A DNA stretch of 42,284 nucleotides from contig CANRDL010000007.1 in the NCBI GenBank assembly GCA_947629405.1, positions 1-42,284 of the forward strand. Reading direction: 5' to 3'. This DNA comes from an uncultured Bacilli bacterium. GTDB lineage: Bacteria > Bacillota_I > Bacilli_A > RF39 > UBA660. Each line of letters opens with the position of its first letter. The first letter of the stretch is position 1. The notes beneath the pieces are model-generated. The model worked only from the letters and a program-made list of their open reading frames with translations. It was not told the origin of the DNA and did not search any database. The translations under genes and the position numbers were made by a program. Positions 1 to 42,284 of this stretch are shown in pieces.

Positions 1-2
1 AC

Positions 3-33
3 ATAAAAACGCACTTTTATCAAGTACGTTTTC
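3..33 (-). terminator. Rho-independent terminator after tRNA-Leu
   Basis: An 11-bp inverted repeat (positions 6-16 and 22-32, one G-U pair, 5-nt loop) is followed on the minus strand by a run of T. A smaller hairpin with arms ACTCG/CGAGT lies between it and the tRNA (about 41-57). Together they end the tRNA-Leu transcript. Confidence 0.75.
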
Positions 34-69
34 TATTTTTACTCGAATTTTCCGAGTTTGGTATCAATC

Positions 70-156
70 TGGTGCCTGTGGTGGGACTCGAACCCACATG
101 ATATTACTATCACTGGATTTTGAGTCCAGCGCGTCTACCAATTCCGCCACACAGGC
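70..156 (-). tRNA. tRNA-Leu (anticodon CAA)
   Basis: The minus strand folds as a class II tRNA. The acceptor is GCCTGTG/CACAGGC, the anticodon stem CTGGA/TCCAG encloses loop CTCAAAA (anticodon CAA, reads UUG), there is a long variable arm, the T-loop is GGTTCGAGTCC, discriminator A and an encoded CCA (70-72). It lies just downstream of scpB, about 37 nt after its stop, and may be cotranscribed with it, although a TATAAT-like sequence is present at about 168-173. Confidence 0.95.
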
Positions 157-193
157 ATATAAGTATTATAACAAAAAATTGTAAATAATACTA

Positions 194-757
194 TTAATTT
201 TCTTCTTTATAAATTGATGTAAAAAGTTCTTTCTCTTCATCTTTATTTTTTTCATCAGGTAAAAATTCAGGAAGATCATCTATAGTTGAAAGACCAAAGT
301 AATCTAAAAATTCATGAGTTGTTTTATATAAATTTGGTCGCCCTGGCATAGTTGATTTTCCAGCTTCTTTAATTAATCCTTTGGCAACAAGTTTACGAAC
401 CATATTGGCACTTGCAACTCCCCTAAGTTCATCAATTTCCACTCTAGTTATAGGTTGATTATAAGCAATAATAGCAAGAGTTTCTAAAGCGGGAATAGAT
501 AATGTATTAGTTCTTGGAACATTTATTAATTTTTGATAATATTCTTTATGTTCTTTTTTGGTTGTTAGTTTAAAAGCATCTCCTAAAAAACTTATTCTAA
601 TTCCTCTTGAATCATCTTCATAAATTTTTTTTAATTCCATTAATATTTCTTTCGCTTCTTTAACATCTACTTCTAATATTTCGCAAATATTGTTTAATGT
701 TAAACCTTCATCCCCTACTACAAATAGTAGTCCTTCTAATATTGCACATTTATTCAT
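194..757 (-). CDS. scpB: Segregation and condensation protein B
   Basis: A 187-aa protein of normal ScpB size. ScpB is the winged-helix kleisin-associated subunit that joins ScpA and SMC to compact and segregate chromosomes. The N-terminal segment (ILEGLLFVVGDEGLTLNNI) and the central stretch ending ITRVEIDELRGV are family hallmarks of the two winged-helix domains. The acidic C-terminal tail (about 160-187) is probably disordered. The gene follows scpA with a 2-nt gap, the usual scpA-scpB order, so the two are surely translated from one message. Identification rests on these motifs and the partner gene. Confidence 0.95.
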   Translation of the reverse strand: MNKCAILEGLLFVVGDEGLTLNNICEILEVDVKEAKEILMELKKIYEDDSRGIRISFLGDAFKLTTKKEHKEYYQKLINVPRTNTLSIPALETLAIIAYNQPITRVEIDELRGVASANMVRKLVAKGLIKEAGKSTMPGRPNLYKTTHEFLDYFGLSTIDDLPEFLPDEKNKDEEKELFTSIYKEEN

Positions 758-759
758 AG

Positions 760-1473
760 TTACACCATTTCTATTAAAATTTCATCAAAGTCATTTTTTT
801 GATTAATTGTTATTTCTTTATTTTTACTCATTTCTAAGATCGATAAAAAAGTAACAATTAAATAGTCCTTATTTATTATATCAAAAAGATCAAAAAAATT
901 AACTCTTTTTTTATTTTTAATAATTTTTCTTACTTCATTAATTCTTTTTTCTACACTTAGTTCTTTCTTGGTAATTTTAGTATTAAGGGGTTTTATATAT
1001 TTTAATCTTTCTTGAAAATTTATAAAAGCTTCAATCAAATCATTGACATCCTGATGTTCCATTATATTTCCCTTATCATCTTTAAAATTATTGATATTTT
1101 CTGGATATTTAGTGAATATTTCACTTCTTTTTTCTTCTAAATCTTGAAAATTACTTGTTAAATCTTTATATTTTTGATATTCAATAAGTTTTTGTTTTAA
1201 TTCTTCCTCAGAATTAATATTAAAGTCATCTTCTTCTACTTCTTCTTTATTTAATAATTTTTTACTTTTTAAATGAATAAGTTCAGATGACATTACTAAA
1301 TATTCGGATGCTATGTCGATGTTTTTACTTTCTAAACTTTTTATAAATTTAATATATTCATCAATTATCTCACTGATATTAACTTCATATATATCCATTT
1401 TTTTCTCTTTGATTAAATGAAGCAACAAATCAAGTGGTCCTTCAAAATCATTTATATGAAAAGTACAATTCAT
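760..1473 (-). CDS. scpA: Segregation and condensation protein A
   Basis: A 237-aa kleisin. The N-terminus FEGPLDLLLHLIKEKKMDIYEV is the classic ScpA signature that contacts the SMC neck; the C-terminal part (about 170-237) is the winged helix that binds the SMC head. The middle, about 80-165, is charged and contains the ScpB-binding region. It forms the SMC-ScpAB condensin with the product of the next gene. The start at 1473 fits the family N-terminus. The membrane-protein gene upstream ends 12 nt before it, so all three may share a transcript. Confidence 0.95.
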   Translation of the reverse strand: MNCTFHINDFEGPLDLLLHLIKEKKMDIYEVNISEIIDEYIKFIKSLESKNIDIASEYLVMSSELIHLKSKKLLNKEEVEEDDFNINSEEELKQKLIEYQKYKDLTSNFQDLEEKRSEIFTKYPENINNFKDDKGNIMEHQDVNDLIEAFINFQERLKYIKPLNTKITKKELSVEKRINEVRKIIKNKKRVNFFDLFDIINKDYLIVTFLSILEMSKNKEITINQKNDFDEILIEMV

Positions 1474-1485
1474 TATAAAATCCCC

Positions 1486-2469
1486 CTACTGTGTGCAAGT
1501 ATATAATGATGCTTCTAACTCATATTTTACAATACTTGCTGATGTATTTTTTTTATAAAATCTAGAATCTTTAAGACTGCTAAATTTTACTTTTGCTAAA
1601 TCTATTGATGAAGTATATTCAAAAGATGTTCCGCTATTATTGAAAGTTGTTTCTATTCCCTCAATTTTAGAATATGTTTGATAAATACTTTGATATTTTT
1701 CAAGTTCATTATTAAAATTGGCCTTACTATTATCTAAAGTATAATTTTCAACAATGGTAATTAATTTATCATCAATAAATGTATATGTTAATTTATTATC
1801 ATTTTTAGTACATGTCATACTAGCTCGTATTTGATCACCATAATCTAAATTAACTTTAGGATACTCCTTATTACTTTTAGAATCCATAATCATTAATTTA
1901 GCATTATTATAAGCATTACTAGAAATATTTAGTGTTTCATTTAATGTTTTTTTAGATTCTAGTTTTATTTTACCAATTAATATTCTCTCAATAAATGATT
2001 TTTCAAATGAATATAATTCTAAAAAATAATTATCATCACTGGAAATAGTCTTTGGTGAATTATTGGTAATTACAAAATTAATTTGATATTCATTATTTTG
2101 ATTTGTTAAATTAATATTATTTATTGTTAAATCATTAACTGTAAAACTGGAACTATCATTAATATCATAATAAGTTATATCCTCATCGTTTGATATATCT
2201 TCATTATCTAAAGATGATGAAACTGAAGATGATGAAACATTGACATGATTATTATTTTCTTCTTTATTAAAATAAGCAGTTATTTTTGGTAAGAAAAAAG
2301 CAACAAATAAAAGTATAGCAAAAAAAATAATTATCCCAATTGGTGAAGTATTTTCTTTTCTTAAATTGCCAACCACAACTGGTTCTGGAATTAATGATTT
2401 ATTTTGACTTTCATTAATAGCATCATTTAAAGATAATTTTTGTTTATCATTTTTTTTATTATCTTTCAT
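1486..2469 (-). CDS. Membrane-anchored protein of unknown function
   Basis: 327 aa when started at the ATG at 2469, which has AGGG upstream; an ATG four codons earlier has no ribosome site. Residues 1-40 are hydrophilic and Lys/Asn-rich, about 44-64 form one transmembrane helix, a Ser/Asp-rich linker follows (about 75-105), and the rest looks like an extracytoplasmic beta-rich domain. The segment MTCTKNDNKLTYTFIDDKL resembles short repeats seen in DUF1307-type lipoproteins, but this is only a visual impression. It sits directly upstream of scpA. The function is unknown; a surface or envelope role is inferred only from topology. Confidence 0.7.
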   Translation of the reverse strand: MKDNKKNDKQKLSLNDAINESQNKSLIPEPVVVGNLRKENTSPIGIIIFFAILLFVAFFLPKITAYFNKEENNNHVNVSSSSVSSSLDNEDISNDEDITYYDINDSSSFTVNDLTINNINLTNQNNEYQINFVITNNSPKTISSDDNYFLELYSFEKSFIERILIGKIKLESKKTLNETLNISSNAYNNAKLMIMDSKSNKEYPKVNLDYGDQIRASMTCTKNDNKLTYTFIDDKLITIVENYTLDNSKANFNNELEKYQSIYQTYSKIEGIETTFNNSGTSFEYTSSIDLAKVKFSSLKDSRFYKKNTSASIVKYELEASLYTCTQ

Positions 2470-2510
2470 ATTATCCCTCATATTCTTACTAATATTAATT
2501 ATATCAAAAT

Positions 2511-2536
2511 TAAAAAAAAAAGTATAGTTTATACTT
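2511..2536 (-). terminator. Terminator of the spoIIAA-spoVAE operon
   Basis: Arms AAGTATA/TATACTT (2530-2536 and 2520-2526) with a 3-nt loop overlap the spoVAE stop and are followed on the minus strand by about ten T residues. This is a convincing intrinsic terminator separating the sporulation operon from the scp genes. Confidence 0.8.
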
Positions 2537-2885
2537 AATTTTTTGGCTTAGAAAATATAATACATATAAAAGAAAAAATTATAGCTGCTGTTATTCCCGC
2601 CGAAGTAGTTGTCAACATATTAGAAAATATTCCGAGAAAACCATTAGTATGATATCCATAATATGCTGCTTTATATAATAAATTACCAAAAGACATTATA
2701 GGAACACTGGCACCACTTCCAACATAATAAGCAAATTTGTCATAAAGATTAAAAAAACCAAGTATAGCACCTACAACGACAAATATAGAAGTAATATGAC
2801 CATTAGTAAGATTAAAATTATCAAATAGTATTTGGGCGATTAAACAAATAAAGCCCACAAATAAAAACGAATATATATATGTCAC
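2535..2885 (-). CDS. spoVAE: Stage V sporulation protein AE (SpoVAEB type)
   Basis: A 116-aa hydrophobic protein with four predicted membrane helices and the family core YYVGSGASVPIMSFGNLLYKAA. SpoVA proteins form the spore inner-membrane channel that loads dipicolinic acid into the forespore and releases it on germination. The start is GTG at 2885, overlapping the TGA of spoVAD as GTGA, with GGAGGT seven bases before it; this overlap implies translational coupling. It is the last gene of the operon. Only C, D and E components are present here; A, B and F are absent from the locus. Confidence 0.93.
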   Translation of the reverse strand: MTYIYSFLFVGFICLIAQILFDNFNLTNGHITSIFVVVGAILGFFNLYDKFAYYVGSGASVPIMSFGNLLYKAAYYGYHTNGFLGIFSNMLTTTSAGITAAIIFSFICIIFSKPKN

Positions 2886-3859
2886 TTTAATACCTCCAAA
2901 CTTATAGCATGGGCAATTGCTGGAATAGTATTTTTTTGATTAACCATTACTGGCGAATGTAATGATCCCGTTGCCACGATTAATATTTTTTTATATTTTT
3001 TTAATTTTAAAACTTTATTAAATAAAACTAAAGGCAAAACTACTGGTCCACTGGCACCACTTTTAGATTTTTCATCTTCCATATTATACAAAAGACACCC
3101 AGCGTCATTATATTTTTTTAATTTAATATGATAATTAAGTTCAAGTATTTCTTTTAAAATTTCTTTTCCACTATTACCTAAATCTCCCGTTAAAATTAAA
3201 TCATAATAATTAACATCTCTATTCATATCTTTTAAATGATTAGCAATTGTTAAAGCTGCTGCTGGTGCCATAACGCCACCCATTTCAAAAACATCTTTTA
3301 AGGTTGAATCTACTACATTACCAATCGTTGCCGATTCAATTTTTATTAAACCATTTTTAGCAAGTACGGCTGCTGTTGAGCCCGTTGCAGTAATGGTTGT
3401 TCGTTTAGGTTTGTAAGCCCCATATTCAATCGGAAATCTAAATTGCTTTTCACTATTTAAATTATGGGCCGAAGTAATTGCTATTCCATTATCAATAAAG
3501 TCATTATCAATAAAACTAGCTAATATTATCATACTTTCGACAAAAGTAGCACAGGCAGAATATTCTCCTAAAAAAGGTATTTTAAAAGATGTCATATTAT
3601 AATTACTTATAGCAATTTGATTTGATAAATCTCCCCCGACAACTAAGTCAATTTTTTTTAAATCTACAATATTTTTTTTAATAATATTATTTAAAACGGT
3701 CTTTTGCATTTTTAACTCTGCTTTTTCTAATGATTTGCAACCAAAATAATAATCATTAATAACATAATCAAAACTTTTAAATTTATTTAAAAACTTATTA
3801 TCATAAATTAATGAATAATAATCTTTTAAAAAAACATTTTTAAATTTAAAACTAGCCAT
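2882..3859 (-). CDS. spoVAD: Stage V sporulation protein AD
   Basis: A 325-aa soluble member of the SpoVA complex with a thiolase-like fold, thought to bind dipicolinic acid at the outer face of the spore inner membrane. Family segments visible are VVGGDLSNQIAISNY, GEYSACATFVESMI, GAYKPKRTTITATGSTAA and the C-terminal LYNMEDEKSKSGASG. The length is close to that of B. subtilis (about 338). It overlaps spoVAC by 8 nt and spoVAE by 4 nt, so all three are coupled. Confidence 0.95.
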   Translation of the reverse strand: MASFKFKNVFLKDYYSLIYDNKFLNKFKSFDYVINDYYFGCKSLEKAELKMQKTVLNNIIKKNIVDLKKIDLVVGGDLSNQIAISNYNMTSFKIPFLGEYSACATFVESMIILASFIDNDFIDNGIAITSAHNLNSEKQFRFPIEYGAYKPKRTTITATGSTAAVLAKNGLIKIESATIGNVVDSTLKDVFEMGGVMAPAAALTIANHLKDMNRDVNYYDLILTGDLGNSGKEILKEILELNYHIKLKKYNDAGCLLYNMEDEKSKSGASGPVVLPLVLFNKVLKLKKYKKILIVATGSLHSPVMVNQKNTIPAIAHAISLEVLK

Positions 3860-4286
3860 AAAGAATCACCTTAATTATAACTAAAATAAATGCTGATAAA
3901 ATTCCATATAATATTACACTTCCCGCCAGTTTAAAAGAATTTGAACCAATTCCCGTCACTAAACCATCTTTTTTATAATCAAGCATTGAACTACATATCG
4001 AATGAGCAAAACCGGTAATGGGAATAATTAAACCACATAAACATATTGCTACTAAATTGTCAAAAAAGCCAAGAGATGTAAATAAACAGGCCAAAAATAT
4101 ATAAATTAAAAGTACAATTATGGCAGAATCCTTTGAAGAAATACCAAAGCTATTAAAAATTGTTACTAAAATATTGGCAATTAAACCTAAAGATCCTCCT
4201 ACTAAAAAAGCAATTAAAGCATGTTTTAATTTATCTTCTTTTGGGGTATGCTTTTTTACTAATTGTTGGTACTTATTATCTTTCAT
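3852..4286 (-). CDS. spoVAC: Stage V sporulation protein AC
   Basis: 144 aa from the ATG at 4286, preceded by GGAGGA eight bases upstream. The longer frame from 4331 adds 15 residues with no family match and is rejected. Four to five membrane helices follow the hydrophilic N-terminus. Family-like segments are HALIAFLVGGSLGLIANI and AHSICSSMLDYKKDGLVTGIGSNSFKLAGSVI. SpoVAC is the membrane channel subunit for dipicolinic acid transport and has been described as mechanosensitive. It follows the sigF-like gene directly, so the spoIIA and spoVA operons of Bacillus appear merged here. Confidence 0.93.
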   Translation of the reverse strand: MKDNKYQQLVKKHTPKEDKLKHALIAFLVGGSLGLIANILVTIFNSFGISSKDSAIIVLLIYIFLACLFTSLGFFDNLVAICLCGLIIPITGFAHSICSSMLDYKKDGLVTGIGSNSFKLAGSVILYGILSAFILVIIKVILYG

Positions 4287-4332
4287 AAAAAAATCCTCCA
4301 TGAATATTATGAAGGTTTTTTTATTTTTCATA

Positions 4333-4968
4333 CTATGAATAAATGTATTTTTTTAGTTTTTTTAAAGATTTTTGCTCATATCTAGATACTTTTACTTGTG
4401 ACATATTTAAAGCTTTAGCAGTTTCTGATTGAGTTTTATCTTCAAAATATCGATATTTAATTATATCTTTTTCAATATCTTCTAAATGTTTTAAAGAATC
4501 TTTTATTAAAATTTTATTTTCAATTGGTTCTTCTTTTTTAGTAACTTTATCTAATATATTAAATTCTTCATTGGCTTCTATACTTAACACTTTTTCTACT
4601 GATAGTAATGTTTCGCTTAGCAAATCCTCATTAATATCTAAAGCAAAAGCAATTTCGGAATTATTAGGTACTTTACCATTTTTTTGGGTAAGTATATCTC
4701 TTGTTTTAATTATCTTTTTATATAATTTTAAATAATTAGAAGAAATTTTTATTGGTCTATCATTATTTACAAAATCATACATTTCTCCATATATCCAAGA
4801 ATAAGCATAAGAAGAAAATTTGGTATTTTTATTATTTTTATAATTTCTCAAAGCTTTTAAAAGTCCTATATAACCTACTTGATATAAATCTTCATAAGAT
4901 GCATTATAAAAACTACTAGCAATTTTTTTAATTAATTTATCATAGTTTTCAATTAATGTATCATTCAT
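4333..4968 (-). CDS. sigF: Sporulation sigma factor, SigF-like
   Basis: A 211-aa sigma-70 family protein. Region 2 is seen in YEDLYQVGYIGLLKALRNY and TKFSSYAYSWIYGEMYDFV, region 3 at about 95-145, and region 4 in FEDKTQSETAKALNMSQVKVSRYEQKSLKKLKK. Its place between a SpoIIAA-like gene and spoVAC matches sigF (spoIIAC), which drives early forespore transcription. It is about 40 residues shorter than B. subtilis SigF and lacks most of the N-terminal segment before region 2. Region 2.4 (NNDRPIKISSNY) is divergent compared with the SigG in this window (RDNSPVRVSRS). Another sporulation sigma is possible, but the neighbours favour SigF. Confidence 0.8.
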   Translation of the reverse strand: MNDTLIENYDKLIKKIASSFYNASYEDLYQVGYIGLLKALRNYKNNKNTKFSSYAYSWIYGEMYDFVNNDRPIKISSNYLKLYKKIIKTRDILTQKNGKVPNNSEIAFALDINEDLLSETLLSVEKVLSIEANEEFNILDKVTKKEEPIENKILIKDSLKHLEDIEKDIIKYRYFEDKTQSETAKALNMSQVKVSRYEQKSLKKLKKYIYS

Positions 4969-4981
4969 TGTTAACCCTTTC

Positions 4982-5314
4982 TTATACTGCTAACAATCTT
5001 TTAGCTTTATTTTCATTTTCAACAATAAATACATTCATATTATCAAAATAGTTAAATATTTTTTTTGATTTAGTACATAAACAAGTGATACCCTTATTTT
5101 GATCAATAGCTATAATTTCTTTTTCTAAATATTTTATCCCTTCTAAACTAAAATAATTTAAATCATTTAGATTAATTATTAAAAATTTAATTTGATTTTC
5201 TAAAATTATAGATATTAATTTTTTATTTAATTTTTGTAAATTAAATTTATTCAAAATTCCCAATAATCTTAATATTAAAATACCATTATTAAATTCTAAA
5301 TCATATTTTAACAT
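4982..5314 (-). CDS. spoIIAA: SpoIIAA-like STAS protein (anti-sigma factor antagonist) lacking the phospho-serine
   Basis: 110 aa from the ATG at 5314, which has AGGTGAT upstream; the frame from 5374 adds 20 residues with no family match. The fold is STAS, with the core strand FLIINLNDLNYF at about 44-55. In B. subtilis SpoIIAA the next residues are DSSG, and Ser58 is phosphorylated by the kinase and anti-sigma factor SpoIIAB. Here the aligned residues are Ser56, Leu57, Glu58, Gly59: Glu occupies the phosphorylation position. The usual next gene, spoIIAB, is missing; the sigma gene follows after 13 nt. The protein may act as a constitutive or re-purposed regulator; assignment as SpoIIAA relies on fold and context. 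Confidence 0.75.
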   Translation of the reverse strand: MLKYDLEFNNGILILRLLGILNKFNLQKLNKKLISIILENQIKFLIINLNDLNYFSLEGIKYLEKEIIAIDQNKGITCLCTKSKKIFNYFDNMNVFIVENENKAKRLLAV

Positions 5315-5390
5315 TTTATCACCTGTGCATAATAATATAGTACTTATTAAAAAATTTTTAAACACTTTCGACAAAACTTCTAAAAAATTA

Positions 5391-5418
5391 GCAAAAAAAA
5401 AAGATATTAAATCTTTTT
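5391..5418 (-). terminator. Terminator after fhs
   Basis: Arms AAAAAGAT/ATCTTTTT (5411-5418 and 5398-5405) with a short loop overlap the fhs stop, followed by a long T run on the minus strand. It separates fhs from the sporulation operon. Confidence 0.7.
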
Positions 5419-6988
5419 AAAATATTCCTTTAATATTATTATTTTTATCAAGTTTAATATTTTCAAAGGCTGGTTTTTTGGAAAGCCCAGGTAATGTCAA
5501 TATATTACCAAGCAGAACAACAATAAATTCTGCGCCACTATAAATTTTTATATCTTTAACATATATAGGATAATCTTTAGGATAACCAATTTTTTTAGAA
5601 TCATCACTTATAGAATACTGTGTTTTAGCAACACAGATTGGTAAATTTTCTTTCCCTATTTTTTTTATTATTTCTATTTTTTTTAAAGCTTCGGAAGAAT
5701 ATTCTATTTTATTAGCATGATAAATTTTTTCAGTCAATGTTAATAATTTATCTTCAATAGTATCAGAAGTTTTATATAAATAATGAAAATTATTTTTTAA
5801 TTTTATTTTCTCAAGTACTTTAAGGGCTAACTCTTGTGCTCCTTTATCGCCATTTATATATGCTGTTGTCACTTTAGCATCAACATTATTTTTATTACAA
5901 AAATCTATAATTTTATTTATATCTTCTTCTTTATCATTGTTAAATTTATTTATAGCTACTACTATTGGAACAGAAAATTGTTGCAAATTATCAAGATGGG
6001 CTTGAAGATTTTCTAGACTACTAAATTGTAATGCTCGACAAGTTACTACTAAAACGATTGCATTTGGCTTTAAAGACCCAGCTCTACATTTTATATCTAA
6101 AAATTTTTCAGCACCTAAATCACTACCAAATCCTGCTTCAGTTACAACTATATCCGATAATTTTAAAGCTGTTTTAGTAGCAATTAAACTATTACACCCA
6201 ATTGAGATATTAGCAAAAGGTCCACCATGAACAATAGCGGGATTTCCATATAAAGTTTGAACTAAATTTGGTTTTAAAGCTTCTTTTAAGATAACTGCTA
6301 AGGCTGATGATACTTTTAAATCTTTAGCATAAACTGGTTTTTTATCAAAAGTAAAACCTACTAATATATTATCTAATCTCTTTTGTAAATCTTTATAATC
6401 TTTAGCTAGACATAATATAGTCATTATTTCACTTGCAGCAGTAATCTGAAAATGTTCTTCTCTATTTTCTAATTTAATATTGCGAAGAATTCGATCATTT
6501 ACATCTAAACATCTATTAAAACAAATAGTTTTTGGATCAATATTTAATTTATTATCTTGAAATATATGATTATCAATAGCGGCACATAGTAAATTATTAG
6601 CCGCAGTAATTGCATGAAAATCACCATTAAAATGTAAATTTATATCCTCCATAGGAACAATTTGTGATTTTCCTCCTCCAGTTGCTCCTCCTTTTACGCC
6701 AAATACTGGACCCATAGACGGTTCTCTTAAAGCTAAACAAGCTTTTTTCCCTAAACTATTTAGGGCATCACAAAGACCAATACTTACGGTAGTTTTTCCT
6801 TCTCCCATTTTAGTAGGTGTAATTGCCGTTACTAAAATTAATTTACCTAATTTTTTATTTTTAATATTTTCAAAATTAATTTTTGCTTTATATTTTCCAT
6901 ATAAATCTAAATCTTTAAGATTCAATTTTTTCCCAATTTCTTCTATATTTTTCATTTTATATTTAGAAGCAATATCTATATCAGTCAT
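5417..6988 (-). CDS. fhs: Formate-tetrahydrofolate ligase
   Basis: Catalyses the ATP-dependent joining of formate to tetrahydrofolate to give 10-formyl-THF for purine and fMet-tRNA synthesis. 523 aa from the ATG at 6988 (AGGTGAT five bases upstream; the longer frame from 7009 begins upstream of that site). Motifs visible are the P-loop TPTKMGEGKTTVSIGL, the glycine-rich GPVFGVKGGATGGGKSQ, the HFNGDFHAI segment and FGSDLGAEKF. Slightly shorter than the usual 555-560 aa. It is monocistronic by its terminators. I looked for a THF riboswitch in the 170-nt upstream region and found no matching core; a TATAAT-like -10 lies at 7022-7027. Confidence 0.95.
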   Translation of the reverse strand: MTDIDIASKYKMKNIEEIGKKLNLKDLDLYGKYKAKINFENIKNKKLGKLILVTAITPTKMGEGKTTVSIGLCDALNSLGKKACLALREPSMGPVFGVKGGATGGGKSQIVPMEDINLHFNGDFHAITAANNLLCAAIDNHIFQDNKLNIDPKTICFNRCLDVNDRILRNIKLENREEHFQITAASEIMTILCLAKDYKDLQKRLDNILVGFTFDKKPVYAKDLKVSSALAVILKEALKPNLVQTLYGNPAIVHGGPFANISIGCNSLIATKTALKLSDIVVTEAGFGSDLGAEKFLDIKCRAGSLKPNAIVLVVTCRALQFSSLENLQAHLDNLQQFSVPIVVAINKFNNDKEEDINKIIDFCNKNNVDAKVTTAYINGDKGAQELALKVLEKIKLKNNFHYLYKTSDTIEDKLLTLTEKIYHANKIEYSSEALKKIEIIKKIGKENLPICVAKTQYSISDDSKKIGYPKDYPIYVKDIKIYSGAEFIVVLLGNILTLPGLSKKPAFENIKLDKNNNIKGIF

Positions 6989-7162
6989 CTTATCACCTAT
7001 AACTTTCAAAATTTCATAAATATTATAACATCTTTCATTTAAAACTGTATATATAAAATAGCTCTAATAAAATTTATTAATATTTTATTAATAAAATTAC
7101 TCCGTATTAAATTTATTTACAAACTTTAAATTTATCTTATTATAATACTTTTATAAAATTTT

Positions 7163-7198
7163 AAAAAAAATAATCTTTTATTTTTTGTAGATTATTTT
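7163..7198 (-). terminator. Terminator of the nitroreductase/transglutaminase operon
   Basis: Arms of 10 bp (7189-7198 and 7168-7177, core AATAATCT/AGATTATT) with an 11-nt loop, then a T run on the minus strand, 22 nt beyond the stop at 7221. Confidence 0.75.
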
Positions 7199-7220
7199 CT
7201 TAAAATATTTATTTTAAATT

Positions 7221-8114
7221 TCAATCATTCAAAGCACCCGACATAATTCTATATTTAAATTCATTGTTCCATATTTGTAACAATTTATCAAAATTCTTAT
7301 CTGGATCTAACATTAAAGTTGCTAATTTATCAAGTTCTTTATATTCATCTTCTGTTAATTGAAAATTCTTATCTTGTATATATTTTGGTAAATGTAAGAA
7401 AATTATTTCATTATTCATTAAAGAATGAAAATCATAAAATAGACCTCTTAAAGATGCTTTAAGTCCTAATGTAGCCGGATTGGAAGAATAATGTATTTCA
7501 TTTATTTTATATTTTTTATTTCTCATACCTAAATAAGCTTCAGCTCCAAATATAAATTTATCTCTCGGTATATCATTTAAATCAAATCTTATATCATGGT
7601 CTGGACAATGTAAATCGGCATCAACTAACACCCATCTGTTTTTTTCTTCATCGAAATATTCCGTAATCCAATGATCATAGGCAACTCCATCATCCTTTAT
7701 ATATGGGGCAAATCCACTTCTTACTCTTGCAGAATAACCTTTTGCTTTTAATGTAGCTGCAAGTAAAATTGCTTCTCCTCTACAAGTAACATGTATTTTA
7801 TCTTCTGCTTTTCTATTTTTACTATAATTGCTATCTTTTCTTAATAATTCACTAATCATACTAATTGCAGTGGGAAACAAGTCATCTTCATAATTTAGTC
7901 TAGTAATAGGCACTTTTGTCATATCTCCCCAAAAACATTGTTTTTGTTTTCTAATATTTGGATTATTAAATGTAAATGGATGAATAATTTGCATTCTTTG
8001 CAATACACATAATTTATCAATATTATCTGGTAAGTTCTTACAAAAATCTGTATATAATCCTAAATTTGTATATAAACTCGTTTGTTTATAAAAATCCAAT
8101 ATTTTCTTTTCCAT
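7221..8114 (-). CDS. Transglutaminase-like cysteine protease-fold protein
   Basis: A 297-aa cytoplasmic protein (no signal peptide) with the transglutaminase-like triad in order: Cys111 in VTCRGEA, His148 in YDHWITEYF and Asp165 in WVLVDADLH. Such domains act as proteases, peptidases or amide-modifying enzymes; the substrate cannot be told from sequence. The start sits 1 nt after the nitroreductase stop, so the two are coupled. Together with the nitroreductase, AraC regulator and broken acetyltransferase it forms an accessory block. The triad makes the superfamily call firm; the function is open. Confidence 0.8.
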   Translation of the reverse strand: MEKKILDFYKQTSLYTNLGLYTDFCKNLPDNIDKLCVLQRMQIIHPFTFNNPNIRKQKQCFWGDMTKVPITRLNYEDDLFPTAISMISELLRKDSNYSKNRKAEDKIHVTCRGEAILLAATLKAKGYSARVRSGFAPYIKDDGVAYDHWITEYFDEEKNRWVLVDADLHCPDHDIRFDLNDIPRDKFIFGAEAYLGMRNKKYKINEIHYSSNPATLGLKASLRGLFYDFHSLMNNEIIFLHLPKYIQDKNFQLTEDEYKELDKLATLMLDPDKNFDKLLQIWNNEFKYRIMSGALND

Positions 8115-8115
8115 C

Positions 8116-8676
8116 TTAATACCATTCCATTATATCTTTCAATTCTTTTCTAGGTCTTTGTTTAGGTTTTTGATTTGGTATACCAATTGATAAAGCACAA
8201 TTTAATTCTAAATCTTCATGTCCTAACATTTTTGCCACTTGATCTGATACATATACAATATCTCTAATCCATAAACTTCCTAATCCTAAATCAGTTGCTC
8301 TTAAACACATATTTTCTACGCAAGCACCTATTGAAAGATTATCGCCAACAAGCCAATTATCATCTTTTTCTCTAAAAATCAATATTAATACTGGTGCTTG
8401 TTTTATTACATTTGCAGTTTCTTTAACACTACTTGGAACTTTTAATTTTTTTCTTTCCATACTTTCATCATTATTTTTAGTATAATCAATCATTAAATTT
8501 GCTACTTCATTTTTAATATCATTTTTTAAAATTACGAAATACCATGGTTGCCTGTTTTTAGCAGATGGTGCAAGTCTTCCACAATTAAGTATATTTTCTA
8601 AAATTTTCTTTGAAATATTTTTTGAACTAAAACTTCTTATACTTCTTCTTTTTTTAATTGCCTCAATAGTCTTCAT
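8116..8676 (-). CDS. Nitroreductase family FMN-dependent oxidoreductase
   Basis: A 186-aa flavoprotein fold. The N-terminal RRSIRSFSSKNISKKILENIL and LAPSAKNRQPWYFVIL are the FMN-binding signature, and GLGSLWI with the C-terminal LSIGIPNQKPKQRPRK completes the family pattern. Members reduce nitro compounds, quinones or flavins with NAD(P)H; the substrate is unknown here. It is probably transcribed with the transglutaminase-like gene. The araC terminator lies directly upstream, so it likely has its own promoter in the 64-nt gap. GAAAGGAT precedes the start. Confidence 0.92.
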   Translation of the reverse strand: MKTIEAIKKRRSIRSFSSKNISKKILENILNCGRLAPSAKNRQPWYFVILKNDIKNEVANLMIDYTKNNDESMERKKLKVPSSVKETANVIKQAPVLILIFREKDDNWLVGDNLSIGACVENMCLRATDLGLGSLWIRDIVYVSDQVAKMLGHEDLELNCALSIGIPNQKPKQRPRKELKDIMEWY

Positions 8677-8712
8677 TTTATATAATCCTTTCTATTTTAT
8701 TAAAAAATATTA

Positions 8713-8758
8713 TAAAAAAAAAAGATAAACAATTTAAATATCAATTTTGTTTATCTTT
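8713..8758 (-). terminator. Terminator after the AraC-type gene
   Basis: Perfect 12-bp arms (AAAGATAAACAA at 8721-8732 and its complement at 8747-8758) overlap the araC stop and are followed by a T run on the minus strand. Confidence 0.8.
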
Positions 8759-9547
8759 TATGGGAATATATAAATAGCAATTATCTTCAACATATAATTC
8801 AAAATCAAATTCATTGAAAATTTTATAATTAGTTGATTTAAGCCACTGATTATATATTATATTTTCCATTTTAACTATGTCTTTTTGTTTTCTAGAACCT
8901 ACATCAAATATTGCATATTTATTTCTAGGAATTTTAACGGGTTTAGTATCTTTATAGTTTATTTTACTTCCTACATAATAAAAATATTTATTATTTTTAA
9001 ATAAACCAATTCCATACATTCCGATTTTGTTTAATTTTTCATAAATACCATTTTTTATTAAATAACTATATAACTTTCTAATTTCAAAGAGTAAATCATC
9101 ATATTTATCTGCTTCGATTTCATAGCAATATATTGTTATCTCATTTATATTTTTTATTTCAAAATTCAACTCATTACATAAATTATTATTATCATTAAAT
9201 TTTATAATTGAAAATAATTTATAAGTTTTATCTTTTTTTCTACATTCACTTGGAGTTAATCCAAACATTTTTTTAAATGATCTAGCAAAGGAAATTGCAG
9301 AATCATAGCCATATTTTACTGCTAAGTCTATAATTTTTATATCAGTAGATTTCAATTCTTCAAAAGCCTTGCTTAATCTTCTTTTTCGAATATATTCGGA
9401 AATTGTAATATTAGTTAAAAAAACAAAAATTCTTTGTAAAGAATATTCTGAAACACCAACAATTTTCGCTAATTTTCTATATTCAATATTATTTGTCAAA
9501 TTATTTTCAATATAAGTTATCATTTCATTTAATAATTCATAATTCAT
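8741..9547 (-). CDS. AraC-family regulator with a C-terminal GyrI-like effector domain
   Basis: 268 aa. Residues about 1-105 contain two helix-turn-helix units: LRRLAK-type YRKLAKIVGVSEYSLQRIF and the recognition segment YGYDSAISFARSFKKMFGLTPSECRKKD, the AraC signature. The C-terminal half (about 115-265) looks like a GyrI/effector-binding domain as in Rob- or BmrR-like regulators that sense small hydrophobic molecules. It overlaps the end of the broken acetyltransferase gene by 11 nt, suggesting an original two-gene operon. Target genes are unknown; the nitroreductase operon just downstream is a candidate. Confidence 0.9.
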   Translation of the reverse strand: MNYELLNEMITYIENNLTNNIEYRKLAKIVGVSEYSLQRIFVFLTNITISEYIRKRRLSKAFEELKSTDIKIIDLAVKYGYDSAISFARSFKKMFGLTPSECRKKDKTYKLFSIIKFNDNNNLCNELNFEIKNINEITIYCYEIEADKYDDLLFEIRKLYSYLIKNGIYEKLNKIGMYGIGLFKNNKYFYYVGSKINYKDTKPVKIPRNKYAIFDVGSRKQKDIVKMENIIYNQWLKSTNYKIFNEFDFELYVEDNCYLYIPIKDKQN

Positions 9548-10021
9548 TTAAACCACACTCTCTTAATGCATATTCATAAACGCTTTCAACTCCAGTATTA
9601 TTTAAAATAAAACCATATTTTTCATATAAGTTTTAAGTTATCTTTTAAACAATCTAATCTTAAATATTTTTTACCATCTTTTATTGCTATTTCTTTACTC
9701 TTATCAAAAATAATTTTCCCTATATTTTTGAATCCAACTTTTGTAACGACTTTATATATATAATAAGCCGGAGTTATACTATCATTCCAATATTTGCTAT
9801 TAGTAGATAATTCAAATCCCCCCTACTATTTCATCATCATGTTTAATAATATAATATTTTTTGTTTTTTATTATATCTATAAATTCTTTTTTAGGATAAA
9901 TTTTAAGATATCCATTCCATTGTTTAATATTATTATCTTTAAACCATTTAATTCTTTCATAATATAATTCTAAAATGGAATCTATATTATTAATATTAGC
10001 TAATTCTATTTTATAATTCAT
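9537..10021 (-). pseudogene. GNAT acetyltransferase, broken by two frameshifts
   Basis: The first 69 codons (10021-9812) encode a GNAT N-terminus, MNYKIELANINNIDSILELY, and end early after a run of six G (about 9821-9826). Shifting frame there restores GGFELSTNSKYWNDSITPAYY and the acetyl-CoA loop segment VGFKNIGKIIFDKSKEIA up to a second break near 9640. A further shift restores LYEKYGFI, a hallmark of the GNAT C-terminus, and runs to TGA at 9537-9539, inside the araC start region. The intact protein would be about 160 aa. The reconstruction is read directly from the sequence; whether the breaks are real or assembly errors in homopolymers is unknown. Confidence 0.8.
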
Positions 10022-10127
10022 TGTTACATCTCCAATATTTCTCTCATACTTGCATTATATCAAATTATTTTTATAATTTAAAACTAATTTACATTATACA
10101 ATTAAAGATAAAAAATAAAAAACATAA

Positions 10128-10171
10128 TAAAAAGTATGACTATTTTATCAATTGACAAAATTAATCATACT
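10128..10171 (-). terminator. Long terminator hairpin after dacA
   Basis: Arms AGTATGA/TCATACT (10133-10139 and 10165-10171) enclose a nearly palindromic AT-rich core, then T residues follow on the minus strand. The remaining stretch 10022-10127 up to the broken acetyltransferase gene is AT-rich and shows nothing else I can name. Confidence 0.7.
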
Positions 10172-10230
10172 GAAATTTATGTTTAGCGTTATATCACTTT
10201 AAATTTAAAAATTATTTTACATTTACTTGT

Positions 10231-11373
10231 CTAAACATTACCACCAATTAATTGTTTTAAAGAAGTTAATAAGACATCAAAATAACTATTTCTTTCTATA
10301 TTTTTATTAATTGTTAATGGAACTTTTTTGTAGATATTTCCATCTTCATCAATTATTTTTAATTCACCTACTTTTTCTCCTACTTTAATTGGAGCGGTTA
10401 CATTATATTTTTTTATATCTAATTTATATTTTTTATTAGAATCAGATATTTTTATTAATTTAGAAATATCCGTATTAACAATAAGGTCAGCCGTTTTTTC
10501 TTTTCCGCGATTAATTTTTATTTTCCCTACTTTTTTATTTTTCTTTAATATTTTTTGAATTTTATAACTATTAAAACCATAAGTTAATAAACTTTGGGTG
10601 TCTTTAGTTCTAGTTTTACTATCTGCTTCGTTCATTAAAACAGAAATCAAGCGCATATTATTTTTTTTAGCAGTTGCAGTCAGACAATATCCCGCTTTTT
10701 GGGTGTAACCAGTTTTTAACCCATCGACACTTTTATCAAATCGAACTAATTTATTAGTATTTACCAGCCAAATTTTTGTTCCGTCACTTTTCGTAAAATA
10801 TTCTTCATAAATTTTAGAATAATTTAATATTTTCTCGTGTCTAATTAATTCTTTAGCCATTAATGCCATATCGTAAGCAGTTGAATAATGATTATCGGAA
10901 TCTAAACCATGAACATTTTCAAAATGGGTATTTTTACATCCTAATTCTTGGGCTTTTTTATTCATTAAATTAACAAATGCTTTTTCTGATCCTGCAATTT
11001 TTTCAGCTAAGGCGACTACTGCATCATTAGCACTGGCAACAGTTATTGCTTTAATTAAATCATCTACTTTTTCTTTGGTATTTGGCTGTAAGAATATTTG
11101 GCTACCACCCATTGAAGAGGCATTTTGCGATATTTCTACTTTTTCATCTAATTTTAAATTACCATTTTCTACCTGATCCATTATTAATATTAAACTCATA
11201 ATTTTCGTCATTGAAGCGGGCGCCAATTTTTCCGATTCATTTTTTTTGTAAAGAATATCACCTGTATCATAACTCATTAAAATCCCACTTTTAGCAGAAA
11301 TTTCTAATTCTTCAGCTTTTACATTAGGAATTAGGAATATTAAAAATAAGAAAAATATACCAATTTTTTTCAA
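10231..11373 (-). CDS. dacA: D-alanyl-D-alanine carboxypeptidase (DacA/DacF type)
   Basis: A serine peptidase that trims the terminal D-Ala from peptidoglycan stem peptides. Catalytic motifs with numbering from 11373: SMTK at 54-57, SAN at 114-116 and KTG at 220-222. An N-terminal signal peptide (KKIGIFFLFLIFLIPNVKA) directs export, a PBP5 C-terminal beta domain follows, and the last residues form the usual amphipathic anchor. The GTG at 11382 lies within the AGGTGG ribosome site, so the start is more likely the TTG at 11373, giving 380 aa. In Bacillus dacF precedes spoIIAA; here it lies apart, so a vegetative or sporulation role is undecided. Confidence 0.92.
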   Translation of the reverse strand: MKKIGIFFLFLIFLIPNVKAEELEISAKSGILMSYDTGDILYKKNESEKLAPASMTKIMSLILIMDQVENGNLKLDEKVEISQNASSMGGSQIFLQPNTKEKVDDLIKAITVASANDAVVALAEKIAGSEKAFVNLMNKKAQELGCKNTHFENVHGLDSDNHYSTAYDMALMAKELIRHEKILNYSKIYEEYFTKSDGTKIWLVNTNKLVRFDKSVDGLKTGYTQKAGYCLTATAKKNNMRLISVLMNEADSKTRTKDTQSLLTYGFNSYKIQKILKKNKKVGKIKINRGKEKTADLIVNTDISKLIKISDSNKKYKLDIKKYNVTAPIKVGEKVGELKIIDEDGNIYKKVPLTINKNIERNSYFDVLLTSLKQLIGGNV

Positions 11374-11463
11374 TTTAACCACCTAATAAAAAATACGCAT
11401 AAAAAAAATTTATATTACTCATAAATTTTTAGTATATTATTTTAATAAGTGTCTATAATAATA

Positions 11464-11609
11464 ACAGAGATAGTTAAATAATTAATTTATTTTATTAAAC
11501 TATCTCTGTATATAAATTTGTAGTTTTAAATATAATTTAAAACTACCTTTCTTTAAAGATCTTATTTTAGATCTTTCATAATAAAAGACTCAATTATTTT
11601 GAGTCTTTT
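11464..11609. repeat. Array of four consecutive hairpins between pnp and dacA
   Basis: Four palindromes stand in a row: 11464-11509 (12-bp arms ACAGAGATAGTT), 11520-11546 (12-bp perfect arms GTAGTTTTAAAT, 3-nt loop), 11555-11576 (8-bp arms AAAGATCT) and 11583-11609 (11-bp arms AAAAGACTCAA). The last overlaps the pnp stop and ends in a T run on the minus strand, so it can serve as the pnp terminator. The other three lack clear T runs. The intervening sequence shows no reading frame. Their function is unknown. Confidence 0.8.
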
Positions 11610-13753
11610 TTATTTTTTTCTTTAGAAGAAGTTTTAGGCAAAGCTTCTTTTCTAGATAGATTTAAGCGACCACGGTTATCATACCCTAATGCTTTTACAA
11701 TTATTTCATCACCTAAATTAACAACATCAGTAGTTTTTTCAACGCGTTTTTTATCAAGTTGAGAAATATGTACTAATCCTTCACAACCTGGCCATAATTC
11801 TACAAAACAACCAAATTCTTCCACTTTGACAACTTTACCATTATAAATTTTATTTACTTCTACTTCTCTTACTATATCTTTAATCATTTTAGCTGTTTTT
11901 TCAATAATTTCTTTATCAGTATGATAAATAACTACTCTTCCATCATCTTCAAGATCAACTTTAACAGCATTTTTATCATTTACACTATCAACATTGGAAG
12001 CTTCTAAAATAATTTTTGTTATTGTTTCGCCACCACGGCCAATAACATCTTTAATTTTATCAGGATTAATATTAAATGTCTCTATTTTAGGAGCATAAAT
12101 TGAAACTTCTTTTCGAGGTTCGGAAATGGCATTTTCCATAACATCTAAAATTTGTAAACGAGCCTTTTTTGCTTGAGCAAGTGCTTCTTTTAATATTTTT
12201 TCATTTATACCTTTAATTTTTATATCCATTTGTAGAGCACAGATACCTTTTCTTGTTCCCGCAACTTTAAAGTCCATATCTCCCATATGATCTTCTAATC
12301 CTTGAATATCCGTAAGAATTGTATATTTTTTACCATTAGTAATAAGACCCATGGCAATTCCGGCAACTGGCGCTTTTATAGGAACACCGGCAGTCATCAA
12401 AGAAAGACAACCCGCACATATAGTAGCTTGAGATGAACTTCCATTTGATCCTAAGATTTCTGATACAACCCTTATAGTATAAGGGAATTCTTCTTCAGAA
12501 GGAATAACTTGTAATAACGCTCTTTCTCCTAAAGCACCATGACCAATTTCTCTTCTACCAGGAGCACCATATCTTCCTACTTCGCCAACTGAAAAAGGTG
12601 GGAAGTTATAATGTAACATAAATCTTTTTGTATCTTCAATACCAAGTCCGTCAAGTATTTGGTGTTCATTCATAGCCCCTAAAGTTGTAGTAGCTAATGC
12701 TTGAGTTTGACCACGAGTAAATACGGCTGAACCATGAGTTCTTGGTAAAATATCAATCTCGGCTTTCAGATTTCTTATTTCATCCATCTTACGACCATCA
12801 GGTCTAATTTTTTTATCAATAATTAAATGTCTTACTTGTTCTCCTTCAATTAGATTAACTATTTTTTCAACCGATTTAATTATTTCTTCAATATTTTCAT
12901 CATCATTATAAAGTTCGGTAAAATAATTAATCGTATCTTCTTTTACTTGACTAATTTCTGTTTCTTTTTTTAATCCATCTTTAATTTGAATAGCTTTAAG
13001 CATAGGTTTTTCAGCATATTTTCTTACTTCTTTTTCTAATTTTTCATCAATATTAGCAAGTTCTACTTTTACTTTTTCTTTACCTATTTCTTTAATTATT
13101 TTTTCTTCTATTTTACATAATTTTTTAATATAATCATGACCAAGCATTAAAGCATCTAACATAACTTTTTCAGATACTTCTTTACTTCCGGCTTCGACCA
13201 TACATATAGCATCTTTTGTACCAGCAACAGTTAATTGTAAATCACTTTCTTCTAGTTCTTTAGCGGTTGGATTAACAATTAATTTTTTATTTACTCTACC
13301 AACAACTACACCAGCTACTGGACCATCAAAAGGAATATCAGAAATTCCAAGGGCTAGTGATGAACCAAATAAAGCAGCCATCTCTGGTGAATTATCTTGA
13401 TCAACAGATAAAACCATATTAATTACTTGAACTTCATTTCTAAAGTTCTCATCAAACATTGGACGAATTGGGCGATCAATTAATCTAGCAGCTAAAGTTG
13501 CATTTTCAGATGGTCTTCCTTCTCTTTTAATAAAACCGCCAGGAATTTTTCCAATTGAATAAAATTTTTCTTGATATAAAACTGTCAATGGAAAAAAGTC
13601 TTGCGTAATAGCATTTTTCCCCATAACTGCCACAGATAATATTACTGTATCTCCATATCTTATTAAAACAGATCCATTATTTTGTAAAGCATAGTCACCA
13701 TTTTCAACTATTAATTTTCTTCCTAAAAAATCTCCTTCATAAATTTTTGCCAT
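11594..13753 (-). CDS. pnp: Polyribonucleotide nucleotidyltransferase (PNPase)
   Basis: 719 aa, full length. Phosphorolytic 3'-5' exoribonuclease in mRNA decay. Two RNase PH-like domains (about 1-230 and 315-550) hold the signature [20 protein letters not shown] and, in the second, [17 protein letters not shown] and [23 protein letters not shown] domain ([15 protein letters not shown]) and an S1 domain ([30 protein letters not shown]) follow. The lysine-rich tail is short. It comes after rpsO with a hairpin between them, the common rpsO-pnp arrangement. Confidence 0.98.
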
Positions 13754-13770
13754 AAATACTCCTCTTTTCT

Positions 13771-13802
13771 ATATAAAAAGACACTTTAAAAAGTAAGTGC
13801 CT
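13771..13802 (-). terminator. Hairpin between rpsO and pnp
   Basis: GGCACTT at the end of rpsO pairs with AAGTGTC (one G-U) and is followed by TTTTTAT on the minus strand. It may be a partial terminator or the RNase processing hairpin known from rpsO-pnp operons in other bacteria. Confidence 0.65.
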
Positions 13803-14070
13803 ATTTTCTAATATTTAATTTTTTAATCAATTCTCTATAAGCTACAATATCTTTAGCTTTTAGATAATCAAGTAAACTACGTCTTTTACCAACCATCATT
13901 AAAAGTCCTCTTTTTGAATGATAATCATGAATATGAACTTTTAGATGTTCAGTTAATTCATTAATTCTTTTAGTAAGAATAGCAATTTGAACTTCAGTAG
14001 ATCCCGTATTTTTAGAATCTTTAGAAAATTCTTTAACAATTTTTGCTTTTTCTTCTTTTGTTAATGCCAT
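13801..14070 (-). CDS. rpsO: 30S ribosomal protein S15
   Basis: 89 aa, the standard length. S15 binds the central domain of 16S rRNA early in 30S assembly. Family signatures are [44 protein letters not shown] and the C-terminal [12 protein letters not shown]. It is the first gene of the rpsO-pnp operon, with a strong promoter at 14157-14185 and a structured leader that may allow S15 autoregulation. Confidence 0.98.
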
Positions 14071-14099
14071 AATTTTCTTCTCCCTTCATTTTTATATCC

Positions 14100-14135
14100 G
14101 TTTAATCTTAGTATAAAACCGGGAAAGATTTAAAC
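14100..14135 (-). promoter_or_regulatory. Hairpin in the rpsO leader, possible S15 autoregulatory element
   Basis: Arms GTTTAATCTT (14100-14109) and AAGATTTAAAC (14125-14135) pair over 10 bp with one bulged A, about 30 nt upstream of the rpsO start. S15 represses its own mRNA through leader structures in several phyla. No known S15 motif was matched, so the regulatory role is inference. Confidence 0.4.
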
Positions 14136-14156
14136 CAAGAAAAAACTTCCTAATTA

Positions 14157-14185
14157 ATTATATAAAATTTTTTAATAAATATCAA
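14157..14185 (-). promoter_or_regulatory. Sigma-A type promoter of rpsO-pnp
   Basis: On the minus strand a TTGATA -35 (14180-14185) is separated by 17 bp from a perfect TATAAT -10 (14157-14162). It lies just beyond the stop of the upstream gene and about 90 nt before rpsO. Confidence 0.7.
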
Positions 14186-14192
14186 CTATTTA

Positions 14193-14615
14193 TTACCATT
14201 CTATGTCGCAACCCTTAGCATTTAGGTTCTTTTTAAATTGGCGTAAAGAAATTTTTTCAACTTTTTGATTTTCAGCATAATATGGTTTTAAAGAGTTGAA
14301 ATCAATATATAACATATCATTATGATCTGGAGATGTTGATAATACCTTACCTTTCTTACATACTTTCAATATATACTTATAAATTTTAAAAAGAGCTAAA
14401 GTAGATTTTACATTATCTATATCAATATATTCATCTACATTTAATTTTATTAATATTGCTTTTTCTTTAACTAAGTCTCCATCATAACCACTATATCCTT
14501 CTGCAGAATAACACTCTAATTGATCATCTTTGAAAGATTTGTCTTCCACAAAAACATCAGATTCATAGTTTTTACATTTCATTACATTTCCAACAAAAAA
14601 TTGATTAGTTTTCAT
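14193..14615 (-). CDS. Hypothetical protein, 140 aa
   Basis: A soluble protein without signal or membrane segments. It begins MKTNQFFVGNVMKCKNYES and has a mostly beta-looking, acidic first half and a Lys-rich second half. Five cysteines are scattered (residues about 14, 35, 86 and near the C-terminus) without a metal-binding spacing. I recognise no family. AAAGGAGGG precedes the start. It lies 59 nt after the Crp/Fnr-type regulator gene on the same strand and may be cotranscribed with it, but nothing shows a functional link. Confidence 0.65.
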   Translation of the reverse strand: MKTNQFFVGNVMKCKNYESDVFVEDKSFKDDQLECYSAEGYSGYDGDLVKEKAILIKLNVDEYIDIDNVKSTLALFKIYKYILKVCKKGKVLSTSPDHNDMLYIDFNSLKPYYAENQKVEKISLRQFKKNLNAKGCDIEW

Positions 14616-14674
14616 ATACTAAACCCTCCTTTTATTTATTATAATTTATTTTAAATATAAGTCAATAAATTTAA

Positions 14675-15301
14675 TTAAAATAATAATGTAATCCTTTCAG
14701 CCTCTTTTTTTATAATACCATCATCTATTAGATTCTTTATTTCACGCATCATTGCACTCCTATCAATACTTAAATAATCAGCAAGATCAGTATAAGTAAA
14801 AGGCAAATAAAAACTTTTTTTTAACTTTCTTGATGTCATTATTTGAAAATAAGATAATAACTTCTCTCTAATAGTTCTTTTCGTTAAAACCTCAATACGA
14901 TTATTCATAACTAAAATTTTATCTGTATATACCGAAAATAACGCATCAATTACTTTTTTATATTTAGAATCTTTATTAAAATTACTTACTAAATCTTCAT
15001 AATTAAATATTAAAACTTCACTTTTCTTTTTGGCTTCGACAAATAATTCATTATTAGTATAAATTGTATAAAAAACATCTCCAAATAAATCTTTATCTAT
15101 ATATTTTTCAATAATAGTTTTGTTGCCGTTAACATCGTATCTAATCAAATCTGCTTCCCCTTCAATTAACATAACATACTGATGTCTTTTATCAATATAA
15201 GTAGAAATAATTTCTCCTTTTTTAAATGTTTTTTTCTTAACAAAATTAGTATTTGATAAAACATCTTCTAAATAATATAAGTGATTTAATTTATCATCCA
15301 T
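14675..15301 (-). CDS. Crp/Fnr-family transcriptional regulator
   Basis: 208 aa. The N-terminal cyclic-nucleotide-binding-like beta barrel spans about 15-115 (MLIEGEADLIRYDVNGNKTII), a dimerisation helix follows (about 115-150) and the C-terminal winged helix is seen in FTYTDLADYLSIDRSAMMREIKNLIDDGII. The protein has no cysteine at all, so it cannot carry an FNR iron-sulfur cluster. The cAMP-contact residues of CRP are not recognisable. It is divergent from the nrdD-like gene, and a 22-bp perfect palindrome lies in the shared region, overlapping its own -35 box. Autorepression and control of the nrdD-like gene are likely inferences. Confidence 0.92.
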   Translation of the reverse strand: MDDKLNHLYYLEDVLSNTNFVKKKTFKKGEIISTYIDKRHQYVMLIEGEADLIRYDVNGNKTIIEKYIDKDLFGDVFYTIYTNNELFVEAKKKSEVLIFNYEDLVSNFNKDSKYKKVIDALFSVYTDKILVMNNRIEVLTKRTIREKLLSYFQIMTSRKLKKSFYLPFTYTDLADYLSIDRSAMMREIKNLIDDGIIKKEAERITLLF

Positions 15302-15324
15302 ATTTATTCACCTTCTATAATTTT

Positions 15325-15353
15325 ATTATAATTTACCTTTGTTGCAATTGCAA
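15325..15353 (-). promoter_or_regulatory. Promoter of the Crp/Fnr-type regulator gene
   Basis: On the minus strand TTGCAA (15348-15353) is spaced 17 bp from TATAAT (15325-15330). The -35 lies inside the palindromic operator, so a bound dimer would block RNA polymerase. Confidence 0.65.
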
Positions 15354-15358
15354 CAAAG
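15337..15358. promoter_or_regulatory. 22-bp perfect palindromic operator of a Crp/Fnr-type regulator
   Basis: The half site CTTTGTTGCAA is directly followed by its exact reverse complement, with no spacer. It resembles the TTGCAA-type sites of Crp/Fnr regulators in Firmicutes. It sits midway between the regulator gene and the divergent nrdD-like gene, overlapping the regulator's -35 box and lying at the -35 position for the plus strand. Confidence 0.75.
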
Positions 15359-15404
15359 AAAAGAAAATAAACTATGTTAATATAAATATGAAAAGGTGTA
15401 TGAA

Positions 15405-17222
15405 ATGAAAGTAATTAAAAGAGACGGTCGCGCAGTTGAATATGATAAAAAGAAAATAGAAATAGCAATTGAAAAAGCTAATAAGGAAGTTAAAAACGAA
15501 GAACAAGCTAAGAAAAAAGACATTAATAGAATTATAAAATCTATTGAAAGTATGGATAAAAAAAGAATCTTAGTTGAAGATATCCAAGATATTATCGAAG
15601 AAAAACTTATGGAACTGGGTAAATTTAATCTAGCCAAAAAATATATAGTCTACAGATATACAAGAGCTTTGGTTCGAAAACAAAATACTACCGATGAATC
15701 AATATTAGGAATTATTAAAAATCATGGTAATTCTATCTCTAATAGTAATAGTAATTATATGCTTTCTAAATTTCAAAGAAATTTAATAGTTAAAGAGGTA
15801 TCAAAAGATTTAACAAAAAGAATGCTTTTACCAGAAAAAATAGTAAAAGCCGAAGAAAAAGGAATAATATTTTTCCATAATTCCGACTATTTCGTTCAAC
15901 CCATGATTTTATCTAGTTTTATAAATATTAAGGATATGTTAGAAAATGGGACAATCATAAATAATCAAAGAATAGAACAACCAAAAAGTTTTTTAGATGC
16001 TTGTATAAAAACTGTTAATATATTATCAAATTTATTATCATGCCAAATAGAAGAAGTAATAATTGATTTAAAATACTTAGCTAATTATTTAAAAATGAGT
16101 AAACAAAATATAAAAAGAAACTTAAAACAATTAAGTAGTGAAAGAATAAAAGAAATAGTTGATATTAATTTAAATAATGAATTAAAAATGGGCATTAAAG
16201 CTTTATTTGATGTAAATATTATAAATACGGCAAATGGTGAAGCACCTAAAATATATTTTATCTTAGATACTAAAGATGAAAATAAAAAAGAAAACATCCA
16301 AATAATTGAAGAAATAATAAATTATCAAAAAAATTATAATTTTAATTGTCCAAAACTTATTTATGTTTTAAATGATGAAAATAATTTAGAAGGAAATAAA
16401 TATGATTATTTAACTCAAGAAGCTATTGCCATTTCTGATATCCATTTATTATCCGAAAAAGTTTCCTTTGATTATTTTAAGTATTTGAATTATCCTCTAG
16501 GTAACGGATGCTTTTTAAAATCATCAAAAAATAAAAATGGTGGTAAATTTAATCAAGGAATGGTTAGTATTAATTTAGCCCAAATCGGTTTAACATCACA
16601 AAGTGATGAGAAAAAATTATTTACGGAACTAGAACAAAGAATGGAATTAAGTTTTGAAAGTTTAATGAGTTACTATTATGCATTTACAAATGCTATTTCC
16701 AATACATCCCCACTTCATTTTATTTACGGAGGTATTTATCGACTTAATGATAATGAAGTTATTAATAAACTTCTTAAAAAAGATTACTCTTCTATTAATT
16801 TAAATTATGTGGGACTTTATGAGTTAACAAATATAGTATTAGGCAAAAAAGCATCAACAAAATCCAAACAAGAATTAGCTTTTAAAATTCTTAATTTTAT
16901 GCAAGATACATTAAAAAAATGGCAAGAAGAAACTAGTGTTCAATTTAATTTATGTAGTATTGAAAATGAAAATATAAATAATTACTTTTATAAAATAGAT
17001 AGTGAAAATAATATAATTAGCAAAAACTTTAAAAATTATAACAATATAAATTATGATGATTTTAATAATATTTATGAAAAATTAGAATATGAAAAGCAAA
17101 TTTCCAAAATTCAAAAAGGTAATTTTATTAGCAGTATAAATTTTAAAAATTTAAATGAAAATGAAGTAAAAGAATTAATTAACTATATTTATAAAAATAT
17201 TTTATATTCACAAGTAAATTAA
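15405..17222 (+). CDS. Anaerobic ribonucleotide reductase NrdD-like protein lacking the glycyl-radical domain
   Basis: 605 aa from the ATG at 15405; the GTG at 15396 lies in the AAAGGTG ribosome site. Class III reductases make dNTPs from NTPs by radical chemistry. An ATP-cone (about 1-90, VIKRDGRAVEYDKKKIEIAI) precedes a ten-stranded-barrel domain. Retained blocks include FINIKDMLENGTI, NGCFLKSS with Cys369 (the thiyl-radical position), FNQGMVSINLAQIGL and KWQEETSVQFNL. The Cys expected before the INLEDML-type block is Ser170. The protein stops just where normal NrdD enters the zinc-binding and RVxGY glycyl-radical domain; only 34 nt remain before dut. It is either inactive, regulatory or complemented by a separate radical domain. 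No nrdG is nearby. Confidence 0.85.
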   Translation: MKVIKRDGRAVEYDKKKIEIAIEKANKEVKNEEQAKKKDINRIIKSIESMDKKRILVEDIQDIIEEKLMELGKFNLAKKYIVYRYTRALVRKQNTTDESILGIIKNHGNSISNSNSNYMLSKFQRNLIVKEVSKDLTKRMLLPEKIVKAEEKGIIFFHNSDYFVQPMILSSFINIKDMLENGTIINNQRIEQPKSFLDACIKTVNILSNLLSCQIEEVIIDLKYLANYLKMSKQNIKRNLKQLSSERIKEIVDINLNNELKMGIKALFDVNIINTANGEAPKIYFILDTKDENKKENIQIIEEIINYQKNYNFNCPKLIYVLNDENNLEGNKYDYLTQEAIAISDIHLLSEKVSFDYFKYLNYPLGNGCFLKSSKNKNGGKFNQGMVSINLAQIGLTSQSDEKKLFTELEQRMELSFESLMSYYYAFTNAISNTSPLHFIYGGIYRLNDNEVINKLLKKDYSSINLNYVGLYELTNIVLGKKASTKSKQELAFKILNFMQDTLKKWQEETSVQFNLCSIENENINNYFYKIDSENNIISKNFKNYNNINYDDFNNIYEKLEYEKQISKIQKGNFISSINFKNLNENEVKELINYIYKNILYSQVN

Positions 17223-17256
17223 TATGGTAAAATAAAATTAGAAAGATGAGGTAAAA

Positions 17257-17697
17257 ATGGAAAAAATTAATATTAAAAAATTAACAGAAAGTGCCGTTAT
17301 TCCCACATACGGAACAGAATATTCGGCTGGAGCTGATTTATATGCAGATATTAAAGAAAATGTAGTAATTAAAGCTCACGAAACAAAATTAATAAAAACT
17401 GGTATATCTCTAGAGATTCCTGAAGGATATGCTGGTTTAATTTATGCCAGAAGTGGTCTAGCTTCTAAAAAAGGATTAGCTCCTGCCAATAAAGTCGGAG
17501 TTATTGATGCTGATTATAGAGGAGAAATTATGGTAGCATTACATAATCATACAACTGAAGATAAAGAAATAAGTCCACAAGAAAGAATTGCTCAATTAGT
17601 TATTACACCTTTTTTAAAAGTTGATTTTAATGAGGTTGATAATCTTTCCGAAACAGTTCGTGGTGAAGGTGGTTTTGGTTCAACAGGACAAAAATAA
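17257..17697 (+). CDS. dut: dUTP diphosphatase
   Basis: A 146-aa trimeric dUTPase that hydrolyses dUTP to dUMP and pyrophosphate, preventing uracil in DNA and feeding dTMP synthesis. All five motifs are visible: AGADLYA, ARSGLASK, GVIDADYRGE, RIAQLVI and the C-terminal GEGGFGSTG that closes over the active site. It follows the nrdD-like gene by 34 nt with its own GATGAGG ribosome site, so both belong to one nucleotide-metabolism operon. Confidence 0.97.
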   Translation: MEKINIKKLTESAVIPTYGTEYSAGADLYADIKENVVIKAHETKLIKTGISLEIPEGYAGLIYARSGLASKKGLAPANKVGVIDADYRGEIMVALHNHTTEDKEISPQERIAQLVITPFLKVDFNEVDNLSETVRGEGGFGSTGQK

Positions 17698-17730
17698 AAA
17701 ACTAGTTTTTAAAACTAGTTATTTTTATTT
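17698..17730. terminator. Bidirectional terminator between dut and tRNA-Glu
   Basis: Arms AACTAGTT (17700-17707 and 17713-17720) with A/T flanks give a hairpin followed by T runs on both strands. It ends the nrdD-like/dut transcript on the plus strand and the tRNA-Glu transcript on the minus strand. Confidence 0.8.
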
Positions 17731-17806
17731 GGTGACCTGTACGGGGTTCGAACCCGTAAATATCGCCTTGAGAGGGCGACGTGTTAAACCATTTCACCAA
17801 CAGGCC
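17730..17806 (-). tRNA. tRNA-Glu (anticodon CTC)
   Basis: Minus-strand cloverleaf: acceptor GGCCTGT/ACAGGTC, anticodon stem TCGCC/GGCGA around loop CTCTCAA (anticodon CTC, reads GAG), T-arm ACGGGTTCGAACCCCGT, encoded CCA at 17730-17732. It begins 32 nt after the stop of gltX, with only a hairpin (17807-17828) between, so it is probably processed from the gltX transcript. Confidence 0.95.
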
Positions 17807-17828
17807 AAAATGTCTTTTAAGACATTTT
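17807..17828 (-). other. Hairpin abutting the 5' end of tRNA-Glu
   Basis: Arms AAAATGTCTT and AAGACATTTT lie directly against the first base of tRNA-Glu and just after gltX. There is no T run outside the stem on the minus strand, so it looks more like a processing or weak attenuation structure than a full terminator. Confidence 0.5.
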
Positions 17829-17838
17829 TATTTTAGCA

Positions 17839-19464
17839 TTATTCATTATTTTTTACAATATCATAAAATCTAGTAACTCTTTCTAAAACCTTTTCTTTAG
17901 TAAGTAATTTCATTAAATAATAAATATTGGGACTATTTAAAGAAGTAGTTATAATAACTCTTAAAATCTCACAAAAATCAGCAATAGTACCAATTTTAGT
18001 TGGATCTTTTTCTAAAGCTTTTTTATTTTTACTAAAATTATTAGATAAAGCATATTCTTTTAAATTATTAAACCACTCTTCTTCGGTATCTTCTTCGTTA
18101 TATATATTATTAATATAATTTAATATAATACTTTTATTACAAATAAAACATTCAGCATATTTTTTATTTTCAAAGAATAAATCATCAAACATATACCAGA
18201 ATATTTTTAAAATATCTAAAAGACATGATATATCTTTTCTCGGTCTTTCTATATTTCTTTCAATATTTAAAATATTAATTAAATATTCTTTATTATTTTT
18301 TACTCTCTCAAAATTTTTAGAGTCATACTCTTTAGTAAAAGAATACAACATATCATATATATTTTCGGCCGTTAATGTCGAAAAATAATCGACAGATATT
18401 GATTTTAATTTTTCCACATCAAATAATGTTCCCCCAATTGGCATATTGGCAAATGATAGTTTAAAATCATTATAATTTTTATTATTTTTATACCAATCCT
18501 CAAAATTAGTATTAGCAAGAGTCATTAAATAAATTTTAATAACATCATTAGGAATTCCTAACTCTTTATAAAAACTTACTTTACACTCTGGGTCTTTTCT
18601 TTTAGATAATTTTCTTATAGTTTCATTTTCTTTTTTAGTTAAAGGAGATATGTGACCATATATTGGTGTATCAAAATTAAATAATGAAAATAATTGTAAG
18701 TGAATTGGTAAACTTGATAACCATTCATCACCACGCAAAATATGAGTTGAGTGCATTAAATGATCATCTACTACATGAGCAAGATGATAAGTTGGCAAAC
18801 CATCATTTTTTAAAAGGACGATATTTAAATCATTTTCAGTTATGTTAACATCCCCTTTTATAACATCATTATATTTAAATTTATTATTATAATTTCCAGG
18901 AGATTTTAATCTTATACAATAACTTTCATTATTATCTAATTTTTGTAATATTCCCTCTTCACTTAATTTAAGACAAGGATCAACATCTTTATAATATCCT
19001 ACTCTTTCTTTATTTTGAATTTGTTTTTCTCTAATTTTATTAACTTTATCTTCACTACAAAAACAAATATAAGCAAGGTTATTTTCATATAAATATTTTA
19101 CATAAGATTTATATATTTCTTTTCTTTCACTTTGCACATATGGACCATAACTTCCCCCAATATCTTTTCCTTCATCAAAAGTTATATCAAAATCTTTTAA
19201 ATCTTTTATAATTAATTTTACGGAATCATCTATCAATCTTTTTTGATCTGTATCTTCTATTCTTAAATAAAAAATCCCCTTACTATCTTTAGCAATTTTA
19301 GAACTTATAAATGCTGTATATAAGCTTCCCATGTGAACAAAGCCGGTTGGGCTTGGAGCAAAACGGGTAACAATTTGATCTTTGGTTAAATTTCTTTTAG
19401 GATATTTTTGTTCCCAAAAAGAAATGTCTTTAACATCACTAAATAATCTATCTATAATTTTCAT
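17839..19464 (-). CDS. gltX: Glutamyl-tRNA synthetase
   Basis: 541 aa. Class I aminoacyl-tRNA synthetase charging tRNA with glutamate. The HIGH-type motif is in FAPSPTGFVHMGSL (HMG at 44-46), YLRIEDTDQKR follows, and the KMSKS-type motif is KLSKR at 285-289. The N-terminal 30 residues (SFWEQKYPKRNL) and overall length match the longer GluRS type of Lachnospiraceae-like Firmicutes. Organisms of this kind usually lack GlnRS and use a non-discriminating GluRS plus GatCAB; that is known biology, not seen here. The start is 12 nt after the CCA of tRNA-Gln, and tRNA-Glu follows 32 nt after the stop. Confidence 0.95.
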   Translation of the reverse strand: MKIIDRLFSDVKDISFWEQKYPKRNLTKDQIVTRFAPSPTGFVHMGSLYTAFISSKIAKDSKGIFYLRIEDTDQKRLIDDSVKLIIKDLKDFDITFDEGKDIGGSYGPYVQSERKEIYKSYVKYLYENNLAYICFCSEDKVNKIREKQIQNKERVGYYKDVDPCLKLSEEGILQKLDNNESYCIRLKSPGNYNNKFKYNDVIKGDVNITENDLNIVLLKNDGLPTYHLAHVVDDHLMHSTHILRGDEWLSSLPIHLQLFSLFNFDTPIYGHISPLTKKENETIRKLSKRKDPECKVSFYKELGIPNDVIKIYLMTLANTNFEDWYKNNKNYNDFKLSFANMPIGGTLFDVEKLKSISVDYFSTLTAENIYDMLYSFTKEYDSKNFERVKNNKEYLINILNIERNIERPRKDISCLLDILKIFWYMFDDLFFENKKYAECFICNKSIILNYINNIYNEEDTEEEWFNNLKEYALSNNFSKNKKALEKDPTKIGTIADFCEILRVIITTSLNSPNIYYLMKLLTKEKVLERVTRFYDIVKNNE

Positions 19465-19476
19465 AATTTACTCCTT

Positions 19477-19552
19477 TGGTTGTCCAGGCAGGATTCGAAC
19501 CTGCGAAATGTCGGGGTCAGAGCCCGATGCCTTACCACTTGGCGACTGGACA
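19477..19552 (-). tRNA. tRNA-Gln (anticodon CTG)
   Basis: Minus strand: acceptor TGTCCAG/CTGGACA with the U1-A72 pair typical of tRNA-Gln, anticodon stem TCGGG/CCCGA around CTCTGAC (anticodon CTG, reads CAG), T-arm GCAGGTTCGAATCCTGC and encoded CCA (19477-19479). The gltX ribosome site AAAGGAG begins immediately after the CCA, so tRNA and mRNA share one transcript from the promoter at 19567-19595. Confidence 0.95.
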
Positions 19553-19566
19553 ATAAATATAAATTA

Positions 19567-19595
19567 AGTATACCATTTTTTATTTTAATTGACAA
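19567..19595 (-). promoter_or_regulatory. Promoter of tRNA-Gln-gltX-tRNA-Glu
   Basis: Minus strand TTGTCA (19590-19595), 17-bp spacer, TATACT (19567-19572), 14 nt before the tRNA. Its -35 overlaps the -35 of the divergent hydrolase promoter. Confidence 0.75.
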
Positions 19596-19616
19596 AATTT
19601 TTTTATTATGTATAAT
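19589..19616 (+). promoter_or_regulatory. Promoter of the alpha/beta hydrolase gene
   Basis: Perfect TTGACA (19589-19594), 16-bp spacer, perfect TATAAT (19611-19616), then AAAGGAG before the start at 19640. It is the best promoter match on the plus strand in the window. Confidence 0.8.
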
Positions 19617-19639
19617 AAACTCTAAAAAAAGGAGAAAGT

Positions 19640-20293
19640 ATGGATTATAATTTTTATTTAAAAGGCTTATCAGCTACTGATAATGAGTTAAGTACTATTG
19701 AACAAAAATTTGACAATATGGGTCTTAAACTTTATCCAGTAGGTGTTAATTATGATGAATTATATAAAAAAAATGATATTAGAGCATTTAATTGTTTAAA
19801 TAATGATATTTATTATAATCATGGTATTTTCCCATGTATGCCTAATAAAATAAATTTAATATGCCATTCTATGGGATGCAACTTGGGAGTAACTTTTGCT
19901 AATTTAAATAACAATGTTGGTAAATTAGTTTTAATTTCTCCGGAAATTACAAAAATTTCTAGTGAAGAAAAAGAATCTATTATTCAAAACAGAAAAAACA
20001 GTAACATTTATATACCTAAAAAAGCTAAATTGAATTTACAGAAAATAAAATCAATAATACTTTTTTTAAAATCTCAAAAATGGGCTGAAAAAAATATTAT
20101 AGAATTATTAAAAAAAAATATTGATATTCTTTGCATATATTCTAAGGGAGATGAATTTGTGTCTCAGGATTATATCCATCAGTTAGCAACTCATCCTAAT
20201 GTTTCTGAATATGAAGTTGATAGTAATAGTCACAACCCTCTTTTAGATAATGATAATAAAATTTATGATAAAATTAAGGAATTTTTAAAATAA
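19640..20293 (+). CDS. Alpha/beta hydrolase fold protein
   Basis: 217 aa, cytoplasmic. The nucleophile elbow is CHSMGCNLG with Ser77; Asp171 in YSKGDEFVS and His198 in DSNSHNPLL are the likely acid and base, giving a complete triad in the right order. The family covers esterases, lipases and peptidases, and the substrate cannot be predicted. A short helical insert at about 103-160 would form the cap. It is monocistronic, with a strong promoter and a bidirectional terminator after it. Confidence 0.85.
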   Translation: MDYNFYLKGLSATDNELSTIEQKFDNMGLKLYPVGVNYDELYKKNDIRAFNCLNNDIYYNHGIFPCMPNKINLICHSMGCNLGVTFANLNNNVGKLVLISPEITKISSEEKESIIQNRKNSNIYIPKKAKLNLQKIKSIILFLKSQKWAEKNIIELLKKNIDILCIYSKGDEFVSQDYIHQLATHPNVSEYEVDSNSHNPLLDNDNKIYDKIKEFLK

Positions 20294-20325
20294 AATTGAG
20301 TTATTAAATGAAACTCAATTTTTTA
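20294..20325. terminator. Bidirectional terminator
   Basis: AAATTGAGTT and its complement AACTCAATTT enclose a 9-nt loop, with A/T runs on both sides. It serves the converging hydrolase and glycosyltransferase genes. Confidence 0.8.
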
Positions 20326-21522
20326 TTTATTTTTAATTGCCATTTTAGTATATAATTTATATACATTATCAATTACATCATCCCAATTTTTATATAAATC
20401 TATATATGCATTTTTAGATACTTTATTATATAAAGATTCATCGTTTAATATTTCAATTATTTTATCGGAATATGCCCCGATTGTAGGCTCGGATAAAAAA
20501 CCATTTACATTATCAGTAACTGTACTGGCAGTTACAGTATCTTTTAAAAGTAAAGATGGCGTTGATTGACTTGCTGCTTCGATTTGCACAATCGATGAAG
20601 CATCATATGCAGAAGGAAATAAAAAAAGATCAGCTCTTGAATAATATGCTTTTAGTTCATCTCTATCAGATATCCGGCCACACATAATAATTTCTTTTCC
20701 CATTTTCTTTTCTTTGATATAATTTTTTAATTTTTGCTCATCCTGACCAGACCCGACATAAAGCATTTTAAATTTTAATTTAGGATTTTTATATTTTACT
20801 GCTTTAAGAGCATCAACTATAAATAAAATGTTTTTTAATTTATTAATTCGTCCGACAAATAAAAATACTTTTTCTTTAGACTTAATGTGATGTTTTTTAT
20901 TTATATACTTGTCAGCAAGTTTTTTATCCTTAGCATCAATTGGTTCCATTTCAGTAGCATTATTCATTATTCTTGGCATAGTTTTATATTTATAATCTTC
21001 AAAATACAACTTCGCTACACCCTTATTAACTGCCCAACATTCATCACACTTATTAAAAACTTTAATTAATTTATTATTTAATTTAGTGGAAATATATTTA
21101 GATTTAACTGCTCTTTGAAAATCACGCTTAAATTGGGTATGCATTGTACCTATACAGGGAATATTTAATTTTTTTGCATATTTTAATCCAGCAATCCCTA
21201 AAGTAAATGGGGAATGTATATGAACTATATCTAATTTATATTTATTTAATAATTTTTTAAATTTTCGGTCTAGTTTTGGTATAGGTAAAGAATAGTCTAA
21301 AAAGGGTACTTTAATTGAGTAACATCTAACTACCTTATAAGAAAAAATAGAATCATCAAACTCTTTATTAAAATACGATGGTACAAATACTATGACATTG
21401 GCATATTTTGATAACCTTTTGGCATAATTATTAACAACTGATACAACACCATCAATCATTGGATAAAATGAATCATTAAAAATACCTATTGTTAGTTTTT
21501 TGTTATTTTGTAAACTTTTCAT
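20323..21522 (-). CDS. GT4-family glycosyltransferase
   Basis: 399 aa with two Rossmann-like domains (GT-B fold). The N-terminal acceptor domain begins IGIFNDSFYPMIDGVVSVVNN and contains IVHIHSPFTLGIAGL and TMHTQF. The C-terminal donor domain has FVGRINKLKNI, MLYVGSGQDEQKL and the motif FPSAYDASSIVQIEAASQSTPSLL, where the EX7E pattern binds the nucleotide sugar. It resembles enzymes that glucosylate diacylglycerol to make membrane glycolipids and lipoteichoic acid anchors, but the acceptor is not proven. It appears to be a single-gene unit. Confidence 0.88.
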   Translation of the reverse strand: MKSLQNNKKLTIGIFNDSFYPMIDGVVSVVNNYAKRLSKYANVIVFVPSYFNKEFDDSIFSYKVVRCYSIKVPFLDYSLPIPKLDRKFKKLLNKYKLDIVHIHSPFTLGIAGLKYAKKLNIPCIGTMHTQFKRDFQRAVKSKYISTKLNNKLIKVFNKCDECWAVNKGVAKLYFEDYKYKTMPRIMNNATEMEPIDAKDKKLADKYINKKHHIKSKEKVFLFVGRINKLKNILFIVDALKAVKYKNPKLKFKMLYVGSGQDEQKLKNYIKEKKMGKEIIMCGRISDRDELKAYYSRADLFLFPSAYDASSIVQIEAASQSTPSLLLKDTVTASTVTDNVNGFLSEPTIGAYSDKIIEILNDESLYNKVSKNAYIDLYKNWDDVIDNVYKLYTKMAIKNK

Positions 21523-21690
21523 TTATCCTCCTACTGCCAAGAATATTTAATAATATAGTTATATCATAGACAAATAGTAATTTCAATATTTCTATTTTTT
21601 TAATTTGATAATCTTTTTTATGTTTTCTACTAACTATTTATTAAAAAAATTAATAATTACTTCATTCCTATTATTTTAGCATAATTGAAT

Positions 21691-21796
21691 TGTCAATATA
21701 CAAATGCATTTTTCAAATTGACAATTAAAATTTCTTAAAAATTATAGCATAAGTTTGAGCATATTATAAAAGTTAGTTCCTATCTTTCTGGTGCCC
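21691..21796. repeat. Direct repeat, left copy, with a tRNA 3'-end remnant
   Basis: About 105 bp with clear similarity to 22677-22805. Shared landmarks in the same order are TGTCAAT...ATTGACA (an inverted pair), AAAAATTATAGCA, TTTGAGCATATTA, TATAAAAGT, AGTTCC and TCTGGTGC. The last corresponds to the CCA end and trailer of tRNA-Arg in the right copy; here it is followed by CCTGAC, not by a tRNA. The 165 nt between the glycosyltransferase start and this repeat are AT-rich without features. Confidence 0.7.
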
Positions 21797-21819
21797 TGAC
21801 GGAAAAGGTACAACAACAT

Positions 21820-22653
21820 TTAAATTATACGTTTTAAACTTTTCTGTTTTATTTCATAGATTGGTATTTGGCTACTATTTAATTTCATTACAACATCTAT
21901 ATATGTTGGGTTAGCCATGTCAAATTTTTTAGACCATAAATTTTGCATTATATTTGCAAGAATATCTTTTAAATCTTTACCATATTGATTACGTTGTTTT
22001 CTAATAGCAAATTCCACCCATCTATCTGGGCACTCATACTCATTTAATATATTCCATAATTGTTCATAACCCGTTTTTATTTCTTGTATTACAGCTTGTG
22101 ATAAAGTTGTATTAAAATATCTTTGCATACAACTTATCCAATGATTAATATATGATTTCGTATAACAGGAAAGATCTTTTGGCAAACAATTAACTTGGTT
22201 AATAGGTAGCATAGATAAGTGTTCTGGAAGAATAATACCTTCTAGATTTGAAGTTGATATTGAATTTAAACAAAATACTTCATCATCAAAAAATGTTCTT
22301 CTTTCTCCTTGTTTTTCTATATTTATAGACTTATTAACCATTAAAGATAAACATGTCAATGTATGAAGTGAGAATGACTCAAATGTAGGAAAAAATTCGC
22401 AATTATCATCATATTTAGTTAAAGATATATAATTATTCCCATTTTTAGAATCAAAATCACAACTGTTATGTGTATAAAGACTAGGTAGTCTTTTTTGTTC
22501 AATTAAATTCTTAGATAATATCCCATAGTGCAAAATAGAATCAAGTTTCGTTAAATTTAAATCAATTAATGAATGGAAATAATAACTTTTAAAAAAATTA
22601 CTATGTGATTTAACAGTATCTATATATTTATCTATATCCCTTACTTTATCCAT
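21820..22653 (-). CDS. Hypothetical protein in a repeat-flanked cassette
   Basis: 277 aa, soluble, no signal peptide. The N-terminus YYFHSLIDLNLTKLDSILHYGILSKNLI faintly resembles the start of ADP-ribosyltransferase-fold proteins such as DarT (His followed by a helix and a GIL segment), and YISLTKYD could be a following strand; this is a weak visual hint. The C-terminal half is helical and ends IPIYEIKQKSLKRII. The ribosome site AGGGGG is strong. The gene fills the roughly 1-kb interval between two imperfect direct repeats next to tRNA-Arg, which suggests acquisition as a unit. The function is unknown. Confidence 0.7.
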   Translation of the reverse strand: MDKVRDIDKYIDTVKSHSNFFKSYYFHSLIDLNLTKLDSILHYGILSKNLIEQKRLPSLYTHNSCDFDSKNGNNYISLTKYDDNCEFFPTFESFSLHTLTCLSLMVNKSINIEKQGERRTFFDDEVFCLNSISTSNLEGIILPEHLSMLPINQVNCLPKDLSCYTKSYINHWISCMQRYFNTTLSQAVIQEIKTGYEQLWNILNEYECPDRWVEFAIRKQRNQYGKDLKDILANIMQNLWSKKFDMANPTYIDVVMKLNSSQIPIYEIKQKSLKRII

Positions 22654-22676
22654 ATATCCCCCTAGTTAACATTATC

Positions 22677-22805
22677 TGTCAATTTGCAAGTGTGTTTTCT
22701 AAAATTGACAAATATATCAATTCAAACTATAAAAATTATAGCACAAATTTGAGCATATTAAAACTCAGATTATAAAAGTCCGAGTTCCTTATCAATCTGG
22801 TGCAC
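22677..22805. repeat. Direct repeat, right copy, running into tRNA-Arg
   Basis: The right partner of 21691-21796. It includes the tRNA-Arg terminator region and the last bases of the tRNA. An inverted pair TGTCAATTT/AAATTGACA marks its left end (22677-22710). It carries an extra 15 nt (AAACTCAGATTATA region) compared with the left copy. It also contains the upstream region of the 277-aa gene. Confidence 0.7.
22754..22790 (-). terminator. Terminator after tRNA-Arg
   Basis: On the minus strand AACTCGGA pairs with TCTGAGTT (one G-U) across a 9-nt loop, followed by TTTAATAT. It lies about 12 nt after the tRNA CCA. Confidence 0.7.
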
Positions 22806-22874
22806 CCAAAGGGAGTCGAACCCCTAACCTTTTGGTCCGTAGCCAAACGCTCTATCCAATTGAGCTATGGGTGC
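22798..22874 (-). tRNA. tRNA-Arg (anticodon ACG)
   Basis: Minus strand: acceptor GCACCCA/TGGGTGC, D-arm AGCTCAATTGGATAGAGC, anticodon stem TTTGG/CCAAA around CTACGGA (anticodon ACG, read as ICG), T-arm AGGGGTTCGACTCCCTT and encoded CCA at 22798-22800. Its own promoter lies just upstream. Confidence 0.96.
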
Positions 22875-22901
22875 AAGATATTGCATCTTAAATGCAATAC
22901 T

Positions 22902-22930
22902 ATTATATATTTTTTTATATTTTTTTGCAA
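22902..22930 (-). promoter_or_regulatory. Promoter of tRNA-Arg
   Basis: Minus strand TTGCAA (22925-22930), 17-bp spacer, TATAAT (22902-22907). A small hairpin with arms ATTGCAT/ATGCAAT lies between it and the tRNA (about 22879-22897). Confidence 0.7.
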
Positions 22931-22931
22931 G

Positions 22932-23951
22932 TTATTTTAAAATAAATGCATCAGGTATCTTTTTTTCACCAGTTTTAGAATGCGAAGTTGGTCTATTATA
23001 TAATTTTTTATTAACTGTTAAAGTTGTTGTTGACCCACCATCTAAATTAGCGGCATTATAAGCACCATATCTTTTAAATATTTTGGTCATTTCATTATAA
23101 GTAACACCCATACTGTATCCTGGTCGTCTTCCATCAATTATCAAAAACATCATAATCTTATCTTTTCGTTGCGCAATACCAGTTCGCGGATTTAATCCAC
23201 CAGCTGTTCCCACTATATTTGTCTTTTTGCCATTTACTATTAAATAAGGTGAAAATTGAACAGCGTATTTTATATCTCTTTTTATTGCTTTTTCGGCTGA
23301 TATATTTGAAAGAATTAATATTCCATCATCATCAATTCCAATCATTCCCCCATTAGCAAGCCCATATTTAGTATCACAAACTATTTTATGATTTACAATA
23401 ACAAATCCAGAAGGTCTACCCGCAACTCCATCATCTAAGAATCCAGAAGCATTAATACCTATTTTAGCATTATATTCTCGAGATAATTCAGTTAAAAGTT
23501 GTCCCCTTTTACCAAGAGTAGAAGAAGTAACTAATTGTATATTTTTAGGCTTATAAACTACCACTAACCAACCACGATAATTAGTTCCTTTAATATTTAA
23601 TATTTTATATAAATCATTGCCTTTATCTTTATTTAAAATTTGTCTTTCATAAGTCTCATTTTCGGCAAGAATTTCTTTATTTTTATTATTTATTTCACTT
23701 TTATCAGTTTCTTCATCTGTAACTGAAACATAATTTTTACTTAAAATTTTATTGATCATGTTTTCACTAAAAAATATTCGCGCTAAAAATTGATGAGAAC
23801 GTGTTTCCATTGCAGTAGTAACCCAAGTATCTCTTATTATATCCACTGGTCCATAAATAAGGAGCATAAACATGATGGCAAGAGTATCAAATACAATGAA
23901 TGAAAATAAACTAACTTTATTTCTTTTTTCTTTTTTTCTATCTTTTAACAT
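22932..23951 (-). CDS. Phosphodiester glycosidase (NAGPA-domain) family protein
   Basis: 339 aa. A cytoplasmic basic stretch is followed by one transmembrane helix (about 13-36), so the catalytic part lies outside the cell. The NAGPA domain is seen in GINASGFLDDGVAGRPSGFVI, FSPYLIVNG, GGLNPRTGIAQRKDKIMMFLIIDGR and AANLDGGSTTTLTVN, all typical blocks. The domain is named after the enzyme that removes GlcNAc from phosphodiesters; in Firmicutes it is linked to exopolysaccharide or cell-wall polymers. Its start codon lies inside the upstream 42-aa gene (14-nt overlap), so the two are translationally coupled. Confidence 0.88.
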   Translation of the reverse strand: MLKDRKKEKRNKVSLFSFIVFDTLAIMFMLLIYGPVDIIRDTWVTTAMETRSHQFLARIFFSENMINKILSKNYVSVTDEETDKSEINNKNKEILAENETYERQILNKDKGNDLYKILNIKGTNYRGWLVVVYKPKNIQLVTSSTLGKRGQLLTELSREYNAKIGINASGFLDDGVAGRPSGFVIVNHKIVCDTKYGLANGGMIGIDDDGILILSNISAEKAIKRDIKYAVQFSPYLIVNGKKTNIVGTAGGLNPRTGIAQRKDKIMMFLIIDGRRPGYSMGVTYNEMTKIFKRYGAYNAANLDGGSTTTLTVNKKLYNRPTSHSKTGEKKIPDAFILK

Positions 23952-24066
23952 AAAATAAAAACCTTCCTATATAAATCCCTAAAATTGTTAAAAGAAATAA
24001 AGCACTTAAAAAATTAAATATATGTATTAATATATACTTTTTCAATTTAAGTTTTTTTTTCTTCAT
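23938..24066 (-). CDS. Small membrane protein, 42 aa, coupled to the phosphodiester glycosidase
   Basis: A reading frame from ATG at 24066 to TAG at 23938 with AGGAG nine bases upstream. The product starts with a Lys-rich segment MKKKKLKLKKY and then has one hydrophobic helix, about 12-36, ending FYVKR. It overlaps the next gene in another frame by 14 nt, which supports real translation. No family is recognised. It could be a partner or chaperone of the glycosidase, or only a leader that couples translation. Confidence 0.6.
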   Translation of the reverse strand: MKKKKLKLKKYILIHIFNFLSALFLLTILGIYIGRFLFYVKR

Positions 24067-24140
24067 TTAAATCTACTCCTATGTTTTTAATTATAACTAA
24101 AATTATATTTACATGCAAGTTTATAAATTTTCTTTTAAAT

Positions 24141-24177
24141 AAAAAAAAGATTATTTTTTTAAACTTTCAATAATCTT
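24141..24177 (-). terminator. Terminator of the rbfA transcript
   Basis: Perfect 10-bp arms (AAAGATTATT at 24145-24154 and AATAATCTTT at 24168-24177) overlap the rbfA stop and are followed by a T run on the minus strand. Confidence 0.8.
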
Positions 24178-24489
24178 TTCAATATTTTGACCATATTCAA
24201 TAGAATTGTCATAGATAAATTTTAATTTTGGCGTATGTCTGATTTCAATTGATTCTGATAAAAGCTTTCTAATATAAGAAGCCGCTTCATCCATTTCTTT
24301 TTCATCTTTAGAATGCTCATTATCATAAATTGTTGTAAAATAAATTTTAGCATAAGATAAATCATTAGAAACAGAAGCAGATGTTATAGTGACACCCTTT
24401 AAAAAAGAATCAGTTGCTTCATTAATAACTATATTACTAATTTCTTTTACGAGCATAGATTCAATTTTTTTTTGTTTAATTTTATTCAT
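24151..24489 (-). CDS. rbfA: 30S ribosome-binding factor A
   Basis: 112 aa from the ATG at 24489, six bases after AGGTGA. The GTG at 24498 is part of that ribosome site, so the longer frame is rejected. RbfA is a KH-fold factor that matures the 5' end of 16S rRNA. The family pattern is IESMLVKEISNIV, VTITSASVSNDLSYAKIYFT and the C-terminal IRHTPKLKFIYDNSIEYGQNIEKII. It usually follows infB; here it follows a PBP gene instead. Confidence 0.95.
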   Translation of the reverse strand: MNKIKQKKIESMLVKEISNIVINEATDSFLKGVTITSASVSNDLSYAKIYFTTIYDNEHSKDEKEMDEAASYIRKLLSESIEIRHTPKLKFIYDNSIEYGQNIEKIIESLKK

Positions 24490-24525
24490 TATTTTCACCT
24501 AAGAATAATTATATCATAAATTAGA

Positions 24526-26502
24526 TTATTTTGATAGATATCCTTCTTCTTCCAATATTTTTGTTACATCTTTACTTATCGTTTTATTTATATATGCCAT
24601 ATAATCGGTTTTACCATTCTTATGCGATACATTGGGAGACATAATTACCATACTAACACTTGGATTATCATAAGGAGCATAAGCAACTAACGAAGAAGAA
24701 ATTGTTTCCACATCTATTTTTTTATCATTATCGACATCTATAAAACTTTGGGCAGTTCCCGTTTTGCCAGCTGGTTTATAATTTAAATTTATATATCCTC
24801 TACCTGTACCAATTTTAAATACTTGTTTTAATCCTTCTCTTACTCTTTCTAAATATTTAGGATCAATACTAATTTCATTTAATACTTGTGATGAATTATT
24901 TAATATAACCTTACCATTTCTATCTTTTATTTCTTTCATTAAAGAAAGTTTAGTTCTTTTAGTGGTAGCAATAGTATTAATATATTGTAATAGTTCAACT
25001 GGTGTATAAGTATCATATTGCCCAATTGCTAAATTTAATAAAAGATCCCCACTTATTTGGCTTCCCTTTATTCCAACTACTTCATTAGGTACATCTAAAC
25101 CTGTTTTTACCCCTAAACCATAACTAGATAATGTATCACGATAGGTATTAAAATTTTCGACAGTAGGATTTAATTTCATATTATATTTATACTTATTACC
25201 AGTTAGGGAAATAGCAATTAAGTATTGAAAATAATTTGAAGACATTGCCAGTGCTCTTTTATCATTAATCCTTCCTAATCTTTTAAAAGAACATTTTTTA
25301 GGATTAGAATATAATTTAACACAACCATCGGTTACATAAGTTTTTTCATTTATAAGACCATTATTATATCCAACAGCAATGGTTGCTCCTTTTACAACTG
25401 AACCAACAGTATAAGAAGATGTAAAAGTTCCCGTAGTCATATTTACTATATTTTTATTATCTAATACTTGTTCCCCGGATAAAGCATAAATTTCCCCAGT
25501 ATTGGGATTGCCAATAATCGCATAGGAATGATTATAATATTCCGTATTTCGCTTTTTTTTACCATTTATAATTTCGGCTTTTAAAATGTCATCTATTCTT
25601 TTTTGTAAATTAATATCTATTGATAAATATAAATCATTACCAGGTATTTCCTCTTTTATTTTCGTCAATGTATTGTCACTATTAACTAAATATTTAGCTT
25701 TGGTTCCCCTTAAATAATCTTCATATTCTTTTTCTAAGTAACTAACTCCTACTCTGTCCGTTAATTTATAACCTTTTTTTAAATAGTAATTTTTTAATTC
25801 CTTTGGTACACCATTTTTAGAAACTGAACCAAATAAGGCTCTTAAAGTATCTCCTTGTGGATATGTTCTTACCCAAGTTATTTCGCCTCTTACTCCTGTA
25901 ATTTTTCCTTCAGAAATAAGAGCATAAGCATCTTCTGAAACATCCGTAGCAATTATTTTTTCTTCATAAGAATAGCCTTTATTCATCAAATAATAGATAT
26001 ATGCTGCATTTTTATCTCTATCATTAAAATTTGTTAAATCCTTTTCTGTAATTCTTTTAATTTTTAAATTATATAAATCATCTGATGTTATTTTTCTTTC
26101 TTGATATTTTTGTCTTTCTTTAGAAGTTATTTTACTATCCACATAATCTTTATTGTTTAAGTAGTAAAATTTCTTAATAATATTTTCATCAATATTTTTA
26201 TAATCCGGTAATAAATCAGCAAGTTTATAAGAAATATCTATTTCATCACTAGTTTTTATTCCTCTAATTTTTGTATATACAACCGATTTTACTCCTTTGT
26301 TATCAACTAAAACAACACCATTTCGATCTAAAATTCTTCCCCTTAATGGTGTTGATCCATCTATAACTATTTTGGTTTTATTTTTTAACTTTTTAGTATA
26401 AAAATCATTTTTTAATATCATCAAAGAATACATTCGCAAAATGACAATTAAAAATAATATAATTACAAAGAATAATATAACCCATACTCTTTTTTTAGCC
26501 AT
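24526..26502 (-). CDS. Class B penicillin-binding protein (peptidoglycan transpeptidase)
   Basis: 658 aa. One N-terminal membrane helix (about 6-28), a dimerisation/pedestal domain starting STPLRGRILDRNGVVL, and a transpeptidase domain with SVVK at 368-371, SSN at 421-423 and KTG at 580-582. It cross-links peptidoglycan. The architecture fits PBP2, the elongation enzyme (MrdA-like), or a SpoVD-like sporulation enzyme; no PASTA domain is present, so PBP2 is a little more likely. A promoter-like TTTACA-17-TACTAT lies at about 26520-26549. No rodA or ftsW is adjacent. Confidence 0.92.
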   Translation of the reverse strand: MAKKRVWVILFFVIILFLIVILRMYSLMILKNDFYTKKLKNKTKIVIDGSTPLRGRILDRNGVVLVDNKGVKSVVYTKIRGIKTSDEIDISYKLADLLPDYKNIDENIIKKFYYLNNKDYVDSKITSKERQKYQERKITSDDLYNLKIKRITEKDLTNFNDRDKNAAYIYYLMNKGYSYEEKIIATDVSEDAYALISEGKITGVRGEITWVRTYPQGDTLRALFGSVSKNGVPKELKNYYLKKGYKLTDRVGVSYLEKEYEDYLRGTKAKYLVNSDNTLTKIKEEIPGNDLYLSIDINLQKRIDDILKAEIINGKKKRNTEYYNHSYAIIGNPNTGEIYALSGEQVLDNKNIVNMTTGTFTSSYTVGSVVKGATIAVGYNNGLINEKTYVTDGCVKLYSNPKKCSFKRLGRINDKRALAMSSNYFQYLIAISLTGNKYKYNMKLNPTVENFNTYRDTLSSYGLGVKTGLDVPNEVVGIKGSQISGDLLLNLAIGQYDTYTPVELLQYINTIATTKRTKLSLMKEIKDRNGKVILNNSSQVLNEISIDPKYLERVREGLKQVFKIGTGRGYINLNYKPAGKTGTAQSFIDVDNDKKIDVETISSSLVAYAPYDNPSVSMVIMSPNVSHKNGKTDYMAYINKTISKDVTKILEEEGYLSK

Positions 26503-26574
26503 TTTAATTCACCATTTATAGTATGGTTAATATTTAATTTTGTAAACATAAAATATTTTAGAAAGGAGAAAATT

Positions 26575-26835
26575 ATGAATTTCTTAATAAAAAACTATAT
26601 TAATAATTTAACTAAAGACCAAGTAGATTCATTTGCAAAGCAAAATAATGTATTTTTAAGTCCTGAAGAATTAGATTTTACTTATAACTTTGTCAAAAAA
26701 AATCACTCTGAAGTTTTAAGTGATTTTACTAGTTTTGATTTTTCTAAATATCAAAAATATTATTCTCAAGAAAATTATAATAAAATTAAAAATTTATTAT
26801 ATCTATATTATCAAAAATACCATCAATTTTTATAA
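26575..26835 (+). CDS. DUF2624 (YqfT-like) family small protein
   Basis: 86 aa, soluble and mainly helical. The pattern INNLTKDQVDSFAKQNNVFLSPEELDFTYNFVKKN followed by a second helical half with YYSQENYNKIKNLLYLYYQKY resembles DUF2624 (B. subtilis YqfT). The neighbour agrees: in B. subtilis yqfT is beside the endonuclease IV gene yqfS, and here the stop overlaps the end of nfo by 13 nt on the opposite strand. AAAGGAG precedes the start. The function is unknown in all members I know of. Confidence 0.7.
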   Translation: MNFLIKNYINNLTKDQVDSFAKQNNVFLSPEELDFTYNFVKKNHSEVLSDFTSFDFSKYQKYYSQENYNKIKNLLYLYYQKYHQFL

Positions 26836-27731
26836 TAGTTTCTAATTTTTTCTAAAACATTTTCATCAAAAATTTTATTTTTTATCATTTCAATTTCAAA
26901 TTTATATGGGGGATATAATCGTTCTTTAGAAGAATCATCTGGTCCAATATAAGGTGTTTCAAGAATTTTAGGTATATTTTCAAGTTTTTTATGATAAATT
27001 ATATTTAACAAATTATCAAAACCAATTGTTCCATAACCAATATTTTCATGACGATCTTTGTGAGATGAAATTTCATTTTTACTATCATTTATATGAATAC
27101 AACCAATTTTATTTAAACCAATCTGTTTAGCAAATTCATTTAAATATTCATCAAAATTTTCTAAATCAACTCCTGAATCGTTTAAATGACATGTATCTAA
27201 ACAAAAGCCAAGGCTTTCTTTATATATTACATTATCATAAATATATTTCAATTCATCTAATGTTGAACCACATTCGCTACCCTTTCCCGCCATTGTTTCT
27301 AATAAAAGAATTACTGGAAAGTTAGGTTCCAAAATTTTATTTAATCCATCAATTATATTATTTAACCCTTCTTCTTTAGAAATTTTTACAGCACTACCCG
27401 GATGTAAAACCAATTTGGTAATCCCAAGTTTTTTACATCTTTGTAATTCATTTTTTATAAAGTTAATACTAAAATTATGTTTTTCGGCATCACTATTAGC
27501 AAGATTAACTATATATGGGGCATGACAGACAATATTATTTAAGCTAATATTATTATTTTCCATTAATTTTAATGCTTCTTTAGTTAGATTGTCATCAATA
27601 CTTTTTCTTATGGTATTTTGCGGTGCTCCCGTATAAAACATGAAAGTATTAGCATTATAACTTAAGGCTTCTTCTAAAGATCCAACTAACTGATCTTTTA
27701 CAAAATGAACATGACTTCCAATTATTAACAT
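26823..27731 (-). CDS. nfo: Endonuclease IV (AP endonuclease)
   Basis: A 302-aa TIM-barrel enzyme that cuts DNA at abasic sites in base excision repair using three zinc ions. Metal-binding segments are IGSHVHF, NIVCHAPYIVNLAN, LVLHPGSAV, LLLETMAGKG, GFCLDTCHLNDSG, GCIHINDSKNE and the C-terminal LETPYIG. The length is a little above that of E. coli Nfo (285). It is likely also useful for spore DNA repair during germination, as in Bacillus. It is convergent and overlapping with the YqfT-like gene. Confidence 0.97.
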   Translation of the reverse strand: MLIIGSHVHFVKDQLVGSLEEALSYNANTFMFYTGAPQNTIRKSIDDNLTKEALKLMENNNISLNNIVCHAPYIVNLANSDAEKHNFSINFIKNELQRCKKLGITKLVLHPGSAVKISKEEGLNNIIDGLNKILEPNFPVILLLETMAGKGSECGSTLDELKYIYDNVIYKESLGFCLDTCHLNDSGVDLENFDEYLNEFAKQIGLNKIGCIHINDSKNEISSHKDRHENIGYGTIGFDNLLNIIYHKKLENIPKILETPYIGPDDSSKERLYPPYKFEIEMIKNKIFDENVLEKIRNYYKN

Positions 27732-27813
27732 ATTTTCACTCCTACTTCATAAAATAATTATACCATTTTTATTAATTTTGTGATAGAATATTTATTCAAG
27801 GAAGTGGAGAAAT

Positions 27814-28227
27814 ATGAAAAACATTAAAATTAAGATTTTTGCTGGTATTACCTCACTAGCATTATTGGGAGCTGGTTTTAGATTATACAAAATTAATAAG
27901 GATTTACAATTATCGGAAGAAGCAATTAAACTTTTAATTGCCAATGGCACAGTTGGAAAACAAATTGTGGTAATTGATGATGACGTCTTAAATAATATGA
28001 ATCAAAATAAATTAAATAACTATCGTAATATTGATGGTTCAACACTAGTAAATGTTTTAGATGACAATAATATAATTAGTTGTTCAATTGATGACAAAGA
28101 AATAATTAAATTTGATTCTATGGATGGTAATCCTGATAATGATTTAACATTTGAAGATGTTTCAAATAACTATGAACTTGATTTAAATGAGCAAGACAAC
28201 TTAGTATTAAAAAAAGTAAAAAAATAA
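27814..28227 (+). CDS. Hypothetical protein with an N-terminal membrane anchor
   Basis: 137 aa. Residues 1-24 (KNIKIKIFAGITSLALLGAGFRLYK) form a signal anchor; the rest is acidic and probably outside the membrane, with a C-terminal Lys-rich end. There is no Cys after the hydrophobic stretch, so it is not a lipoprotein. AAGTGGAGA precedes the start, and an extended -10-like TGTGATAGAAT lies at about 27778. It lies 32 nt before the 299-aa gene on the same strand. I recognise no family. Confidence 0.65.
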   Translation: MKNIKIKIFAGITSLALLGAGFRLYKINKDLQLSEEAIKLLIANGTVGKQIVVIDDDVLNNMNQNKLNNYRNIDGSTLVNVLDDNNIISCSIDDKEIIKFDSMDGNPDNDLTFEDVSNNYELDLNEQDNLVLKKVKK

Positions 28228-28259
28228 AATTGTTTAAAAATGAAATAACAAGGTGATTT

Positions 28260-29159
28260 ATGAAATTATATAGAATAGTTCCTGATACATTTTCTATTTT
28301 TAACTTTAACAATTTTAGTGTTTTACAAGATTCTAATTATTATTCTTTAGAAGATGTATGGTATGAATTAGGTTTAGTTTCTTTTACCAAAATTAATGAA
28401 GCAAATAGTGCATATAATATTAATAAAAATAGTTTTAAATATAAAAATACTCCATACCATAAATTTTTTTACATTTTTCCAAAAGATGCAATTACTTATT
28501 GTAAAGATATAATTGAATATAAAAAATGTGCAACAAATTTCCGAATGCTTACATTTGATTTTCCAATTGAAAAAATATATAAATATTTTGGTTTTGGAAA
28601 GTATCATGATTATTATGGTACAGTAAAATGTTTAGAATTTTGTCTACCACTAGAAGTTTTTAATGGTACAGAAGCGAAAGAAATAACAGGAGACTCAAAA
28701 ATATTGCAATCAAAATTAATAGAAAGATTTTCTTACATGACTAAAGTATTTGAAAATTTATCTATTACAACCAATGATAAATATATTCATCAATTTAACG
28801 ACTACTATCAAAAATATCTAAAAACTGATAATGCTGCTAATATACTTTTAAATAGCGACCTATATAAAAGTATTAAATCTAAATCTTTCAAGTTAATAAA
28901 AACTCCTTATACTTGTAATCATATTATTGATATATTTGCTAATGATATAAAAAATTTAAAAAAAAGAGCAATTAGCATTGAAGATATATTTCAAAATGAA
29001 GATACACATCAAAATTGGGAAGATCATGTTTTAGAATCAATGGGATTTAAATTTAACGATGATGGTAGTTTGCTTAACATAATTGATGATAAATTCTATG
29101 AAGAAAATAAAACAAAAATTATAAAAACTTTAAAAAAAATAGAAAAATCAAATTATTGA
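28260..29159 (+). CDS. Hypothetical protein, 299 aa
   Basis: A soluble protein with no signal sequence. It starts MKLYRIVPDTFSIFNFNNFS and is rich in aromatic residues through about residue 145 (YHKFFYIFPKDAITYC, FGFGKYHDYYG), then helical. The opening strand KLYRIVP followed by mixed strands recalls proteins with an ADP-ribosyltransferase-like entry fold, but no catalytic motif is evident, so I make no functional claim. AAGGTGA precedes the start. It is probably cotranscribed with the 137-aa gene and ends at a strong bidirectional terminator. Confidence 0.65.
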   Translation: MKLYRIVPDTFSIFNFNNFSVLQDSNYYSLEDVWYELGLVSFTKINEANSAYNINKNSFKYKNTPYHKFFYIFPKDAITYCKDIIEYKKCATNFRMLTFDFPIEKIYKYFGFGKYHDYYGTVKCLEFCLPLEVFNGTEAKEITGDSKILQSKLIERFSYMTKVFENLSITTNDKYIHQFNDYYQKYLKTDNAANILLNSDLYKSIKSKSFKLIKTPYTCNHIIDIFANDIKNLKKRAISIEDIFQNEDTHQNWEDHVLESMGFKFNDDGSLLNIIDDKFYEENKTKIIKTLKKIEKSNY

Positions 29160-29194
29160 AAATTAATTTCAGTTAATTGTAAATTAATAAGTAA

Positions 29195-29226
29195 AAATAG
29201 AATTGTTAACCAATTCTATTTTTTTA
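29195..29226. terminator. Bidirectional terminator
   Basis: AATAGAATTG and its complement CAATTCTATT enclose TTAAC, flanked by A and T runs, between the converging 299-aa gene and the rhomboid protease gene. Confidence 0.85.
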
Positions 29227-30369
29227 TTTGAAAAAAACCATATATGATAAAAATGCTAATAAAATAACTAATACTATCCAACCATTTATTTTTTCACTAT
29301 TTTTTGATTTATTATTAATACCAACAGCCATGGTTGCAATAGCACCACCAACTAAACCGCCAATGTGAGCAGCATTATCAATTCCGGAAATCATAAACCC
29401 AAGAGCTAAATTCAAAATAATTATCGGAATAATTTGAGTTTTTAAAACACTGGATAAATATACTCGATAGTAATAACCAAAATAAAGTAAAGAACCAAGT
29501 AAACCAAATATCGCTCCACTGGCCCCAGCGGAAATATTATTAGAAAATATAATAGACATTAAGCTAGCCGTAATAGCACTAAATAAATAGATAAATATAA
29601 ATTTTCCTTTACCTAAGTAATTTTCTATTTGTGTCCCAATTATATAAAGGGAATACATATTAACTAATAAATGAATAATTCCAATATGTAAAAAAGCACA
29701 ACTTATCAAGCGATATAATTGTCCACTTTTAACAAGTGGTCCAAAATTAGCCCCAAATTTTATTAATGTATTAGAATCAGTACTACCGTTTCCAAATATA
29801 TACATCAACATAAACATTAAAATATTTAAGGCGATTAAAGCATAAGTAATAACTATTTTTTTCTTTTTAAATGTATTTTCATATTTAATGTTTTCTTTTT
29901 CTGTTTTTTTATTTATTTCCTTTGTAGTTTTAATGATAAAATCTAAATTATCACCATCTTTAGTCTTTTCAACTTTAATTGTAGGAAAATAACTTTTAAG
30001 ATTTTTATTTTTATAAATATCACTTTCATTGTTTATAATAATAGAAGAAATATCTTTAACATCTTTTACCTTTACATTTTCATTGATATTTAAAACTATA
30101 TTTAATGTATTAACTGATAAAGATAAAGTCTTTTTTCTTACTTGTCTTATTATATTTCTTATTTTATAAATATCTATTTTAAATTGTTCTTCATTATGAA
30201 TATAATTTGAATTTATTCTAATTATTTTATATGGCCCCTCAGCATTTTCTAGCCATATTTCATTTTTGGCACCATTTACAATTATCGGTGTATAATTTTC
30301 TTTTGTAATAAAATAATGAACTAATTTCATAGTGATTTTATCTTTTTCGTTGATAATTACATTATTCAT
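29224..30369 (-). CDS. Rhomboid-family intramembrane serine protease
   Basis: 381 aa from the ATG at 30369, preceded by AGAGGTGG; the frame from 30402 starts before that site. Residues 1-165 are a hydrophilic cytoplasmic domain, then seven membrane helices. The catalytic dyad is Ser284 in GASGAIFG and His335 in AAHIGGLVGG; HLLVNMYSL carries the conserved His-x-x-x-Asn of helix 2. The layout resembles GluP (YqgP) of B. subtilis, but I see no TPR repeats at the C-terminus. It cleaves membrane proteins within the bilayer; substrates are unknown. Confidence 0.93.
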   Translation of the reverse strand: MNNVIINEKDKITMKLVHYFITKENYTPIIVNGAKNEIWLENAEGPYKIIRINSNYIHNEEQFKIDIYKIRNIIRQVRKKTLSLSVNTLNIVLNINENVKVKDVKDISSIIINNESDIYKNKNLKSYFPTIKVEKTKDGDNLDFIIKTTKEINKKTEKENIKYENTFKKKKIVITYALIALNILMFMLMYIFGNGSTDSNTLIKFGANFGPLVKSGQLYRLISCAFLHIGIIHLLVNMYSLYIIGTQIENYLGKGKFIFIYLFSAITASLMSIIFSNNISAGASGAIFGLLGSLLYFGYYYRVYLSSVLKTQIIPIIILNLALGFMISGIDNAAHIGGLVGGAIATMAVGINNKSKNSEKINGWIVLVILLAFLSYMVFFK

Positions 30370-30432
30370 ATTTTTCCACCTCTTGTAATAATATTTTAAC
30401 ATAAAATTATTTTTTATTAAAGAGGAGAAAAT

Positions 30433-30822
30433 ATGAAAAAATTAACGGTATTTTTTTTATTTTTATTGCTTTGTATTAATTGTTTAACTATTAAAAACTT
30501 TTATTTATTATTATTTACTGTTTTAAATAATATTTTAATAATTATTTTCTTAGTCAATATTATTAAAAATAATAAAATAAACAATAATATCTTATTTTTA
30601 ATATTGTTAAACTTCTTACTTAATCAATTTTTATATATTATATTTAATTATTTTAAAGATTATATAATATCTATAATTTTAGCAATTTTATTATTTATTA
30701 ATACTTATATAATTATTCTAAAATTTAAAAATAAAAATAAAATACATTTATTATTATTTCCCTATTTAGTCCTTAATTTAATATTTATATTTATGTCTTT
30801 AAGTTTTTTATTAAAAAATTAA
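30433..30822 (+). CDS. Polytopic membrane protein, possibly a degenerate TspO/MBR relative
   Basis: 129 aa, four to five membrane helices, Leu/Ile/Phe-rich. The C-terminal half (LNFLLNQFLYIIFNYFKDYII... LLLFPYLVLNLIFIFMSLSFL) follows the spacing of the TspO/MBR family, where N-x-x-WS-x-x-F and PYLLW-x-x-F-A-x-x-LN are expected, but every tryptophan is missing: the protein contains none. The N-terminal WYxxLxKP motif is also absent. It could equally be an unrelated hydrophobic protein. The start has AGAGGAG. It is convergent with the 249-aa gene, overlapping by 4 nt. Confidence 0.6.
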   Translation: MKKLTVFFLFLLLCINCLTIKNFYLLLFTVLNNILIIIFLVNIIKNNKINNNILFLILLNFLLNQFLYIIFNYFKDYIISIILAILLFINTYIIILKFKNKNKIHLLLFPYLVLNLIFIFMSLSFLLKN

Positions 30823-31568
30823 ATTTTTATTTTTTTCTTATTTTGATTAGAAATTGTCATTTCAATAGCATTTGTTATGTTATCAATTTCTTGACCTATT
30901 ATTTCAACTACCTTATAAGCATCTAATACAGGATGTAAATTGGCCATTTCAATTTTATCCTCATTAGAAAATTGAGCATATATAGGCTCGTTTTGTTTAT
31001 AAATAATTTCCAAATCTTTTGAATTACAACCACATAATCTTAAAAATAAATTGTCATTAATTCCGGATGCTGGATAAATTTGTCGATATTTTTCAACCAT
31101 AATATTATCTTCATTTTGGTTAAAGTAAACTTGAAAAAATGAATTACAAATATCTAAAACATCAATAGTAATTGTTTTCTTTCCAATATTTTTTTCTTCA
31201 TTAGAAAATAAACTTTCATTATTTTCTTTTACTAACAGTTCTTCGATAGCCATTTTTTCATTTTGAACATTTATATTAATTAGTGGAGATTCTTTGTAGT
31301 CAAAAGTAAAAATCATTTCATTGATACTTTTAGCTGTTTTTAAAAAGTTTATTTGTACATTTAAGTAAATTAAACCATTATCATATTTTTCTTCATTAGC
31401 AGAGATATTTATTTCATCGGAAAAATAAGATTTAATTCCCTTATTGGCAACATTTAAAATATTTTCTAATTCTTTTTTATCATATATTTTTCTAGTTGAT
31501 TCTACTTTTAAATTAGCTAAGCTTTTATTAACCGAATTAATAATATTTTTATAAACATTTAAAGCCAT
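30819..31568 (-). CDS. Hypothetical protein, 249 aa
   Basis: Soluble, no signal or membrane helix. It starts MALNVYKNIINSVNKSLANLKV and has alternating beta and helical segments; a YPASGINDNLFLRLCGCNSKDLEIIY stretch in the last third and a C-terminal helix (ANLHPVLDAYKVVEIIGQEIDNI). No family recognised. AGGAGG directly precedes the start. It follows rluD by 13 nt, so it belongs to the lspA-rluD transcript. Confidence 0.65.
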   Translation of the reverse strand: MALNVYKNIINSVNKSLANLKVESTRKIYDKKELENILNVANKGIKSYFSDEINISANEEKYDNGLIYLNVQINFLKTAKSINEMIFTFDYKESPLININVQNEKMAIEELLVKENNESLFSNEEKNIGKKTITIDVLDICNSFFQVYFNQNEDNIMVEKYRQIYPASGINDNLFLRLCGCNSKDLEIIYKQNEPIYAQFSNEDKIEMANLHPVLDAYKVVEIIGQEIDNITNAIEMTISNQNKKKIKI

Positions 31569-31581
31569 TTAAACCTCCTAA

Positions 31582-32469
31582 TTACAATTTATTGTTCTCT
31601 AATTTAGCTAAAAAATCGGCAAATTCTTTCGGAAGAGAAACTTCAAATTGCATATGTTTTTTAGTTATTGGATGAATAAATTCGATTTTTTTAGAATGAA
31701 GATATTGACCAAAATTTCCAATTGATTTATTTGAATATACGGGATCATTGTAAATTGGATAACCAATATAAGCCATGTGAACACGAATTTGATGAGTGCG
31801 CCCAGTATCTAAAATTAGAGAAATTAAAGTATAGTCTTTAAATCTTTCTAAAACTTTTACATGTGTTTTAGCTACTTTAGAATTTTTTTCGGTTACCATC
31901 ATTTCTTTTCTTTTATTTTTATTTCGCCCAATTGGAGCATCTATATAAGCCTTATTGTGAGGAAATTCCCCGTTTATTATTGCAACATACTCTCTTTTAA
32001 CTCTTTTATTTTTAAAGTCTTCACTCAATATTTTATGGGCTTTATTGGTTTTAGCAACTAACATTAAACCAGATGTATCTTTATCTAAACGATGAACAAT
32101 TCCTAATCTTTCCATACCAGATTCAGTACTTAAATTTTTGGTATGATACATTAAAGCGTTAACTAAAGTATGACTTTTATTTCCTGCACCGGGATGAACA
32201 ACCATTCCGCTTGGTTTATTCAAAACAATAATATCATCATCTTCATAAATAATATCCAATGGAATATTTTCCGGTTCAAATGACATTTCATTTTTTAAAT
32301 CACCAATTATTTGAATTTTATCTTCATTTGTTACTTTAAAACTATTTTTTACTTTTTTTCCATTGACTAACACTAAGCCAGCATCAATTAATTTAGTAGC
32401 TTCTGTGCGCGAATAGTCATAATTTTCCTTAATATAAACATCAATTCTTTTGCTTTTTTCTTTGATCAT
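31582..32469 (-). CDS. rluD: 23S rRNA pseudouridine synthase, RluD family
   Basis: 295 aa from the ATG at 32469, nine bases after AGGAG; the ATG at 32478 touches that site and is rejected. An N-terminal S4 RNA-binding domain (about 1-60, SRTEATKLIDAGLVLVNGKKV) precedes the catalytic domain with HRLDKDTSGLMLVAK, where the Asp of RLD is the nucleophile (about 129). RTHQIRVHMAYIGYPI is also typical. The enzyme isomerises uridines in helix 69 of 23S rRNA in RluD proper. It overlaps the lspA end, a common lspA-rluD pairing in Firmicutes. Confidence 0.95.
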   Translation of the reverse strand: MIKEKSKRIDVYIKENYDYSRTEATKLIDAGLVLVNGKKVKNSFKVTNEDKIQIIGDLKNEMSFEPENIPLDIIYEDDDIIVLNKPSGMVVHPGAGNKSHTLVNALMYHTKNLSTESGMERLGIVHRLDKDTSGLMLVAKTNKAHKILSEDFKNKRVKREYVAIINGEFPHNKAYIDAPIGRNKNKRKEMMVTEKNSKVAKTHVKVLERFKDYTLISLILDTGRTHQIRVHMAYIGYPIYNDPVYSNKSIGNFGQYLHSKKIEFIHPITKKHMQFEVSLPKEFADFLAKLENNKL

Positions 32470-32920
32470 GTTTATCATCTCCTTTTAATATAGCAATTAT
32501 TAATAAAATAACTCCTACAAAAATGGCGCTGTCAGCAATATTAAAAACTGGAGCATACCAAGAAAATAATTTAAAAGATAAAAAATCTCTTACATAAGTT
32601 AAAAATAATCTATCAATAATATTACCTAATATTCCTCCTGTTATTAAACCGAAAGCGAAATCATTTTTTTTATTACTTTTAAAATTAAAAGAATTAGAAT
32701 AAATTAAAATTAAAGCTACAATCGAAATAAAAAGCAAAAAAATAGGAGAATTTTTAAAAATGCCAAAAGCTGCTCCATAATTATTAATATAAGTTAGTGA
32801 AAAAAAGTTTTTAATTATTGTAATAGACTGTCCTACATTTAAAATATTCTCAATAACCAATTTACTTACTTGATCAAATATTATTACTAAAACAGATATA
32901 AAAAATATTTTTTTATTCAT
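32441..32920 (-). CDS. lspA: Lipoprotein signal peptidase (signal peptidase II)
   Basis: A 159-aa membrane aspartyl protease that removes the signal peptide from prolipoproteins. Four membrane helices; catalytic Asp103 in GNIIDRL and Asp130 in FNIADSAIF, with the conserved NNYGAAFGIF segment in the first half. The C-terminal tail is Lys/Asp-rich and overlaps rluD by 29 nt. The presence of LspA implies lipoproteins, consistent with a Gram-positive cell envelope. Confidence 0.96.
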   Translation of the reverse strand: MNKKIFFISVLVIIFDQVSKLVIENILNVGQSITIIKNFFSLTYINNYGAAFGIFKNSPIFLLFISIVALILIYSNSFNFKSNKKNDFAFGLITGGILGNIIDRLFLTYVRDFLSFKLFSWYAPVFNIADSAIFVGVILLIIAILKGDDKHDQRKKQKN

Positions 32921-32974
32921 AAGTTTTTCATTCCTTTGTTTGTAAAAATATTATACCAAAATAAAATTAAATTG

Positions 32975-33202
32975 TTAAGTTATATCCACTAATATAACAT
33001 CTTCTCCTATTTTTACTATTTGATCAAAATAGATAGTTGTATCTTTAGAAGAAATAAGATTCTTAAATATTTTTTTAGGTTCCGCAATTAAATATTGCAA
33101 TTTTCCTGAAGCAACATCTATTTCGGCATCTATTATTCTTCCAATTATTTTTCCATCTTTAGTCGATATAATATCTTTTGATTGTAAATCGGATAATCTC
33201 AT
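32975..33202 (-). CDS. YlmC/YmxH family sporulation-associated PRC-barrel protein
   Basis: 75 aa from the ATG at 33202, six bases after GGTGA; the ATG at 33214 overlaps that site. MRLSDLQSKDIISTKDGKIIGRIIDAEID is the typical opening of the YlmC/YmxH family, small PRC-barrel proteins found only in spore formers. It follows sigG by a short gap, as in Bacillus and Clostridium, where the gene follows sigG in the same cluster. The molecular function is not established. Confidence 0.9.
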   Translation of the reverse strand: MRLSDLQSKDIISTKDGKIIGRIIDAEIDVASGKLQYLIAEPKKIFKNLISSKDTTIYFDQIVKIGEDVILVDIT

Positions 33203-33225
33203 ATAATTCACCATTATAATTATAT

Positions 33226-34002
33226 TTATTTTATAAGTTTTTTAATATTATTTATAGCTGTTTTTTCTATTCTTGACACTTGAGCTTGCGAAATATCTAA
33301 GGATGTGGCAATTTCTGTTTGAGTTTTTCCTATAATAAATCTTTCAAGTAACACCTGTTTTTCTCGAGGTTTTATTTTATCTAATGCTTTTCTTAAGGAA
33401 ATTAAAGCATCTTTATCATTGTCTAAATCTTTTTTATCCATTATTTGATCCATCAAATAAATTGGATCGCCACCATCATTATAAATTGGTTCAAAAATAC
33501 TCATTGGATCTTTTAAAGAATCTAAAGCATTAGTTATTTCATATTCTTCAATGTCTAGATGAGCAGCAATTTCAGCATTACTTGGATAAAAACCATTTTC
33601 TGCTAAATATTCATCTTTATATTGGATTATTTTATAAGCTCGATCTTTTATACTCCTACTCACTCTTACTGGGCTATTATCTCTTACATATCTTTTTATT
33701 TCTCCTTTAATTAAAGGTACTGCATAAGTTGAAAATTTAACTTCATGAGATAAGTCAAAATTATCTACTGCTTTAGTAAGACCAATACACCCTATTTGAA
33801 AAAGATCATCTAAATTATATTTTTGATTATTAAATCTTTTCAAAATACTTAATACTAATTTTAAATTACCGAGTATTAATTTTTCTTTAGCTAGTATATT
33901 GCCATTTTGATATTCTTTAAAAAGTTCAACCATTTCTTTATGTTTTAAAACTTTTAATTTACTAGTATTTATTCCGGTAATTTCTACTTTAAAATTACTC
34001 AA
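33226..34002 (-). CDS. sigG: RNA polymerase sporulation sigma factor SigG
   Basis: 258 aa, full length. Late forespore sigma factor. Region 2 is LDDLFQIGCIGLTKAVDNFDLSHEVKFSTYAVPLIKGEIKRYVRD, followed by VRVSRSIKDRAYK, and region 4 by FIIGKTQTEIATSLDISQAQVSRIEKTA; all are close to Bacillus SigG. The start codon is TTG (34000-34002), nine bases after AAAGGAG, which should keep expression low. The spoIIGA-sigE genes that normally precede it are not here; fic and rpoZ lie upstream instead. It presumably transcribes the SpoVA genes in this window. Confidence 0.95.
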   Translation of the reverse strand: MSNFKVEITGINTSKLKVLKHKEMVELFKEYQNGNILAKEKLILGNLKLVLSILKRFNNQKYNLDDLFQIGCIGLTKAVDNFDLSHEVKFSTYAVPLIKGEIKRYVRDNSPVRVSRSIKDRAYKIIQYKDEYLAENGFYPSNAEIAAHLDIEEYEITNALDSLKDPMSIFEPIYNDGGDPIYLMDQIMDKKDLDNDKDALISLRKALDKIKPREKQVLLERFIIGKTQTEIATSLDISQAQVSRIEKTAINNIKKLIK

Positions 34003-34052
34003 TAAAAAAATCTCCTTTCAAACTAATTAAGTTTAAATGAAGACTATTTTAT

Positions 34053-34805
34053 TCATTTATTTCTTTCATTAATAATATTATCATATTTTGCTTGCTCTAT
34101 TTCAGAAAAATTGTTATATTCTATTAATCCTTCATCATTCATTTTATTATATAGTGCAATCATATTTGCCATTTCTTTTTCACTACACTCTTTAAACAAT
34201 TTTGCCAATTCATAAGTATTAGATTCTTCAATATATTGACAATATCTTTTTTTGTCTTCTTGATTGATTATACATGGTGCATGGTTAAATTTAGATAAAT
34301 TATATGTTAAAATAATTCTTGCTATTCTCCCATTACCATCTTCAAAAGGATGAATATGTAATAATCGAATATGAAACATAGCTTCTCTTTCAAAGTCATC
34401 AATTTCAGAACAAGTTACCCAGTAGTTATAGTCATTTATTAAATAATATAAATGATTAATTATTAATTCAGGACTAGTTCTTTCTACTTTTGAACCATTT
34501 ACAATAGCATTAGTTTTCCTAAATTCACTATATTCACCATTTGTTACTTTTTTTATCAAATCACATAAAATATTATTAAATTCAATGTAGTTATATTCTT
34601 TACAAGCTTTCAGGTTAAATATATATTCTATTGCTTGTAATTGATTATCAATTTGAATAGATTCCAAGGAATTTAATGAATCTTTATCTAAATTCTCTAA
34701 ACTCAAACTTGATAGTGCTAATCGAAATTTAATATTATCAAAATATCTTTTTCTAAATTCATTATTTTTATCAAATAATTCATTTAAAATTTTAATCACC
34801 CCCAA
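34053..34805 (-). CDS. Fic-domain protein (likely AMPylator) with an inhibitory helix
   Basis: About 250 aa. The Fic motif HPFEDGNGRIAR (152-163) contains the catalytic His and the phosphate-binding loop. An N-terminal SSLSLEN (32-38) fits the class II inhibitory pattern S/T-x-x-x-E-G/N, so the enzyme is probably self-inhibited. Fic proteins transfer AMP, or another phosphate group, to target hydroxyls. The start is uncertain: no ATG exists in frame near the 5' end, only TTG (34805) and GTG (34799), the latter within GGGGGTG; an ATT a few bases later would have the best spacing. The rpoZ stop is 3 nt upstream. The targets are unknown. Confidence 0.85.
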   Translation of the reverse strand: MGVIKILNELFDKNNEFRKRYFDNIKFRLALSSLSLENLDKDSLNSLESIQIDNQLQAIEYIFNLKACKEYNYIEFNNILCDLIKKVTNGEYSEFRKTNAIVNGSKVERTSPELIINHLYYLINDYNYWVTCSEIDDFEREAMFHIRLLHIHPFEDGNGRIARIILTYNLSKFNHAPCIINQEDKKRYCQYIEESNTYELAKLFKECSEKEMANMIALYNKMNDEGLIEYNNFSEIEQAKYDNIINERNK

Positions 34806-34808
34806 ATT

Positions 34809-35003
34809 TTATTTTATAATTATTAAGCCTTTTTCTATTTCTTCTAAGGACCTGCCTAATTCTTTTTTATTAACATATTCACTTTCAGGAAGTTGAAGGT
34901 GTTTAGTTTTAATTATTTGTTTACTTCTGTTTGCAGAAATATGCACCAATTTATATTTTGAATCAACTTTAAGTAAAAGTTTATCAATTGATGGGAATAT
35001 CAT
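34809..35003 (-). CDS. rpoZ: RNA polymerase omega subunit
   Basis: 64 aa. Omega stabilises the beta' subunit in RNA polymerase. MIFPSIDKLLLKVDSKYKLVHISANRSKQI followed by ELGRSLEEIEKGLIII matches the short Firmicute omega. AAGGATG precedes the start. It normally follows gmk; here no gmk is seen and fic follows 3 nt later. Confidence 0.9.
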   Translation of the reverse strand: MIFPSIDKLLLKVDSKYKLVHISANRSKQIIKTKHLQLPESEYVNKKELGRSLEEIEKGLIIIK

Positions 35004-35092
35004 TTTATCACATCCTTACAATAACATTTTACTAAAGATTAACGCTTCTTTACAAGTCTTTCGACAATATTGTACAAATATTTTACATTTTA

Positions 35093-36943
35093 TTATTTTA
35101 TTAATTTGCGTAATGCATCCAGGATAACGACCATTGCCCAAGTATCTTGCTTACAATAATCAATAAGTCCTTGGTATTTTATATTATATTCCTCTTTCGT
35201 AAAATTATTATAATTAGCATAAACGACAATGGCCTCTGTCCCATTTTTAACTTCTAAATTATCATAAGATAAATCACTAAATACTGGTAAAGTCTTTTTT
35301 ATAGAATAAGATCCACTTAATTTATTATTATAATAGTTTATTCTAGAAGCTCTCTGTTCATCAAATCCTAAATCCATATATATCTTTTTATTCGTGCTTA
35401 CTAACCAAATAAGATCAAATCCTCGATCATACAATTTCATAAGATCTTTTTTATATTTAGGGAATATATTTGCTAGTTCTTTTATTCTTCCTTTTTCAAA
35501 AGGTACATTTTGAGCAAGTAAAGTTCCTTTATTTGGATCCATATATTCTAGCATTTTTTTAACCATTTCTTCTCGTTCATCATTCATAGTCTTAGCAAGA
35601 AAGACATAATTATCTTTATCCTTATCACATACTCCGGGAGCACGCTCTATATGTAATGAAAACTCAAAAGGAGATTGAATGTATGGTTTTTCTCCTTTAA
35701 ATCTAGGTAAAGGACAAGGAAAAGTTTCAAAATCTAAATGATAAATTGGATATTCAATTGTATCTATCAATGCTTTTATTTTTTCTTTATCAATAAATTC
35801 TTTATTAAAAGTATAACAATCTCTTTGAATATGATGATTTTCTTTTTCTATCCATTCTTCTGGGATATCTAGTAAATCAATATATCCTTCATTAATAAGA
35901 TCTAATCCTTTAATTCTATCCCCTTTTTCTGTTTTAAATCCAAAGCCATTATTAATATAATTTAAAGAAGAATTTTTAGCAGGAATTTTTAAAGAACAAA
36001 CAGGACCAAAGTATTTGCACTCACTTTTTTTCTTTCTTTCGCAATATGGTCCAAACTTACATTCGGAAATATTACTTTCCATAATATATTTTCGTAATTT
36101 TTTTTCATCTTCTTCAATAATTTTTTGATATTCTGAAGTTATATTTGTCAAATCAATAAAGGTAATTAATTCATTTCCATTTTCATCTTTATTGTATATA
36201 GGATTTTCTTTTTCATATGTTCCATCAAAAATATATTTATGATTTAAAATTGCTAAATAATATTTTATTTGTTTAGAACTATTATTGCTTTGTTTATATT
36301 CATTTTCAATAATATATCTTTGAATTGCCAAATCATAAACATATTTCCCAGCATCATGATAACGATTTAGTAACTTCATTCTATTTTCATCATATTTTTT
36401 AATAGGCATATCAATATTACCTAATTCATCTTTTAAATAATAAGTATTATCTATTTTTTCAAAAATAGACTTTTTTTCACCTTTAATAGAGCAGCCTAAT
36501 TTTTCAAACTTAGATGAAGTTGTTGCTTTTACCTCAATAATATTTATAGAATCATTATTTTCATTGTAAATGTCAACATAACATTTATATAAAATCCCTT
36601 CATTTGTAAAATCAAAGCATTCCTGATTATTCGTATTATCGGCATATATTAGTTTACCATCAAAATATTTAGCGGCAATTTTTCCTGCTTCTATTTCCAC
36701 TTGTTTATAATATGGTAATAACGCCTCTAATTGGGGATCAATTTTATTAACTAAATCAATAGTTTCATTTTCTGTTTCATCAAACATTTCACTATAAAGT
36801 TCGCTGATAATTTCTGATTTTTCTTTGTTCTTATATTCATCATAAGTAATATCAGCATCTAAATTTTCTTTTTTTACTTGTTCTAGCCCCACATACCTAG
36901 GACATCTAGTAAAATTTATAAAATCTGTTTTAGTAATTGCCAT
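35093..36943 (-). CDS. DUF2779 protein: Cas4-like PD-(D/E)XK nuclease fused to a DnaQ-like exonuclease domain
   Basis: 616 aa. The N-terminal part looks like a Cas4/AddB-type nuclease: Cys14 in FTRCPRY, Asp124 in CYVDI, E137-V-K139 in IIEVKATTS, and a later cluster Cys294, Cys300, Cys308, Cys315 that with Cys14 could bind a 4Fe-4S cluster. The C-terminal DUF2779 part has DFE (403-405) in YHLDFETFP, NVPFEKGRI and a final YCKQDTWAM, the order of DEDD exonuclease motifs. A role in DNA repair or DNA degradation is inferred. It is not near any CRISPR array. The start at 36943 fits the family N-terminus, which begins with the Cys motif. Confidence 0.85.
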   Translation of the reverse strand: MAITKTDFINFTRCPRYVGLEQVKKENLDADITYDEYKNKEKSEIISELYSEMFDETENETIDLVNKIDPQLEALLPYYKQVEIEAGKIAAKYFDGKLIYADNTNNQECFDFTNEGILYKCYVDIYNENNDSINIIEVKATTSSKFEKLGCSIKGEKKSIFEKIDNTYYLKDELGNIDMPIKKYDENRMKLLNRYHDAGKYVYDLAIQRYIIENEYKQSNNSSKQIKYYLAILNHKYIFDGTYEKENPIYNKDENGNELITFIDLTNITSEYQKIIEEDEKKLRKYIMESNISECKFGPYCERKKKSECKYFGPVCSLKIPAKNSSLNYINNGFGFKTEKGDRIKGLDLINEGYIDLLDIPEEWIEKENHHIQRDCYTFNKEFIDKEKIKALIDTIEYPIYHLDFETFPCPLPRFKGEKPYIQSPFEFSLHIERAPGVCDKDKDNYVFLAKTMNDEREEMVKKMLEYMDPNKGTLLAQNVPFEKGRIKELANIFPKYKKDLMKLYDRGFDLIWLVSTNKKIYMDLGFDEQRASRINYYNNKLSGSYSIKKTLPVFSDLSYDNLEVKNGTEAIVVYANYNNFTKEEYNIKYQGLIDYCKQDTWAMVVILDALRKLIK

Positions 36944-36944
36944 A

Positions 36945-37319
36945 TTAATTTAACACTTCGGATTCTATTGAGTCATTTTTAGGATTATAGCTTAAATTTA
37001 ACTCTAAATCATTTAAAGATTTTGTATTATCTCTTGGATCAAGATATTTACCATTTTTTGAAACATCCTTTAAACAACCAAATTCAATTAAATCATTAAC
37101 TTTAATTTTGACACCAGTAACTGAATTTCTCACTTCATCTTTTTTGGATTCGCCATATTTTTTAGCGCAAGTTTTAATTAATTTTATTTCACTATTATAT
37201 GCTTCTTTGCTTTTATCATCAAAAGCATAAGATACTTTATTTACACCTATAAATGTAATTATTCCTAAAAATACAATTAATATTAATAATTCAACTATTG
37301 TATATCCTTTATTATTCAT
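36945..37319 (-). CDS. Type IV pilin-like prepilin (lone pseudopilin)
   Basis: 124 aa from the ATG at 37319; the GTG at 37328 lies in AGGTGG. The N-terminus MNNKGYTIVELLILIVFLGIITF has the prepilin peptidase site (Gly then Tyr, with Glu at +5) and the single hydrophobic helix of the fold. The C-terminal part has two cysteines that may form a disulfide (about 47 and 72). No prepilin peptidase, ATPase or other com/pil gene is in the window. It may be part of a competence or secretion pseudopilus encoded elsewhere. The stop lies 1 nt before the DUF2779 start. Confidence 0.85.
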   Translation of the reverse strand: MNNKGYTIVELLILIVFLGIITFIGVNKVSYAFDDKSKEAYNSEIKLIKTCAKKYGESKKDEVRNSVTGVKIKVNDLIEFGCLKDVSKNGKYLDPRDNTKSLNDLELNLSYNPKNDSIESEVLN

Positions 37320-37382
37320 GTTTACCACCTACTTAAATTGTATCAAATTGTCAAAATAAAGTCTATATTTTTGAATTTTATT

Positions 37383-37408
37383 TATAAAAAAAATCTCCTA
37401 AGAGATTT
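37383..37408 (-). terminator. Terminator after the cotD-like gene
   Basis: AAAATCTC and GAGATTTT enclose a short TTAG loop, then a T run follows on the minus strand, just after the stop at 37409. Confidence 0.75.
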
Positions 37409-37729
37409 TTAATAACAACATTTATTGTCGTAAACATTACATACAACATTTTCTTCACAACAAGTAAAACAAGGATCATATGAATGATGATATATGTGAT
37501 GATTAACAATTCTTGTATTTACTGGACAAATGTGTCTAACTTGATGATTGATTTCTCTGTGGCATACTCTTTCTTGTGGACATTCATAAACTGGTGGGCA
37601 CATAACTCCAGGATAGCTTTCACAGCATTGTGTTTCTGTTTTCATAGTTTGTTCTTTCATTTCCTTAGCTTGATAAGGCATTGCTTGGGCAGGAAATGAT
37701 GAATCAATACAACGATTATTTTTAAACAT
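37409..37729 (-). CDS. cotD: CotD-like inner spore coat protein
   Basis: 106 aa, rich in Cys and His. The core CPQERVCHREINHQVRHICPVNTRIVNHHIYHHSYDP matches the CotD pattern of repeated His/Pro/Val segments, and the C-terminal CCEEN...CCY is typical of coat proteins that cross-link through disulfides. The mother cell makes such proteins late in sporulation. A sigma-K-like -10 (CATAAACTA) lies upstream. There is no signal peptide, as expected. GAAAGGGAAG precedes the start. Confidence 0.82.
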   Translation of the reverse strand: MFKNNRCIDSSFPAQAMPYQAKEMKEQTMKTETQCCESYPGVMCPPVYECPQERVCHREINHQVRHICPVNTRIVNHHIYHHSYDPCFTCCEENVVCNVYDNKCCY

Positions 37730-37751
37730 ATTAAATCTTCCCTTTCTAATT

Positions 37752-37760
37752 TAGTTTATG
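37752..37760 (-). promoter_or_regulatory. Sigma-K-like -10 element of the cotD-like gene
   Basis: CATAAACTA on the minus strand fits the sigma-K consensus CATANNNTA, 22 nt upstream of the start. The -35 AC element is not at a convincing distance. Confidence 0.35.
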
Positions 37761-37802
37761 TCTATTATATATTTGTGAATAGGATATTTAACTAAATTAA
37801 AA

Positions 37803-37836
37803 CATAAAAAAAAGATAATTTTCATTATCTTTTTTA
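37803..37836 (-). terminator. Terminator of the str operon after tuf
   Basis: AAAAAGATAAT and ATTATCTTTTTT enclose a short loop just at the tuf stop, followed by more T on the minus strand. Confidence 0.8.
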
Positions 37837-39000
37837 TTCAATAATTTCTGTTACAGAACCAGCTCCAACAGTACGTCCACCTTCACGGATTGAGAACTTA
37901 GTACCATTTTCAAGAGCTACTTTAGAAATTAATTCAACTGTCATGTCAACATTATCACCAGGCATTACCATTTCAACTCCAGCAGGAAGTTCAATAACAC
38001 CAGTAACATCTGTAGTTCTGAAATAGAATTGAGGTCTGTAATTTGAGAAGAATGGAGTATGACGTCCGCCTTCTTCTTTAGACAATACATAAACTGTTGC
38101 TTTAAATTTATGATGTGGAGTTACACTTCCTGGTTTAGCAAGCACTTGTCCACGCTCAACTTGATCACGAGAGATTCCACGTAGTAATGCACCAGCATTA
38201 TCTCCAGCTTCAGCATAGTCTAATTGTTTTCTAAACATCTCAATTCCAGTAACAACTGTTTTTTGAGTGTCTCTAAGACCAACAATTTCAACTTCGTCGT
38301 TAAGATTTAATCTACCACGTTCAACACGACCAGTAACTACTGTACCACGACCTGAAATTGTAAATACATCTTCAATACTCATTAAGAATGGTTTGTCAGT
38401 ATCTCTTTCAGGAGTATCAATATAACTATCAACAGCAGCCATAAGATCTTTAATAGATTGAACATCACTTTCATTACCTTCAAGAGCTTTCAATGCAGAT
38501 CCCTTAACAATTGGACAGTTAGGATCAAAATCATATTCTTTTAGTAAATCTCTGATTTCCATTTCTACTAATTCTAATAATTCTGGATCATCTACTTGAT
38601 CACATTTGTTCATGTAAACAACAATCTTAGGTACTCCAACTTGACGAGCAAGTAAGATATGTTCACGAGTTTGAGGCATTGGGCCATCAGCAGCTGAAAC
38701 TACTAGAATAGCTCCATCCATTTGAGCTGCACCTGTAATCATGTTTTTAACATAGTCAGCATGTCCTGGACAGTCAACATGTGCATAATGACGATTTTCT
38801 GTTTCATATTCAACATGCGCAGTGTTGATTGTTATTCCTCTTTCCCTTTCTTCTGGAGCACTGTCGATATCTGCATAATCAACAAAATTTCCAAAATATT
38901 TAGTAATCGCTGCAGTTAATGTTGTTTTACCATGGTCAACATGACCAATAGTACCAATATTAACATGTGGTTTTGAACGATCAAATTTTTCTCTTGCCAT
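37834..39000 (-). CDS. tuf: Elongation factor Tu
   Basis: 388 aa. GTPase that delivers aminoacyl-tRNA to the ribosome. G motifs: GHVDHGKT (G1), [11 protein letters not shown] (switch I), DCPGH (G3), NKCD (G4). Domains II and III follow ([13 protein letters not shown] and [24 protein letters not shown]). Slightly shorter than the usual 394-396. Its codon choice is less A+T-extreme than its neighbours, as expected for a highly expressed gene. It is last in the str operon but also has its own promoter at 39036-39064. Confidence 0.99.
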
Positions 39001-39035
39001 AATTTTTTCCTCCTTTTAATTTTTTGTACATATTT

Positions 39036-39064
39036 ATTTTATCTAATGCTTGAAGTTTTTTCAA
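39036..39064 (-). promoter_or_regulatory. Internal promoter for tuf
   Basis: Minus strand TTGAAA (39059-39064), 17-bp spacer, TAAAAT (39036-39041), in the 73-nt fusA-tuf gap. AAAGGAGG precedes tuf. An internal tuf promoter would raise EF-Tu above the other operon products. Confidence 0.6.
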
Positions 39065-39073
39065 GTATTATTT

Positions 39074-41149
39074 TTAGTTAACGCTGTTTTTCTTTATAAT
39101 TTCATCAGCGATAGATTTTGGAACTTCTTCATAATGATCTTTATACATTTGGAAGTTTCCTCGACCTTGAGTGTTACTACGCAAGCTTGTTGCATAACCA
39201 AACATTTCTGAAAGTGGAACCATTGCCGAAATTTGTAATGAATTTCCACGGGATTCTTGACCTAATGGTTTTCCACGACGAGATGTTAAATCTCCCATTA
39301 CATTTCCCATATATTCTTCTGGAATAGTAACATCAACTCTCATTATTGGTTCTAGTAAGACAGGTTTACATTTATTCTTAGCTTCTTTTAATGCAAGTGA
39401 AGCGGCAACTTTAAAGGCCATTTCTGATGAATCGACATCATGGTAAGATCCATCATATAATGTAGCTTTAATATCTACCATTGGATATCCAGCTAAAATT
39501 CCGCCTTCCATTGCTTCTTGTAAGCCTTTATCTGTAACTGGAATATATTCTCTTGGAACAACTCCACCAACAATTGAATCAACAAATTCATATCCTTTAT
39601 CTGGATTTGGTTCAAATTTAATCCATACATGTCCATATTGTCCACGACCACCAGATTGTTTAATATATTTACCTTCACATTCAGCAGTTTGCGTAATTGT
39701 TTCACGATAAGCAACTTGTGGTCTACCAATATTAGCATCTACACCAAATTCATCTTTCATACGACGAACTAAAACCTCTAAGTGAAGTTCACCCATACCA
39801 CTAATAACTGTCTGACCTGTTTCAACATCAGTTCTATATTTAAATGTTGGGTCTTCTTCAGCAAGTTTTTGTAGAGCTATTCCCATTTTATCTTGATCAG
39901 CTTTTGATTTTGGTTCAATTGCTTCATCAATAACTGGTTCTGGGAATTCCATACCATTCATTATAACTGGATTCTTCTCATCACATAAAGTATCAGCAGT
40001 AGTAGTATTTTTAAGTCCAACTAAAGCAGCAATTTCACCTGTGTATACATCGGTAATTTCTTTTCTTTGGTTAGCATGCATTTGAAGAATTCGTCCAACA
40101 CGCTCTTTAACATTTTTAGTACTGTTTAAAATATATGAACCACTTGATAAATGTCCAGAATAAACTCTAAAGAAAGCAAGTCTACCAACAAATGGATCAG
40201 TCATTATTTTAAAGGCCATAGCCATAAATGGATCGTTATCATTTGGATGACGTTTTACGATGTTTCCATTATTATCAGTACAATCGATAGCTTCTACATC
40301 AGTAGGTGATGGCATGTAATCAATTACAGCATCAAGAGCAAGCTTAACACCAGTATTTGAAAGAGCACTACCACATAATACTGGGAAGAATTCCGCAGCA
40401 AGTACACCTTTTCTAATTGCTCCTTTAATTTCTTCAACAGTAAGTTCTTCACCATTCAAATATTTTTCCATTAAGTCATCATCAAATTCAACAGCTTTTT
40501 CAATAAGTTCAATTCTTTTTTCTTCAACAAGACTAACTAAATCGGCTGGAATATCAATTTCTGTATAATTTTCATGTTCATCAGTTCTGTCAAAATGATA
40601 TGCTTTTTTAGTAATTAAATCAACAATACCATTAAATTCTGATTCAGAACCAATTGGCCATTGAACTGGAGCATAATTTACTCCTAATCTTTTACCAATA
40701 GAATCTAATGTGAAATTGAAGTCAGCTCCAAGTTTATCCATTTTATTAACGAAAATCATTCTTGGTACTTTATATTCAGTAGCTTGACGCCATACTGTTT
40801 CTGATTGTGGTTCAACACCAGCATTACCATCAAGTAAACAAATAGATCCATCTAATACTCTTAAACTTCTTTGAACTTCTACAGTAAAATCTACATGTCC
40901 TGGAGTATCAATTATATTTAAACGGTATCCTTTCCAATGAGCTGTAGTAGCTGCTGATGTAATAGTAATACCACGTTCTTTTTCTTGTTCCATCCAGTCC
41001 ATTTGAGATTCACCATCATGGGTTTCTCCAATTTTATGAGTTATACCTGTATGAAATAAAACTCTTTCAGTAAAAGTAGTTTTTCCGGCATCAATATGAG
41101 CCATTATACCTATATTTCTAATTTTATCTATACTAACATCTCTTGCCAT
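39074..41149 (-). CDS. fusA: Elongation factor G
   Basis: 691 aa, full length. Translocation GTPase. G motifs: AHIDAGKTT (G1), [10 protein letters not shown] (switch I), DTPGH (G3), NKMD (G4), GSAL (G5). Domain IV holds the conserved [14 protein letters not shown], and domain V ends [20 protein letters not shown]. It lies 9 nt after rpsG in the standard order rpsL-rpsG-fusA-tuf. Confidence 0.99.
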
Positions 41150-41158
41150 AAAACTCTC

Positions 41159-41626
41159 CTACCATCTGTAATGAGCAAATGCTTTATTTGCTTCTGCCAT
41201 TTTGTGAGTATCCTCACGTTTTTTAACTGCTCCACCAGTACCATCTGCAGCATCCATTATTTCATTAGCTAAATTAACAGCCATTCCTTTACCATTACGA
41301 AGTTTGGCATAATTAACTAACCAACGTAATGCTAAAGCTTGACTACGATCATCAGAAATTTCAATAGGTACTGAGTAATTTGAACCACCAACACGACGAG
41401 ATTTAACTTCAAGTGCTGGTTTAATATTTTCTAAAGCTTTATTAAATACTTCAATTGGAGAAGTATTTTTTGTCTTTTCAATAATATCGAAAGCTTCATT
41501 TATAATCTTTTGAGCTGTTCCTTTTTTACCATCTAACATTACTTGATTTACAAGTTTTGTAATAATTTTTGAATTATAAATTGGATCTGGTAAAACATCT
41601 CGTTTTTCTGCTCTTCTTTTACGCAT
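41159..41626 (-). CDS. rpsG: 30S ribosomal protein S7
   Basis: 155 aa, standard length. S7 nucleates 16S rRNA 3' domain folding and lies at the E site. Conserved parts: [46 protein letters not shown] and the C-terminal [20 protein letters not shown]. In other bacteria S7 represses its operon; no matching structure was identified here. Confidence 0.99.
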
Positions 41627-41646
41627 ATTTTTCTCTCCTTTACTAA

Positions 41647-42063
41647 TTATTTATTTTTTGGTTTTTTTGTTCCATATTTACTACGAGCTTTTTTACGGTC
41701 AGTAACTCCAGCAGTATCAAGAGTACCACGAATAATATGATAACGTACACCGATTAAATCTTTAACACGACCGCCACGAACAAGTACTACACTATGTTCT
41801 TGTAAGTTATGACCTTCTCCTGGAATATAAGAGTTAACTTCTTTTCCATTTGATAAACGAACTCTTGCATATTTTCTAAGTGCTGAGTTTGGTTTTTTTG
41901 GAGTCATAGTACCAACTCTTGTACATACTCCTCTTTTTTGTGGACTAGTAGTTTTAGTTGCTCTTTTAATCTTAGTATTAAAACCAATATTTAAAACAGG
42001 ACTTTTACTCTTCTTAGTCTTTTTTGCTCTTTTATGTTTTACTAATTGATTAATAGTAGTCAT
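41647..42063 (-). CDS. rpsL: 30S ribosomal protein S12
   Basis: 138 aa. S12 sits at the decoding centre. Conserved parts are [12 protein letters not shown], the region [27 protein letters not shown], with the streptomycin-associated Lys in TPKKPNS, and [32 protein letters not shown]. Residue Lys in TPKKPNSA is wild type, so no streptomycin-resistance change is seen there. First gene of the operon. Confidence 0.99.
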
Positions 42064-42162
42064 AAAATCTCCCTTCCCATATACACACTTCCTGGTGTAT
42101 CAAATTTGTCTCTAAATAAAATCCTACAAAAAGTAGGGCTTCATTTAAAAATAAGCATATTT
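42064..42162 (-). promoter_or_regulatory. Leader of the str operon with two hairpins
   Basis: The roughly 95-nt leader contains a 5-bp hairpin CCTAC/GTAGG (42123-42137) followed by ATTTTATTT on the minus strand, which could attenuate transcription, and a 6-bp hairpin ATACAC/GTGTAT (42081-42100) just before the GGGAG ribosome site. Both are weak; regulation is inferred. Confidence 0.35.
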
Positions 42163-42191
42163 AATATAACACTATATTATATTTCCGTCAA
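42163..42191 (-). promoter_or_regulatory. Promoter of the str operon
   Basis: Minus strand TTGACG (42186-42191), 17-bp spacer, TATATT (42163-42168). It starts just after the stop of the partial frame at 42201. Confidence 0.7.
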
Positions 42192-42200
42192 GAAAAAATA

Positions 42201-42284
42201 TTACTTGTATTGATTATTGTTAGAAATTCCCGATATATATAATGGTGGTAAATAAGTCGATGAAAAAGTTCTTTCCACTTTCTT
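42201..42284 (-). CDS. Partial gene, C-terminal 27 residues
   Basis: An open frame enters from the window edge on the minus strand and ends at TAA (42201-42203); the last residues are STYLPPLYISGISNNNQYK. It is in the same direction as the str operon, and a promoter follows its stop at once, which fits a gene end. Too short to identify. A competing short frame on the plus strand (ATG at 42242) is less likely. Confidence 0.4.
   Translation of the reverse strand, partial: KKVERTFSSTYLPPLYISGISNNNQYK

Follow-up and report, generated by a model that had tools for sequence, protein, structure and literature searches.

A SpoIIAA-derived STAS protein retained next to sigF in uncultured Bacilli in which SpoIIAB and SpoIIE are not detected

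In the large family of uncultured gut Bacilli to which the DNA analysed here belongs, the gene of a SpoIIAA-type STAS protein has been kept directly upstream of sigF, and neither SpoIIAB nor SpoIIE could be detected. In textbooks, the SpoIIAA/SpoIIAB/SpoIIE switch stands as the model example of a bacterium giving its two sister cells different identities. We lean towards the view that these bacteria, whose sporulation is predicted, possess a stripped-down sigma-F module, in which the phospho-switch is gone, Spo0A-driven transcription serves as the first control and the STAS protein has been repurposed as a sporulation accessory. More than 140 genera keep the signals downstream of the forespore switch without having the switch, and there are natural variants that even lack the STAS protein. 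Thus, the parts that are needed for cell-specific sigma F activity become directly testable.

The window, i.e. the whole stretch of 42,284 nt that was analysed, carries the STAS gene on its minus strand (positions 4982-5314; 110 amino acids). It is followed, after a gap of 13 nt (4969-4981) where spoIIAB would be expected, by the gene of a SigF-like sporulation sigma factor (4333-4968; 211 amino acids) and by spoVAC (3852-4331; PF03862, TIGR02838 as the best match), spoVAD (2882-3859; PF07451, 3e-98) and spoVAE (2535-2885; PF03862, TIGR02839 as the best match), all on the minus strand. This gene order identifies the locus as the spoIIA-spoVA region without spoIIAB, and both the absence of the gene and the length of the gap are as originally noted. 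The gene of a DacF-type D-Ala-D-Ala carboxypeptidase, which neighbours spoIIA in Bacillus, is displaced in the window (10231-11382, minus strand; PF00768, 5e-84). A full-length sigG gene for a protein of 258 amino acids is located at positions 33226-34002 of the minus strand (NF006071, 354 bits). In the same-genus genome (locus L003), a rhomboid-type gene lies directly upstream of the STAS gene. Its counterpart in the window (29224-30402) is 24 kb away and its place is occupied by fhs, which indicates a local rearrangement that left the STAS-sigF-spoVA unit intact.

The designation of the 110-residue protein as SpoIIAA-like was confirmed. It matches the Pfam STAS profile above the cut-off (38 bits, 1.2e-9), its AlphaFold model (pLDDT 91.5, pTM 0.85) has a helix at residues 57-72, and the closest PDB structure to this model is 1th8_B (E 1e-8; TM-score 0.88 by query length), the SpoIIAA chain from SpoIIAA-SpoIIAB crystals. 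With TIGR02886 (spore_II_AA) it scores 27.4 bits, which is below the equivalog cut-off of 114.75. For the sigma factor, TIGR02885 is the best equivalog (145 bits), although the score does not reach the cut-off of 321, and 1l0o_C is the best PDB match, with residues 3-206 aligning to residues 31-243. Judged from its sequence and its neighbourhood, the protein is a SigF-type sigma factor: among the sporulation sigma factors SigF is the nearest, the spoVA genes are its neighbours and sigG is a separate gene. Compared with SigF of Bacillus, the protein is short of about 30 residues at its N-terminus. In the window's family, the SigF N-terminus is shorter than in SpoIIAB-bearing lineages (median 217 versus 236 codons, counted from the first in-frame ATG), and part of region 1.2 seems to have been lost.

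By using the PF13581 profile, spoIIAB was found neither between the STAS gene and sigF nor elsewhere in the window's assembly, which is 88.7% complete. SpoIIE was not found in this assembly either, and the combination of a spoIIAB gene at another place and a second SpoIIAA with the normal serine, which would have contradicted the original proposal, was looked for and not found; nor was there any match to a second SpoIIAA. PF13581 also revealed no spoIIAB in the only other genome of the same genus (93% complete), and none of the 145 family genomes, of which 112 are at least 90% complete, yielded a stand-alone SpoIIAB. The PF13581 matches in these 145 genomes are long kinases, other ATPases or one broken histidine kinase. 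A frame of 146 codons (L037), which has the right length for SpoIIAB, was rejected because it is the C-terminal end of a histidine kinase broken by a frameshift. Moreover, TIGR01925 scored above its cut-off in 48 of the 247 genomes of the class and in none of the window's family. The absence of SpoIIAB holds for detection by these two profiles; a SpoIIAB that is too diverged for both of them is conceivable. The phosphatase profile PF07228 exceeded its cut-off in 3 of the 145 family genomes, two of the matches being fusions of SpoIIE and HATPase domains, and no convincing SpoIIE was identified among them. In two genera (G099, L032/L043; G122, L033/L042), a frame of 625-632 amino acids joins a SpoIIE-type phosphatase to an ATPase of the SpoIIAB/RsbW type. 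With SpoIIAB not found, the defining activity of SpoIIAA, i.e. the binding of SpoIIAB and the release of sigma F, has no partner here.

The signalling genes that act later were largely retained, SpoIIR being present in 126 and SpoIIGA in 123 of the 145 family genomes. Thus, it is reasonable to assume, as the original prediction did, that sigma F is restricted in some other way. For instance, an anti-sigma factor that escaped recognition, or a protease-based control, might have taken the place of SpoIIAB and would then be antagonised by the STAS protein. The retention of SpoIIR and SpoIIGA would fit this explanation because sigma F presumably still needs restricting, as would the finding that the STAS protein, whose fold is preserved, is under selection. 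However, a stand-alone HATPase protein was not found in the 145 genomes, Fin, which is another anti-sigma-F protein, gave no match above the cut-off in any of them, and no third gene is common to the STAS-sigF units. We consider a replacement of this kind unlikely.

Ser56-Leu57-Glu58-Gly59 of the window protein are encoded by positions 5138-5149 of the minus strand, as had been read from the sequence before, and in an ungapped alignment with SpoIIAA (1auz, 1th8 and 1tid) they stand opposite D57-S58-S59-G60 of the B. subtilis protein. In B. subtilis SpoIIAA, Ser58 is the phospho-site (PMC3517971). The S58A mutant 1tid (MDASG) differs from the wild type 1th8 (MDSSG) exactly opposite Leu57. Thus, Leu57 occupies the phospho-position in the window protein, and the glutamate that had been assigned to the phosphorylation site is located one residue further, where it pairs with Ser59. 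The sister protein from L003 reads S-K-L-G at the aligned residues; therefore, neither Leu57 nor Glu58 is conserved in the genus.

In 211 non-redundant relatives, a sample that is not strictly even because about one third of the STAS-sigF pairs (L046-L125) were retrieved with a SigF pattern and the rest by searches spread over genera, the aligned phospho-column is mixed (E 58, L 21, N 20, M 19, I 19, S 14, D 11, K 10 and others). Ser or Thr is present in 16 of the 211 proteins, as compared to Ser in 23 of 23 cases from SpoIIAB-bearing lineages of the class. L011, which reads DSSG, is an example of the few members with a retained Ser. The loss of the kinase and the loss of its target residue, which had been proposed to go together, are thus seen throughout the family, in which SpoIIE is also missing. 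On the tree, the phospho-column changes about 96 times, the median column 61 times and the flanking Asp and Gly columns 9 and 8 times, respectively. Because the phospho-column is saturated, the ancestral residue inferred by parsimony is ambiguous.

Across the relatives, glutamate occurs at the true phospho-position more often than any other residue, and in one clade of 67 relatives (support 0.94), to which the window does not belong, it is found there in 47 proteins and in 30 of the 34 members of a subclade. These numbers would fit the explanation that the glutamate is a fixed phosphomimic, which locks the protein in one state, and for the Glu clade the idea could, by coincidence, apply. However, what distinguishes phospho-SpoIIAA is its inability to bind SpoIIAB, a partner that the family does not have and that need not be avoided. 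Moreover, the residue turns over rapidly in the family as a whole, and glutamate is also an ordinary capping residue in the first turn of a helix. For the window protein the idea is inapplicable, since its Glu58 lies beside the site and is replaced in the sister. Overall, a phosphomimic role is very improbable.

Matches to the STAS profile were obtained in 284 of 386 genomes, corresponding to 122 of the 150 genera. In all 251 readable STAS-sigF pairs the start of sigF is less than 65 nt away and often overlaps the STAS gene, as compared to a distance of about 340-560 nt in lineages that have SpoIIAB. The STAS protein is present in 106 of 126 SpoIIR-positive genomes and in 4 of 19 SpoIIR-negative genomes (Fisher p 7e-8, ignoring relatedness). 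It could be assumed that the gene is a relic, which has been functionless since SpoIIAB was lost and is disappearing from one lineage after another. Indeed, it is missing in 20 of 126 SpoIIR-positive genera, in which SigF and the promoter are unchanged, and the phospho-face is free to vary. However, the median dN/dS of the STAS gene is 0.15, similar to that of sigF (0.17), which indicates that the gene is not drifting, and the reading frames are intact. The high share of SpoIIR-positive genomes that keep the gene and the appearance of newly conserved residues, namely E7 (194/210), G11 (191/210) and R16 (197/210), also speak against a relic, which we regard as quite improbable.

D22, F54, S57, S58, G61, G65, R66, S93 and G94 (window numbering) are constrained only where SpoIIAB is present and are free to vary in the family. 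Residues E7, F/Y8, K10 and G11 of the beta1-beta2 hairpin are conserved only in the family lacking SpoIIAB. The face of SpoIIAA that carries Ser58 is the one that binds SpoIIAB in SpoIIAA-SpoIIAB complexes. Thus, constraint has been lifted from the old interface and placed on another surface, and we infer from this pattern of conservation that the STAS protein may have acquired a new functional face.

A more far-reaching possibility, of which the contact with the sigma factor had also been raised for the window protein, is that the SpoIIAA-derived STAS protein binds sigma F (or the polymerase) directly via this new face and acts in the place of SpoIIAB as a new anti-sigma factor or co-factor. 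STAS and SigF would then constitute a two-gene forespore switch that is independent of phosphorylation and needs neither kinase nor phosphatase. The close apposition of the two genes in all 251 pairs, the purifying selection on the STAS protein with its newly conserved face and the link between its presence and the sporulation genes are in line with this idea. However, a mean-field DCA of the 251 STAS-SigF pairs, which is underpowered (Neff 178, 321 columns), ranked inter-protein pairs at the top less often than expected at random and revealed no coherent patch. A co-linear AlphaFold model, in which the stop codon was read as Gly and which was based on only 15 in-frame loci, yielded two good domains and no predicted complex (pTM 0.37) and is thus a weak negative. 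Moreover, no convincing relaxation was seen in any of the 52 conserved SigF columns in genomes that have lost the STAS protein (lowest p 0.006, uncorrected), and sigma F persists without it in about 20 genera. A direct contact thus found no support in these analyses, and we regard it as doubtful.

The genomes that have sigF and no STAS gene detectable at the profile level comprise 7 individual genomes and the set of STAS-negative, SpoIIR-positive genera mentioned above. In L072 and L333, a dacF-type gene immediately precedes sigF, a layout that would result from the excision of both spoIIAA and spoIIAB from the Bacillus order. No replacement gene upstream of sigF is common to the STAS-less genomes. 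Since these genera retain sigF under the same promoter, the STAS protein is dispensable.

As regards this promoter, a perfect Spo0A box (TGTCGAA; 5367-5373, minus strand) is located 59 nt upstream of the STAS start codon in the window, with a sigma-A-like promoter (TTTAAA-17-TATATT; 5334-5362, minus strand) directly downstream of the box. Such a box is present upstream in 191 of 210 STAS-bearing relatives (3.4 expected), where its distance is almost constant, and also in front of sigF in 20 of 22 cases without a STAS gene (0.4 expected). It also occurs in 14 of 23 SpoIIAB-bearing operons and is therefore no proof of a substitute control. Spo0A-driven transcription alone does not account for the activity of sigma F in one cell. 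At the next step of the cascade, the conserved promoter element TGAATAA-N14/15-nnCANNAT was found upstream of spoIIR (L352-L391) in 34 of 40 family genomes (4.8 expected; the first half of the element was counted), and the canonical sigma-F consensus (GYATA/GG form) is not enriched there. The spoIIR element is nearer to the sigma-G consensus than to the Bacillus sigma-F consensus, and a similar element is located upstream of sigG in the window (34026-34055, minus strand).

Taken together, the kinase and anti-sigma factor SpoIIAB and the phosphatase SpoIIE are undetectable throughout the family. The SpoIIAA-derived STAS protein has stayed directly upstream of sigF, behind a conserved Spo0A box and a sigma-A-like promoter, while losing the phospho-serine and the other SpoIIAB-linked invariants, and the genes for signalling from sigma F to sigma E have been retained. 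According to the reading that we prefer, sigma F would be controlled first by Spo0A-driven transcription instead of partner switching. The STAS protein would act as a phosphorylation-independent accessory via the beta1-beta2 hairpin, with sigma F, RNA polymerase or another sporulation protein as its putative target. Such a module shares with the SpoIIAA-SpoIIAB-SigF-SpoIIE switch of Bacillus and Clostridia the STAS-sigF-spoVA order around the lost gene, the fold, the control by Spo0A and SpoIIR/SpoIIGA. It differs from it by the lack of SpoIIAB and SpoIIE, the absence of a phosphorylatable serine in most proteins, the loss of the SpoIIAB-facing invariants and the dispensability of the STAS protein.

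For the order RF39 it has been reported that spoIIAB and spoIIE are reduced or absent and that spoIIGA, spoIIM, spoIIP and spoIIQ are present, and a different regulation was predicted (Field et al. 2024; PMC10868615). The gene signature of the window's family matches this description, which makes RF39 its most likely assignment. That RF39 has lost spoIIAB and spoIIE is thus already mentioned in one sentence of that study. It does not deal with SpoIIAA and its phospho-site, with the promoter or with sigF genes that lack a spoIIAA neighbour, and what we describe for the residue, the promoter and the loss of STAS seems to be new. Nothing closer on a direct contact between STAS proteins and sigma factors or on sigF without spoIIAB was found in the literature. 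A STAS protein without a known kinase is MlaB, which is bound to the ABC ATPase MlaF (PMC7367683). Like the STAS family described here, MlaB employs the domain outside phospho-partner switching; however, it keeps the phospho-position Thr52 in the interface (PMC7367683), whereas the window's family has abandoned the phospho-residue. In SpoMAG, spoIIAB is among the genes that are present in all predicted spore-formers, and the value for RF39 MAGs is 0% (PMC12536801). Any prediction from gene content that depends on spoIIAB would class such organisms as unable to sporulate.

Two further observations concern individual genes. A Cys/His-rich protein of 106 amino acids encoded in the window (37409-37729, minus strand) has no Pfam or NCBIfam match and resembles by eye a CotD-type spore coat protein. 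In four related rabbit-gut genomes (L057, L067, L070 and L102), an in-frame TGA is present early in sigF (MI-TGA-KIASHFYG) at a position that is occupied by Trp in relatives. Genetic code 4 was rejected for these loci, as a sense TGA occurs only in sigF and nowhere else in their conserved genes. Purifying selection acts on the remainder of sigF, and a rare decoding of TGA as Trp or a control by read-through are candidate readings.
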